DNA from: Chionoecetes opilio
Taxonomy: Eukaryota > Arthropoda > Malacostraca > Decapoda > Majidae
Reading direction: 5' to 3'
Assembly: GCA_016584305.1 (NCBI GenBank)
Contig: JACEEZ010020231.1
Coordinates: 62,501-126,500, forward strand
DNA length: 64,000 nucleotides
The translations under genes were made by a program, and so were the position numbers. Each line of letters opens with the position of its first letter. Positions within the stretch are counted from its first letter, which is position 1. The notes beneath the pieces are model-generated. The model ran no database searches. It saw only the letters and a program-made list of their open reading frames with translations, and was not told where the DNA came from. Shown here one piece after another: positions 1-64,000 of the stretch.

Positions 1-112
1 CAGAAAATTGGGAGATTTTACTACCCATTTTTTTTTTTTTTTTTTTTTTCCTATAAATTTATTTCCAAAATCAGGGTGTGTCTTCCAAGATGCAGCATCT
101 TATAAGCCATAA
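1..112. repeat. Terminal fragment of a Tigger-like element (G family)
   Basis: The stretch 70-110 matches the terminal repeat seen at 16441-16500, 44669-44720 and 47020-47072: a 'cttataagcc.taaaata' end preceded by an 'aaaatcagggtg' stretch. The poly-T at 31-49 and the 'agattttactaccc' segment recur at 16510-16560 and 48005-48070. It is cut by the window edge, so only one end is visible. Confidence 0.55.
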
Positions 113-306
113 AATAGGTATATGAAGATATGAATCTTTACTATAGGTCCGCCTCATGTTTTCACTTGAAAAACACCCTAGTCCCCTGATAGTACCTCTC
201 ATAGACCACTGTATACCTGGACTGTTCACGCGACAATGTTTTGAATTGCGGGGCTGCATAGGGGCCCGCGGGGCGCCCAACAAAAAGATATAGTGGTCTA
301 TGGACT

Positions 307-1056
307 ATCATATAGACTGGTTTATCAGTATATATGATATACTGTAATCTTCGTAAATGTTTGTTCTATAATATTATCAAATAAAAAACAGTAAAACACG
401 CTAAAGAAATGCCATTACGAGACTATGAAGAAATATGCATGAACTTAATGTTCACATAACTCTTCGCCATTTAAAACTTTGCGAGTCAACTTTTATAATG
501 AAGAGTATCAATAGAAGCGCAATTGTATTAGCTTTCCATTGATGTATTTCGTTATCTGATAAATTAATTAAAACCATGCATAAATTAGCGTTAAATAAAT
601 AAATAAAATCATCAATCGGGTAATTTTCCCGACTGATGATGTTATTTATTTACTTATATATTTCGTTTCCTGATAAATTAATTAGTACCGTGTATAAATT
701 AGCGTTGACTAAATAAATAACATCATAAATCGGGAAAATTACCCGATTGATGATTTTATTTATTTAGTTAACGCTAATGTATGCATGGTTCTAATTAATT
801 TATCAGATAACGAAATATAGCAATGGAAAGCTAATAAAATAGCGCTTCTATTGATACCCTTCATGATAAAAGTTGACTTGTAAAGTTTTAAATGGCGAAG
901 AGTTGAAGTGAATATTAAGTTCATGCATATTTCTTCAGAGTCTCGTAATGGCATTTCTTTAGCGTGTTTCACTGTTTTTTATTTGATAATATTATAGAAC
1001 AAACATTTACGAAGATTACAGTATATCATATATACTGATAAACCAGTCTATATGAT
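307..1056. repeat. Foldback element, 750-bp inverted repeat
   Basis: The left arm, starting atcatatagactgg at 307, is the reverse complement of the right arm ending ccagtctatatgat at 1056. Similarity holds for about 340 bp per arm, for example gaacaaacatttacgaagat at about 1000 against its complement near 350. A smaller palindrome around 'atcgggtaattttcccga' sits in each arm near 615 and 740. The centre (about 655-700) is unpaired and repeats the word gataaattaatta. A further pair of short inverted repeats (204-226 against 1126-1150) lies outside. There is no coding capacity. Confidence 0.85.
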
Positions 1057-1126
1057 CCGTATCTGTATATATGAATCTGAGCGGCCCTCCGACTTCGGCC
1101 CCTTGTGCGACAGGCCGATATTCCCG

Positions 1127-1516
1127 TGCGCAGTCCAGGTATACAGTGGTCTATGTACCGCTACATACTGTATATTATAGTAAAACACGGTAGTACCTAT
1201 GACTGGACTGCACTTACCAGTGCCCTCGCCATTTGCATTCGCCAGTGTTTACATTCTATGTATCAGCTGTTGGAAACAGCTGTGGGTGGAACTGGCCGCT
1301 AAATGTCTTCTCCAGTTGTCGCTTTTGCTCTGGAAGTGACGCATATTGTAGTTGTCTGACTGGAGTTACGGTAGTTGGTGTACAGCGATTGTTAGTAGTG
1401 CTGTTCCACTTGTTTGGCACTCGGTGGTAAAGGTTATTTTATCCTTGCCGTATAAGTCGACCCCTAGTTATGGAGAGATTTATTCAGGCTCAGAGAGTCG
1501 ACTTGTACATTTACGG
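1127..1516. mobile_element. Tigger-like element, E family, partial copy
   Basis: This stretch is an inverted copy of the DNA flanking the hAT-like element at 17933-18080 and 20867-21110, and is related to 61300-62007. Its right terminus reads ...gtcgacttgtacatttacgg followed by TA at 1517, the reverse complement of the family end CCGTAAATGGCGGCGTACAA. The left limit is not clear. It preserves the pre-insertion sequence of the hAT-like element, which makes it useful as an empty-site reference. Confidence 0.65.
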
Positions 1517-2556
1517 TATATATATTTCAAAATTTGAAATGATTTTTTTAATTAATATTTGCCAGCCATCACGACTTATTGTAATTATGAAATAACGAAT
1601 ACCGACTTATCAAAGTTTTACTGTATTTTCATTTTTTCATTTTTTTTCAATACATCTCATTATTTATCATTGACTTTTTTTTTCAAATATGCCGAATACG
1701 GGGCAGTGCCGGATGCTAGAATGCCGGATAAAGGTACTTCCAATGTAATTAAACAAAATTTAAGAAATTTGCCATGAAAATGCAAAACCATAGACTTTAA
1801 CTTATATAACTAATTTTAAAGCATCCATAGTAAAGATTTTTTTTTTTATATCCGTAATAACATTACTGGGCCATCTTTCACAGACAGTTTTGACTGGAAG
1901 TCTTGTATATTGCTTGCTAATTCAGCTTCCATGAAAGTGAGTGTGGTGTGTCATATCCATCAATTCAGCCCCTCTTGGATGTTGGCATGGGCCTCATCTG
2001 CCCATAGGCTATGTGCAGTGTATTTGTTATGTGTGAGGTGGTTCCAATCACAACGTTGGAATCAATATTTTTTCTAATAATTCTCATTTTTTTATGTGTT
2101 GAATGTTTTACTTTGCTGCATAATAGTGTATATTGTTATATTCCACCACTGATCTTATGGCTGTCACTTTCACATTTCACATATATCTTGATGTAGCCCC
2201 ATGAAAATGCACCTGAATAATAGAGAGAATTTTGATAAAAGTTTCTACTTGGTTGTAATGACCATTGAGCCCAATCCTTGATTTAGGGTATAACTCACCT
2301 TTCAGTATCTCTGTTCAGTGTATTTAACAGTCATACATGAATGCATGCATGTATGAATAATATTCATTCTATATTTATACAGAAATGTATAAAAGAAAAT
2401 AAGTATTTCATTTAAATTTGATAAAATTGTCATTAAGTAGACATGCCAAATATAGACATTTCATTCAGTTATGATTGTAAGTTTTAGGAGAGGTGTAGGA
2501 CGCACCATTTTATTTCAGGTTAATTAATTTTATTATTTTTTCTTGATAATATTGTA
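1517..2556. other. Upstream flank of porcupine, nothing recognised
   Basis: AT-rich sequence with short T runs and small unsupported open frames. I see no coding exon, no RNA gene and no clear transposon end. Any 5' untranslated exon or promoter of porcupine could lie here or further left, but nothing in the sequence identifies it. Confidence 0.4.
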
Positions 2557-2625
2557 GTGCTTGGATGGATAGGTTCTACCCTGAACCATAAAGAGACTGC
2601 AAGTCTAGGATTTTTTTCTTTCCAG

Positions 2626-2709
2626 ATGGAAGATTTAGCCTATGCAGATTATGATTATGAATTTGCTCCAGATGAAGATAGTGAAGAATATTTGGATTAC
2701 TATGAGGAA
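2626..2709 (+). CDS. porcn: Porcupine O-acyltransferase, first visible coding exon
   Basis: Porcupine is an ER multi-pass MBOAT enzyme that adds palmitoleate to Wnt ligands, which they need for secretion and signalling. This exon starts with ATG directly after a good acceptor (tttctttccag) and ends at a GTGAGT donor. It is exactly 28 codons, so it leaves phase 0. It encodes a very acidic, tyrosine-rich N-terminus (MEDLAYADYDYEFAPDEDSE at residues 1-20). The acidic run resumes in the next exon, and recognisable enzyme sequence begins only there. The frame is open further upstream to about 2557, so an earlier start or an unspliced 5' extension cannot be excluded. I chose the ATG at 2626 because the splice site lies immediately before it. 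Identity rests on the downstream exons. Intron 1 (2710-29429) is 26.7 kb. Confidence 0.8.
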
Positions 2710-3610
2710 GTGAGTACTACAATTAATTTTCTATTGATAGAAGATAAAGTTTGTTAAACTTGCCCACATTATGGATAGTTGTGCTGGTCGTATGCATTAC
2801 ATGTGTAGGTTGCTTGTATACACCACATCAAAATATTGTGTATTATAGATGCATAATGAATAACAGATATTCAGGTGATTTTGATATTTTAGTTGGCCCT
2901 TGACATTCGCGGGGATTAGGTAACAGATGGTCGCGAAAATAAAGAGTCCGTAAAAAACTGCCACCCCCTGTAAAACTACCCCTGGACCCCTGATTTTCTT
3001 ATATCACTAAAGACACATTCTATTTACATCTTTAAAAACAGCATAAATGACAAAAAAAACTAAAAAAAATGGTAAACATTTACAGGGAGGTCCCATTATA
3101 CGAGCATTCGGTATACGAGAATCCGATGATACGAGATGTGTAAATTAGGGTCTATTTTCAATACACGAGATCGAAAATCCAATGCTACGACATTCAAACT
3201 GGGGTGAGTAAAATTACCAAGTTATTTACTAAAGTAAATTACAAGTTATTTACTAAAATTATAAAGTCATTTACTGACTATATGATTTTACCTAAGGTTG
3301 TACGATAATTAATCAATTTGAAAATATGATAATTCTGGTGGCTCGGTACGACAATGTGGCCTACAAAAATTCACATCCTGGACGATGTACAATGATTCAG
3401 ATGCGCAGAGACGAGTTTGTGGGCAGTGGAAGAGGTCTGCGCACCCCTCCCTCCTCCTAGGGTAGGTCCCTTACCTACCCTACCCTCTCGAGTCTTCAAT
3501 CCTACCTCCCCCCCCTTTTTTGCACCCCCGTCTGCCTTCTCCCCCCTTTCTCATTCACCTCCACCCACCCTCTACTCCCTTCCCCCTACTCCCATGACCA
3601 CGTTGTGATG

Positions 3611-3692
3611 CCACCCACCCCCTACTCCCTACCCCCTACTCCCATGACCACGTGGTGATGGGGGAAGTGGGTAGGGAGTAGGGGGTGGGTGG
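3611..3692. repeat. 82-bp near-perfect palindrome in a C-rich tract
   Basis: The arm ccacccaccccctactccct is mirrored by agggagtagggggtgggtgg about a ccacgtgg centre at 3648-3655. A related half-copy precedes it at 3562-3610. Confidence 0.75.
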
Positions 3693-3929
3693 TGGATCCA
3701 CCCCCGTTTTAACCACTCACACCCCCAACAACGCCTTCTCCATCCCCCCCCCGTTTCCCCACCACCACCATCACCCCCTTCTTTATTACAAGCCCCCTCC
3801 CCCGTTTCCCCCCTTCTCCATTACCAACACAACCCTGTTTCTCCCACCTTCATCTCTAGCCCCGGCCCCTTCCTTCTCCATCACCATGGCAGCACACACC
3901 CACGTGTGAGGCATGCTGCATGAGGCATG

Positions 3930-4180
3930 GCTCTTGACGCTATCGTGATACATGGCACTGTCGTGGTTATCGTAACTCTATCGTGACGACAAAATGACCG
4001 TTGATTTTCCGTTCGTGACTTTGTCTTACAGGTGTCATGACTCCATCGTGACCATCTTACGACCGTCATGACACATACGTACAGGCAGCATGACATTGTT
4101 GTGAGGCTATCGTGGTCTGCCTTTATCGTGGACAAATTTCACGATAGCGTCAATAATCAAATTGGTGGCGCTATCGTGGC
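3930..4180. repeat. Degenerate array of TATCGTGA / TCATGA words
   Basis: The words tatcgtga, ctgtcgtgg, ctatcgtgac, ttcgtgac, gtcatgac, catcgtgacc, ctatcgtgg and ttatcgtgg recur every 15-30 bp. Spacing is not constant, so it is neither a simple satellite nor a CRISPR array. The function is unknown. Confidence 0.5.
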
Positions 4181-4873
4181 TCGATTATGGAATGTGTGAA
4201 GGGAGCTCAAGTGATCAAGGGGAGGAGGAAGAACTCTAACCCAGTCATCCCTGCAAACGCAGTCACCCCTGTTTTCTCTCGAGCCTCGGAGAGAGAAAAC
4301 AGGGACTCTCAGCTGGCTACTTGCCAGCTTCCTGTCTCCCCACACAACATTACCACTTGTGAGTGTTATGCATGTTTTATGTTTAATTTGTGTGCAGTTA
4401 TGCAGTTATGTTATTTTGTGTGCTATTTTCTCTTTCAGAATGCTTTTTCTACAGAATAGGTAGTACAATGTGGGTAATATAGACGCTGTGTGTTTGTTGT
4501 GTTTGCTATAGTTTATTTTAGCTTGAAAAACTCGTCTTTTTTTTTTTCTTTTTCTTTTTTAATTGATGGGGTCCTGGAACCAAACCTATATTTTACCATT
4601 AGTTATGTGTTTCGTTATACGAGATTTAGCTTTACGAGTATGCCAGGGGGAATCTAACTGCTCGTATCTTCGGGACCTCCCTGTATATGGTACAGTCGAT
4701 CCTTAACATTCGTGTTTTTAAATCACGGTTTTGATAATTTGTGGGGAGGGCTACGAATCCCTTAAAGGCTTAAGGTAATACAGTGGTCCCTCACGTTTGG
4801 CGATTTAATTAGTCAGCGCCAAAAGTGAATTTCGCCAAACGTGCATAGTACTTTCAATGGAAAATTATCCATT

Positions 4874-5515
4874 AGTCTTTGACGAGGCCCGAGTTCACCC
4901 TTTTGACATCCATTTTTGTACTTTAACTGCTTAAAAGCAAAGACATTATACATGAAACATTAACAGCAATACAAAAGACAATAGATAATAGATAACAGAT
5001 TTTATTTACCATGAATTATTTAGAGTTAGGCGCCGATGTAATGCATAATACTAAGAAAAAACAAGAGCTGGGGCTACAAGTTGGCGGTTGATGCTGCCAA
5101 GATGGCCATCAGATGTAAACATCACCCCCTCCCGCTGCCGCTCTCCACTGTAAAACGTCTGATATCTCGGGTCTGCCGCTTCACCTGGGATACCTGGCTA
5201 GGCGACGCCCTCCGTGCCACCACCATGGAGCATTACTGCTCAGACTCCTCCCCGCACCCAAGGATAAGATAAACATCCCGCTTCCTGAATGTCTACCTCA
5301 CCCGCCTGCGGGCTGCTGCCACACAACACTCACGGCCCACCTGACGACGAGTCACCTAGTCTTTGACGAGGCCCGAATTCACACTTTTGACCTCCATTTT
5401 CGTACTTTAACTGCTTAAAAATAAAGAAATTATGCATGAAACATTAACATCAATACAAAAGACAATAGATAATAGATAACAGATGTTATTTACCTTTAAT
5501 TATTTAGAGTTAGGC
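4874..5515. repeat. 158-bp direct repeats flanking a LINE fragment
   Basis: The segments 4874-5031 and 5358-5515 are near-identical direct copies (agtctttgacgaggcccga at the start, tatttagagttaggc at the end). They bracket about 325 bp that includes a LINE 3' fragment. Being 158 bp, they are too long for a target-site duplication. A tandem duplication followed by insertion, or a template-switch event, is more likely. Confidence 0.7.
5081..5357 (+). pseudogene. Non-LTR retrotransposon 3' fragment (RNase H-bearing lineage)
   Basis: The encoded stretch VKRLISRVCRFTWDTWLGDA followed by SDSSPHPRIR is homologous to the fragment at 23402-23857. There it sits between RNase H and the C-terminal Cys-rich tail. 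The frame breaks after 5272. A 100-bp related piece lies at 17015-17125. Confidence 0.65.
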
Positions 5516-6007
5516 ATGGTGAGACGAGTGAGTGTGGTGGTTGTGTAGGCACACTAATTCTTTTTCACCTCTTTCTTGTTCCTCTTTATGTTCCACACAG
5601 TCAATTCTAGCACCCCTAATGCCCACACAATGTCACAATTTCAAGCACCTTCATCTATCATGTCCAATATCCTGTTTGTCAACGACAGTGTAGGCTTTGT
5701 GCTGTTTACCTTTCCTTCACTCTCGTTTCTCCTCTTTTTTGCCCTTGTCCTTGTCGTCACCTGGCTTCCTTGAACCACCACCACCACCAGTATTTATAGA
5801 TGCCATAATCTTAGCACGAATCGCCAAAGGTACCGTCACTTGGAGCAAAAAACAGTGCAGTCGTCAAGATGGCTGCCGGGAAAATAGCAAACCAACATGG
5901 GCGCTTGCGGGCAGTGCATTCTGGGTCGACGTCAGCACGCGTCTCGCCAAAAGTGAATTTGAAGTGCCAAATTGGGATTCTGGTACCATATCCAACCTAT
6001 TGCCAAT

Positions 6008-6779
6008 AAGGGAGGTCCCGAAGATACGAGCAGTTAGGTTCCACCTGGCATACTCGTAAAGCGAAATCTCGTATAACGAAACACATAACTAATGGTAAAA
6101 TATAGGTTTGGTTCCAGGACCACATCAATTTAAAAAGAAAGAAAAAAAAAGACATGTTTTTCAAGCTAAAATAAACTATAGCAAACACAACAAACACACA
6201 GCGTCTATATTACCCACACTGTACTACCTATTCTGTAGAAAAAGCATTCTGAAAGAGAAAATAGTACACAAAATAACATAACTGCACATTAATTAAACAT
6301 AAAACATGCATAACAAGCAAAAAAGACGTTGTAATGTAGGGGACGCCGCGTGATACAAGAGAAGGTAGTGTAGCGGTCCCAAGGTTGGGACCGCTACACC
6401 TGCTAATTACCCCTAAAGGTCAGGCTGCGCCATATGCTTAATTACCCTTCAGGTCACGCCTTGCTAGGGGTGACCTGACTGCGGTCCCAAGGTTGGGGCA
6501 GTACACCTGCTACCCCCATAGGTCAGGCCGCGCCATACGCTTAATTACCCTTCAGGTCACGGCTTGCTAGGGGTGACCTCACTGGAGTCAACCAAATCCC
6601 CCTTTGTCCAGCCAGGGAGTGGTAGGGAGCTCATTTTGAACTTGATAATTTTACTCACCCCAGTTTGAATGTCGTATCATTGGATTTCCGATCTCGTATA
6701 TTGAAAATAGACCCTAATTTACACATCTCGTATCATCGGATTCTCGTATATCGAATTCTCGTATAACGGGACCTCCCTG
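6008..6779. mobile_element. TA-flanked DNA element, B family, copy B2 (short form)
   Basis: In this inverted orientation the left end (gggaggtcccgaagatacga) is the cagttagg-type terminus and the right end is the TACGAG-iterated terminus (cgggacctccctg, TA at 6780). The first bases of the left end are mutated. It is about 772 bp, the same length class as 24158-24934, and holds two units of the 'gacctgaagggtaatta' minisatellite. Confidence 0.8.
6395..6592. repeat. Minisatellite, about 110-bp unit, two copies
   Basis: The unit contains 'cggtcccaaggttggg', 'acacctgctaattacccc', 'ggtcaggc(t/c)gcgccata' and 'acccttcaggtcacgcc'. The same unit occurs about 3x at 7330-7640 and 2x at 24535-24745, in other B-family copies. 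Confidence 0.75.
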
Positions 6780-7329
6780 TACATCGTTCAGTCCATCGTT
6801 CACTTTTCCTCACGTTTTCCCCAACTGAGACACACGAGAGCTGGCTATTTCCACCTCTCACACCCTCCCTGCCCAACCCACACATCCACACACATGCGGC
6901 ACATCTTCCTGCACCTCTCACTCACCTCGTCTATGACTTCGTCGTACATTTTGACGTATTTTCACGCTAAAACAAGGCTCGAGATAGGTTGGCAAGCGCG
7001 TGTTGTTGTTGTCCGCCTGCAGTGTTGCCAACAGGGATTTGAATTTTTGTAGGCCACATTGTTGTACCGAGCCACCAGAATTATCATATTTTCAGATTGA
7101 TTATCGTACAACCTTAGGTAAAATCATATACAGGGAGGTCCCGTTATACGAGCATTCGGTATACGAGAATCCGATGATACGAGATGTGTAAATTAGGGTA
7201 AATTTTCAATATACGAGATTGAGAATCCAATGATACGACATTCAAACTGGGGTGAGTAAAATTATCAAGCTAAAAATGCACGCCCTACCACTCCCAGGCT
7301 GGACAAAGGGGTATTTGGTTGACCCCAGT

Positions 7330-7640
7330 GAGGTCACCCCTACCAAGCCATGACCTGAAGGGTAATTAAGCATATGGCGCTGCCTGACATTTAGGGGTAA
7401 TTAGCAGGTGTGCAGCCCCAACCTTGGGACTGCAGTCAGGTCACCCCTAGCAAGGCGTGACCTGAAGGGTAATTAAGCATATGGCGCGGCCTGACCTTTA
7501 GGGGTAATTAGCAGGTGTGTGGCCCCAACCTTGGGACTGCAGTCAGGTCACCCCTAGCAAGGCTTGACCTGAAGGGTAATTAAGCATATGGCACGGCCTG
7601 ACCTTTAGGGGTAATTAGCAGGTGTTCGGCCCATACCTTG
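7330..7640. repeat. Minisatellite, about 110-bp unit, about three copies
   Basis: Tandem units read gtcacccctagcaaggcgtg, then acctgaagggtaattaagca, then cctttaggggtaattagcag. The three units differ from each other by scattered substitutions. Confidence 0.85.
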
Positions 7641-7954
7641 GGACCCCTACACTACCTTCTCTTGTATCACGCGGCGTCCCCTACATTACAACGTCTTTTT
7701 TGCTTGTTATGCATGTTTTATGTTTAATTAATGTGCAGTTATGTTATTTTGTGTGCTATTTTCACTTTCAGAATGCTTTTTCTACAGAATAAGTAGTACA
7801 GTGTGGGTAATATAGACGCTGTGTGTTTGTTGTGTTTGCTATAGTTTATTTTAGCTTGAAAAACATGGTCTTTTTTTTTTTTTTTTTTTTTTTATAATTG
7901 ATGGGGTCCTGGAACCAAACCTATATTTTATCATTAGTTATGTGTTTCGTTATA

Positions 7955-8763
7955 CAATAAACCCTTCATGCTCGCGGGGGTTAGGGAACAGACACACCCG
8001 CGAGTATCGTAAATCCGCGAGCATTACATTAGTCATTCATTTACCCATAGTTTTTTTTAGTTTTTTTTATTTTTTATTTTTTTTATACGTAACAAGGAAC
8101 TGGCCAAGGGCACAACAAAAATGGGTAACACAAAGCCCGCTTAGTCGCCAGTCCCTATAAAGAAGACAGTAAGAGAATAAAATAAAAACAGGGGTAGGCC
8201 AATTTAGTTCGGGAGGTGTCTTGTTACTCTTCTTCTGAAAAGATTTAAGCCATAGGAAAGTGGAAAAATAGAAACAGGAAGAGAGTTCCAGAGTTTACCA
8301 GTGAAAGGGATGAAAGAGTAAAGATACTGATTAACTCTTGCATTAGGAAGATGGACAGAATAGGGATGAGAATGAGTAGAAAGTCTTGTGCAGCGAGGCC
8401 GCGGGAGTGGGGGAGGCATGCAGTTAGCAAGTTCAGAAGAGCAGTGAGCATGAAAGTAATGGTAGAGGAGAGCAAGAGAAGCAACATTGTGGCGGTGATT
8501 TAAAGATTGAAGACAGTCAGTCAGAGGAGGGGAGTTGATGAGACGAAAAGCTTTTGACTCAACCCTGTTTAGGAGAGCTGTATGAGTGGATCCTCCCCAA
8601 ACATGTGAGACATACTCCATACATGGGCGGATAAGGCCCCTGTAGAGAGCAAGCAATTGGGAGGGAGTAGAAAAAAGGAAAAGGAAAAAAAAAAGGGGAG
8701 GTTGAAAACGAGCGAGTAATCAAATCCGCGAGCCTGAAACCCGCGAGCATGAAGGGTTTACTG
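7955..8763. mobile_element. TA-flanked MITE, D family, carrying a LINE fragment
   Basis: The ends caataaacccttcatgctcg and cgagcatgaagggtttactg are inverted repeats with TA outside (7953-7954, 8764-8765). CGCGAG words repeat inside both ends. About 640 bp of the 809 bp is a reverse-oriented LINE 3' end (8050-8690). Confidence 0.85.
8050..8690 (-). pseudogene. Jockey/CR1-like LINE 3' end, nearly intact C-terminus
   Basis: An uninterrupted 150-codon frame (8204-8656) encodes the C-terminal tail of a non-LTR reverse transcriptase. It starts after LALYRGLIRPCMEYVSHVWG and ends RRVTRHLPN-stop. The same tail, with two breaks, closes the longer copy at 13768-15467. The 3' untranslated segment and the poly-A (poly-T at 8050-8085 on +) follow. 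No reverse transcriptase core is present because the copy is 5'-truncated. Confidence 0.8.
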
Positions 8764-9099
8764 TACGAGATTTCGCTTTACGAGTATGCCAGGTGGAACC
8801 TAACTGCTCGTATCTTCGGGACCTCCCTGTAGTCAGTAAATGACTTTATAATTTTAGTAAATAACTTGTAATTTACTTTAGTAAATAACTTGGTAATTTT
8901 ACTCACCCCAGTTTGAATGTCGTAGCATTGGATTTTCGATCCCGTATATTGAAAATAGACCCTAATTTACACATCTCGTATCATCGGATTCTCGTATATC
9001 GAATGCTCGTATAACGGGACCTCCCTGTACTTTGTTGCGCCTAGCTGAGACTCGCCAAACGCGAGGGATCACTGTACATTTGATAATTCGCTGGGTTAA

Positions 9100-9935
9100 T
9101 CGCGTGGTCTTGCAGGGTCCGTAAATGTGTTTCCTGCCAATCCCGCACTACCCCACCTCCAACACAATACCCTTTCTACGTGCGGCTGCCCTCCCACCAC
9201 CGCTCCGCTTCAGTTTTGCAGTAATCACGGTAGTAATCCGCGGTGGAAGGGCAAGGCAGGACATAGTGTAGTAGTTGTGATTCCTCCATCTCTAGGCAGT
9301 GTTCGCATGGGTTGGCCGCTTAATTTGTCATTTGGGTTGTTCCGAGGTAGCCCAGGCGAAGGCGATGCAGGCTGGTGATGGTGCGTGGATCCATCGTAGA
9401 AGGCGGGAAGAATGATTCAAATGAGTGACTGTTGCATACCACATAGCGGAGATTGAACCCTCTGCGAGAAGGTCTTCAAAGGCTGCCTTGTCAAGTCTTT
9501 TCACTGCAGCAGACACACGAGACTTGATGAGTGAGAGGCTGGGGGAGAGCCGGACAGAGACAGGTTTGTTGGTGGTGGCAGAGGTGGTCGAGCAGCTTGG
9601 TCCGCGCACTCATTGCCCGCGATCCCTACATGCCCCGGGACCCAGTGAAGGGTGATGGTGTTATTGTGAGCTGCAAGGCGTTGAAAAAGATCGTATATTG
9701 ATGACAGGAGTAATACGTTGTCCTTTAAGGAGAGGTGATCGAGTGCCTCCAATGATGAGAGCGAGTCGGTGAAGATGTTGATGGCACCGTCACGTAGATT
9801 CCTTGCATGTTCGAGGGCGCATTGTATGGACTATGGCAGTGTGTTCAGCTTGGAAGGCCAAAACACCGTCGGTGATGCAGGAGTGGATGTGTCCTTCACA
9901 CACAAAGGCGGCCCATCACGGTAGTGTCCACAGCT
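9100..9935 (-). pseudogene. Non-LTR retrotransposon fragment: RNase H and C-terminal Cys-rich tail
   Basis: On the minus strand 9501-9752 encodes LHWVPGHVGIAGNECADQAA, the final block of a retroelement RNase H (H-x-x-x-H...D type). A frame change then leads to ...CEHCLEMEESQLLHYVL followed by PC, the C-x-x-C...H...C tail typical of I/Nimb-clade LINEs. At least two frameshifts and a stop make this a dead copy. It lies between the C element and the right end of the outer nested element. Confidence 0.75.
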
Positions 9936-10156
9936 CGTGCGCATTTTACTTTACTGTATTGATGATATTACACTGCTTTGTTAATTTTAACCACTTTCTA
10001 CAGTTTATTTGTCATATATACTGTTTTTAAAGATGCAGAGAGGATGTGGCTTTAGTTATATATGGAAAGGAGAGATCCAGGGGTAATTATTAGCAGATTT
10101 TTTGCTATCGGGATGATCTCTGTTACCTAACCCTAGTGAATGTTAAGGGACTACTG

Positions 10157-11560
10157 GAGAGTGTAATATCATCAACACAGTATAGTAATACTAGTACATA
10201 CAGTACTGTACTGCACTGTACATATAAATACAGGCAATTTTACACATACTTGAACATGAATACAGTACTGTACATGTTCCCTTCGCTTACTGACACCGCG
10301 TGACTGCGCGATTTACCCTGCAAATTATCAAATATATTACCAAAAGGAACTTGCATCCCTCCATGCGAATTAACAATTACAGACGTGCCCTCAGTTTTCG
10401 AACATAATTCGTTCCCAAAAGTTGTTCTAAAACCGAATTGTTCTAAAACCGAAACACATTTTTCCATAAGAAACAATATAAAATGGATTAATCCGTTCCT
10501 GACCCCCAAAATATAGACGTTTTTTTACAAAAATGTAAATTAAACTAACCTAACCCCCCCCCCCCTTTTGACTCACTCACTAACCTAACCTAACCTAATC
10601 CCACGCTCTAACCTCCTAACTAAAGCCAAATCTGCATTAAATAAGTGTCCGCGGTAAGGGAAGAACAGAGGCGATGCAGGTCACAAGAGGAAGAAGAGTG
10701 AGGCGCTCGTAAACCCTTGTCTCTCTCCTCCCTATAAACAACATGTAATTATCTCCAAAAGTAATGATTTGCGACAGAAGCCCATAGAGAATATTTCTAG
10801 AATCCAATAAGGTAAACAGAAACCAGACTCTCAATTGTGTACCGTAGATAACACTTTAGTCGCCAGCTGCAATAATGTCGCCAGCCGCCAAATATTACAA
10901 ATTATAGCATCACTACTGATGTGTATGTGCCATTGAAGATGATACACAGTAGTTTATATCATGACTGTATAATCAACTCTGTTTCAGTGTTGTTTTATGC
11001 TTTGTATCTGCAAGTATATACGGTTTCAAATTTCACTACTCGGTTTTTTTTCAGGCGACGACGACGGCGGAAGGACACTCAGAATATACCATAGTGTTGT
11101 TCGCTACTCTGGTGATACTTTAGTAATTTGTTCATTTATAGCCATAATATGACACAGATGAAGACACACAATGACAGACTCTCCAGATAGCCCCTTCTAA
11201 CTTTCCTGAAATCATGGATGTAGAAATGTAAGTATTAACGGCACCACACGTCTGTAAATAAAAATAAAAAAGTTGTCCTGGTGACTTTAGTGTTTCTACG
11301 GTAGGGAGTTTCGGTCCAAGTGTAAAATAATACCGAAATAATGCACAACACAAGAAAAATCATCAAAATCAAAGAACAGTTCGGAGCTAATGTTAGTGAG
11401 GGTCGCGGCGTGACTGATGCACACAGTTGCTGAGTAGCTTGTTCGGCAACCGAGTTATCGTACGGTAATCGGTGCAATTATGAGTTTGAAATTCTGTTCG
11501 TGAACCAATTTGTTCGAAAAGGGAGACGTTCGAAACCCGAGGTTTGAGTGTATTTATCAT
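10157..11560. repeat. DNA-element-like repeat with GTTCGAAAA-type ends
   Basis: The sequence cctcagttttcgaacataat near 10390 and its complement-like right end (gttcgaaacccgaggtttga at about 11529) suggest an inverted-repeat element. The segment 10630-10850 is repeated in inverse orientation at 22195-22440. It includes a C run (10551-10565) and the words taacctaacctaacctaa (10581-10598). No protein was recognised. Confidence 0.45.
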
Positions 11561-11857
11561 TTGTGCCATCACAAAGAACTATATTTTTTTTTATTGTCAT
11601 CAGGTTCAGCTTCAGTTGGGAAAAGTATCCATCTTTATCACTTCAATTGGTTAATTTTTGTTGGATAATCTGATAATGTGGTTTAAAAAGAAAGAAAAAA
11701 CTTTGAAATCTCACATTGATATATCCATATACACAGAGCCTTACAACATTATAGGCCTCCGGTCAAAGCAGTGCACTGGGACCCCTACCTACATAACCAC
11801 ACTTACGAATAGGAATGTAATGTAAATGGTCAATAGTATTAAGCATATTTACTGGTA

Positions 11858-12208
11858 CAGTAGAAGCTCAATTTAATGGAACTCAATTTACCGTAAAGCT
11901 CAATTTAGTGGAAATTTTTAAATTACGTTATTCCATTTTCCAATGCTCGATATAGCGGAAAATTCCACTAAATGTAGCAATATTTGGTGCGGTTCCGCTA
12001 ATGGCCGCTGACCCATGCGTTTGGGTAGGCTTGGTGGGCCATACAGACCATTGCAGATACAGGATTTACTGGAAACGCTCTTTATTTTACTGAAAATTCC
12101 ATCACATCGAGCGATAACAGGAGCCGATAATGGAAGTTCAATTTAGCGGATTTTTTTTTTACCGGAATCGGCCCTGGCTGAATTATTTGTTATATCAAGC
12201 TTTTACTG
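11858..12208. mobile_element. TA-flanked MITE, L family, 351 bp
   Basis: The ends cagtagaagctcaattta and (t)caagcttttactg are imperfect inverted repeats with TA outside (11856-11857, 12209-12210). The word 'aatttaatgga / aatttagtgga / ttagcgga' recurs inside the ends. Non-coding. Confidence 0.75.
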
Positions 12209-12326
12209 TACTTCCAATAACATCAGTGTTTAAACATAAGAAAAAACGCTGTACAACAATTATTAATCAATACAAACATTTGAACAGTATAACATGAGCC
12301 TTGAAAAACACCAAAATTTCAACATA

Positions 12327-13060
12327 CACACAACCCTCGTTTTCCCGGACTAATAGGGGGAAGCACTGGTCCGGGAACCGCAAACGTCCGGGAATCGCAA
12401 CAGTCCGAGGCCATTACCCACCCCCGGACGTTTATCCTACTCTAGTATTTACTGTCCGGCAACCACCAATATCAACTCAACTACCCGTCGCGGACTTTTA
12501 CGTCACTTTGTTATTGTTTTTAGGGCTGCGAGGATCCCTTGGGGAACACTATGAGCCCTGGTGATGTCCTATGATGCTATCACAGGCGCTGTAGTTGACC
12601 TGTCTTCCTCACGAAGGCACAGGTAAGGCAGATGACAGCGTGTTGCCTGGAGGGGTGGACGCCAGCCTCCGCCATCAGGGTGGGCAGGTCAAAGGTGGCG
12701 ACGTTCAGGGTGAGGAGTTGAGAGTGTAGCACTACACGGTGGGAGTGGAAGTGGACACTGCAGCAGAAAGTGTTCAATAGTCTCAGAGACGTCAGGGGAC
12801 TGATGGAGGCGGTGCAGGTGAACTGTGAGTGTCTTGTGCCCAAATGTCAACAATACGACCGCTGAGCATGCTTCCACCTGGTGGGAGGCATGGACACTGA
12901 CCAGGGGTGACAGGAGACGCTCGGACCGCCGGACAACTTTGTCGATTTACGGACTGGACCAGGCATTTGTCTGGGACTCTGACATATCCCCGGACCTCGG
13001 ATTTTGACCGGCAAATCCGATATCCGGGAAATGGAGGTCCGAGAAAACGAGGGTTGTGTG
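12327..13060. mobile_element. MITE, F family copy F1, carrying a LINE 3' fragment
   Basis: The ends cacacaaccctcgttttccc and cgagggttgtgtg are inverted repeats. TA precedes the left end, while the right flank is mutated (tt). CCGGA words repeat near both ends. The interior from about 12515 to 12880 is a reverse-oriented LINE tail. Confidence 0.8.
12515..12880 (-). pseudogene. Non-LTR retrotransposon 3' tail inside F1
   Basis: The minus-strand frame 12580-12843 encodes the Cys-poor end of the same LINE tail as 23402-23857 (shared words LLNTFCCS, then TFDLPTL.AEAGV and SRQHAVI.LTCAF, ending RKTGQL). The 'ctgcgaggatcccttgggga' 3' untranslated end lies at 12525-12545. Confidence 0.75.
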
Positions 13061-13740
13061 TTTAGATGAAACTCAATTGGTAAACCATACTGACGGAGAC
13101 GGCACAGTATGAAATAACTTTGAATTATTTATTAATAATCAAGTGTTCAACACAAACATTTATGTAATGTATCAAATGTTGGATATTTGGTAAATATTCA
13201 CTTGAATATTTATGATACCGCCTATGTAGATAAAAGCCTATAAATTTAGGGTTATGATATCTACGTAAGGCTCCTGCGCGATTACCGCCGATGCCTGTAT
13301 AAATTCAGGTTTCTCTTCATGAAAAATCCCACTTCATTCACAGCTAGCAAGCAGACAATTCCTCCTCAAACACACCTCACCATCCTACTGTGTTTCTACC
13401 ATCCTTTAGATCCCATCACATAGAGAAGTCTCTCTTATTCAGTAATGGCCATTTAATTTAGGACGGGCTTAGACAAGTCAATTTACTTTTGTGGGTAAGT
13501 GAACAATTTATGACACAAAATTGGTCTTTGAATCTTGGATGGTGATGCAAGTGTTTCATCATTACTATGTTGTTCAATCATGGGCGTGCCCTTTCTCTTT
13601 AAACTTTTTAATCACGAATGGCACATCGTACCTTTCCTGTGTCATCGGCGTGTAGTGGCGCTAAAAAAATATCCATATCGCGATGTAGCATTAAGTAGAC
13701 AAAGTAGATATACATTATAGATAGACATTAAGTAGATAAC
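13061..13740. other. Intron sequence, nothing recognised
   Basis: AT-rich unique-looking sequence. Small open frames have no motif. I see no terminal repeats or RNA gene. Confidence 0.4.
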
Positions 13741-13767
13741 AATTTTTCTTCTTCATCTTTCCCTCCT

Positions 13768-15596
13768 ATGCTTCACCCAGATGGCTCCACAGCTGTCTCA
13801 TCTATTTCTAAAGCTGAACTCTTCGCTCAAACCTTTGCTGAAAATTCCACTCTGGTTGATGAAGGGCTTGTTCCTCCTTCTCCTCCACCCTCTGACTATA
13901 TTATGCCTGTTATTAAGATCCTTCGTAATGATGTTTTCTTTGCCCTTTCTGGCCTAGATCCTCGGAAGGCTTACGGTCCAGACGGAGTCCCTCCTATTGT
14001 TCTCAAAAACTGTGCTTCTGTGCTTGCACCTTGCCTGGTCAAACTTTTCCATCTTTGTCTATCTACTTCCACCTTTCCTTCTTGCTGGAAGTTTGCTCAC
14101 ATCCAACCTGTTCCTAAGAAGGGTGACCGCTCTAAGCCTTCAAACTACCGTCCTGTAGCTTTGACTTCTGCCTTTCTAAAGTTTTTGAATCTATACATAA
14201 TAAGAAGATACTTAAGCATCTATCTGCTTGCAATCTTCTATCTGATCGTCAGTATGGTTTCCGTAAAGGGCAATCTAGTGGCGATCTTCTAGCTTTCCTA
14301 ACTGAATCTTTGTCATCCTCCTTTGGGGGTTTCAGTGAAACTTTTGCTGTTGCCCTTGACATATCAAAAGCTTTTGATAGAGTCTGGCACAAATCTTTAA
14401 TTTCCAAACTACCCTCATTTGGTTTCTATCCTGTTCTCTGTACCATCATCTTAAGTTTCCTTTCAAACCTTTCTATTGCAGCTACTGTAGACGGACATTG
14501 TTCTTCTCCTAAATCTATCAATAGTGGCATTCCTCAGGGTTCTGTCCTATCATCCACTCTCTTTCTATTATTCATTAATGATCTTCTATTCTAAGTCTAA
14601 CTCAAATCCCTATCCACTCCTACGCTGATGATTCTACCCTGATTTTTTCAACTTCGTTTATTAGATGTCCAACTCAACAGGAACTAAGTGATTCACGGAG
14701 AGATGCCACCGAGTGCCTAACTTCTGATCTTTCTATAATTTCTGATTGGGGCAAAGCAAACCTTGTTTTGTTCAATGCCTCAAAAACCCAATTTCTTCAC
14801 CTATCTACTCGACAAAACCTACCAGATAACTATCCCCTCTTCTTCAATGACACTCAACTGTCTCCTTTCTTCTACAATGAACATTCTTGGACTATCCTTT
14901 ACTAAAAATCTGAACTGGAAATCTCACATCTCATCTCTTGCTAAAACAGCTTTTAAGAAGTTAGGTGTCCTGTGGCATCTGCGTCCTTTTTTTTCTCCCT
15001 CCCTGCTTTCTCCCTTGCCTGCTCTGTACAGGGGCCTTATCCGCCCATGTATGGAATATGTCTCACATGTTTGGAGAGGATCCACTCATACAGCTGTCCT
15101 AAACATGGTTGAGTAAAAACTTTTCGTCTCATCAACTCCCCTCCTCTGACTGACTGTCTTCAATCTTTAAATAACTGCCGCAATGTTGCTTCTCTTGCTA
15201 TCTTCTACCGTTATTTTCATGCTCACTGCTCTTCTGAACTTGCTAACTGCATGCCTCCCCCCCCCCGCCCGTGGCCTCGCTGCACAAGACTCTACTCATT
15301 CTCATCCCTATTCTGTCTATCTTCCTAATGCAAGAGTTAATCAGTATCTTTACTCTTTCATCCCTTTCACTGGTAAACTCTGGAACTCTCTTCCTGTTTC
15401 TATTTTTCCACCTTCCTATGACTTAAATCTTTTCAAAAGAAGAGTGACAAGACACCTCCCAAACTAAATTGGCCCACCCTCCTTTTTTTATTCTTTTACT
15501 GTCTTCTTTATAGGGATTGGCAACTAAGCGGGCTTTGTGTTACTTCTTTTTGTAGTGCCCTTGGCCAGTCCTTTGTGATGTAAAAAAAAAAAAATT
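13768..15596 (+). pseudogene. Jockey/CR1-like non-LTR reverse transcriptase, 5'-truncated and frameshifted
   Basis: Reverse transcriptase motifs appear in order across several frames: PRKAYGPDGVPPIVLKN (near 13970), VPKKGDRSKPSNYRPVALTS (14115), ALDISKAFDRVWHK (14355), SGIPQGSVLSSTLF (14520) and the catalytic YADDSTL box (about 14616, in a different frame from its neighbours). The C-terminal tail follows (14763-15467) and ends RRVTRHLPN. A 3' untranslated region and a poly-A at 15582-15594 complete the 3' end. At least four frameshifts or stops show it is dead. The endonuclease is missing through 5' truncation. The 3' end is shared with 8050-8690. Confidence 0.85.
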
Positions 15597-15960
15597 GACG
15601 TACATAGTTTAACAACCTGTTAGAGCGGCCTACCACCCAGGGTTTGCAGTTCGCTGCTTTGCCCAACAAGGTGGACGAGTGAACTGGATTCAATTCCTAA
15701 CCATTTAGCCATAGTTACTAACCGGCAAACTGGATCTAACTATACTTGTCATCGAGGGAAACAATAGTTTGGCTGACACAGTACTTTACACCTTGGCCAT
15801 TGAACAGCTGGCCCGATTTGTAGAAAAGGAAGTCACTGTATTATCGTGGGAATCTAATCCCGCACCATTCCATGGGATCTTGAACCTGCAAACATCCCTT
15901 AAAACAGTATGGGTGGTGAATTCTATAATATTGTAAATTAGGCAGCTTCAAAACGGTAAA
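15597..15960. other. Intron sequence, nothing recognised
   Basis: No terminal repeats, motif-bearing frame or RNA gene seen. Confidence 0.35.
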
Positions 15961-15965
15961 CATGA

Positions 15966-16440
15966 TTATGAACGGTCCGATGTTGACTTACCAGACGTGA
16001 ACCCAGACTGCTGAGGTCTCTGATGCTTCAGCAGATAGCTGTGGATCCGTGTCAGCAATAGATGGGCAAGCACCTTGCCTGGCATGCTGAGCAGTGTAAT
16101 ACCGCGGTAATTGTTGCAGTCCTGACGGTCCCCTTTCTCTTTCCAGATAGGTTCGACCAGCCCCTTTTTCCAGTCAGGAGGAATGGTACCTGATTGCCAC
16201 ACGGCACTCAGGACAGCATGCAACCCGCGGATCATGGCCTCACCCCCAGCTTTGAGGAGCTCCGTACTGATATTACAAACACCAGCTGCCTTTCCACCCC
16301 TCAACTTTGCTACAGCCTCTCTGACTTTGTCAAGAGAGGGTGCGGTTTCGTCAATGGGAGGATCGGCATCCACTGCCCGTAATGCAGTGGTGTGGAGCTG
16401 CCCAATTGGAGGGTCCACCGTGAACAACTGCCCAAAGTAC
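15966..16440 (-). pseudogene. Non-LTR reverse transcriptase fragment
   Basis: On the minus strand, KLRGGKAAGVCNISTELLKA, then PPDWKKGLVEPIWKEKGDR, then NNYRGITLLSMPGKVLAHLL, QQSGFTSGKSTSDR match the fingers/palm N-terminal part of a LINE reverse transcriptase (K.GDR..C.NYRGI.LLS..GK..A..L..R). This class is very common in arthropods. The YADD box and endonuclease are absent, so only about 155 codons survive. The open frame continues into the adjacent DNA-transposon sequence, which is a chance fusion. Confidence 0.75.
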
Positions 16441-16850
16441 CGTATTTTACGGCTTATAAGACGCTGCCTCTTGGAAGATGCATCCTGATTTTGGAAAGAA
16501 ATTTCTAAGAGAAAAAAAACTATATATTCTACCGGTAGGCAGTAGAAAAATCTACCCATTTTCTTGGTAGGCGGTGGTCCACAGTGTCTTTCTGCTGCTC
16601 TGTTCCCATGTTCTTTGGCGTATCGTACAACTTTTAGCTTGTATGTGATAGTATAAGTAAATCGTTTTGATGAATTCGCCATGGGTGATAATTTCTGGGA
16701 CTGAAAAGAGCTTGTGATACGTGTGACGTATGACAGTACCATAGTAAACATCACAGCGTGAGGACAGATTGCAGTATTTGCCGGCGCATAAGACGCAGCT
16801 TTTTTCCAAGAAAGGGAATGCAAAATTCACCCTGCGTCTAATGCGGCCAT
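16441..16850 (-). mobile_element. Tigger/pogo-like element fragment with transposase N-terminus (G family)
   Basis: The right-facing terminus ccgtattttacggcttataa begins at 16440, and a CGCATAAGACGC end lies near 16785-16830. Between them, the minus strand encodes YKLKVVRYAKEHGNRAAERH followed by CGPPPTKKM, the helix-turn-helix start of a pogo/Tigger-type (CENP-B-like) transposase. A second decayed copy of the same words is at 47510-47640. There is no DDE domain. Confidence 0.65.
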
Positions 16851-16859
16851 ACTACTAAT

Positions 16860-17930
16860 GAGAGGTCAGGCAGAGAATGCAGAATGGCCGGTGGTGTATT
16901 ACTAAGGGGGTCTGGAGTGATCTGTGTTGAGCAGTAGACCACTGAACACAAATTTGTAACTCTGTTACTAATAATATCAACAGTAATGAATAATACCAAG
17001 AAAAAGATGGAGTTTAAGAGAAAACAAGAGGTGGGGCAACAAGTTGGTGGTTTCTGCTGCCAAGATGGCCGTCATATGTAAACATCACACCCCCTCCCGC
17101 AGTCCCGCTGCCGCTCTCCACTGTAAATGGATGGGAGACAGGGTAGGCCTTTATACCACCTCGATCCCTCAATCCTCACCCCTGTATTGCTATGGATAAG
17201 GAAATTGTAAACTATAACTGGAAAGAGTGCTAGTAAAAAGGTCGCAACGGTACCTGTAGACGGGACGGAAGCCTTCCACACATCACACCAAGACCAAGAC
17301 CCACAACTAGGTGCCACAACTTCATCCGCCTCAAGGCGACACCATACCATCATGCCTTCACCTGTACCTTCCTGAGGAAGACTAATCATCCCTCGCGACT
17401 GTGATAGATTCACAGGTGTAAGCCGTGGCGAATATCTTCGATCCCGACATCGGTACCCTTCAACAATAACAAAATGGTATAGATGGTTACCTTACACTGT
17501 CACCTTAATATCTTGGTAATTTTTGTTAATGGGCGACATGCCGATTTCGAGGCCAAAATATAGTTTTCCTGAATAGTTTTGGTGTGTTGAATTAATCTGG
17601 CTCTCGTTTTTGTCGGAAATCAATGTTTGTTTACATGTGTGTGTGGGGGGAGGGGCGCTGCCCGCCCTGCCCCTCCAGTCCCGCCCTGCAAACATTGCTA
17701 AGCTTCACACTGCCATAGTATTGGTAATTTTCGTTTTATCTCTATATCTTCTGTTACTAAACCAAACCCCACTTCTAACCTAACCTAACCTAATCTGATC
17801 TAACCTAACTTAACTTTCTGGCTGAAATAACGGTAGATTTTCGTTAGGTAATGTAATGTCATTAATATTCGATAGTGCCATGGGAAATGGGGCTGAAAAT
17901 ACACAGAATGAAGAAAGATACACGATAATG
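16860..17930. other. Mostly unrecognised sequence with two small repeats
   Basis: The segment 17015-17125 repeats 5045-5150 (aagatggccgtcatatgtaa, then acatcac.ccctcccgc). At 17776-17815 the word CCTAA is repeated (ctaacctaacctaacctaat). Nothing else is supported. Confidence 0.4.
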
Positions 17931-18080
17931 TACCGTAAATGGCGGCGTACAAGACGACTCTTTGAGCCTGAAAAAATCTCTCCATAACTAGGGGTCGACT
18001 TATACGGCAAGGATAAAATGCGAACCTTTACCACCGAGTGCCAAAGAAGTGGAACAGCACTACTAACAATCGCTGTACAC

Positions 18081-20866
18081 TAAGGTGCCAATAAAAAACT
18101 AAAGTTAGATTTTTTGAACGGCCCTTAGTGGAATACTGTGGGGTGGTGAGGAAAACAACGTGTGTAAAATTTGAGCGCAATCGAAGTATATTTAAAGGTG
18201 GCGCAAGTCGATTGATTGTTCCCCCTATAGACTCCGATAGGGACTACAAGGAAGGACATCGTCTCTGGGGTGTTTGTTGGCAATATTGAAGCCTTTTGAG
18301 ACCTCCCCTTCCTCCAGCTGGGCTGCTGGTCCCCCTCGCTCTTCAAAGCGAGTATTAGCCCCTCTAGGGGCGGGGGGTATCATGGTTGCCCAAGCCACTC
18401 ATTGTCTTCCGCTTGGCCGGGGAAGGGAAGCCTTCGATGTTCCTGGCTGTTGTCGACGGTGCCTCTCGACGACCTGCAAGAGGAATTGGCGCTGATCGTC
18501 GTTCTTCGTCAGGCTGAGGTTGAAGGACTGGAACAGCGCCACCCCTCGCTCCGCCGTGTCGTTGGTGACGTGTAGGCTCGCGACGCGACGAACCCCGTGT
18601 CACTCGGCCACTCCTCCGGCTCCTTCGAGAGGAACGCCCTCTCCGCTCCGACGGCGTCGAGGAGGGCGCCGGACGCCTGGCTTCCGAACGACGCTAGCGT
18701 GGACGAGACGAGGCGGGCTTCTGAGACGGTGATGCGCTTCGGCGGTTCCTCGGATCCTTTTTCCTGCTGCATCGCTTCCGCCAGCGCCTTCTTCTCGGCG
18801 GTTGCCAAGCGGTGGTCGAAGAGAGCCATGGTGACCAGTGGCTCGCTCAGGTACCAGAAGTGCCGGGAGAAGGTCTTCACGCACGCCTTGCCGATCTCAG
18901 CGTCGTGGAAGTCGCGGAGGTCGGCGGCCAGTTTCAGGTCATTTGCCGGCGCGAAGGCGGCCACGGGCGCCTCGAACCAGCGGGTCACGTAGACTTCAGC
19001 AACGAAGAAGGTGAACCGGCGGAGGCTGGACAGCTCGCGCGGTGAGCAGAGCTCCCCCAGTTGGGCGGCGAACAGCGTAATCTTCGCCGCGTAGATGGCA
19101 CGCGCGCGATGGCACGAGCGCGCGCGGTGCATGGCGCCCGGTCGCCAGAACTTCACCTTCGGGACGTCGCCCTCGCCACCCAGCAGGACGATGAAGAGTT
19201 CCAGCATCTCCTTGTAGTCGTCCCGCGGGTGGCTGGTGTTGAACAGCGCGGCCCACTCCTGCAGAAGTGTGTCCCGCTTGTTCAGGAGGTTGGGCGGCAG
19301 CTCGTCGGGCGTTGGCAGCTCCGGCTGGCTCTGTTCGACGAAAGCCCACCATTCCTTGAATCGGTTGAAGACGCCGATGTCAGGACCCGACGACGGCCCC
19401 ATGCAGATAGAGAACGCCTTCTCCAGCACCAGCTCATGTACATGGTGCCGGCAGGCGAGGCTTAGCAGACGCCGACCAAGCTTCTGCTCCAGCAGGGTGC
19501 AGGCACCGGCGAGGGCTCCAGTGTTGGCGGCGGTCGTATCGAACGACATAGCCACCACACGATCTGCGAGCCCCCAGTCGTCGAGCGCTTCAGCCACGGC
19601 GCTCGCCATCGCCTCTCCAGTCCCACTTGCCAGCTTGGGAACGCCGATGAGCTTCTGGACGCCGTCGCCGGAGACGAGGATAGCCAGCCGATCCACCCGC
19701 GTACCGTCGCAATCCGGCAGGATCTTCCCGTCCCAGTGAACGGTAAGAGGCGTGTCAGGGACGAAGGTTGTCTTGACTTCCGCGACCAGCTGGGACTGGT
19801 AGCCGGCGCGAGCCTGCCGGATGCTCTCGGCATTCAGGATCAGCTCCTGAGGATTGTAGCCGAGGCTACTGGCGGTCGCCGCGACGATGCGGAGCGCTTT
19901 GCGGTCGCTCACGCCGGTCCGGTCGAGGGCGCTCGCTAACTCCTGGGAGAGCACGACCTGTGACCCCCGCGCTCGTCGCTTCGAAGGACTTGCACCGGTC
20001 GGCTCAGCGGTAGCAGCCGCCCCACCGCGTGCCGGACTGGACTCAACCGAGGAGGAGGAGGAGGAGGAGGACGACGACGCGAGCACCGCGCGTTCATCCA
20101 GCTGCGACGTCGAGGCTTCTCGTGATCGCTTCTCTGCCGCCACTGTCATCTGCCGGCGCTGAACTCGGCGCTCCAGCACCCTGTCTGCTCCCTGCATGAT
20201 CCCTCGGCGACCCTTCTCGCGTTGCGCCGCTAAGAACTCGTGATCAGCCGGGATCGTCATCAAGGTCATCGCGTCGGCGTGGGCGACGTCGAAGAGGTCG
20301 CAGAGGGCCTCTTGAAACTCTTCCTCCTTCGTCTTGTTCGTCGCTCTTCCCTTGCTCTTCACGAGCGCCTTCCAGTCCTTGAACAAGACCTCCACCTTGC
20401 GAACGGCACTTTTTGCCGTCATCGTTGGGATCCTCGCGGTCTCCCAGAACCTTAGCACCTCTTGGACAGTGGCCGCGGCGCTGGTGGTGACGGTTTTCTT
20501 TTCCACGTTGTGGAAGTAGAAAGCCCGCTTGAGCACGTCGCCACGAGAGGGGAGTTTGGCTCCGAGGATGGGGTCGGGGTTTGGCTGTCCCACCAGCCAA
20601 ACAGTCGTAGCTGCGCGTGAATGAGCCATTCTGAAAAAATAATGGGTGATTTAGAACCCTAGCCTTTCAGACTTCGGTACAGGTATCTGGTATAATCACA
20701 TAGTACACATATTACAGGTTTCAATTCACTTGCGCCACCTCTAAATATAAACCGATTCGCTTCAAATTTTGCATGAGAGGTTTTCTCATTACTGCACAGT
20801 ATCCCACCAAGGGCCGTTCAAAAATATCAAGTTTTAAATTTACCCATGTGCGCTATTGGCACCCTA
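18081..20866 (-). mobile_element. hAT-like DNA transposon with 8-bp target-site duplication
   Basis: The element is 2786 bp. It is flanked by exact CTGTACAC duplications at 18073-18080 and 20867-20874. Removing it rebuilds the empty site seen in the related copy at about 1371-1392. The terminal inverted repeats start TAAGGTGCCAATA / TAGGGTGCCAATA and extend imperfectly for about 140 bp. They include 'gaacggccctt', 'ggaatactgtg', 'aaaatttgag' and 'aggtggcgcaagt' in mirrored positions. An 8-bp duplication and TAGGG-type ends are hAT hallmarks. The element encodes a single long gene on the minus strand. Confidence 0.88.
18399..20629 (-). CDS. Large uncharacterised transposase-like protein, hAT-like lineage, one frameshift
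   Basis: This is an uninterrupted frame from ATG at 20629 to about 18590. A small indel near 18575-18592 then shifts the frame; read across it, the protein continues to a stop at 18399 (about 740 residues). Landmarks are an N-terminal segment with FWETARIPTMTAKSAVRKVE and CDLFDVAHADAMTLM, a Ser run near residue 190, then VHWDGKILPDCDG (first Asp), SFDTTAANTG (second Asp), CRHHVHELVLEK (C-x-x-H), ARAIYAAKI, and after the shift VTNDTAERGVALF (candidate Glu). This order parallels the D...D...C-x-x-H...E layout of hAT RNase H-fold transposases. Long proteins of this kind are common, unnamed, in arthropod annotations. The catalytic assignment is inference. The gene is far richer in G+C than the surrounding DNA. 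The frameshift may be real decay or a sequencing error. Confidence 0.75.
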
Positions 20867-21260
20867 CTGTACACCAACTACCGTAACTCCAGTCAGACAA
20901 CTACAATATGCGCCACTTCCAGAGCAAAAGCGACAACTGGAGAAGACGTTTAGCGGCAGTTCCACCATAGCTGTTTCCAATAGCTGATGGAAACAGCTGA
21001 TACACAAAGTGTAAACACTAGCGAATGCAAATGGCGGAGGGCACCGGAACGTGCAGTCCAGTCTTAGGTACTACCGTGTTTTACTATATTATACAGTATG
21101 TAGTGGTACTATCAGGGGACTATGGTGTTTTTCAAGTGAAAACAAGAGGCGGACCTATAATAAAGATTCATATCTAAATATAAGTGGTGTGGTGTTATGT
21201 GTTTTTGCGACAGGTTACCGTATACCGTACCATAGCCTATCCACATTCTAGGGTAGGTAA

Positions 21261-22060
21261 GAATCCTAGGACCTTTGAAAGCCCACTACCGAAATAATAC
21301 CATTATCTTTACTGCAAATTTTCCACAAAGTCTAAACACATCGCAGAAAAGCAACAAAGGCATACCTACAACATTAAATCTAAGCTAAATGTCATAGGTA
21401 GAAAATATTAGAATATCAATTCGTGGAGCATCCTGCAATATATGATGACCAATTTTGGTTACCCTACACTGTCATTCTCTACATTTTAACTAGTATCTTT
21501 ACATTTTAACTAGTATAATTTTTCATTCACATCCACTGCACTGTGAATATTGTATTTGGGTACATGCTTAAAATTATTTTTTTTCCCTTACAAAACCTTT
21601 TTTTTAATAACTTTTAATAAATTTACGAAAATTATGTCCTCAAAACACTAATAATTATTTTTTTCTCAAAATATTTATGTCAAATACGGGTGAGTCTTAT
21701 GCGCCGGAAAATACGGTAGTTGATATGAATATCTTATGGCATTCTAAATACTTGTAACCGGTAAGTACTGAGGTACTGAGTACTGAGGAAGTACTACAAC
21801 ATTCGTCTTGGAAGACGCATGAGTATTTTTCAGGGTATTTTTGATGAGAAAAAGTGCGTCTTAAAAGCCGTAAAATATGGTACTCAGCCCAACGAGCAAT
21901 CTGCCCATCCATGTCGCCTGAGATGGAGACTTGGAACGGAGCTTCTTCAGGGCTCGGTAGGCGGGTCAGAGGTCATTAATGTTCAAATAGCCCTCGACAT
22001 CCTCGCGAGACTCCTGACATACACTAGGGTCCCGCATAAAACAAGAAATTGGTTGCTAAA
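21261..22060. other. Intron sequence with decayed G-family termini
   Basis: Around 21685-21717 (gtcttatgcgccggaaaata, then cgg) and 21800-21880 (aagacgcatgagtatttttc) there are Tigger-like terminal sequences like those at 44669-44760. No clean pair of ends or coding sequence was found. Confidence 0.4.
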
Positions 22061-22490
22061 CGAGGTCGTTTTATGTTAATTCGCTCTATGTGAAACACAT
22101 AACCTATGGGAAAAATTGATATTGGTCGATCGGTCCTCCCACCTGTACCCGTACATTTATACTTGTTCACGTTCACACCCATGCATACCAGAACATGGTA
22201 TTATTTTACACTAGGATCGAAATTCCCTACACAATTGGGAGTATGGTTTCTGTTTACCTTATTGGATTCTAGGAAACATTCTTTTGGACTCAAACTTTTG
22301 GAGATAAGGACATGTTGTTCATAGGGAGGCGAGAGACAAGTGTTTGTTTACGTGCGGCGTGCCTCTCACTCTTCTTCCTCGTGTGACCTACATCGCCTCT
22401 GTTCTTCCCTTGCCGCGGACACTTTTAATGCAGATTTGACTTTAGTTAGGAGGTTAAAGCGTGGGATTAGGTTAGGTTAGTGACTCATAA
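22060..22490. repeat. Repeat shared in inverse orientation with 10630-10850
   Basis: The sequence at 22230-22290 (ggtttctgtttaccttattg, then attctagga) and 22325-22440 mirrors 10650-10830. It ends with gattaggttaggttag (TTAGG-like) at about 22467. No protein was recognised. Confidence 0.5.
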
Positions 22491-22563
22491 GAAAATAAGG
22501 AAGCTACAAGAGGCCGCGAGGCCTACACGACTACACGTGGTAGTTCCTGTCACCTAACACTAC

Positions 22564-23290
22564 CTACATCCACCTTTCATCCCCATCCATGAACCTATCC
22601 AGCTCCTCTTTAAAGCTCTCTAATGACTCCGCACTAACTACCTGTCTACTGAGACCATTCCATTCGTTCACCACCCTATTTGTGAACCAGTTTTTCCCCA
22701 TTTCCTTTCTAAATCTACGCTTTTCCAGCTTGAATCCGTTACTTCTTGTTCTACCCTGGTTAAAAGCCGTAAGAACTTTTCCTACCTCTCCTTTATTAAA
22801 TCCCTTTATCCACTTAAAAACTTCTATCAGATCGCCCCTTACTCTGCATCTCTCAAGTGAGTGTAATTTTAATAACTTCAATCTCCTCTCATAACTAAAG
22901 TTACGCATCCCTTGTATCATTTTGGTCATCCTTCTCTGCACTGTTTCTAACAACACTATATCCATCCTGTAATCTGGAGACCAAAACTGAACCGCATAGT
23001 CTAGGTGAGGCCTGACTAGATAAAGCTTTAGAATAACTTCTGCACTTCTACTTTTAGCACTTCTGGTAATGAATCCTAATACTCTATTAGCTCTATTTCT
23101 GGCCTCAATACATTGTTTCCTAGGTCGGAGGTCTGGGCTCACCCTCACTCCAAGATCTTTTTCACCTTCTGATCTTTTCAGTGATACATTGCTTATGGTG
23201 TATCTATTACCAGGGTTTTTTCTACCAACATTCATAATGCTGCATTTATCAATATTAAATTCCATCTGCCAAAAGCAAGTTACCATAAAC
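22564..23290 (-). pseudogene. CR1/L2-like LINE reverse transcriptase C-terminus
   Basis: An intact 240-codon frame begins inside the thumb region (WQMEFNIDKCSIMNVGRKN, the segment just after the YADD box). It runs through VSPDLRPRKQC, LYLVRPHLDYAVQFWSPDY, RRMTKMIQGMRNFSYERRL and WNGLSRQVVSAESLESFKEE. It ends DGDERWM-stop, with a 3' untranslated tail to about 22485. There are no stops over 240 codons, so this is a relatively young, 5'-truncated insertion. Catalytic residues are not included, so it is non-functional. Confidence 0.85.
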
Positions 23291-23334
23291 CTGGCTTAAC
23301 TCTTGCTTGCGTGCCTCGCCAGAACTGTTGTTGT

Positions 23335-24090
23335 TGTTGTTTTAAGGCTGCGAGGATCCCTTGGGGAACACTATGAGACCTGGTGATGTCCTATGATGCT
23401 ATCACAGGCACGGTAGTTGACCTGTCTTCCTCAGGAAGGCACAGGTGAGGCGGATGACGGCATGTTGCCGGGAGGGGGGAACGCCAGCCGCCGCCAGCAG
23501 GGTGGGCAGGTCAAAGGTGGTGACGTTCAGGGCGAGGAGTTGAGACTGTAGCACTACATGGTGTGAGTAGAAGCGCAGACACTGCAGCAGAAAGTGTTCA
23601 ATAGTCTCCGGAACATTCCTGCACCAGGGGCAGTGGAGGTCAGGGGACAGACGGAGGCGATGCAGTTGAGCCGTGAGTGTCGTGTGCCCCAGGCAGAAGC
23701 GGGTGAGGGTGACATCGAGGACGCAGGACTTTGTCCTTATCCATGGCTGGGGGGAAGAGTCACTGCGGTATTGGCCCATGGAGGTGATGCGGAGGGTATC
23801 GCCGAGCGTGTTATTCCAGGTGGAGCGGCAGACCCGAGCGATGAGGCGTTTAGCCACGGAGAGCGGCAGAGGGTTGTGTTTGCATCTGTTAAGGCCATCC
23901 TGGCAGCAGAATCAGCCACCTCGTTGCCTGGGTTACCAGTGTGGGAGGAAACCCACTGAAAGGCGATCTCCCAGCCTTCGATGGTAAGGAGGAGAAGGGC
24001 TCTCTGGATGTCAGAACTCACACGGGCCCCGCTCACAGCTGATAACTTGTAAACACCAACGACGACACCAAACCGCAATGACTAGTGTAC
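23335..24090 (-). pseudogene. Non-LTR retrotransposon 3' end: RNase H remnant plus C-terminal tail
   Basis: On the minus strand 23737-24078 encodes AFQWVSSHTGNPGNEVADSA, the C-terminal RNase H block. After a frame change, 23402-23857 encodes DVTLTRFCLGHTTLTAQLHR and CPWCRNVPETIEHFLLQC, the C-x-x-C...H...C tail of I-clade elements. It ends LRKTGQLPCL. The 3' end (ggctgcgaggatcccttggg on +) lies at 23346. This tail is the source of the pieces found inside the three F-family MITEs and at 5081-5357. Confidence 0.8.
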
Positions 24091-24157
24091 CTTCGAATGG
24101 AAGCCATCAATAAATTACGATAACTGACGATATTGTGAATGGATCACAACATACGTA

Positions 24158-24934
24158 CAGGGAGGTCCCGAAGATACGAGCAGTTAGGTTCCACCTGGCA
24201 TACTCGTAAAGCGAAATCTCGTATAACGAAACACATAACTAATGGTAAAATATAGGTTTGGTTCCAGGACCCCATCAATTAAAAGAGAAAAGAAAAAAAA
24301 GAGACATGTTTTTCAAGCTAAAATAAACTATAGCAAACACAACAAACACACAGCGTCTATATTATCCACACTGTACTACCTATTCTGTAGAAAAAGCATT
24401 CTGAAAGAGAAAATAGCACACATAATAACATAACTGCACATTAATTAAACATAAAACATGCATAACAAGCAAAAAAGACGCTGTAATGTAGGGGACGCCG
24501 CGTGATACAAGAGAAGGTAGTGTAGCGGTCCCATGGTTGGGGCTGCACACCTGCTAATTACCCCTAAAGGTCAGGCCGCGCCATATGTTTAATTACCCTT
24601 CAGATCACGCCTTGCTAGGGGTGACCTGACTGCGGTCCCAAGGTTGGAGCCGCACACCTGCTAATTACCCCTAAATGTCAGGCCGTGCCATATGCTTAAT
24701 TACCCTTCAGGTCAAGGCTTGCTAGGGGTGACCTCACTGGGGTCAACCAAATCCCCCTTTGTCCAGCCCGGGAGTGGTAGGGCCTGCATTTTGAACTTGA
24801 TAATTTTACTCACCCCAGTTTGAATGTCGTATCATTGGATTTTCGATCTCGTATATTGAAAATAGACCCTAATTTACACATCTCGTATCATCGGATTCTC
24901 GTATACCGAATGCTCGTATAACGGGACCTCCCTG
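24158..24934. mobile_element. TA-flanked DNA element, B family, copy B5 (complete short form)
   Basis: The complete 777-bp copy has ends cagggaggtcccgaagatac and ataacgggacctccctg, with TA at 24156-24157 and 24935-24936. The right half carries TACGAG/CTCGTA words every 15-20 bp. Two minisatellite units lie at 24535-24745. This is the clearest reference copy of the family. Confidence 0.9.
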
Positions 24935-25551
24935 TATATCCTTCACAAGAATGTTTTTTTTCGCGGTCGCTACCGCCGTTGCTACTCACGCACCCTTGTC
25001 ACGGCTTGCGCCAGCTGGGCAAGCCGGCTTACGAAAAGTGCCTCGAGTTAACAGAAAACGCAAGCTGCCGCAAGCCTTCTTATGGTGGCCTGCTCACGTT
25101 CTGTACGATATTTCGGCTCTCTATATGAGAACTCCACGGATTTGCCCTACTTTGATGGCGGAATCGTTCTATATGATCAAATTCGTTCCTAATGAAAATT
25201 TTGGAATTTTATTAATTAAAAAAAAAATATATATATATTTTATATAGATTATATATATATATACACACCCTCCCGAGTTTCGCGCTTGCTTTCTTCCGGG
25301 GCATAGCGCGAAACTCGCGGACGCGAAACTCGGGTATATAAACCCTGTAAAAATGTTTATTTAGTCAGGTTTTTTTTTCTTTTTTTTTCTTTTTTTTTCT
25401 TTTTTTTCTGGTGTGTGTGTCCCTACAGCGCCGTTAGGCAGTGACCTCCGGGGTTGGGATGGTAGGCCCTGGGGGTTAACTTGAGGGCTGTGTACCTACC
25501 GTTTTTTTTACAGCTTATAAGACTCACTTTTTCCCAAAAAAATATCCTGAA

Positions 25552-25860
25552 AATGCCCAAGCCCTGTCCCCAGCAGTGAATGGGTACTGGGTGTTAGCCT
25601 AGGGTTTGTGACCCGCTTCCCGGGGTGGTGGCTCGGCCAACACTACGAAGAGAAGGGGAGGGAGGAGAGGACTTGAGATTGAGCTTGAGTTGGGAGTCAC
25701 CCGCGGATGCTGATTTGGTCTGAGTGAGTGAGCCTGACACATATCTTTTCAGCTGATGGTTTTTGTGACAGTGGTTATACACAATAACACTGTCACAATG
25801 CCCTTTCCCCTCTTTTTCCTGTCTCCTCCAGTACCCAGAAACCACAGTACCACACCCCGT
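25552..25860. mobile_element. SINE S2 fragment (tRNA-Val-derived type), body only
   Basis: The sequence cagcagtgaatgggtactgg, gtgacccgcttcccggggtg and ggctcggccaacacta matches the body of the S2 SINE at 47820-48140. The tRNA-like head is missing here. Confidence 0.55.
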
Positions 25861-26082
25861 CATGGTTAATCACTTATAAAGGAGTATTTTGTGGTAAATA
25901 AGAAAGGGAAGGTGCTACTTATTTCGAGGTGTTACCTATCTTATGCAACACCGGCTGTTCCTGTAGAGAAAAACACAAACAAATGGAAAAAAACAAAGCA
26001 AAACTACATACAGCTATACTAAGCCTATTATTATACTATACTAAGCAGGAAGGAAGGAAGATGTGTCCCGTACGTCTCTTAT

Positions 26083-26498
26083 GGGAGGCGGTAGCAGAGT
26101 GGTTAGCGTCAAGATATATGTCAAGCTCGAGCACGAGCTTGACAGACGACCTACAAAGTGATACTAAGCAGAAAAGGTCACAAGAAGAAGAAGAAGTCTC
26201 CGAGTGGCGTTCTTGGTGATCCGAGTTCGATCCTTGATGAGGGCTGTAAAATCCACTTAAAATCTTTCTCTGCACTGTTGAGTGGCCTAAGAACACCCAC
26301 ACGCTGCCCATTAGCTCTACCTTCGATTGCGAGTGCATCAGAGGATACAGGGGGGCGGCATTAGCCTCTAATCACAGGCGTCACTATAGAAATTCTGTCT
26401 GCGCCACCACGGGCGAGGGCCAACCATCACAGCCCTCAAGTTAATCTCCAGGGCCTACCATCCCACTCCTGGAGGTCATTGCCTAACGGCGCTGTAGG

Positions 26499-26517
<19 letters not shown>
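26083..26517 (+). mobile_element. SINE S1 copy, head interrupted by 85 bp
   Basis: The tRNA-like head ggcggtagcagagtggttag (A box) breaks at about 26109 and resumes at 26195 with gtctccgagtggcgttc and the B box gagttcgatcc. The 85-bp insert ends with 'acctacaaagtgatactaag' and an (aag)n run, which is the tail of the S2 SINE, and includes a 24-bp palindrome centred near 26138. The S1 body (cgattgcgagtgcatcagag, caccacgggcgagggccaac) ends in a (CA)n run. Confidence 0.75.

Positions 26518-26520
<3 letters not shown>

Positions 26521-26574
<54 letters not shown>
26521..26574. repeat. Poly-A tract, 54 nt
   Basis: An uninterrupted A run directly after the (CA)n end of the S1 SINE, consistent with its retrotransposition tail. 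The length is likely unstable or misassembled. Confidence 0.85.
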
Positions 26575-26576
<2 letters not shown>

Positions 26577-27036
26577 CGAAACTCGGGGATATAATGCACG
26601 AAAGTCGGAATGATAAGAATTTAGGACTCAGCGCGAAACTCGAGGATCGCAAAACTCGCATAGCGTGAAACTCGGGAGGGTAGTGTGTATATATGTTAGG
26701 TCATTTGCTTTATAGGGGAAACACTTTATGCGAACACACTTTATGCGGGTCCCTAGTGTACCTTTCCTTGTCTCTCCCCAGGAGGGTTCTAGTCCTACGT
26801 GACAGAAACCTGTGCTGGTCCCGGTTCCCGGTTATGTAACAAGTCAACATAAAATAAATGGTAAAGTGACATACCTAGTTTGTAAAGGCATCCTAAGTGT
26901 ATATGCACAATTGAGAATATGATAGTACTGGCCACACAAGCAACAGAGGCATAAAAGTGTGCTGAAACAAGCTACATATGTGTAAACAGACCACACAAGC
27001 AAGTCATAGCTACACATGACTTGCACACATCCACAT

Positions 27037-27356
27037 GGGGGAGGCGGTAGCGGAGTGGTTAGCGTCTCCGACTGGCGTTCTCGGTGACCCGAGTTCGATC
27101 CCCGAAGAAAACCAAAACCTTTCTGCACCGTCGAGTGGCCTAAGAACACCCACATGCCCTGCCTATCAACTCTACCTTCGATTGCGAGTGCATCGGAGGA
27201 CACGGGGGCGGCATGAGCCTCTAATCACAGGCGTCACAATAAAAATCCTGCATGCGCCACCACGGGCGAGAACCAACCATCACACCCCTCAAGTGAACCT
27301 CCAGAAACTACCATCTGAGCCCTGGATCACCACTGCCTACAGGCGCTATAGGCACA
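27037..27356 (+). mobile_element. SINE S1, full-length monomer head
   Basis: The pol III A box (tagcggagtggttagcgtc) and B box (gagttcgatcccc) lie in a tRNA-Ser/Leu-like 5' end. The body shared with 26210-26500 and 46628-46820 follows and ends ctacaggcgctataggcaca. No acceptor stem or intact cloverleaf is evident, so it is not a tRNA gene. Confidence 0.8.
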
Positions 27357-28370
27357 TATGTATAAACATAAGCAAAAGAGACTACCACAATGATCAATGG
27401 AGTAATATAAATCAAAATAAATCATTGTCTGCCGCCAGAAACAAGGGCAGCACCTGGGCACTCGGAAACTCCCAGCAAGGATGTTAGGGTGCGGGCGCCC
27501 TGGGGCGTTGATTGTGAGGCAGGAGGTGGGAAGAGAGGGGAGGAGACAGTCTAATAATTTATTGACCCTTCCTTGTGACCCATCCTGGAGACAAGGGTGA
27601 CCACATGGTTCTGATGCGTGAGGTCAACAAGGTCATGCCGCCAGGGGGAAGGCGGTCATATCATAAAGACCAGGCCATGCTGTCATGTCAAGCAATCTAC
27701 CATGTTAAAAGATAGCAGGCAGCCAAAGAAGTTGAGATGAGGAACCTTGACGTGTTGAGTGACACACTACCCAGGCGTTGCTGGACGAATCAGGAACTCC
27801 AGAAGGATGGAGTGGATGCCTGTAATGTCACAGTCACCAGCGAATCACAGGCCAGCCATGTGAGAAAGGCGGCGCTGTGACCTAATCACTGGACCCCTCA
27901 AGACAGCCCAAAACTCTGATGCCACGCCGTGGTGGGAAACGCAAGGCGGGAAGGAGCAGCCAAGATGGCAGACTATACTGCAATACAACACTTGAAATAT
28001 AAAATATAAAATGAAAAAAAGTCACTTAGCCATACTAGAGTGTGAAAAGGTATCACTGGGGTGTCACACGACAGAGTACTTATGTTTACCGAGGGAATTA
28101 TTCCAGAAAAAGACCTTATAGGACAGACAGACAACCATGAAGGCTACACAGCATGGAGCCCTTAAGAGCCAATTAGGTAAATCACAGGTGTAGAGAAGCT
28201 GAGATGCCGGAAACACGGTGTAGTTACTTTGATGATGCCGTGACGTCTCACGGAGATTATAGGAAGGAGGCATAGACCATGTGCAGGGTTAAGTCTCGCT
28301 GACAAAGGAAGTGGGATGATGGCGGGGAACGGAGGAGGCTTGAAGCACAATGCAGCCACTTATCCAATAC
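27357..28370. other. Intron sequence, nothing recognised
   Basis: Moderate G+C sequence without terminal repeats, motif-bearing frames or RNA structure that I can identify. Confidence 0.35.
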
Positions 28371-28373
28371 CAT

Positions 28374-28835
28374 CTTGGGGGAGGCAATGGCTGTGTGGTG
28401 AACTCGATGTCCCGAGTTTGAATCCTGCCGGGGGCAACTCTTTCGATCATTTTTGCGCGGTGGCCGGAGGATTAGAACCTTGTAGTGGTTAGCACAAGGT
28501 CCCGAGTTCAAGTCCCGCATTGAGCAACTATATCTTCCACCGTTGAGTGGCCGAAGATACCCACATGCTACCCATCAACCTTACCTTTGACTGTGACTAC
28601 AAGTGTAGCGGAGGGCACCAGGGGGCAGCACGAGCCTCAAATATAATCACAGAAAACCATCACAGGTGTCACTATAAAAATCCAGCCTGCGCCACCACGG
28701 GCGAGGGCCAACCATCACACCCCTCTGGAATGTGCAGGGCCAACCACCTGAGCCCTCAAGGAAAAATAAGATAAAGATATAACAAAAAAACTAAGGAAGG
28801 AAGACAATACCCTACAGACTCCAACGTAAAAAACC
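28374..28835 (+). mobile_element. SINE S1, dimeric form
   Basis: A first tRNA-like head carries B box gagtttgaatcctgcc at about 28417. A second head follows with ttgtagtggttagcacaagg and B box gagttcaagtcccgc at about 28504. The common SINE body comes next (cgccaccacgggcgagggcc, caaccacctgagccctcaa). The same two-headed arrangement occurs at 52678-53140. Confidence 0.7.
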
Positions 28836-29429
28836 TTGACACCAGTCCAAGTTGAGCTGAGAAAGAAAAATGTACTCCTAGCTAATCCTCAAGGCTACCA
28901 ATGTCTCTGCTTGACACTGTAAGCAGGATTCCACTGTTAAAGTTGTGGGTAAAGCAGCGGGGGGATGCCATGTGCCACACAGGAACACTGCACCAGTCTC
29001 TTTTTTTTATGTCGCAGGTATTGTTTCTTTTATATATCTATATCTAATCAGCCATTATACTTTCATTCATTTTCTCCACTCATCTTATGACTTGTCCATA
29101 ACCTTATATTCACATGACCATTGGAGCCATCATCATAAGCATCCAGCTTATTTAGATTAGATTTTAGAAATCTCTCAATATTCATTCTTGTGATTTATTT
29201 TGCATATTATTTTACCTATGTCATGTGCATATATGGATAAACACAATACTAGGCTTGGACATTTTGAGCATTTAAATTGGATAAAACTGTATTAAGATTT
29301 TAAGTGATGTTATATGATACATGCAAATTAGGGATTTTCCCATCAATCATAGGTGTCACATATACCGTATTATTTTTATGCCTTTCTTTTACACGTTAAA
29401 TATAAGGCAACTGTTCTTGTTTTTTTTAG
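28836..29429. other. Intron sequence before porcupine exon 2, nothing recognised
   Basis: AT-rich; the polypyrimidine tract and acceptor of exon 2 lie at 29411-29429. Confidence 0.4.
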
Positions 29430-29613
29430 GACACATATGAACTCCCAGTTGGAGAATCGTGGGAGGAGGAAGAAGAGGAGACAATTATGTCAACTGGGTC
29501 TTCTGTGTCAGAGGTGTACGAGTACTGTGTTGTGCCCACATTATCAGACTCCTCACAACACTTGTACAGCCTTCTGGCATGGTCACTAATCTTCTTAATT
29601 ACAACCAGGATAG
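29430..29613 (+). CDS. porcn: Porcupine exon 2: acidic linker and first membrane segment
   Basis: The acceptor tttttttag precedes GAC in phase 0, matching the previous exon. The donor is G|GTAATT, leaving one base (phase 1). The 61 codons open with an acidic run (ESWEEEEEET) and then read EYCVVPTLSDSSQHLYSLLA. This matches the conserved porcupine segment 'GC..PT....L.....L....L..RL' that precedes the first transmembrane helix in vertebrate PORCN. A hydrophobic helix (WSLIFLI) closes the exon. There are no stops or frame breaks. Intron 2 (29614-49814) is 20.2 kb and holds the copia element, the LINE cluster and the second hAT-like element. Confidence 0.88.
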
Positions 29614-29911
29614 GTAATTATTTGTTACATTTGATGTGCCACTTTATCACAGCATGACCCTAAAACCTTTGAACGTAAAACTGTTGCTCATATCAACAAA
29701 GTACTGATAGCTAGATTTGGAAAAATGCAGTCATTGTAAGTCAGTATAATTTTCCAGGTTTTGTGTCATGCACTCATGGTGACAGAATACTAGTTGGAGT
29801 AGACAAAAATATGCATGATAATTGTGTTGCTCTGCATTATGTGCTCTTCCTTGTCAATAACATTACATCATAAGGTCTTCATGTTCACTGTGGTTTGTAC
29901 CTGAACCAACC

Positions 29912-30118
29912 TGTTAATATAGCGAGTGTGTTAGCACGTTCCTATGTTTATGCGCGCCCGCCGCGGCGGGAACCAATGGGAGACCGCCATATCATCAGAT
30001 GTCTCATGATGTCATCACTGGTGATCACGTGACAAGTTGACCACGTGGAGTCACAAGAGGGAAGAGGCAGTCAGTCCCCAGCGCGCGGTGAGTGCAGTAG
30101 TGTCCAGGATTATTAACA
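29912..30118 (+). repeat. 5' LTR of the copia element
   Basis: 207 bp, TGTTAATATAGCG...TATTAACA. Its last about 90 bp are identical to the 3' LTR, whereas the first about 120 bp differ mainly by single-base insertions in the 3' copy. Confidence 0.9.
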
Positions 30119-30150
30119 TTGGTAGCAGAGCGTAGTTACACAACTGCACT

Positions 30151-30577
30151 AATGGCGTGTTCACTGAAGTGGCCTCCGAAATTGGAGCATGATGAAGAAT
30201 ACGAGATGTGGAAGGAGGATGTAGGTGTGTGGTGTAGACTGACCACAATTGAAAAGAAGAAGCGTGCGCTGGCAATACATCTGTCACTTTCCGGGCGGGC
30301 CAGAAGTGCATCGTCGGAAATTGATAAGACCAAGTTGGAGGCAGAGGATGGCGTGGAAGTGTTATTGAAGAGACTGGATGATGTGTTTTTGGTCGATGAA
30401 GGAAGAAGGAAATTTGCAGCATTTGAGGCTTTATATAGCCTACGGAGAAAAGAGAGAGCAGAGATTAAGACTTTGTGTCAGAGTCTTGAAAACATACGTA
30501 CCATGGTGTTACAAAGGCAGGGATTGAAGCTTGATGATTCGGTGTCGGCCTTCATGTATGGGCTTCATAGTTTGTAG
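30151..30577 (+). CDS. Copia Gag-like protein
   Basis: A 141-codon frame begins at the ATG 32 bp after the LTR (MACSLKWPPKLEHDEEYEMW). It contains the copia-type gag pattern of an acidic/aromatic start, 'K..L.IHLSLSGRARSA', 'LLKRLDDVFL', 'RRKFAAFEALYSLRRKE' and 'GLKLDDSVSAFMYGL'. Retroviral-type Gag of this group packages element RNA into particles. The zinc knuckle is not visible; the frame stops after YGLHSL, so the copy is probably truncated or frame-broken at 30577. Confidence 0.75.
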
Positions 30578-33359
30578 AGGAAAGCGCGACCGCCCCCCAA
30601 ATTAGTAATGTCAGCAACACAGGTGGTTACATACGATAATATGAAGGCGACGGCTCACCGAATATTTCGATGTGGTGCGAAGGGGACCATACACCGATGC
30701 GCCCAATACAGATAAATCAGAACCTTTATTTGTGGGAAGTGAGGAAGCCGTATGTGGGCGAGAACAGCGAGGTAGACGTGGTTGGAGGGGACCCGCAAGT
30801 GCCTTAGCCGCGGGCGTGGTAATAGTGGACGTCATCAAAGACAGGATAGGAGGAGAAAAATCCTATTGGGGGGGGGGCATATGGTACAATATCAAATGTG
30901 ACTATTTGGTGAATCGAATATCACTGGGCACGTTGATTGCCCTGACGCCCTCCGGAAAAACAAACGGAGTGCCATGGTGGGTACGTTGAGGAACCCAGTG
31001 GAACTTATTCGTGGGGCTATGTGAATGATAAAGATTAGCGAGGACAATTTATTGAAACTAGTGAGTGAATCAAAGGGGATGGACGCCTTGATACAGGTTG
31101 TACAAAACTGTGTGTGGTTCAACGGCTTAGGGAAGACAGACGCTCATGAAATGGGTGGACTGAATATAGCGTTGGACTTGGGAAAGAGGAATGTTCTATT
31201 CCAAGCTTAAACATTTGGCAATGTATTTCTTTGACTTTCCTTCAGAAAGTTAAGATTTCCTGTTGTATAGGGAATAGGCGATGCCAATGTGACCTCTGAT
31301 GTGCGCTGCTGAACGGTAATTTGATACCGTTGTTGCTGAGTAGATCGTCTATGAAAAAGAGCGTGAGAATGATAATCAATAACTGTGAGCAACCAAATCA
31401 AATCAAAGTGGGCGGAAAAAGAGGGACGTCCGTCAATCCTACTTACATCATCGTTCAGGGACACTATCAATAAAGGTGCGTTATCGGGAATGACTAAACT
31501 GGGAGTTAGTATAGCTGAGGCAATCGTGGCACTCTACAAGGACGGGGACATCGAGAAGAGGGCCTTGAAACTTCATCGTCAGGTTTGGAACCCTACCGCA
31601 GGAAAAATTGAAGAAGATGAGAAGCTTGTAAGACGATGCCGAATAAGCGGACTCGTCAGAAAACGGGAACGGAGGACGTGATTAACAGTGACAAGTGACT
31701 GGACGATGATGCCAAACGGGAATACTGAAACCACGCAAGCCTAGCAGATAGCACCAAAGTGACGTGAGCTGTCCGTTGGCTAGCAGGTTAACTAGACGGG
31801 ATTTGCCCAATGGACCCTAAGTGCGTGGTGGCAAGAAGAGTATTTCTTGGTGATAGTGGACCTCGGATACAATGATAATTTGTCACATCTGTGGTTGTTC
31901 CAGACAAGAATGCAGGCACTAATTCATTTCGGGTGAACACTTATTTACTCGGTGGGTTTGGCATTTGGTCTGCCCCAGGGAAAAACGTGCTATTGATCAG
32001 ATAAGATGGGGCTAGTTGAATTTAACATAATCGAATCACGCGATATGAGGAGTCTAATAGGTTGGAGGCATCAATGTTTAAAGATTATAACGACGGCAGC
32101 GAAAGCCCTTGGAGTAATGGTGTTCTGTAGAGAGGAATCAATGCTGTGTTGGGAGGGAATGGTAAGCAAGAGGTGGGCGGATTGTCCTGGCCGTGATTTA
32201 GATGTTGCTCTGGCTGGGCTTGGCAGTAGCCCAAAGCGAAGCTGACGAGGTCTGTCAACATTTTCGGACGTTACTTCGCCCGCACCCAGTGGTATTTGGC
32301 CAGAACCCTGGGATTACCTGGAGCCTTTTATGATAATCTACGGCGCTAGACGGCGAACAATGGCCACACTGCAGATATAGTGAAGTGGATAAACCTGAAT
32401 GCACTTCACGCAGCACGGAGGAGACATTTACCGTAGCGGAATCTAGGGACAGGCTCTGACTAGAGCACTTCGTCATAATGTGAGAGGACAGCGGACCCGG
32501 AGGACCTACAATACGGAGATTGATGTTTATCTACAAGCCGTTCTAGACAGTAATAAGTGGCGCGGATCCCTAGGTACCATAATGGGAAAAAGACGTGAAA
32601 ACAATTTTAGTGAAGGCACGGTGGTGGGGGAATGTGTGTAGGGTGCACACATGTGCATTGCCCCTGGCTACCGACCAGTGGTGATCTGCTGCAGTGTCAA
32701 ATGAAGGAAGATGTGTCTCAGTCCAATACCAGTGCTCTGCGAGGCTCCTTAGTGTGTGTGGTGATGTGAAATTGGATCGGGGTATTCAGACATGGAATCG
32801 GAATGAGTTGACGACCATCCTCGTGTGAAATTGTGATGTGTGGGTGAGGGGGTGCAGGGGGCTGTGGATGGCCACAACGGTGACGTTCGGCAGACGGACA
32901 CGGGATAGCGAGCTGGCCTCGGGGTAGTGTTGGCATTACTGTAGTGAGAGTTTTAAAGCGGCGGGTCAAAGGTCATCAAGGGGCGTTTGAGGAAAGGACG
33001 GGTATATGAACAGTGCCCGGGACCGTGGATATCTGGTAAAATTGTTAGACTCTGGGCCGGGGAAGGCCGAACTGTCGATACTCCCAACGCTAAAACATTA
33101 AGAGTGGACAAATGATGGTAACATTAATTGGATGGATGCTGGACAGAGATTTTACGTAATGGGAAACACGTGGACGAGGCGACAGAAAATGCTTGTGTGT
33201 ATTAGATTACAGATGAGGTGGTGTGTGCTAAGGAAAAAGAGATTGAGAATTGGAGGACCAAGGATGTAGAAGAAAGAGGTGGAGAATGTGCGGTCACAAG
33301 CTATATATGTACGTTAGGGTGGTCACAGAAAAAAAACGGTGAAGGAAGGGAAGACTATT

Positions 33360-33700
33360 TAGTGAAGGCACGTATTGGTAGCCAGGGGCTTTGAGGGGGA
33401 GGACCACATAGGGCTGACAGAAGAAAAAACTCTCCCACATGTTCAAAGGAGGCTGTCCGTTTGGCAATGGTACTCGCCTCAGCTAAAGTTGGGTGGCCCA
33501 ACAATGGACATACAAGCTGCGTACCTCCAAGGGAACAAAATAGAGCGTGAAGTGTACCTGATACCTTCCTCCTGAGTTCGACAATGGTTTATTGTGGCGT
33601 CTGAGGAAGACTGTGTATGGTTTGTGTGACGCGGCCACGACAATGGTACATGAGGTGAAAGGAACAGCTGATATGTCTCGGTGCCACGATTTCGGACACT
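33360..33700 (+). pseudogene. Copia reverse transcriptase remnant
   Basis: In shifting frames the strand encodes VARGFE, SKEAVRLAMVLASAK, MDIQAAYLQGNKIEREVYL and KTVYGLCDAAT, the order expected in the copia reverse transcriptase domain (first catalytic Asp in the DI.AAYL.G motif). Frames change every 30-80 nt through single-base gains, while the amino-acid motifs stay well preserved. The YVDD box is not identifiable. Confidence 0.75.
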
Positions 33701-34429
33701 GGACCCTGCAATTGTTTTCGTGGAGCCAACAATGGTGAGAACAAGAGGGTTATACATCATTGCGTATTAGTGGAATGACTCTCTTGTGTGGGATGGTATC
33801 TGAACTTTGAGCAAGGCAAGTCATAAAAACAGTGCGTAGGAGGACTATGTCACTATGCAACAAAGATCGGGTCATTTAGATTAAAGAGTGCTTTAAGTAT
33901 GTGTGGGAGCGAGTTGATCATCAAAAGTAGTTACAGCACTAGCACAGAGGACGCGGCAAGGTATCAACCATCGAACCCGTTTCCCAGTGATGGAGCATCG
34001 CGTTTGAATCGCGGTCCTGCCCTTAGCAAGCGCTTACGGGCGGTAAGGAGAAGACGAGTGATATTGTCAGACGAGAGGAAACAACAGAAATATCGTGGGT
34101 TGGATCGGGGCAACCAAATTGGATAGGCTAGACTCACGACCACTCGCACCGGAGCTATAGCTTGTTCGATATGTGTGCGAGTGCGTGTTTCAATTCCCAA
34201 GGCTACGGGATGGATGTCTGACACATTGAGGACACACACAGGTTGATTGAGCGTGTGAAACGGATAATGTTGGGTTGTTATCCCGAGGATATAGACCTTT
34301 AGATGAAGTGCCCAACATTGCAGTGCTACGCTGAAGCCATCCTTCGCCAAACCTGCAGGGACAGGATCGCAAAGGGAAGGACATTTTATATTCTTTTGGT
34401 GACACTAATAAATGTACGGGGGCAGCTAA

Positions 34430-34520
34430 TTTTACTGGCAGTCAAGAAGGTTCGAAAGGGTGGTACAATTCAACTCTTGCTGCTGAGACCCTGGCACTTT
34501 CTGGATGGTGCTAGTACTGC
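34430..34520 (+). pseudogene. Copia RNase H remnant
   Basis: The translated piece NSTLAAETLALSGW near 34470-34510 matches the 'STAEAE.Y.AL' block of copia RNase H. It lies about 450 bp before the 3' LTR, in the expected position, and is again frame-broken. Confidence 0.6.
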
Positions 34521-34947
34521 GCGCGTGGATGTGCGCCAGTATTCAGCAGGAGATCTACGGATGTGGGAGGATCACCTATCAGATGTTTTAGGGACAACCG
34601 TTAGCGTAGTGCGTTAATCCTATACACCTGATGAATGGTGGACAAACAAGCGTCTGAGGATTGAGTATATTCAGGATCGGAATATGTTGGATCCAAAGGC
34701 GGAATTGAAGGAGGTAACGTGGGGTGGAGACATCCAGAAGCAACTGGCAGACTGCCTCCAAGAAGGGCGCGTCGACTATGCGGATCTCGCGGAGGCATAT
34801 TGTAGTCGGGATTAGGTGTTGACATGTCATCAGCAAACATGTAGGGAGTGTAAATATGTGTATTGGTGAACATTACAATTGTACATAGTATGTAGTACCT
34901 AAGGAGTATATGCAAGGAAAAGAAGAAAAAAAAAATATCAGCGAATG

Positions 34948-35164
34948 TGTTAAGTATAGCGAAGTGTGTTAGCCACGTTCCTATGTTTAATGCGCAGCCC
35001 GCCGCGAGCGGGAAACCTAAGTGGGGAGACCGCCATTATCATCAGAGTCTCATGGATGTCTCCACTGGTGATCAGTGACAAGTTGACCACGTGGAGTCAC
35101 AAGAGGGAAGAGGCAGTCAGTCCCCAGCGCGCGGTGAGTGCAGTAGTGTCCAGGATTATTAACA
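34948..35164 (+). repeat. 3' LTR of the copia element
   Basis: 217 bp. Relative to the 5' LTR it carries about ten single-base insertions in its first about 120 bp and none in its last about 90 bp. Confidence 0.9.
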
Positions 35165-35218
35165 CAACCGTAACCATTTATCCCAACCTTCCCATTTCAG
35201 AGATTGTTTGAAACATTA

Positions 35219-35914
35219 CAGTAAACTCTCTCAAAATCAGACCTATTTATTCCAGATATTGGATAAATTGGGCTCTTTCAGGGCTTAGGACTCCTATTTA
35301 TAGATAGAAAATTTATCCGGATTATAAGTTAGGAATCCGGACACGTGTGCAAGGCTCTGCGCGGCATGCAAACACAATACAATACATTTCCCCGCTCCAT
35401 GAGTATTCCCCTCGACCCACGTTGCACTCCCCCCACCCCCAATGTGCTCTCCCCCCCGCCGCCCCCCCCCTCGCCGCGCTCCCCCCCACCCCCGCCGCGC
35501 TCCTCCTCATCCACGCCGCGCTCCTCCTCATCCGCTCAGTGCTCCCACTCACCCCTGCCGCGCTTCCCCCCCACCCCCCGCACTTCCCCCCCACTCACGC
35601 CGCGCTTTCACCACACCCATGCCACGCTCCCCTCTATGCTCCATCCCACCCCCGCCACGCTGCCCCCCATTCCCTCCGTGCTCCCCCCCCTCCCCGCTGT
35701 ACTCCCCCTCCACCTGCCACACTCCCTACCATCCCTTTTCGTGGTCCCACCTACCCCTGCCTCGCTCCCCTCGTCCTCTCTGTACTCCCATCCACCCCTG
35801 CTGCACTCTAATATCTTTGCATAACTCCTAAATTATGACCTCAGTTAATCCAAACTTTTGGATAGTCCGGACGGGAGTCCCCACAAATTGGTTTGATTTA
35901 TAGAGGGTTTACTG
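35219..35914. mobile_element. TA-flanked MITE, I family
   Basis: The ends cagtaaactctctcaaaatc and tttatagagggtttactg are inverted repeats with TA at 35217-35218 and 35915-35916. Words around 'atccgga' recur inside both ends. The interior is a C-rich low-complexity tract. Related by end sequence to 48445-49345. Confidence 0.85.
35400..35820. repeat. C-rich degenerate minisatellite
   Basis: Loose tandem units of about 18-22 bp such as cccccccacccccgccgcgc and cctcctcatccacgccgcgc. The long Pro/His/Ser frames read from it are composition artefacts. Confidence 0.8.
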
Positions 35915-35938
35915 TACTTCCTTTTTTTTCTCTTTTTA

Positions 35939-36606
35939 CCGTATATGGCTGCGTATAAGACGACTTGGTGTATAAGACGACCCCCAAAATTTCTAGTAAA
36001 AACGTAGGTTTTGGGCTATACTCGCCGTATAAGACTACCCTCCAAGGTAGACCACTCAGCTTATACAAGGTTAGGTACAAACAGCACATATGGTTGTCTT
36101 AAAATTTTATTGACATATAAAAACATATTAAAAATTTGAATGTATTAGGAGTAGGTAATTATAGGTATAATATAATTATATAGTATAATTATAGGTACAG
36201 GAGTAGGTATTAGGAATAAAGTTCTTAAAAGAATTAATTTATTTGTTTATATAATTCTAAATCTAACTAAAATAGTTATGACCTTAAAATCCTTCAAAAT
36301 TATATTCATGTTCATCATCTGACATCAAAAGTTTATCAATGACATCTTGTGATATAGTTGTTAGACAGTCATCGTATGGATCAACTTCCGAATCAGATGG
36401 TGTGGCTTCAGCTTCGGCTTCCTCATCACCTTCATCTTCCCACAAATAGTCGTCCTCCATACCATCCAATGAATTTGATATGCCACACTTCTTGAATGAC
36501 CACAGGATTTAAGGTTCACATTTTATACTGGGCGTATAAGACGACCCCCAATTTTCGTGGCAATTTTTTAAGGTTAAAAGGTTGTCTTATACGCAGCCAT
36601 ATACGG
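35939..36606. mobile_element. TA-flanked Tigger-like element, J family, 668 bp
   Basis: The ends ccgtatatggctgcgtataa and ttatacgcagccatatacgg are near-perfect inverted repeats with TA outside (35937-35938, 36607-36608). GTATAAGACGAC words repeat inside both ends. The minus strand contains a 61-codon acidic frame. Confidence 0.9.
36284..36469 (-). pseudogene. Acidic C-terminal remnant of a Tigger/pogo-type transposase
   Basis: It encodes EDDYLWEDEGDEEAEAEATP followed by SDSEVDPYDDCLTT and ending EYNFEGF-stop. Pogo/Tigger transposases often end in an Asp/Glu-rich tail next to the right terminal repeat, and this frame ends about 320 bp from the left terminus. No DDE core remains. The assignment rests on position and composition only. 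Confidence 0.45.
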
Positions 36607-36774
36607 TACTTTTTTCAAAACAATGTACGTATATGCAGAATGCTAGTAATAATGCGAGCAGATGTTCCATGGAGCCTACTCGTATATCAAAGTTCTTTTA
36701 TATTGAAGGCATTGATACATGGGCTGAATGGGGGGGATACATTCCTTGAGAGCCAACAACACTGATTTGTGAAT

Positions 36775-36925
36775 GCCTGTGTGTTTCTTTTCAAATTTGT
36801 ATAGGCCTATGGATCGACAAATGAAAAGAAAATGTATCATGTGATGAAAAAGCTCCATAGGCATAGGCACAAAAGGAATAAGTTAACAGGTAATTACAAT
36901 AGAAATACATGCAATACTAGACTTA
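36775..36925. repeat. 150-bp repeat, inverted copy at 47190-47345
   Basis: The word ataggcctatggatcgacaa and the downstream words tcacatgatgaaaaagctcc-type and cctgttaacttattcctttt-type (as complements) are shared at high identity in opposite orientation, about 10.3 kb apart. No protein was recognised. Confidence 0.75.
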
Positions 36926-37087
36926 TATCCTTGAAGGATATAAGGAAGATTGAGAGAATACAAAGAGCAGCCACAAAAATGGCTCCAAGCCTGAGAGATT
37001 TAACATATGAGGAAAGACTTTCAAGACTAAAACTCCCAACTCTTGAGAAAAGAAGAGAAAGGGGAGATTTTATAGCAGTGTATAGAG

Positions 37088-38178
37088 CAGTGATTTTCAA
37101 CCTTTTTCATCTCTCGGCACAGTGAGCTAGGCAATAAAATGATCGAGGCACACCATCAGTATTTAAGGAAAGATTTGATTATTTAAAAGAATAGAAATGA
37201 TAAGAATGTGTTCATGGGTTAAAAAAAACTAATAATTTATTAATTTTATTTCCAAAAGTATATTGTTGATCATGGCTTTCAATAGAATTTGAAAGTTTTG
37301 TACATATTTCTTGTTATTACACTGAAACAAGATGTCATTGGAAAAGCTGCCATTCATTAAGAAATAATATGAAACTTTCAGATATAGATTGTATTCAAAT
37401 ACAAACGTAAGTAAAAACAAGAAAACCTTCGCTTACATAAAAATATCAGTAGGAAACCTGTGCTTGGTGTTGTCTCATTATGTTCCTCGTCCCAGGTCGA
37501 ATGGTTGACAGGCATACCCTCAGGTCCTCCTCCAGTGTCTGAAGCCATGATCTGGTCCTGCTTTTCATTGTGTTCATAGCAGAGAAGCCAGCTTCACACA
37601 GATACGATGTTGAGAAGGGAAGAAGTACTTCAATTGCCTTCTTTGTAATGATGGGGTATTCCTCTTGGAGGGACAACCAGAATGAAGTCATATCTGTCGA
37701 TAGGTGCTTCAGTTTCAGTCCTCTGTCATTTCTGATTTCCGTCAGCTCATCCTCTTCGGCAACAGTTAATACTGCTGACTCGCACGCACCCAACACAAAC
37801 GGGTCTCTCACCCAGTCCAAGGAAGATACATCAAGTGATGGGAAATACTTTTCAATGTTTTTACTCAATATGACAAACTTTGTAGAATTAAACTGACAAG
37901 ATTTTTTGTTAGAAATTGACGGTTCTACACTACAGAATCCAGGAGAGAATGCCATTTATCCTTTAATGCACAACACATTTATTTATTGCATTATTGAAAA
38001 ATAAGAGTTTGATACATAATGTTAAAACGTATCTAATACAATTTAAAAAAATTACTGGGAACCCTGTCCCATGACCCTTGTTTGAGGGAGGATCAACCCT
38101 ACTCAAAACTCCCGCGGCACACCCTCGGATGCTTCGCGGCACACTAATGTGCCGCGTCACACAGGTTGAAAATCACTG
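37088..38178 (-). mobile_element. Non-autonomous hAT element with 8-bp TSD
   Basis: The termini cagtgattttcaaccttttt and acaggttgaaaatcactg are inverted repeats typical of Charlie-type hAT elements. Exact GTATAGAG duplications lie at 37080-37087 and 38179-38186. The 1091-bp copy retains only the 3' part of the transposase gene. Confidence 0.93.
37446..37955 (-). pseudogene. hAT transposase C-terminal dimerisation region
   Basis: An open frame of 169 codons encodes SFWLSLQEEYPIITKKAIEV, LLPFSTSYLCEAGFSAM and RTRSWLQTLEEDLRVCLS. This is the hAT C-terminal block seen in ZBED5/FAM200-like domesticated proteins and Charlie transposases, and it includes the conserved W and the E of the catalytic triad region (YLCEAGFS). 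The two catalytic Asp residues and the BED finger are missing. The first residues before about 30 look like extra sequence before the conserved region. Confidence 0.85.
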
Positions 38179-38483
38179 GTATAGAGCATCAATGGGTCTT
38201 GAAAAATTGAAAGAGAAGATCTGTTTGTGTGGGACGATAGAAGTGCAAGAGGTCATGAACAGAATTGAAAAGGACAACATGCAAGAGGGACAAAAAAAAA
38301 CAGCTTCCCATATAGAAGCATAGAAGCCTGGAACAACCTTGATGCAAAAGTGATTAATGCAAGAAATATTCAGGACTTCAAAGGCAAGCTGGATAATAGT
38401 AGATTTGGAGACGGGACAGTACGAGCATAACTCTTTTCCTGTATGTTACAACTAGGTAAATACACACACCTGAGAAGCATATA

Positions 38484-39060
38484 AACAAGATCACGGGAGA
38501 TACATATCAGTTGCTGAGGAATATAGAATGGCATTCAAATATCTGGATGAAGAGATGATTAAGAAATTGATAACATCTTTGATTCGACCAAGGTTGGAAT
38601 ATGCGGCAGTGATTTGGTCACCACATAAAAAGAAGGATATAAGGAAGATTGAGAGAATACAAAGAGCAGCCACAAAAATGGCTCCAAGCCTGAGAGATTT
38701 ACCATATGAGGAAAGACTTTCAAAACTAAAACTCCCAACTCTTGAGAAAAGAAGAGAAAGGGGAAATTTTATAGCAGTGTATAGAGCATCAATGGGTCTG
38801 GAAAAAATTGAAAGAGAAGATCTGTTTGTGTGGGACGATAGAAGTACAAGAGGTCATGAGAAGAAATTGAAAAGGACAACATGCAAGAGGGACATAAAAA
38901 ATGCAGCTTCCCTTATAGAAGCATAGAAGCCTGGAACAACCTTGATGCAAAAGTGATTAATGCAAGAAGTATTCAGGACTTCAAAGGCAAGCTGGATAAT
39001 TATAGTAGATTTGGAGACGGGACAGAACGAGCATAGCTCTTTTCCTGTATGTTACAACTA
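38484..39060 (+). pseudogene. CR1/L2-like LINE 3' copy 2
   Basis: A 132-codon frame (38528-38926) encodes LIRPRLEYAAVIWSPHKKKD, the thumb-region motif, and continues through the same tail as copy 1. It has the 3' end gttacaactaggtaaataca and (CA)n at 39066-39080. It directly abuts copy 3. Confidence 0.85.
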
Positions 39061-39501
39061 GGTAAATACACACACACACGAGAAAAGAAGAGCAAGGGGA
39101 GATTTTATAGCAGTGTTACAGGAGGTCCCAAAGATATGAGCAGTTAGGTTCCACCTGGCATACTCGTAAAGCGAAATCTCGTATAACTGAAACACATAAC
39201 TAATGGTAAAATATAGGTTTGGTTCCAGGACCTCATCAATGGACCCGTTTACTCACACCTAAAAACACGGAGTATTTTAGAAGCTTTGGATGCAATATAG
39301 GCTACATATCACTGTACTCATATTCTTTTTGCTGAGAAATGCACCATAAATTAAATATATGGCTTTTTTGGGGCCAAAATATCACAACACAGCGGAACGC
39401 GCTCTGATTGGTTGTGACGTAGTAGGCGCAGACTCGGATCTCGCCTGATCAGCTGATCAGCTTGTTTTGGCTCAGCAGACCGCAGTACCTATCCATTCAA
39501 C

Positions 39502-39693
39502 ATGTCCCAGACAAAAAGAACATATTATGCTTGTTTTGTGCCAATGTGCAAAAACACCACAATTAAAACTCCAGAGAATGTGTTCATAACTATGCCTGAA
39601 AACAAGAAAAAGAGGAGACAGTGGTGGATGTCTGCAAGGCGTGATTTCTCGATGAAGGAATATTCATACTATTGCTGTGAAGACCATTTTGAT
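39502..39693 (+). CDS. THAP-type zinc-finger exon of a transposon
   Basis: The 64 codons encode YYACFVPMCKNTTIKTPENV, ITMPENKKKRRQWWMSARRD and YYCCEDHF. This is the C-x4-C...W...C-x2-H layout of THAP DNA-binding domains, with the FP-like ITMP and the conserved Trp. A GT at 39694 could be the donor. THAP domains head P-element and related transposases and host proteins. Here the short inverted terminal repeats around it argue for a transposon origin. No downstream catalytic exon was found. Confidence 0.7.
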
Positions 39694-40072
39694 GTATTAT
39701 TTTTTATTAATGTATGTACTTGTGCATGGATAAGTACTTGCAAATGATATGTAACTGTGGGCTTTAGCTGAGCTGTGATAAGTTGCGGGAGTGGTATGCA
39801 CTATGCCAGGCTTTTGAGGTAGGGATGAGACAGGCTGGAGTTTTTCATGTTATGTATACAACACGCAGTGAGTTAGGTAAAATTCTAGAGTCCTTTCCTG
39901 CCCTTATTAGAGTGTTTTTTCCTCCAGACCTTCACAGATCCCTTCAGATACCTCTAAACTGTAATTATAAAGTGGGGGGGAGATGCCCCCTTCACCCCCC
40001 TCCCCTCCTTAATGACCCCCCTGTACCCCTCAAAAATATAAAATGTTTAATATTACTAATCTAACCTCACTA

Positions 40073-40092
40073 TAACCTAACCTAACCTAATC
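40073..40092. repeat. Short CCTAA repeat
   Basis: ataacctaacctaacctaat; see also 10581-10598, 17776-17815 and the complement at 22467-22480. Confidence 0.7.
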
Positions 40093-40914
40093 TCACTAAT
40101 AACGTCATAGCGAGACCCCCCCCCCCAAAAAAAAATTACTAACCTAACCTACCCTTGTAAAATTATGGTTATATTTTACTAACCTAACTAACCTTACTAA
40201 CTTGCATTACCCCTCCTACCGCAAGATGACCAGTAATCCTCCTTCAAGTGATGTAGTAGGTATTCACTGTGTGAATATGTAAGTTGTAGTTTATAAGGAA
40301 AAAGTGGATAGACAGAGATAAGTGGCCCGTGACACCAGACAAGTGATGACTTCTGGGATCGGCATTCCTTATAGGGAGCTTAAATGAACCTGCAATGACA
40401 TGTATAGCTAGACAGATAGACGAAGTCATAGAGGAACGGGTAGAAATGTATGGTTAGTAAAGGTTGTAGTGGTGAGTAGAGTGACGAAGGGTGTATGTTT
40501 TGCTTATGTGGGGAAAGAAAGCCATACATTTCTACCTGTTCCTCTATGAATTTGTCTATCTGTCTAGCTTTACATGTCTTTGCAGGTTCATTTAAGCTCC
40601 CTATAATAGGGTACGCCGTATAACAAAAAAAAAATTCTCAACTTTGGCATGCCAATTTCGTATGTAAAATGGAATTCTAAGACGATTTTATCTCAATCCA
40701 TTTTTGCATTTGAGCAATTCTTACTATGCAAAATTGCACTTTTATATTGCACCCTTATCGAATAATGCTTAAATGAGTACGCAGTGTCCGGTTGGTCCTG
40801 TATATTGCATCATGCACCAATATGAGTTCCAAATGACCAGCGTGCGTGGTAAGCTCTTTCTGATCAGTTGGTTCATCAGGCACTACATCACAGTGTCACA
40901 GCCTCTACGTTGGC

Positions 40915-42279
40915 CTAGAACGTGTCCATCATGTCCTTCTTAGACCTGAAGCAGGGCATGGTCTCCCGGTGGTGGGCCCGAGCCCGGATGAACCCGTCTC
41001 TGGCCTGCTGCCCCACCACTGCTGCCGCAGTCTCTGTCACCTGCTTCACGACTCTTTCGGTGCTCTGAGTGTGGATAGAGAACTCCGGAACCTCGTACGG
41101 CTTGTCCAGGATCTCCTGGATCTGATCCCCGGACAATGAACAGGTGAATGCCGGCTCGTGCACCAGGTCAGGCTGCCAGCTGATCAGTGTCTGCAAGCTG
41201 GTGGCTGACAAGTTCAGCTTGGGTGTGATGCGAGGTCTTACACTGGTGTCCCCATACTCCTCGCCAGCCCTCAGCTTCAAAATCTGGGTCACGGCGAACC
41301 TGCGGTCGTCCTCACTCTGACTCACCATCAGCGAGAGGAGGACACATTCTGAGTGTGCGAACCATGCTCCTGTCCGCACGTAGAAGGTCACAGCTGTTTG
41401 GACCTTCTTGGGCTGCGACCTCATCCCTCTGAGCTGCGTGAGGATGTGCTTGGGGCCGTCCTCTAGTCTGTGGTGAACTTTGATGTCGTAGTAAAGTTTG
41501 AAGTACACCTGCAGGCAGTACTTGACTAGGATTTCCAGGGTGTTCAGTTCTTTGCCAGTCAGTCCATGCTTTCTGGTCCACATGTACACGAGCGACTGGG
41601 CTGTGGTGAGCCATCTGGAGTGGGACACCTTGCCACACTTGATCTCCTGCAGCTCGGACGGGAGAATGCCCCGCTTCACAGCCTGGACCAGCTGGTAGGA
41701 GACCTGCTGGTCAGTGGACATGTTGACCAGGATATACTCCGGTATCTCCATGAGATCTTCACCGTCTGGCACTCCTCTGAACTCTGCGTTGTACTGCATC
41801 TCATTCACGCTGGACAGCAGACTGCACACTGGACCCGTGAAGTAATGGATGTCAGATGAGGTAGGCCCGTCGATGCTGGTGATAAGGTGGCGCAGGGGCA
41901 ACTCGTTTGTGTGCAACACGCATATACTCCAGAAGAGCTTGCGTCCCAGCATCTTCTCCAAATGGGCGTGAGTACCATTCTTCCACCCCGTGTTGGCCCT
42001 AGTTGAGTCACCTTGCAGTACGATTAGTGAGTTGGTGGAGTCGTATATCACCAGCAGATCATAGAGAGACTGAGCCACCTTGAACGCAGGCTTCTCAGGT
42101 GGCACCGGGTCCTCTGGTACAAAGTGCCAAAGGTACCTTCCAGATGGCTCCTCTGTCACTGACACATGCTCCTCCCTGATCAACCTTGGGTGCAGTTTCC
42201 CATAGCTGTCGGGCACCATCGCCCTAGTCTTGTCCTTCCTCCCATCGTAACCCAATACAATTATTTTGGTACCCTGGTT
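40915..42279 (-). CDS. Uncharacterised transposase-like protein, hAT-like lineage, N-terminally truncated
   Basis: An open frame of at least 446 codons ends at 40915. It is open upstream (no ATG at 42255, where the codon is TTG) and runs into the internal terminal repeat at 42279, so the natural N-terminus is missing. Motifs in order are IVLGYDGRKDKT (first Asp), EEHVSVTEEPSGRYLWH, LQGDSTRANTG (second Asp), CVLHTNELPLRHLI (C-x-x-H), SRWLTTAQSL (the R-W motif of hAT transposases), VYFKLYYDIK and WFAHSECVLL. Close relatives are frequent as unnamed proteins in arthropods. Motif order matches hAT RNase H-fold transposases and the 8-bp duplication agrees. A clear C-terminal catalytic Glu block was not found, so it may be truncated at both ends. 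Confidence 0.7.
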   Translation of the reverse strand, partial: NQGTKIIVLGYDGRKDKTRAMVPDSYGKLHPRLIREEHVSVTEEPSGRYLWHFVPEDPVPPEKPAFKVAQSLYDLLVIYDSTNSLIVLQGDSTRANTGWKNGTHAHLEKMLGRKLFWSICVLHTNELPLRHLITSIDGPTSSDIHYFTGPVCSLLSSVNEMQYNAEFRGVPDGEDLMEIPEYILVNMSTDQQVSYQLVQAVKRGILPSELQEIKCGKVSHSRWLTTAQSLVYMWTRKHGLTGKELNTLEILVKYCLQVYFKLYYDIKVHHRLEDGPKHILTQLRGMRSQPKKVQTAVTFYVRTGAWFAHSECVLLSLMVSQSEDDRRFAVTQILKLRAGEEYGDTSVRPRITPKLNLSATSLQTLISWQPDLVHEPAFTCSLSGDQIQEILDKPYEVPEFSIHTQSTERVVKQVTETAAAVVGQQARDGFIRARAHHRETMPCFRSKKDMMDTF

Positions 42280-42589
42280 AGGGTACGCCGTATAACAAAA
42301 ATTCTTTTTCTCAACTTTGGCATGCAGATTTCTTATGTAAAATGGAATTCTAAGACGATTTTATCTGTTTCAATTTTTGCATTTGAGCAATTCTTACTAT
42401 GCAAAATCGCACTTTAAGCTATGTTTTGCATATAAATATAAAAGTCCATTTTTGCATAGCAAGAAGTGCTCAAACCAAAAAGTTGAAGTGGACAAATCAC
42501 CCTTAAAATTCAATTTTACATAAGAAAACATCCTGCCAAATTCGAAATAATCTATATTTCACTTTTCATTGGACCTACGGCGTACCCTA
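42279..42589. mobile_element. Internal 311-bp MITE-like unit with both TAGGGTACGCCGTA ends
   Basis: It starts tagggtacgccgtataacaa and ends cctacggcgtaccctа-type (tacggcgtaccct then a). No private target duplication is seen (accctggt against ccctataa), so it did not insert independently. It shares the right end with the larger element. Confidence 0.7.
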
Positions 42590-43010
42590 CCCTATAAGGA
42601 ATGCCGATCCCAGAAGTCATCACTTGTCTGGTGTTACGGGCCACTTATCTCTGTCTATCCACTTTTTCCTTATAAACTACAACTTACATATTCACAAACA
42701 CAGTGAATACCTACTACATCACTTGAAGGAGGATTACTGGTCATCTTGCGGTAGTAGGGGTAATGCAAGTTAGTGTATTAGTAGGTAGTACATATAGTAG
42801 CGGCCGCTTCACAGCTGTTTTGCTCTGTTGTCTGCGCTGTTGACGTCACAACATGGCGCCAGTCGTTTTAGAGCGTATACATTTTCCTGTACTTAAATTG
42901 GCTGTATCATCAAAAATACTGTTCACATAGAAAAATCAACATCACTGCCCAACTATATGAGGCTTGAAGATTTCAAATCAATCGTTACCTCAAGTAGAGT
43001 AAACGGGTCC

Positions 43011-43045
<35 letters not shown>

Positions 43046-43762
43046 TGTTTTTCAAGCTAAAATAAACTATAGCAAACACAACAAACACACATCGTCTATA
43101 TTACCCACAGTGTACTACCTATTCTGTAGAAAAAGCATTCTGAAAGAGAAAATAGCACACAAAATAACATACCTGCACATTAATTAAACATAAAACATGC
43201 ATAACACTCACAAGTGGTAATGTTGTGTGGGGTGACAGGAAGCTGGCATGTAGCCAGCTGAGAGTCCCTGTTTTCTCTCTCCGAGGCTCGAGAGAAAACA
43301 GGGGTGACTGCGTTTGCAGGGATGACTGGGTTAGAGTTCTTCCTCCTCCCCTTGATCACTTGGGGAAGAGGAAAGATCCTCGGTGCTGCCGCGTGATACA
43401 ATAGACTCGAGAGGGTAGGGTAGGTAAGGGACAAGGGAGGGGTGCGCAGACCTCTTCCACTGCCCACAAACTCGTCTCTGCGCATCTGAATCATTGTACA
43501 TCGTCCAGGGAATGAATTTTTGTAGGCCACATTGTCGTACCGAGCCACCAGAATTATCATATTTTCAGATTGTTTATCGTACAACCTTAGGTAAAATCAT
43601 ATCGTCTATAATGACTTTATAATTTTAGTAAATGTAATTTACTTTAGTAAATAACTTGTTAATTTTACTCACCCCAGTTTGTATGTCGTAGCATTGGATT
43701 TTCGATCTCGTATATTGAAAATAGACCCTAATTTACACATCTCGTATCATCGGATTCTCGTA

Positions 43763-44291
43763 CACACAACCCTCGTTTTCCCGGACCTCCATTTCCCGGA
43801 TATCGGATTTGCTGGACAAAATCCGAGGTCCGGGGATATGTCAAGAGTCCCGGACAAATGCCTGGTCCAGTCCGTAAATTGACAAAGTTGTCCGGCGGTC
43901 CGAGCTTCTCCTGTCACCCCTGGTCAGTGTCCGTGCCTCCCGCCAGGTGGCAGCATGCTCAGCGGTCGTATTGTTTACATTTGGGCACACGACACTCACG
44001 ATTTACCTGCACCACCTCCGTTAGACCCCTGACCCCCAATGCCCCTGGTGCAGGAACGTCTCTTGAGACTATTGAACACTTTCTGCTGCCTCCTGCCAGG
44101 TGGCAGCATGCTCAGCGGACGTAAAAGTCCACGGCGGGGTAGTTGATATTGGCGGTTGCCGGACAGTAAATACTAGAGTAGGATAAACGTCCGGGGGTGG
44201 GTAATGGCCTCGGACTTTTGCAATTCCCGGAATTTTGCGGTTCCCGGACCAATGCTCCCCCCTATTAGTCCGGGAAAACGAGGGTTGTGTG
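43763..44291. mobile_element. MITE, F family copy F2, inserted in B6
   Basis: The ends cacacaaccctcgttttccc and gggaaaacgagggttgtgtg are inverted repeats with TA at 43761-43762 and 44292-44293. It contains a short LINE tail piece (44005-44095, with aatgcccctggtgcaggaac). The phrase ctgccaggtggcagcatgct occurs twice (43940, 44094). Confidence 0.88.
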
Positions 44292-45012
44292 TATATCGAA
44301 TGCTCGTATAACGGGACCTCCCTGTATAGAGCATCAATGGGTCAGGAAAAAATTGATAGAGAAGATCTGTTTGTGTGGGACGATAAAAGTACAAGAGGTC
44401 ATGAGAAGAAGTTGAAAAGGACAACATACAAGAGGGACATAAAAAAATACAGCTTCTCGTACAGAAGCATAGCAGCCTGGAACAACCTTGATGCAAAAGT
44501 GATTAATGCAAGAAGTATTCAGTGACTTCAAAGGCAAGCTGGATAGTAGTAGATTTGGAGACGGGACAATACGAGCATAGCTCTTTTCCTGTATGTTACA
44601 ACTAGGTAAATACACACACACACACAAGCATAAGGTCTTCTATTCAGATGCTGGTTGACTTACAATTACCGTATTTTATGGCTTATAAGAGGCACTTTTG
44701 CCCCAAAATAATACCCTGAAAAATACTCATGCGTCTACCAAGACGAATGTTGTAGGAGGTTAGCTTAGGTAGCTATTCAATTCAGCCTCTTATATGATGT
44801 AACCTCAGTACTTATCTGTTACAAGTTTTTCAAATACCATAAGACATACAAATCAACTAATCTTTCTTCACGCTGTGCTATTTACTGCGGTACTGGCGGA
44901 AGCCATTCCGCCTTGGCAGATTGCCGCCAACAGCCATTCCGTGTATAAGGAACTTTGTTTGTTACATTAGATGAAAGTTTATATACTTATGTACATGCAG
45001 CCATCACAAATA

Positions 45013-45965
45013 CACTCGACCCTCGATTTTCCGGACCTCCTATTGCCGGATTTTGGATTACCCGGTCATTGTCTGCCCCCGGACATATTTGGCATGGACC
45101 GGACATATGTCCGGAATAGTCCAGGACATTAAGGAAAGAATGGCATTCAAATTTCCCGCACGGCGAGGTTCCCGGCCGTTAGTTTGAAGATGCTGCCACT
45201 AGGGGTCAGGGCGGGCAGACACAGCCGCTCGGGGTGAGTATTATCGCCACAATGCCTCTCTTTCCCTCTGCCGCTCTCCACGGGCAAATGCCTCATCTCC
45301 CGGGTCTCCCGGGCTCGGCGATGCCCTCCCCATCACCTCCATGGGCTAATACCGCAGTGACTCTTCCCCCCAGCTTTGTATACGGAAAAAGTCCCGCATC
45401 CTCGATGTCACCCTCACCCGCCTCCGCCTGGGCCACACGGCTCACCTGCACCGTCTCCATCTGTTGCCTGACCCCCACTGCCCCTGGTGCAGGAATGTTC
45501 CGGAGAACATTGAACACTTTCTGCTGCAGTGACCGCGCTTCCAATCCCACCGTGTAGTGCTAAACTCTCTACTCTTTGCCCTGAACATCACCACCTTTGA
45601 CCTGCCCACCCTGCTGGCGGCGGCTGGCGTCCGCCCCTCACGGCAACACGCTGTCATCCGCTTTACCTGTGCCTTCCTGAGGAAGACAGGTCAGCTACCG
45701 TGCCTGTGATAGCATCATAGAACATCACCAGGGCTCATAGTGTTCTCCAAGGGTTCCTCGCAGCCCTAAAACAAGAAGAAGAACAACAATGCCTCCCGTA
45801 GTGCCGCCCAAAGACCCAAAACGTACTAGAAAACCAGTACACCTTACTGTTTACCAGATAAAGTCTCTGAATGGCTACACCTCCCGGACTTTCGCGGTTC
45901 CTGAACTTTTGGGGTTCCAGGACCAGGCTAACCCCCTAATAGTCCGGAAAATGGAGGGTCGAGTG
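45013..45965. mobile_element. MITE, F family copy F3, carrying a LINE 3' end
   Basis: The ends cactcgaccctcgattttcc and ggaaaatggagggtcgagtg are inverted repeats, with TA on both sides (45011-45012, 45966-45967). Most of the interior is a forward-oriented LINE tail, 45240-45780. Confidence 0.88.
45240..45780 (+). pseudogene. Non-LTR retrotransposon 3' end inside F3
   Basis: Across two frames it encodes the same tail as 23402-23857 (LTCTVSICCLTP, then CPWCRNVPE-type, TFDLPTLLAAAGV-type and RKTGQLPCL-type words). It ends with ttctccaagggttcctcgca, gccctaaaac. Frameshifted. Confidence 0.75.
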
Positions 45966-46315
45966 TACTACACGCATACAGGAAAATTCAAACAATACGT
46001 GGTGAGGCACAGGAGGCAGGCAAAGTAGTGAGGCACGGGAGGACGTGAGGATCTGCACTGTAGCTCTGGTGTTTACACTCAGGACGACAAAGCCAGACTC
46101 AGCTGATCGGCATGCCAGGCAGGCACACAGCTGCGCACCGCCGCGGTCGGCTTTGTTTTCACTCCCGCCGTCCGACCTGCGTGTACATTTTCAGCCAGCC
46201 AACATGACGATTTACTTATGCTATCGCATACAAGCTAGAAAATAAAAATGGCTGATGAGCAGTGCTTAATGAAGATAATGAATAGTGAGTGTGTTCTTGT
46301 GTGAAAATGACAGTA

Positions 46316-46957
46316 CAGTAACAGCCTTATAACTCGGCACGATAGGGGCTCTGGCCCTTGCCGAGTTATTCAATGTGCCGAGTTATGCAATGTCCTCTGA
46401 TAAACATAAAAACTACACTTACCAGTGAACGGATAGCAGCAGACATATACTCGTAATCCAAGGAGAGGGGAGCCTTGTTGTAACATGTAGAAGATGTTAG
46501 GGGGACTCAGTCGCATTTTAACACTGGTATCACTTTAATCACTTTATAATCACAACTCTGTACTGTATTGTATACAGTACTGTACAACTTAATTTTACAT
46601 CACTTGAGCACTTAATTACTGCAACACTATGCTTGTCCATTAACTCTACCTTCGACTGCGAGTGCATGGGAGGACACAGGGGGCGGCATGAGCCTCTAAT
46701 CACAGGCGTCACTATAAGAATCCTGCCTGCGCCACCACGGGCGAGGGCCAACCATCACAGCCCTCGAGTGAGCCTCCAGGGCCTACCATCCCACCCCTGG
46801 AGCTCACTGCCTACACGCGCTATAGGCATAGATGTGTGTGTGTGTGTGTGTGTGTGTGGTGTGAAAAAAAAAAAAAAAAAAAAAAACCCAAGTCTTTGCC
46901 TTGCCAAGTTATATCAAATTCCGAGTTATACAGTGCCGAGTTATAAGGCTTTTACTG
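46316..46957. mobile_element. TA-flanked MITE, H family, with SINE insertion
   Basis: The ends cagtaacagccttataactc and gttataaggcttttactg are inverted repeats with TA outside (46314-46315, 46958-46959). The word CCGAGTTAT occurs at least twice in each end. Confidence 0.88.
46628..46886 (+). mobile_element. SINE S1 body with (TG)n and poly-A
   Basis: A 5'-truncated S1 copy runs from ccattaactctaccttcgac to gcgctataggcatagatg, followed by (TG)n at 46832-46857 and an A run to 46886. Confidence 0.8.
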
Positions 46958-47084
46958 TATATTGGACAAGTTTTGGTGGTCTTGTTTTATTTATTTTTTT
47001 CTTTTAAAAATTTCTTTCCAAAATCAGGGTGCGTAGTCCACGATGCAGAGTCTTATAAGCTGTAAAATACGGTAAGCATTTTTC

Positions 47085-48435
47085 AGTGTATTCTATACCC
47101 AGAGTTTCGCGATCCTTGAGTTTAGCGCTATGCCTTTGGAAGAAAGTAAGCGTGAAACTCGGGAGGGTACTGTACAGAGCTGATACAGTGCGAAGAGTCT
47201 AGTATTGCATGTATTTCTATTGTAATTACCTGTTAACTTATTCCTTTTGTGCCTATGCCTATGGAGCTTTTTCATCACATGATACATTTCCTTTTCATTT
47301 GTCGATCCATAGGCCTATACAAATTTGAAAACAAACACACAGGCAAATACCATAAGACATTCAAATCAACTAATCTGTCCTCACACTGTGATGTTTACGT
47401 TCCGCCTCTGAGGCTGCTGCCAACAGCGCCATCTATCGTCTGCTAGTGTTGATGTATCATTTACCACCAGGCTGTCACACACATATCACAAGCTCTTTTC
47501 AGTCCTGAAAATTATTACCCATAAGAATTCATAAAAATGATTTACTAATACTATCGCATACAAGCTAAAGGTTGTACGATATGCCAAAGAACATGGTAAC
47601 AACAGCAACAGAAAGACACTTCGGACCACCACTGGGAGAGGCGGTGGCCGAGTGGTTAGCGTCTTGAAGAGGTGAGCTCAATGTCCCGAGTTTGAATCCT
47701 GCTGGGGCAACTCTTTGGGTATGCCATAGTGTAGGGGTAGCACCCTCGGCTCACAACCGAGAAGTACTGGGTTCGATCCCCAGGCGGAGCGGAAATAGAT
47801 GGTTGTTTCCTTAAAAAAACCCGAGCCCCTGTCCACCCACCAGTAAATGGGTACCGGGTGTTCTTCTTCTTCTTTTGACCTTTGTCGCTTAGTATCGCTT
47901 CATAGGTCCTCTTCAACTTCGTCTCCTTCGTTAACAAATTTCCCTTGTTTACTTCGATACTTAGCGATATAGGTCACAAAAAGAAGAAAAAGAAGCTTAC
48001 CGAGAAAATCGGTAGATTTTACTACCGCCTACCAGTAGAAAATCTGTTTCATTATATTTTTTTTTCTTAGAAATTGTTAGCCAGGAGTTTGTGACCTGCC
48101 TCCCGGGGTGGTGGCTTCGGCCAACACTAGAGGAGAGGACAGGAAGAGGAAGAGGAGGAAAGGAGAGGACCTACGAAGCGATACTAAGCGGTAGAGGTCA
48201 CAAGAAGAAAAAGAAGCCTACCTAGAAAATCGGTAGATTTTACTACCGCCTATCGGTAGAAAATCTGTTTATTTATATATATTTTTCTTAGAAATTTCTT
48301 ACGTGTACGAAACAGCGCGAAACTCGGGGAGATAATGCGCGAAAGTCGGGATGGTAATAATTTAGGACTCAGCGCGAAACTCGACGATCGCGAAACTCGG
48401 ATAGCGTGAAACTCGGGAGGGTACTGTATACTACA
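47085..48435. repeat. N-family MITE remnants with SINE insertions
   Basis: The words gcgtgaaactcgggagggta appear at 47148-47167 and 48406-48425, and gcgcgaaactcg at 48313 and 48373. Between them lie the inverted copy of 36775-36925, a decayed G-family transposase start (47510-47640), an S1 head (47636-47716), an S2 SINE and two copies of a 'gaaaatcggtagattttact' segment (48004, 48222). Confidence 0.6.
47717..48215 (+). mobile_element. SINE S2, tRNA-Val-like head
   Basis: The head at 47719-47790 has an A box (tagtgtaggggtagc), a foldable anticodon arm ctcgg-ctcacaa-ccgag whose loop would carry CAC (Val), and B box gggttcgatcccc. The body contains accagtaaatgggtaccggg and gcctcccggggtggtggctt. 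The tail ends gaagcgatactaagcggtag, aggtcacaagaagaa. A 110-bp inverted repeat of that tail (47877-47985) splits it. No CCA or clean acceptor stem, so it is not a tRNA gene. Confidence 0.7.
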
Positions 48436-48444
48436 ATACTAATA

Positions 48445-49345
48445 CAGTAAACCCTCTCTGATTTAAACCCGTATGATTCGAACTTCAGATAATTTGACCT
48501 GTTTCAGGCCAAGTTCAAATTTTTCAACAACTTTCCAACTTTACATAATCCGAACTGAAGTTCAAATTGTTAGAGTTTTCTGCAGCATCTTCCACCTCCT
48601 CTGTGCCATCCACTTCGTCAGCCAGCCTCCACATCACCTCCAATACATTAAGCACCTCAAGCACTGAAGACCTTACCTTACAAATCCCCAGAGTGACACT
48701 TGCCAATGCTGCATTCAGTAGCCTTCACCCCCCCCCCGCACCTTCCCTACTGAACGATACTGTACGCTATACAATTTACATTGCTACCAAGATAGCAGCT
48801 GCCGAAATTTATCTCTGTGGCTATTCTTAATGTTGAAGAACAACTTGCTGGTGACCCTGTATTTGATGCAGCAGAAGTTATAGCAGCAGGAAATGAAATA
48901 TTGAGGCAAGAAGAGGAGAGCGAAGAGCAGAAGCTTTCTTTGCCCTTTGTTTACATGCCCTTTTTGTGGCGCGAGCTGGCAACTCAGTAGCGATCCACCT
49001 CCCAGATCTGTAGTGCAGGGGTAGCTTGCACTAGGCATACTGTATGCCTACGTCACCGTGAGCCACCGTGTGCACGCGTGCAAGTTGCCGTACGGAACGC
49101 AGCCCTTGCCTGAAGACCGCTATCAGTGACGCCTGAGTGCTCAGTGTACAGTAGTACTGCATTTCAAGACTTCAGTATTAACCACGTTTTGGTGAGTACA
49201 AGTTGTACAATATGTGCTGTTTTGGCATGTTTGTGTGATTTATTATTGTGTGGGATGGCTAGAGGTAACCATCGGATAATTCAAACTTTCGGCTATTTCG
49301 ACTCAGGACTCCACCCAATAAGTTTGAATTAGAGAGGGTTTACTG
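48445..49345. mobile_element. TA-flanked element, K family, 901 bp
   Basis: The ends cagtaaaccctctctgattt and aattagagagggtttactg are inverted repeats with TA outside (48443-48444, 49346-49347). Words such as TTCGAACTT / AGTTCAAAT recur inside both ends. Short Ser-rich and Glu-rich frames (48567-48940, including NVEEQLAGDPVFDAAEV) may be the tail of a Tigger-type transposase. Confidence 0.85.
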
Positions 49346-49347
49346 TA

Positions 49348-49814
49348 TACAATATTCAATATTTAGAAGATTACTTTGTTGCAAAAGTAATCCGGCAGCT
49401 TAACGAAGCTGATGACTGTGTTCATACTGTTTACACAATTTTTGTTTCAGTATATTTTGTGTCATCTTATTTCAGTGCATCAGTCATTCGAGAAGAATCT
49501 AAGTAGATTTGAATGCAATGATAGATTTTGAAATTTTCTATTAATTTAAGCATATCAATGATGGAAAATAAGTGGACATATCAATGTGCAGCACATCCAA
49601 CATATCAATTATCTTTTTTGTCTTCATTACTTGGTGAGGTACAGTTGTGACAATTTATGATTAAGGCTACAAAATCGAGACTTATGACACAATATATATT
49701 TCATATTTGTGTATATATACATGCTTACTAGAAGAATTTATATGTTTGAAAATGTCAAATTTGCTCTGCACATAGAAGCAATATATTTTTTTTATTTGTC
49801 CAATTTTTCTGTAG
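49348..49814. other. Intron sequence before porcupine exon 3, nothing recognised
   Basis: AT-rich; a polypyrimidine tract and acceptor close it at 49800-49814. Confidence 0.4.
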
Positions 49815-50016
49815 TGCGGCTGCCGGCTTGGCTTGTGCACCTGATATCTGGCACGTGTGGAGGTATTGTGACATGGGGTATGTTCGGCCGTCGCTCCAGC
49901 TTTATGGTCTGTCTCCTAGCAGTTGGAGGACTTATGCTGTTACTGTCTCATTTTGTACTTAAGTCTAGCCGGGGCCCCCTCACCTGTGTGTCATGTGTGG
50001 CCTTCCTCATTACTTG
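49815..50016 (+). CDS. porcn: Porcupine exon 3: membrane segments 1-3
   Basis: The acceptor tttttctgtag is followed by two bases that complete the codon begun in exon 2 (G|TG, Val). The donor is TG|GTGAGT, leaving phase 2. The exon encodes RLPAWLVHLISGTCGG, matching the porcupine 'LPSYLKHASTVAGG' region, and then two hydrophobic helices around FMVCLLAVGGLMLLLSHFVL and CVSCVAFLIT. Similarity to known porcupine proteins is clear by eye over the whole exon. The next intron (50017-50159) is only 143 bp and is free of transposons, unlike its neighbours. Confidence 0.92.
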
Positions 50017-50159
50017 GTGAGTTTTATATTTTTTCCATCAGTTTCATAGGCTTAAGTGTATCCTGCATGTGTGCTGTATCATTAGATTTTTGTAATGGGG
50101 CCTGGAATGTAGATGACCTTGAGATTTTCAATTCATGTCATGTTTATATGTTCCATCAG

Positions 50160-50385
50160 TGAGCTCTGGTGGGCTGATCCAGTTGAATGGCACAGCATCC
50201 GAGGCCCGCAGATGATCATACTGATGAAGATGGTGTCTGTTGGGTATGATCTAGACTCGTCATCTCTGGTTAGAATACCCAGTATCATGGAAATGGTTGG
50301 GTACATCTTGAATCCAGGCACAGTAATATTTGGCCCTTGGATATCCTTTTCCTCCTACAAGAAGGTCCTTCAGCCATTGTCATGG
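50160..50385 (+). CDS. porcn: Porcupine exon 4: conserved MBOAT luminal/cytosolic loop
   Basis: The acceptor ttccatcag is followed by T, which completes TG|T (Cys). The exon then runs 75 codons to TGG|GTAAGA (phase 0). It contains the strongest porcupine signature in the window: VEWHSIRGPQMIILMKMVS (human 'VTWHKMRGAQMIVAMKAVS'), then GYDLD and GYILNPGTVIFGPWISF (human 'GYLYFVGTIVFGPWISF'). These residues surround the MBOAT active-site cavity; the catalytic His lies further downstream, outside this window. There is no frame break. This exon alone is enough to name the gene. Confidence 0.95.
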
Positions 50386-50474
50386 GTAAGATTCAGATTT
50401 AGATAGATGTTGAATAGATGAAATTCAGGGTATGTATTATGGGCATGAAAGTGTTAGGTGATCATGTATGTAAT

Positions 50475-51935
50475 AGGACCAGACGGAGTGTCGGGTTATG
50501 TTTTAAAAGAGTGCAGAAAGTAGTTGGTCGAACCAGTATATGATATAATAAAGTGCTCATTAACATGGGGAAAAGTGCCAAAAGAGTGGAAGAGAGCAGA
50601 TATAGTACCAATATATAAAAATGGGAAGAAGGATAAACCATTAAATTTTAGACCAGTGTCATTGACTAGCACAGTATGCAAGATATGTGAGAAAATAATA
50701 AAGAAGCAATGGACGGAATACTTAGAAAATGAAGGTATAATAACAGACCAGCAGTATGGTTTTAGGAAAAGGAGATCATGTGTGACCAACTTAATAAGCT
50801 TTTAAGAGTAATTGATACAACCCAAGAAAGAGATGGATGGGCAGATTGATTGGTACTTCTAGATCTTAAAAAGGCATTAGATAAAGTTTTCCATGAGAGG
50901 CTACTTTGGAATTAGGAAAATATAGGAGGAATCAAAGGGATGATCAAATCTTGGATGGAAAGTTATCTGAGAGGAAGAGAAATGAGAACAATAGTACAGG
51001 ATGAAAACTCTGAATGGAGAAAGTTATTTAGTGGGGTACCACAAGGATCAGTGTTGGCACCAACAATGTTCACGATTTACATCAATGACATGACTGATGA
51101 AATATAAAGTTATAAGTTTGTTGCAGATGATTTAAAACTATTAAGAGAAATAAAAAGCTATAAAGATTGTGAAACACTACAAAATGACCTGAACAAGATT
51201 TACAAATGGAGCAGAAGATGGGAAATGGAATTTAATGTGAATAAGTGTCATGTGATGGAAATTGGAAAAAGCGAAAAGAGATATAAATGGCCATATAAAA
51301 TGGGAAATGAAATAATTGCAAAGGTTCATGAAGAAAAGGACCTGGGAGTGATAATGCAAAATATCCTACAACCAGAAAAACATATAATTAAAATATTTAG
51401 AGATACAGTAGGTACAGGATGTTGAAGAATATTAGAGTGGCATTTCATTACATGGACACAAATATGATGAGAAAGATAATTACTACAATGATCCGACCAA
51501 AAATGGAATATGCTGCCATTGTATGGTCCCCATATAAAAAGAAGCATGTGAAAAAGTTGGAGAGGATACAGAGAATGGCAACAAAGATGGTACCAGAGCT
51601 AGAAGAACCTTCTTATGAGGTATGGTTGAAGAAAATAAAGTTACCAACACTTGAGCAGAGAAGAGAAAGAGGAGACTTAATAACAATTTTCAAACTGATA
51701 ACTAAGATGGAAGTAACAGACAATGAGAGATTACTGACTCGGAAACAAAGAGAAGGTCGATACACAAGAGGACATACAAAACAACTAGGAAAAGGGAGAT
51801 GCCTGAACAGCATAAACAAGTACAGCTTCCCTCATAGAAATGTAGAAGTTTGGAATGGACTAAATGAGGAAGTGATATCGGCAAATAATGTGCGCCAGTT
51901 GAAAGAGAGACTGAATAAATGTAGGTATAATGATA
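50475..51935 (+). pseudogene. CR1/L2-like LINE reverse transcriptase, frameshifted
   Basis: Reverse transcriptase blocks appear in order: GPDGVSGYVLKEC (50480), PKEWKRADIVPIYKNGKKDK (50578), NFRPVSLTSTVCKICEK (50645), QQYGFRKRRSCVTNLI (50749), SGVPQGSVLAPTMF (51035), FVADDLKLL (51115; catalytic ADD), MEFNVNKCHVMEIGK (51225) and a long C-terminal frame at 51419-52003 (MIRPKMEYAAIVWSPYKKKH). Several stops and shifts break the frame before 51225. The endonuclease is missing. This is a longer relative of the copies at 36930-44625. Confidence 0.85.
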
Positions 51936-52089
51936 ATAATAATTTTATTCTGCCCGGAGGCATACAGACAAAACAAAGCAACAAGTACAAGAAAAGGAGT
52001 TAACTTAAGTACTAGAGCAAAAACAAACAAAAGTACATAGTATAGGCACATTCAGGGGACATAGTATCAAAGTACATAGACTAAACATA

Positions 52090-52470
52090 CATGGACACCT
52101 GTGCTACCCCACATTCTGCACAAACAGCAGACCCAGCCACCGCTGTTGTATAGGTCCACATACATAGGCCGAGCTCTGCCTGACAGAGGTGATGATGGAG
52201 TTCATAGAGAGCTCCACCCTACTCCTTAAGCTGAACACGGAGTGTCGACGGATCACATCCAGATTGTTCACCCCATTCCTAGCGAAAGCCAGGGACGAGC
52301 TGCACCACCTGGGCAACCCCAGAAGCCTCTTAAGGATGTCATTGTGATAGACCTTAAGGCGGTTCAGAGTGGCCTCATTGAACCGCGACCACAGCGAGTT
52401 GCAGAATATAGAGTAGCAGTGACTCCTGATGTGGTGGTGTGTGTCATTGGGAGTGTCCTGTGTTGAGCGC
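52090..52470 (-). pseudogene. Non-LTR reverse transcriptase C-terminal fragment
   Basis: The minus strand encodes ILKRLLGLPRWCSSSLAFAR, NGVNNLDVIRRHSVFSLRSR and MNSIITSVRQSSAYV. This resembles the 'R.L...PR.CS.S.MF...N....D...RK.VYSF..RL..S.N.LI' tail of arthropod LINEs. There is no catalytic part. Confidence 0.6.
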
Positions 52471-52474
52471 GGCA

Positions 52475-52680
52475 GCTATGTGTATTTACCTAGTTGTATT
52501 TACCTAGTTGTGTTTTACAGGGCCTGAGCTACACTCGTGTGGTCCTGTCTCCGTATCTTCATTTATCCAGTCTTTCTTTCACTTGGTGAACATTATGTGC
52601 TGATATCACCTCCTCAATTAATCCATTCCAAACTTCTATATTTCTATGAGGGAAGCTGTACTTGTACGTGTATGTGCGGG
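52475..52680 (-). pseudogene. CR1/L2-like LINE 3' end, short
   Basis: The minus strand encodes YSFPHRNIEVWNGLIEEVIS as in the copy at 51830-51880. The tail complement gtgtatttacctagttgta is at 52480-52498, the shared 3' terminus. Confidence 0.75.
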
Positions 52681-53145
52681 GAGGCGGTGGCCGAGTGGTT
52701 AGCGTCTTGGAGTGGTGAGCTCGATGTCCCGAGTTCGAATCCTGCCGGGGGCAACTCTTTTGGCCATCTTTAACGTGGTCGACAAGAGCCTGGGAGGTGA
52801 GCACAAGGTCCCGAGCTCAAGTTCTACCAAGGAGCAACTGTAAATCTATAGTCGAGTGGCCGAAGAAACCCACGTGATGCATTCCTGTTCCACCGACTGG
52901 GACTTCAAGTGCGGCGGAGGGACAACAGGTGGCGTCATGAGCCTAAAAACTGAGGGTTGACCATCACAGAAAACGGACCTTCACCTATAATATCACAGGT
53001 GTCACTATAAAAATCTAGCCTGCGCCAACAACGGGCAGAGGGACAACCATCACGACCCTCCAGAATGTGCAGGGCCAACCACCTGAGCCCTCAAAGAAGA
53101 AACATAATAGCCTACAGGCGCTATAGGCTTCAACATAAAAAATAA
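52678..53145 (+). mobile_element. SINE S1, dimeric form
   Basis: Head 1 has A box tggccgagtggttagcgtc and B box gagttcgaatcctgcc (52731). Head 2 has ggaggtgagcacaaggtccc and B-box-like gagctcaagttctacc (52813). The common body follows (gcgccaacaacgggcagag, caaccacctgagccctcaa), with an AAATAAAA tail at 53140-53160. Confidence 0.75.
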
Positions 53146-54640
53146 AAAAAAATAAAAAAATGTGTGTACATGCTCTCCACCCCCGGCTCTGGAGAGCGTG
53201 CTGTTGGGACTGGCACCTGGCGTCCTTTGTGTGCCGAGAGTGGAGCGACTGAGTGTCCTGTGTTGAACAGAGGGCGCGCCTGAGAGCGAGAGGCGCTGTT
53301 CTTCGACATGATGTTGGGGAATATGGTGCAACAACTCCTCAGGAATGTAGCCTGGTGGTGTGGGAGCCAGGGGTGGAAGCGGCCATGTGTAGTCATGGAT
53401 GCCCGGATGGTGCGGCTTTGCTTTTGTGCGCCGAGACATGCATGGCTCGATGTTGGGGCTGCTTTGTGTGCAAAGCAGGCCCGGTGTTGCTTGGTGTGCC
53501 GAGAGTGGAGCGGCTGTCCCTCGCTCTGTGTCTTCCCATACTTAAGCGGCGATGTGTAGAGGTGAAGTTGAAGCCGCTTGCTGGGTGGTGTAAGGCCATG
53601 TTGGTAGGGTAGCGGTGCGGCATTTGAGAAGTGTTGGCGCGGGGCTGCATTCTGTGCGGTGTGAACAGCGGCACGGTGTGGGTAGGATGATGATGCAGCG
53701 GCACAAGGGAACCAAGAGCCGGTTACATTTTCTTCAACTTTTAGAGTCCTTTACTTATCCCGAGCTGCCACCAGATATAAGATGGATGTGGCATAGTGTG
53801 GCTTGGCAACTGGCATGTAGGTAGGACCGTATGGTCATCATCGATCTCCAATGGTCATCCTCTCGACCTCCCATGGTCATCCTCGACCTCCCATGGTCAT
53901 CCTCCACCTCCCATGGTCATCGTTCACCTCAGCAACGTAACTTCAATACAGACTTCAACTAAACCTCCACTACGGCCTCTTCGGACTACACTACAGCTAC
54001 TTCGGACTCCACATTGACCATAATTTAATCATGCTCTGTAATCATTATTTTTGTATAATACCTTATTTTTTTTCTTTATTTTTTTTCCCCCTGCTAATAC
54101 TTGTATTAAGTTGGGGAAAACACAGCGACGAGGTGAGTCTTATGAGAGATGGAGGTGGACTGACTACAAAATGGTGGTATGCTGTTGCAAGGTGTAGCAT
54201 GCCTGGGGTTACCAACAACTCCCATAAATATATATCTCACACATATTACATTATATCGAAATTACAAACATAAGAAATAAAAAGATAAATACATTTCTTA
54301 TACACTATAGTGACTATACTGTAGTCCATCCTAATGCCAGGACTCAATTAATTACCTCTCTGATACCAACAACCTGTCTTTTTTATGTTGGTATGCCTAA
54401 CACTAAAAAAAATGTGTGCACTACAAAATAGGCAAACTATAAAAATCAATTAAGATAAACCACAACACACACACAATAAACTCATAGGCACATGTATTCA
54501 TCCAAAAATAGTCAAACGGGAACATAAAACATTACAATTAGCAATTACAATTTACAATTAGTAAACATACGTACTTATTATTTAATATTCAGGTAAAGGA
54601 ATTACATGAAGTGCTGTTACAGCACACACACTTAACTTAA
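53146..54640. other. Intron sequence with a small tandem repeat, otherwise unrecognised
   Basis: The word gtgccgagagtggagcg is present at 53230 and 53497. A 19-22-bp tandem repeat (tcgacctcccatggtcatcc) occupies 53832-53930, about five units. I see no supported gene. Confidence 0.45.
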
Positions 54641-54651
54641 CGGATTATTCA

Positions 54652-54909
54652 GTGGTTCTAAGAGAGATTTTATGTGCTGGAGCACCTGCCAAGATGAGTG
54701 GGCCAAAAATTCCTGCTAGTTTAGTAGGATTTCTGGGCTTTGAGTCTGAAGACAGACAGCTAGCTGGGAGTATGGGCTGGAGGAGAATAGTGGAGCTACA
54801 AAATGTTATGGAAACACTGCTAAAGAAAGTGAAGAAGATAAAGGAAGTGGCAAGTGAACTCAAAACTGAGAATCACGAACTTAAAAGAGTGCAAGTAGAA
54901 AGAAAATGA
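54652..54909 (+). pseudogene. Coiled-coil-like open frame of unknown origin
   Basis: An 85-codon frame encodes GPKIPASLVGFLGFESEDRQ then a charged heptad-rich run (TLLKKVKKIKEVASELKTEN). It sits just upstream of a LINE C-terminal fragment on the same strand and could be part of that element's first protein. I do not recognise the family. Confidence 0.35.
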
Positions 54910-55015
54910 AAGAAAAGCTAATCAATTTTTTAAATGAGATGAAAGCTAAAAACATGAGTTTGAATTATAGCAGGCGAACCTGAACAGCAGAAATACAGAA
55001 GAGTGGAAGTATGAG

Positions 55016-55297
55016 GTGTCCAGTGAAGAGTCGGCAAGAAGATGTTTATTGAAGGAGCTGAGTGCAGTGCTGAGAGTAAGGAGATTGAGGTGGTTTGGGC
55101 ACGTGAAGAGGAGAGAAGGTGGTGAGGCATTCGGGAGAGCTGTTGGAGTGGAAGTGCCAGGTCGCCGTCCACCGGGCAGGCCAAAGAAGACATGGAGGCA
55201 GTGTGTTGAAAAGGATCTGGCAGCATTGGGCATTGAAGAGGTTGAGGCAATGGATGGAAATAGTTGGAAGCGTATCATAGAATGTCTAACCTCATAA
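55016..55297 (+). pseudogene. LINE-derived C-terminal segment
   Basis: It encodes VRRLRWFGHVKRREGGEAFG, GRRPPGRPKKTWRQCVEKDL and ends IIECLTS-stop. The 'RL.W.GHV.RR...GRR..GRPKK.W...V..DL' block is the C-terminus of very common arthropod non-LTR elements, where it follows the reverse transcriptase. The frame is clean, but no catalytic part is present. Confidence 0.7.
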
Positions 55298-55996
55298 GAT
55301 ATTATGGAAAATCTGACGTTAAACAGAAAGATTATGATGATGATCATTGAGGAATATAAGAAATAATGTGTGGTTGTTACAGGGCTGCAAGTTGCTAACT
55401 CACATTTATCATTTAAGGCTCTAAATTACCTCATCAGATACTGTTTGTAAAGCTGCTACTGGGATTTAAAGCTGTTATAAACTTAGGAAGAGTGGTTACT
55501 GAAGTCTGCAACACATCACCAGTGGATCATGTTGAAATAAGATCGATATACAGTCAAACCTCAATATAACGGACCTCGATTTAACGGACTTCGGATTTAA
55601 CGGACTCCATTCACGAGACAAATTTGCGGGCAAGAATGGCATATCAGACCGCTTATCGCCGCTGGAATCGTCAACTCGACATCATTTTTTTCGTTTTATT
55701 TTGGAATGCTTGGGTTTTAAGGAGTTTTAATGCATCAGATATTAAGATATATAAGGTAGGAGCCTGTGTTGCTAGTGATTTAGTTGTAGAAGGTGTGTAT
55801 GTGCGTTAAAATATTGAGTATTAGTACGTATTACAATTTCTTGACTTCTTCTTGTGACCTCTTTCTCTTAAGTTTCGCTTCGTAGGTCCTCTCCTCTCCT
55901 CGCCTCTCCTCAACTCTCCTCTCCTCCTCCTCCTCACCTCTAGTGTTAGCTGAAGCTTCTACCCCGGGAGACTGCACAGCGTCACACACACACAAG

Positions 55997-56073
55997 CAGT
56001 AATAGTAGATTTGGAGACGGGACAGTACGAGCATAGCTCTTTTCCTGTATGTTACAACTAGGTAAATACACAG
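55997..56073 (+). repeat. LINE 3' tail, 77 bp
   Basis: The sequence agtagatttggagacgggac and tatgttacaactaggtaaat equals the 3' end of the CR1/L2-like copies at 38400-38460 and 39000-39060. Confidence 0.75.
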
Positions 56074-56644
56074 CTGTTCGTCTGCACTATTTGCACGTCG
56101 AATGTAAACAAACATGGCTCCGACACCCAGGCAGGCTATCGCTGCTATACACTTACTTATGTATATTGTCAATCGTTGACAAGCATAACTAGCTAAAAAT
56201 GTGCATGGATGCGTTCATGGTTGGCTCATCGGAACTCGTCAGACTCGTCGTCTGAGATCGACGGAAAAGGAGCTAATGTGACGGCGCCTTTACACAAGTG
56301 TCCGCCAGTCGGAGCGCGTGGTACATATTCAGTTTAAGCTGTTTTCGGAGCACTTGCTTCGCCAGTCGGAGCACTTGCTTACAAACTCAGTTTAAGCTGT
56401 TTTCGCCTGTTTTCCGTTGTTTTATATGCTTATTTAGACTTGTTCAGTGCAGTGAAGTCATTATGGCATCGAAACAGAAGGGAAGTAACAAAAGGAAGCG
56501 TGTGAATCTAAGTATTGCAGAGAAATTTGAACTCATTAACCCGTCGGGTGCCAGCGACGTATATATACGTCGGCAGGGCTTTTCACTCCCAGTGCCAGCG
56601 ACGTATATATACGTCGGCATAATTAAAAATTCATTTCGGCAAAA

Positions 56645-57165
56645 CTATTCACTTATTATTTTCCATTTCCACATAGGGTGACACATGCACCCTTTGAGCG
56701 ATGTGGCAGCAGTATAACATGTGGATAATACTGCACTTACACCAAGTGGGTCGAGTTGAGTCGAGTCAATTTGGAGAGTAATAGTCATAACGAGTGAAGA
56801 CTCGTTGTGATTCGAATTGACTCTACTAACTCGAATTGTTTGGTGTAAAACGAATCCTCTCTCGAATTGTTTGGTGTAAAACGAATCCTCTCGCGAAATG
56901 TTTGGTGTAAAACGAATCCTCTCTCGAATTGTTTGGTGTAAAACGAATGGCTTATTATTTTCCATTTCCACATAGGGTGACACATGCACCCTTTGAGCGA
57001 TGTGGCAACATTATAGCATGTGGATAATACTGTACCTACACCAAGGGGGTCGAGTCGAATCGAGTTGAGTCGAGTCAAGGAGAGTAATTGTCATAACGAG
57101 TGAAGACTCATTGTGATTCAAATTGACTCGACTCGACTCGAATTGTTTGGTGTAAAACGAATCCT
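56645..57165. repeat. Subterminal duplication and 36-bp tandem repeats in the piggyBac
   Basis: The block starting cttattattttccatttcca and ending gactcg(a)attgtttggtg occurs at 56652-56850 and again at 56950-57150. Between the two copies the unit tcgaattgtttggtgtaaaa plus cgaatcctc is tandemly repeated about four times (56835-56948). This array may have been generated by replication slippage near the transposase binding sites. Confidence 0.8.
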
Positions 57166-57239
57166 AAGGTGTGCGTAGGTGACTATAGGGATAAGAGATT
57201 GATGGTGTTTCAGTATGTTTTGTCACCACGAGCGCTATT

Positions 57240-59441
57240 ATGTCTCGTCCCAGAAAGCGAACTTTGACAGACCCTGAGTTAGTTGAAGAATTTTTTAGGG
57301 AGAACATAAGTGACTTTGATTCTGACGACTCTTTTGACGACTCTTGTGATGACCGGGACTACGTGCAATCATCAGAAACGTCGTCGAGTGGTGAAGAGAG
57401 TGAGGTACCCTCGCCACGCAAGATGGTGTACGATGTATACGGGAAGGCATCGACGGCTATGTGTCGCCTCCACCTTCAAGGCGATGATGAAGAGGATGTG
57501 AACGAACCCCAGACATCATCGGTGCCCACATGGCTGACCAGTCCAGTGGCCATGCAACGAACATCATTACCAGGAAATCCACCTCGGAACAAGCGAATGA
57601 AAGTGAGTGGTGCTGGGCCTCTTATCACCCAAGGGTCTACCCCTTCCCCTCTCTTCCCCGCTGATGCCGACATGCCGTCACCTACTCTACTCGCCTTGAC
57701 ACACCAACACCTCTTCCTACATCCCCACAACCTGGTACGAGTGCAGATGCAGCAACAGGGAAATGGAAGGGGAAGGCAGCCTCGTCCCAGCGTAGGGTTT
57801 CACGTGGTAGGGGGCGCCGCAGGGGAGGTAATATTCCTGCACATCACGACGTGCCTGACCCTGAATCGACGAACACAGGGGGTGAAACTGACTTTGTGTG
57901 GGAGTGGGAGGATGGGATTAGCTTCACCCCAACCATTCACCCCTTCCTCGACGAGGCCATCGCAGGGGTCAATGTCCCTGAACTCACTCCTGAGTCAATT
58001 TATGCAGATTATTTATATAATTTCTTCCCAGTGGCCCTCATAGAAACAATAGTGGGGCTAACAAACTCCTACAATCATTTCAGAATGGGGGCGAAGGTGC
58101 AGACAACATACACTCGACGTTACCATTGGAAGGATATTGATGTCAAGGAATTTTACTCCTTCATTTGTGTCGTCCTTCTGATGGGAGTGGTAAAAAAGTC
58201 TAATGCAAGAAAGTATTGGTCAACCGACCCCTTAGCTGCTACCCCCATTTTTGGCCAAATAATGTCAAAAAACAGGTTCTACGATATCATGGGGAACTTG
58301 CATTTCTTTGATAACCTCGATCCTGCCATGAGAGAGAGCAACGACGTTATGAGAAGGATTAGGCTTGTTTTTGACCACCTCAGGGGCAAGTTCTCGTCAT
58401 CATTCAATCCCCACCAGAAACTTGTGATCGACGAGAGCTTGGTATTGTGGCGAGGCAATCTCAGTTTCCGCCAATACATACCAAGCAAACGTCACCGTTT
58501 TGGCTTCAAACTCTTTGTGATGTGCGACTGTCAAACGGGGTACATACAGGATATGCTTCTCTACACTGGCCAGCAAACAGAGATTAGTGAGGACAGGAAA
58601 TATGGAGTCTCAGGTGAAGTGGTCAAGGCACTGATTGGGAGGTACTTGGGGCGAGGCCATATATTGTACATTGACAACTGGTATACAAGCCCCCTACTCG
58701 CTGATTACCTCTTCAAGCGCGACACAGGTGTTTGTGGTACCGTCAAGAGGGGCCGCAAACACATGCCAACATTCCCCCGTGTCAAGAAAGGCGAGTGCAC
58801 TTATTTCACAACCAAAAACATCATCGCCATGTCCTGGATAGACAAAAGAGATGTCAACCTGCTCTCTAGTGTCCATCGACCCATCATGCAGACTTCAAAA
58901 TCATACGACTACAAGGAGAAGAAATACATCGACAAACCTGAAGCGGTGATGGACTATAACATAAATATGAGACAGGTAGACAAATCTGATGCCATGATTT
59001 CAAGTGTTGAGTGTGCTAGAAGAACAATGAAATGGTATAAGAAGATGTTTTTTCACCTCCTTGATATGACGATTCTCAACAGCCACCCACATTCTCTACA
59101 CTCTGAAGACAGGGGAAAATCAAACCTTAGAAGAGTTCGTTATCGAGGTGGTGCGTAGTGTCTTGGCACACAACACCGTTCAGAGAGTGACACAAACGCC
59201 CTCACAGACCATTGCAGGGCCGTCAAGAGATACACCCGCGCGTTTGGGAGTCTCGCACTTCATCTCAACAATCCCGGCCACGGGAACACAACGGTGTCCA
59301 CAACGACGGTGCCACGTCTGCCAGCAAACCACACGACATGCCAAGAAGCGGAAGGACACGCGTTACCAGTGCAGTGACTGTAATGTAGGGCTTTGCCTGG
59401 AGCCCTGCTTCAAAGAATATCATACATTGATCCATTACTGA
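57240..59441 (+). pseudogene. piggyBac transposase (PGBD4-like), two frameshifts
   Basis: The protein starts MSRPRKRTLTDPELVEEFF with an acidic N-terminus. One indel between about 57665 and 57740 shifts it into the frame that runs through FTPTIHPFLDEAIAGVNVPE to 59158. A second indel near 59090 shifts to the C-terminal frame ending FKEYHTLIHY at 59441. Catalytic Asp residues are visible in LVIDESLVLWRG, ILYIDNWYTSPLLADY and MRQVDKSDAM, the DDD layout of piggyBac transposases. The C-terminal Cys-rich domain (CHVCQQT, CSDCNVGLC, EPCF..YH) that binds the terminal repeats is present. Total length about 730 residues. Only the two frameshifts seem to block function, so this is a young copy, or the indels are sequencing errors. 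Confidence 0.9.
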
Positions 59442-60522
59442 TAAGAGGGTAGATGTATGTCGAGTAGTGAAATAAAAAGTCCAATGACATTGTAATATAC
59501 TGTAATACTATTACAGTAATTGAAAATGATTATTAGATTTTGAAAATGTATTTGTAGTCTGTATACATCACACGTAAACAATAAACTCTTAGGATAAAAA
59601 AACCGAAATATAGCAAAAATGTTCATAGCTAATTTTGACATGAAAAATATATTTGTTAAGGGTTTGTTTGTCTTTATATTGTTTAATTTAACCATTAGAC
59701 CACAAATAAATAAAAAAAAAAAATCGAAAATCGGCCAGCACTGGCGTGGGTCATATGTCAAAAATTGGCCAGCACCCGACGGGTTAAGAAGGTGGAGTCT
59801 GGTGTTTCTGTCGCCCGGGTGTGTGTCGAGTATGGTGTAAAGAAACAAACAGTGAGTGATATTCGCAAGGCTAAGGACAAACTCAGAGAATATGCTGTGA
59901 AATTCAATGTTGATGCAAGTAAGGATAGGAAAGGATCATGTCATCATGTGTACACGGGTAACTTGTGTCTTATAATTATGTCTTAACGACAACACTGCTG
60001 CTGCCGTGGCCGCGCTGCGCTGCCAAGCGTGGATGAGCGCCTTGCTTGTATTTTTATCTATTTACTCATATGTATGAATAATAGCCATTAAAATGCAATT
60101 ATATGTCTACATTCACCTAGAATAATGGTATTTCATAGCATACCAAGCAGTAATGAGTGAGCCTGGAGACTTACTACCTCTCCTAATACCACTCCCGTGC
60201 AGTTGTGGGCGAGCTTGCTATGTAGCACCAGTCACTGTTTACCAGCCACACGGTCTGGTTGTGTTTGTGATTAATTCTCATTTATTACACAGCGTGCAGG
60301 AGCATACCAAATCCAGCATTTAGCGCCAGTCACTGCTTACCTCCCAACATAGCTACACGGTCTGCTCGTGTTTGTGATTATTTCTAATTTATTTCACAAA
60401 CTTTCCTGTGTTTTACCTATATTTTTCCACCCTTGGGAAAATACCCTCGCTATAACGGACAATCGGCTTTAACGGACCACTCTTCCCCCCCCTTTAGTCC
60501 GTTATATCGAGGTATGACTGTA

Positions 60523-61136
60523 CAAAGTTTCAAGAAATGCATTAATATTTTAGGATAACTTTTCCTCATCTATATCTTTTTATTCCTTGCCCACTGTAAA
60601 GATAAATCAAAGAGGGTCAGAGAAGAGTGTTAGGCGGTCTTTTATTATGATTTATATTTGTATTCTATTAAAACAAAGCAGGAGTTTTTATAATTTTTAT
60701 TGTACTTATCTTCCATGATTTATCGAAGTAGCTTTGCATGTACAGTGGTCCCTTATAATTTGCAAGGCTTATGTGACATAGAATTTCATGAATGACAAAA
60801 GATTGTGAATTCTTACTGCCACTCTCAGAAAAATTCCCCAGCCCCTATAATTTTCACTTAGATGCAAGTAGAACATGAAAACATGCGTAACGCAATGATT
60901 TACAAATTAAAAAGTACACGAGATCACTTAGGACCCATGGCTAACACACGCTTCATAAATGTAATGTACAGAGAGCTGTTTTTTCTTGTGTCCCACAAAT
61001 AGAGTTGAGAGAGGTGAGGTGAAGTTCCTTCCTGTGACTGACAGAAATAGTACTAGTCAAGTCCGGGTACATAGCCGCTTCACCTTATGTAAACACTGGT
61101 TACATGAAGGTATAATTGATTTCTTTTATTGTTTTT
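60523..61136. other. Intron sequence, nothing recognised
   Basis: A 'cagtggtcccttataatttg' word at 60742 resembles the outer terminus of the C-family elements, but no partner end is seen. Confidence 0.4.
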
Positions 61137-61285
<149 letters not shown>

Positions 61286-61299
61286 TATATTCATTATTA

Positions 61300-62007
61300 C
61301 CGTAAATGGCGGCGTACAAGTCGAGTCTTTGAGCCTGAAAAAATCTCTCCAAAACTAGGGGTCGACATACGACTAGGATAAAATGCGAACCCCCTTACCA
61401 CCGAGTGGCAAACAAGTGAATACACCACTAACAATCGCTGTATACCACTTACCATAACTCCAGCAGGTTACCACAAATATTTCCAACTAAAACTTGTGTT
61501 CGGTGAACTTACTTAACATATTTAACACACAGATTTATATATAAATAATAAAATAATAATAGAAATTCTGTTTATATAAACACAAAACCATAGGCTGTTT
61601 CCAACAACTGATACACAGATTGTAAACACTGACCGGAACGCCACTGAACCAAAGCGGCCAGTCAGGCAAATACAATATGCGCCACTTCCAGAGCAGTCCA
61701 AGGTTGCTCTCCAACTGCCTTGCTGCTCGCCGAGCGCTTCCAGTCAGGCTCACTTTTTCAAGTGAAAACAAGAGGCTAGTAAAGATTCATATCTTCATAT
61801 AAGTGGTGTGGTGTTGTGTGTTTTTTCGACAAATTACTACCGTATACCGTACCATAGCCTATCCACATTTAAGCTTTGACCTACCAGTAGCCTACCGTAT
61901 TTTGGGGCCCGACTTATATGGCAAGTATAGGCCTAACCCGTAATCTTGAGCTAATAATCTTGAGATCGACTTGTATGCCTGGTCGACTTATACACTGCAA
62001 TTTACGG
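61300..62007. mobile_element. Tigger-like element, E family, complete 708-bp copy
   Basis: The ends ccgtaaatggcggcgtacaa and cgacttatacactgcaatttacgg-type (last 13 bp actgcaatttacgg) are inverted repeats. TA duplications lie at 61298-61299 and 62008-62009. The internal tctttgagcctgaaaaaatc and aagtgaaaacaagaggc segments match 17955-17985 and 21137-21152. Non-coding. Confidence 0.85.
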
Positions 62008-62656
62008 TACGTATTATTATTATTATTATTTTTGTTATCATTATTATTATTATCATTATAGTTATTACGTTTGTACAAAGTGATAAAAAGGACACACTGT
62101 CCTTTAGAGGAAATACCTGGCAACCATTGCGGCACGTTTGACTGGCTTTTAGTGGATTAGGCAGGCCAGCGTGAATCCAGACTTTACCTGCAAACCCGCG
62201 AACAATTTTTTTTCTCTTATTTTTCTCTTTTTGCGTTTGACTCAGTTGCAAAGAAAATAACCAAAGACATGAAGGCCTAGATTGCAAAATAAAAAAGACC
62301 ACTGTATATAATGGAAAGGAAATATGTATGATCACTTCTCTGATGAATGGTGACTTCAAATTATGTCTGAAAACATGATGAGACCATTTCCAAGGGTTTC
62401 AAAGTTTAAAGATTGAATTAAAAAGTTAATGTGCTTGTCAGACCTTTCAAGTTCATCCTAGTTTAAAGATTAGAATATCTATACACTTAAAAGATCATAT
62501 ATTCAGGAGTTTATCTTGATTTTACATTTTGGGATCATATCAAAGTAATACCCTAGTTGATTTTTTTTTCCTATGAAGGATCAGATGTAAGGAATTTTAC
62601 ATTATAACAGCTTTGGGTTTCTCCACAGAAATAATAATTGGAACCTTAATTCACAG

Positions 62657-62763
62657 AACCTGAGGCTATTATTGGGAATAATCATCCGCCTGATAGTTAG
62701 TATGATGTTCCTCCTCCTGTCCACCTGCTTCTCATTGTGGATGGTACCTGACACAACCAATAA
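62657..62763 (+). CDS. porcn: Porcupine exon 5, last visible exon
   Basis: The acceptor ...ccttaattcacag gives a phase-0 junction with exon 4, so PLSW is followed by NLRLLLGIIIRLIVS. The donor AA|GTAAGT leaves phase 2. A nearer-consensus acceptor at 62628 (ttctccacag) would create an in-frame TAA, so I prefer 62656. The exon encodes a hydrophobic helix ending MMFLLLSTCFSLWMVPD, which matches 'LCLVLSTCVGPYLFP' of vertebrate PORCN. Intron 4 (50386-62656) is 12.3 kb. The visible exons sum to 803 nt (267 codons), about the first third to half of the protein, and the remainder lies beyond 64000. Confidence 0.85.
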
Positions 62764-62941
62764 GTAAGTATATTTCAGTTTTTAATTGGTTTTAACCCTC
62801 ACACAAAAGGTGAGATGTCAAAAATGTCTCTGCAAGGTACTGCCCACTGACATGCTTACTGACCCATAGTTTAGAGATGGTAACCAAGGCTGTAGCAGTT
62901 TCACAGATTAAATTGATATAGCCACATTAAACCCTTAGAGC

Positions 62942-63273
62942 AGTGTTTCTTAACCTGGGGTGCTAGCACCCCCTGCGGGTGCTGAAATCAATTTTAAGGG
63001 GTGCTGGGAAATGCTGCATATATGGCGGTACAATGTTAGAGTTCCCCGCAATGGATACCAAAGTATCGAAGGGATACTTTTTGACCAGAGTATTATGTTT
63101 ATTTGATCAAATTTAACCTCATTATACTGACTTTCAGTGAGAGTGTACTTTCACTCGAGTGCTGTAGTCAACTGTAGTCTCTGTAACCAGATGTAAGCCA
63201 GAGTTAGGGAGTGCTGGACTTTCTAGACCTGACTACAGGGGGTGCTGAGGTCGGAAAAGATTAATAAACGCTG
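62942..63273. mobile_element. hAT-type MITE, 332 bp
   Basis: The ends cagtgtttcttaacctgggg and aagattaataaacgctg are imperfect inverted repeats. They are flanked by CCTTAGAG (62934-62941) and CCGTAGAG (63274-63281), an 8-bp duplication with one mismatch. Non-coding; inserted in intron 5 of porcupine, 178 bp after exon 5. Confidence 0.8.
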
Positions 63274-63414
63274 CCGTAGAGGATGGGGCACTTTACAAGT
63301 CTTACGTTCCCCATTCCTGGCGAATATAAGACATTGAAAAAAGTAGTTAAAGTAATTGACCATTATTTTTTGTTATTTAGATTTTGAATCCCTGATTCAA
63401 TCATATGGGGCATA

Positions 63415-63550
63415 CGTAAGGTGACCACAGTCCTGCTTTTAGGCGGGACAGTCCTGCTTTTTCAGCGTCTGTCCAGCTTTTTTAAATGTTAGTAAAATGT
63501 CCCGCTTTTTTTACATTTGTCCCACTTTTTCGTGGTACTTGCCCCACTTT
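63415..63550. repeat. Degenerate repeat of a (g)tcctgctttt / tcccgctttttt word
   Basis: About six units of tccYgctttttt-like sequence at 15-25 bp spacing, starting aaggtgaccacagtcctgct. Its start resembles hAT-type ends (TAAGGTGACC), but no partner was found. Confidence 0.45.
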
Positions 63551-63789
63551 TTATAGAATACTGATATATTATTCAACTTTACTACTTCACCACCTGGTAA
63601 CTTTATGTACTCGTGCCTTACCCTTACATCATAATAATACAGGTTCAGAGTTTGTTTGAGAAGTGTGTCACTCACCTAGTCACTGTCTACCACTGCCTGG
63701 CCCGACGAGCCGTCGTTAATGTTAGATTATAATTAGCAGCCTTCACATATGGCGCTGCCAGTGTGTCCTGCATAGGCAGTGTTACCTGC

Positions 63790-64000
63790 ATAGTCCGTCA
63801 GCGCCAACTTCGGCTTTATGGGCATGTGGCACGCTACCCTGAAACCGATCCTTCGTACCGGGTTGTATCTGTAAGAGACAATCCGGCATGGAGGAGGCCA
63901 AGGGGCGCCCACAAGGTTCGTGGCTGGAGCAAGTTGATGTTTCCTGTCGAGAGTTGCTTAGTATGGGAAGGGAGCCTGCATGGGGTCTCGCGTGTGGTGA
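63790..64000 (+). pseudogene. LINE C-terminal fragment, cut by window end
   Basis: It encodes RQRQLRLYGHVARYPETDPS, YRVVSVRDNPAWRRPRG. After one indel the remaining frame reads VDVSCRELLSMGREPAWGLA, the end block common in arthropod LINEs. It runs past the window, so its 3' end is not seen. Confidence 0.75.

Follow-up and report, generated by a model that had tools for sequence, protein, structure and literature searches.

Introduction

Transposases of the hAT superfamily usually, but not universally, carry a BED zinc finger at the N-terminus, and Hermes places its nick 1 nt outside its end. P elements give 8-bp target site duplications (TSDs), and the insertion in their transposase is a GTP-binding domain; the TSDs of Transib/RAG have a length of 5 bp. 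In hAT transposases the non-transferred strand is cut first and hairpins form on the flank (PMC6900584, PMC4763223), and flank hairpins are also formed by RAG (PMC6900584). P elements were placed near hAT in a classification of RNase H-like enzymes (PMC3985635). TcBuster uses nnnTAnnn as target (PMC10512250). The hATm elements are defined by the termini 5′-TAGGGTG and CACCCTA-3′ together with 8- or 9-bp TSDs and comprise more than 74 Repbase entries, of which hATm-6 has a transposase with PF05699, and the inverted repeats given there for two elements are 417 and 575 bp long (PMC6004678).

Here, an element located in a stretch of 64,000 nucleotides of Chionoecetes opilio (contig JACEEZ010020231.1; the whole stretch is referred to as the window) was analyzed together with its relatives, termed family F1. 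It is interpreted, with a probability of about 0.92, as a cut-and-paste DNA transposon of the autonomous type; its only gene would code for a divergent hAT-type transposase.

The F1 element and its target site

The F1 element of the window comprises 2786 bp (18081..20866) with the termini TAAGGTGCCAATA and TATTGGCACCCTA. It is enclosed by CTGTACAC at 18073..18080 and an exact duplicate at 20867..20874, as described in the original prediction. The left terminal inverted repeat (18081..18215, plus strand) begins with TAAGGTGCCAATA, and the right one (20721..20866, minus strand) terminates with CACCCTA. The long inverted repeats, which had also been claimed, were confirmed by about 117 aligned inner columns plus 12 of the 13 outermost bases and a local alignment score of 104, compared with 25 for the best of 500 shuffles. 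The GC content of the element is 60% versus 44% for the whole window.

The rebuildable empty site, said to match a related copy near position 1380, was recovered as well. After removal of the element, the joined flanks align in one piece with 1155..1521 on the minus strand (89% over 390 columns, with 25 gap positions); at least 60 bp around the junction are identical, and one CTGTACAC is present. This region is an element-free relative of the target repeat and represents a paralogous empty site. A second element-free relative (61298..61463, plus strand) bears CTGTATAC across the site.

The empty-site copy at 1155..1521 adjoins a long hairpin-type element, visible as a near-perfect palindrome at 307..1056 with the arm pairs 307..455/908..1056 (98%) and 458..652/710..904 (93%). 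Elsewhere in the window, PF13843 (DDE_Tnp_1_7) was matched with an E-value of 6.4e-81 in an ORF at 57665..59155, which encodes a piggyBac-like transposase; the region covers 57195..59155 on the plus strand, and its upstream ORF (57195..58040) gave no match in the domain scan. On the minus strand, 15969..16826 weakly matches a reverse transcriptase domain (PF00078) with an E-value of 0.0013, which does not reach the curated cut-off.

The F1 transposase

A 740-residue cargo protein had been proposed for this element. Neither its length nor its role could be upheld, as the open reading frame has 706 amino acids (20629 to 18509, minus strand) and encodes the transposase. In the window copy this gene is frameshifted near the C-terminus. 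A C-terminal coding stretch with an ND.AERG motif, which contains the presumed catalytic E, was located by tblastn at 18408..18590 (minus strand) in a frame other than that of the 706-aa ORF, and the conserved RW motif is disturbed, reading HRARSCHR where relatives have HRARW. Because of this frame break relative to the homologues and the disturbed motif, the window copy is, judged from its sequence, probably dead.

The motif series D…D(TTAANTG)…CxxH…E, noticed before, corresponds to the D-D-CxxH-RW-E set of hAT transposases. The acidic residues, whose alignment had been suggested as a check, are conserved in 48/48 (first D), 48/48 (second D) and 47/48 (E) F1 sequences, the E missing only in the window copy. 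The C and H of CxxH and the R of the RW motif are found in all 48 sequences and the W in 45. The second D and CxxH are paired with those of Hermes by hhalign; the first D, W and E were equated by motif order and the end points of the structural alignments, not by residue-by-residue alignment.

Structure prediction, a further suggested check, yielded an RNase H-like fold which is closest to Hermes, so that the assignment was not refuted. Hermes accounts for all of the six best structural entries, a list outside which other families may still match. In the model, the stretch inserted between second D and E is all-helical. In the structural alignments with Hermes the identity is 9–12%, and the match extends to Hermes residue 609, through the region of PF05699 (C-terminal hAT dimerisation). 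Foldseek alone gave no match with E ≤ 0.001, and Hermes was not among the 50 matches listed.

No hAT Pfam domain, including PF05699, was detected in the window protein and 13 other F1 proteins scanned singly, and PF05699 is not among the 25 families listed of the 41 matched in a Pfam scan of 48 members. The same 14 proteins gave no match to a THAP domain. A BED zinc finger could not be recognised in the N-terminal domain, for which there is no clear match in the PDB either.

Copies of F1 in the assembly and homologues

In the assembly (1.94 Gb), F1 was found with 69 matches at at least 63 places; the best 63 of 13,609 first-look candidates were scored, so all locus counts are lower bounds. A DNA search with one 146-nt F1 end, in which the best 40 of 904 candidates were scored, gave matches with 98–100% identity throughout, many of them outside the list of the protein search, and the family is therefore larger than counted.

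Fifty of these places were read. Both ends are present at 37 loci, only the 5′ end at 9, only the 3′ end at 3 and neither at one. The both-ended copies start with TAGGGTG in 33/37 cases and finish with CACCCTA in 33/37. An exact 8-bp TSD was found for 19 of the 37, 8 in AT repeats and 11 elsewhere; in the other 18 the TSD is not exact at 8 bp. Cross-pairing of 21 non-AT copies as a control gave 0/420 exact matches. In the 11 exact non-AT TSDs, position 7 is always A and position 2 is T in seven. The search for further copies, which had been proposed for challenging the original prediction, returned the same ends at most loci and exact 8-bp duplications at about half of the both-ended copies, and did not refute it.

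The nearest-neighbor identity of the both-ended copies ranges from 93.7 to 97.1% (median 96.4%, n = 37), and their GC content is 60% on average versus 39% in the flanks. At 5 of the 50 loci, a frame running from ATG to stop spans at least 700 aa, and one of these five keeps all five motif patterns. Two pairs of loci, L045/L125 and L021/L139, lie on different contigs, and within each pair the 40 bp adjoining the element are the same or almost the same on either side. This points to haplotypes kept in the assembly or to duplications in it.

At E ≤ 0.001, 314 homologues of F1 were obtained. Among the matches listed, the homologues of F1 and of the second family described below are mostly unnamed and, where a species is given, stem mainly from crustaceans, plus an aphid and a limpet. 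Some F1 homologues sit inside Chionoecetes gene models labelled Rab-21 or ribosomal protein L24.

A second family, F2

Searching with F1 homologues by tblastn revealed a further match in the same 64-kb window (42096 to 41839, E 3e-7). It belongs to a transposon of 1983 bp (40607..42589, minus strand; ends TAGGGTACGCCGTA), termed F2, which is N-terminally shortened. Its termini TAGGGTACGCC are enclosed by an exact duplication of CCCTATAA (40599..40606 and 42590..42597), and its transposase frame, open from stop to stop, comprises 481 aa (40918..42360, minus strand). The target of the insertion was a hairpin-type element (40196..42774) with 99% complementary arms, in whose intact opposite arm the unoccupied F2 site is preserved. 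The left end of F2 is repeated directly within the element near the right end (42279..42589), so that the right end looks compound; this internal copy has no matching TSD.

The number of F2 homologues at E ≤ 0.001 is 253, and they reach about 840 aa among the matches listed. In the genome search, the best 55 of 63,343 candidates were scored. A 37-member F2 alignment (A4) matched the F1 alignment (A1) over 697 columns with E 1.8e-29 and a score of 251, while 40 shuffles reached at most 29.9. According to these alignments, F2 is a second family, new here, with homology to F1 over the full length. It shows the motifs YDGRK, GDSTxxNTG, CxxHxNEL, HSRW and STER, with conservation of the first D in 36/37 members and of the second D, C, H, W and E in 37/37 each. 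An N-terminal Cys cluster is present in F2 and absent from F1. The comparison of F2 with the Hermes family by hhalign was not significant (E 0.29).

Insertion junctions

For a comparison of junctions, 37 copies of F1 and 26 of F2 (25 end pairs and the window copy) were used. Seven F2 pairs without both termini and 18 copies in simple repeats (17 F1, 1 F2) were left out, and the informative set consists of 38 insertions (20 F1, 18 F2) with 38 distinct flank pairs. Exact TSDs are present in 15 of them (11 F1, 4 F2).

In seven further insertions (L016, L037, L045; L051, L055, L057, L073), one side shows the seven distal TSD bases, then 2–3 extra bases and finally the element-touching TSD base, so the filler lies exactly 1 nt off the element at one junction. 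This filler is the complement of the TSD read back from the tip of a hairpin in 17/17 bases, for which the chance is about 1e-9 at p = 0.30 per base, and the cross-pair control gave 0/1406. Among 12 tested combinations of TSD length (7, 8, 9) and offset (0–3), a TSD of 8 with an offset of 1 fits the seven copies and each other combination fits 0 or 1. TSDs of 7 and 9 bp were rejected, as were offsets of 0, 2 and 3 nt. Scars were found for F1, at either end, as well as for F2. The palindromic filler fits the scar that would be expected of hAT flank-hairpin chemistry with these two values.

The remaining 16 copies have neither an exact TSD nor an exact scar; two of them are single-mismatch TSDs and three fit the scar model with one mismatch. 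Tolerating one mismatch thus brings the number of copies that agree with the scar model to 10 and adds 2 TSDs with a single mismatch, compared with 18/1406 cross-pairs in any class. If an arbitrary filler is allowed, the prediction holds at 24 of 30 bases. At both ends of L081, L063 and L119 there is apparently palindromic filler with one or two mismatches, which no exact model fits.

The pattern had been noticed by visual inspection of some of these data before it was formalised. Among 10 later F2 pairs, 7 were usable, of which two have an exact TSD and none an exact scar. Of 20 later F1 pairs, 13 were dropped, 3 were simple and 4 were usable, comprising 2 exact TSDs, one exact scar (L125) and L119, which fits with one mismatch. 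By its flanks, L125 is the same insertion as L045, and L139 is the same as L021. As the later F1 and F2 data hold no independent exact scar, the argument is carried by the first set, in which the filler agrees with the prediction base by base.

Discussion

That the ORF is a passenger in a transposon moved by another enzyme would agree with the lack of a detectable Pfam transposase domain in the protein, yet this reading is extremely unlikely. Of the both-ended F1 copies, 34/37 have a length below 2900 bp, so that a second gene would hardly fit; the other ORFs of the window element are far shorter and mostly overlap the 706-aa frame, and the survey of the other copies considered the longest ORF of each. 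The Hermes-like fold, the D-D-CxxH-RW-E set and the distant homologue F2 in another element with its own exact 8-bp TSD also speak against a cargo gene, which was rejected. A P-element-like or RAG/Transib-like transposase is very improbable, too. P elements share the TSD length and the neighborhood of hAT in the RNase H classification (PMC3985635), and RAG shares the flank hairpins (PMC6900584), but all six best structural entries are Hermes. The model insertion is all-helical instead of a GTP-binding domain and THAP is missing from the 14 scanned proteins, which led to rejection of the P element, and RAG/Transib was rejected for its 5-bp TSDs, as the duplications here have 8 bp and the scars fit a TSD of 8 and an offset of 1.

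The junction fillers could also be ordinary post-insertion indels or misread element ends. The copies are 3–6% diverged from their nearest relative, 16/38 fall in no exact class, and the pattern was seen before it was tested, with later copies lacking an independent exact scar. Nevertheless, such an origin is unlikely, because all 17 filler bases are as predicted, only the 8/1 combination fits seven copies, no cross-pair does, and the filler occurs in both families and at either end in F1. A different matter is whether the element is merely a member of the described hATm, with a lineage new only in this host. This is fairly probable and compatible with the preferred reading as a divergent hAT-type transposon, as it concerns the naming. 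It is favored by the shared termini and TSD length (PMC6004678), while PF05699 of hATm-6 (PMC6004678) was matched by 0/14 singly scanned F1 proteins and the F2 termini are TAGGGTA, not TAGGGTG.

For the hAT-type transposase, the following course can be assumed. The N-terminal helical domain, without a recognisable BED finger, would bind the long inverted repeats. The RNase H-like core (D, D, E) with its all-helical insertion would nick one strand 1 nt outside the element, and the freed 3′-OH of the flank would attack the opposite strand, assisted by the CxxH and RW motifs. The flank would thereby be closed by a hairpin, and the element would gain a free 3′ end and join its target with an 8-bp stagger, seemingly preferring nTnnnnAn-like sites. 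The scars may arise where, in an occupied site, hairpins of one end are opened and joined again; a hairpin opened off-centre and rejoined to the element end keeping one flanking base would give exactly the observed order, which could be the outcome of one-ended cleavage or of gap repair that follows excision and is interrupted. The ends, 8-bp TSDs, multi-copy spread, predicted fold, motif conservation and scars fitting 8 bp and 1 nt are directly supported by the data presented here.

We lean towards the view that F1 and F2 form a clade which is a large BED-less hAT branch with its own DNA-binding domain, whose occupied sites keep "open-and-shut" scars, i.e., one end was cut, the hairpin opened off-centre and the overhang rejoined. 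Judged from this clade, hAT-type machinery seems able to operate with an N-terminal domain that does not resemble BED, and hundreds of predicted proteins (the 314 F1 and 253 F2 homologues) can be named as transposases and masked. If the scars are what they seem, insertions still in place would directly display the chemistry by which hAT elements are cut (8-bp stagger, flank hairpin and 1-nt offset), much as V(D)J joints display P nucleotides. Counts in genome assemblies could then serve to test a cutting mechanism for which purified enzymes are the usual material, and one-ended cleavage would have left an in vivo trace, with open-and-shut V(D)J joints as a counterpart.

Comparison with known systems

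It is very likely that F1 works like a hAT element and likely that it belongs to hAT in the broad sense. The nearest precedent for the scars are hobo episomes, whose joints contain sequence ascribed to resolved hairpins at excised ends (PMC2803484); these joints are a different product from the occupied-site scars of F1 and F2. Reports of scars in occupied hAT sites were not found among the titles and abstract beginnings of the open-licence papers listed.

With Hermes and Ac-type elements, F1 shares the predicted RNase H core with helical insertion, the D-D-CxxH-RW-E set, 8-bp TSDs with A at position 7 and scars fitting flank hairpins. It differs from them by the 9–12% identity in structural alignments, longer inverted repeats, the missing recognisable BED zinc finger and an N-terminal domain without a clear PDB match. 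The Buster and Tip groups of hAT, compared here by target site, have 8-bp TSDs like F1, and several F1 TSDs (e.g., GTGTACAG and CTGTACAT) have a central TA as in TcBuster.

Among the described groups, hATm resembles F1 in the TAGGGTG/CACCCTA termini, 8-bp TSDs and long inverted repeats, although these measure about 146 bp in F1 versus the 417 and 575 bp reported for two hATm elements, and PF05699, reported for hATm-6 (PMC6004678), was not detected in the 14 F1 proteins scanned singly. Since published hATm elements have TAGGGTG ends, F1 is probably hATm-like, and the lineage was probably already known as a transposon, its protein itself being unnamed.
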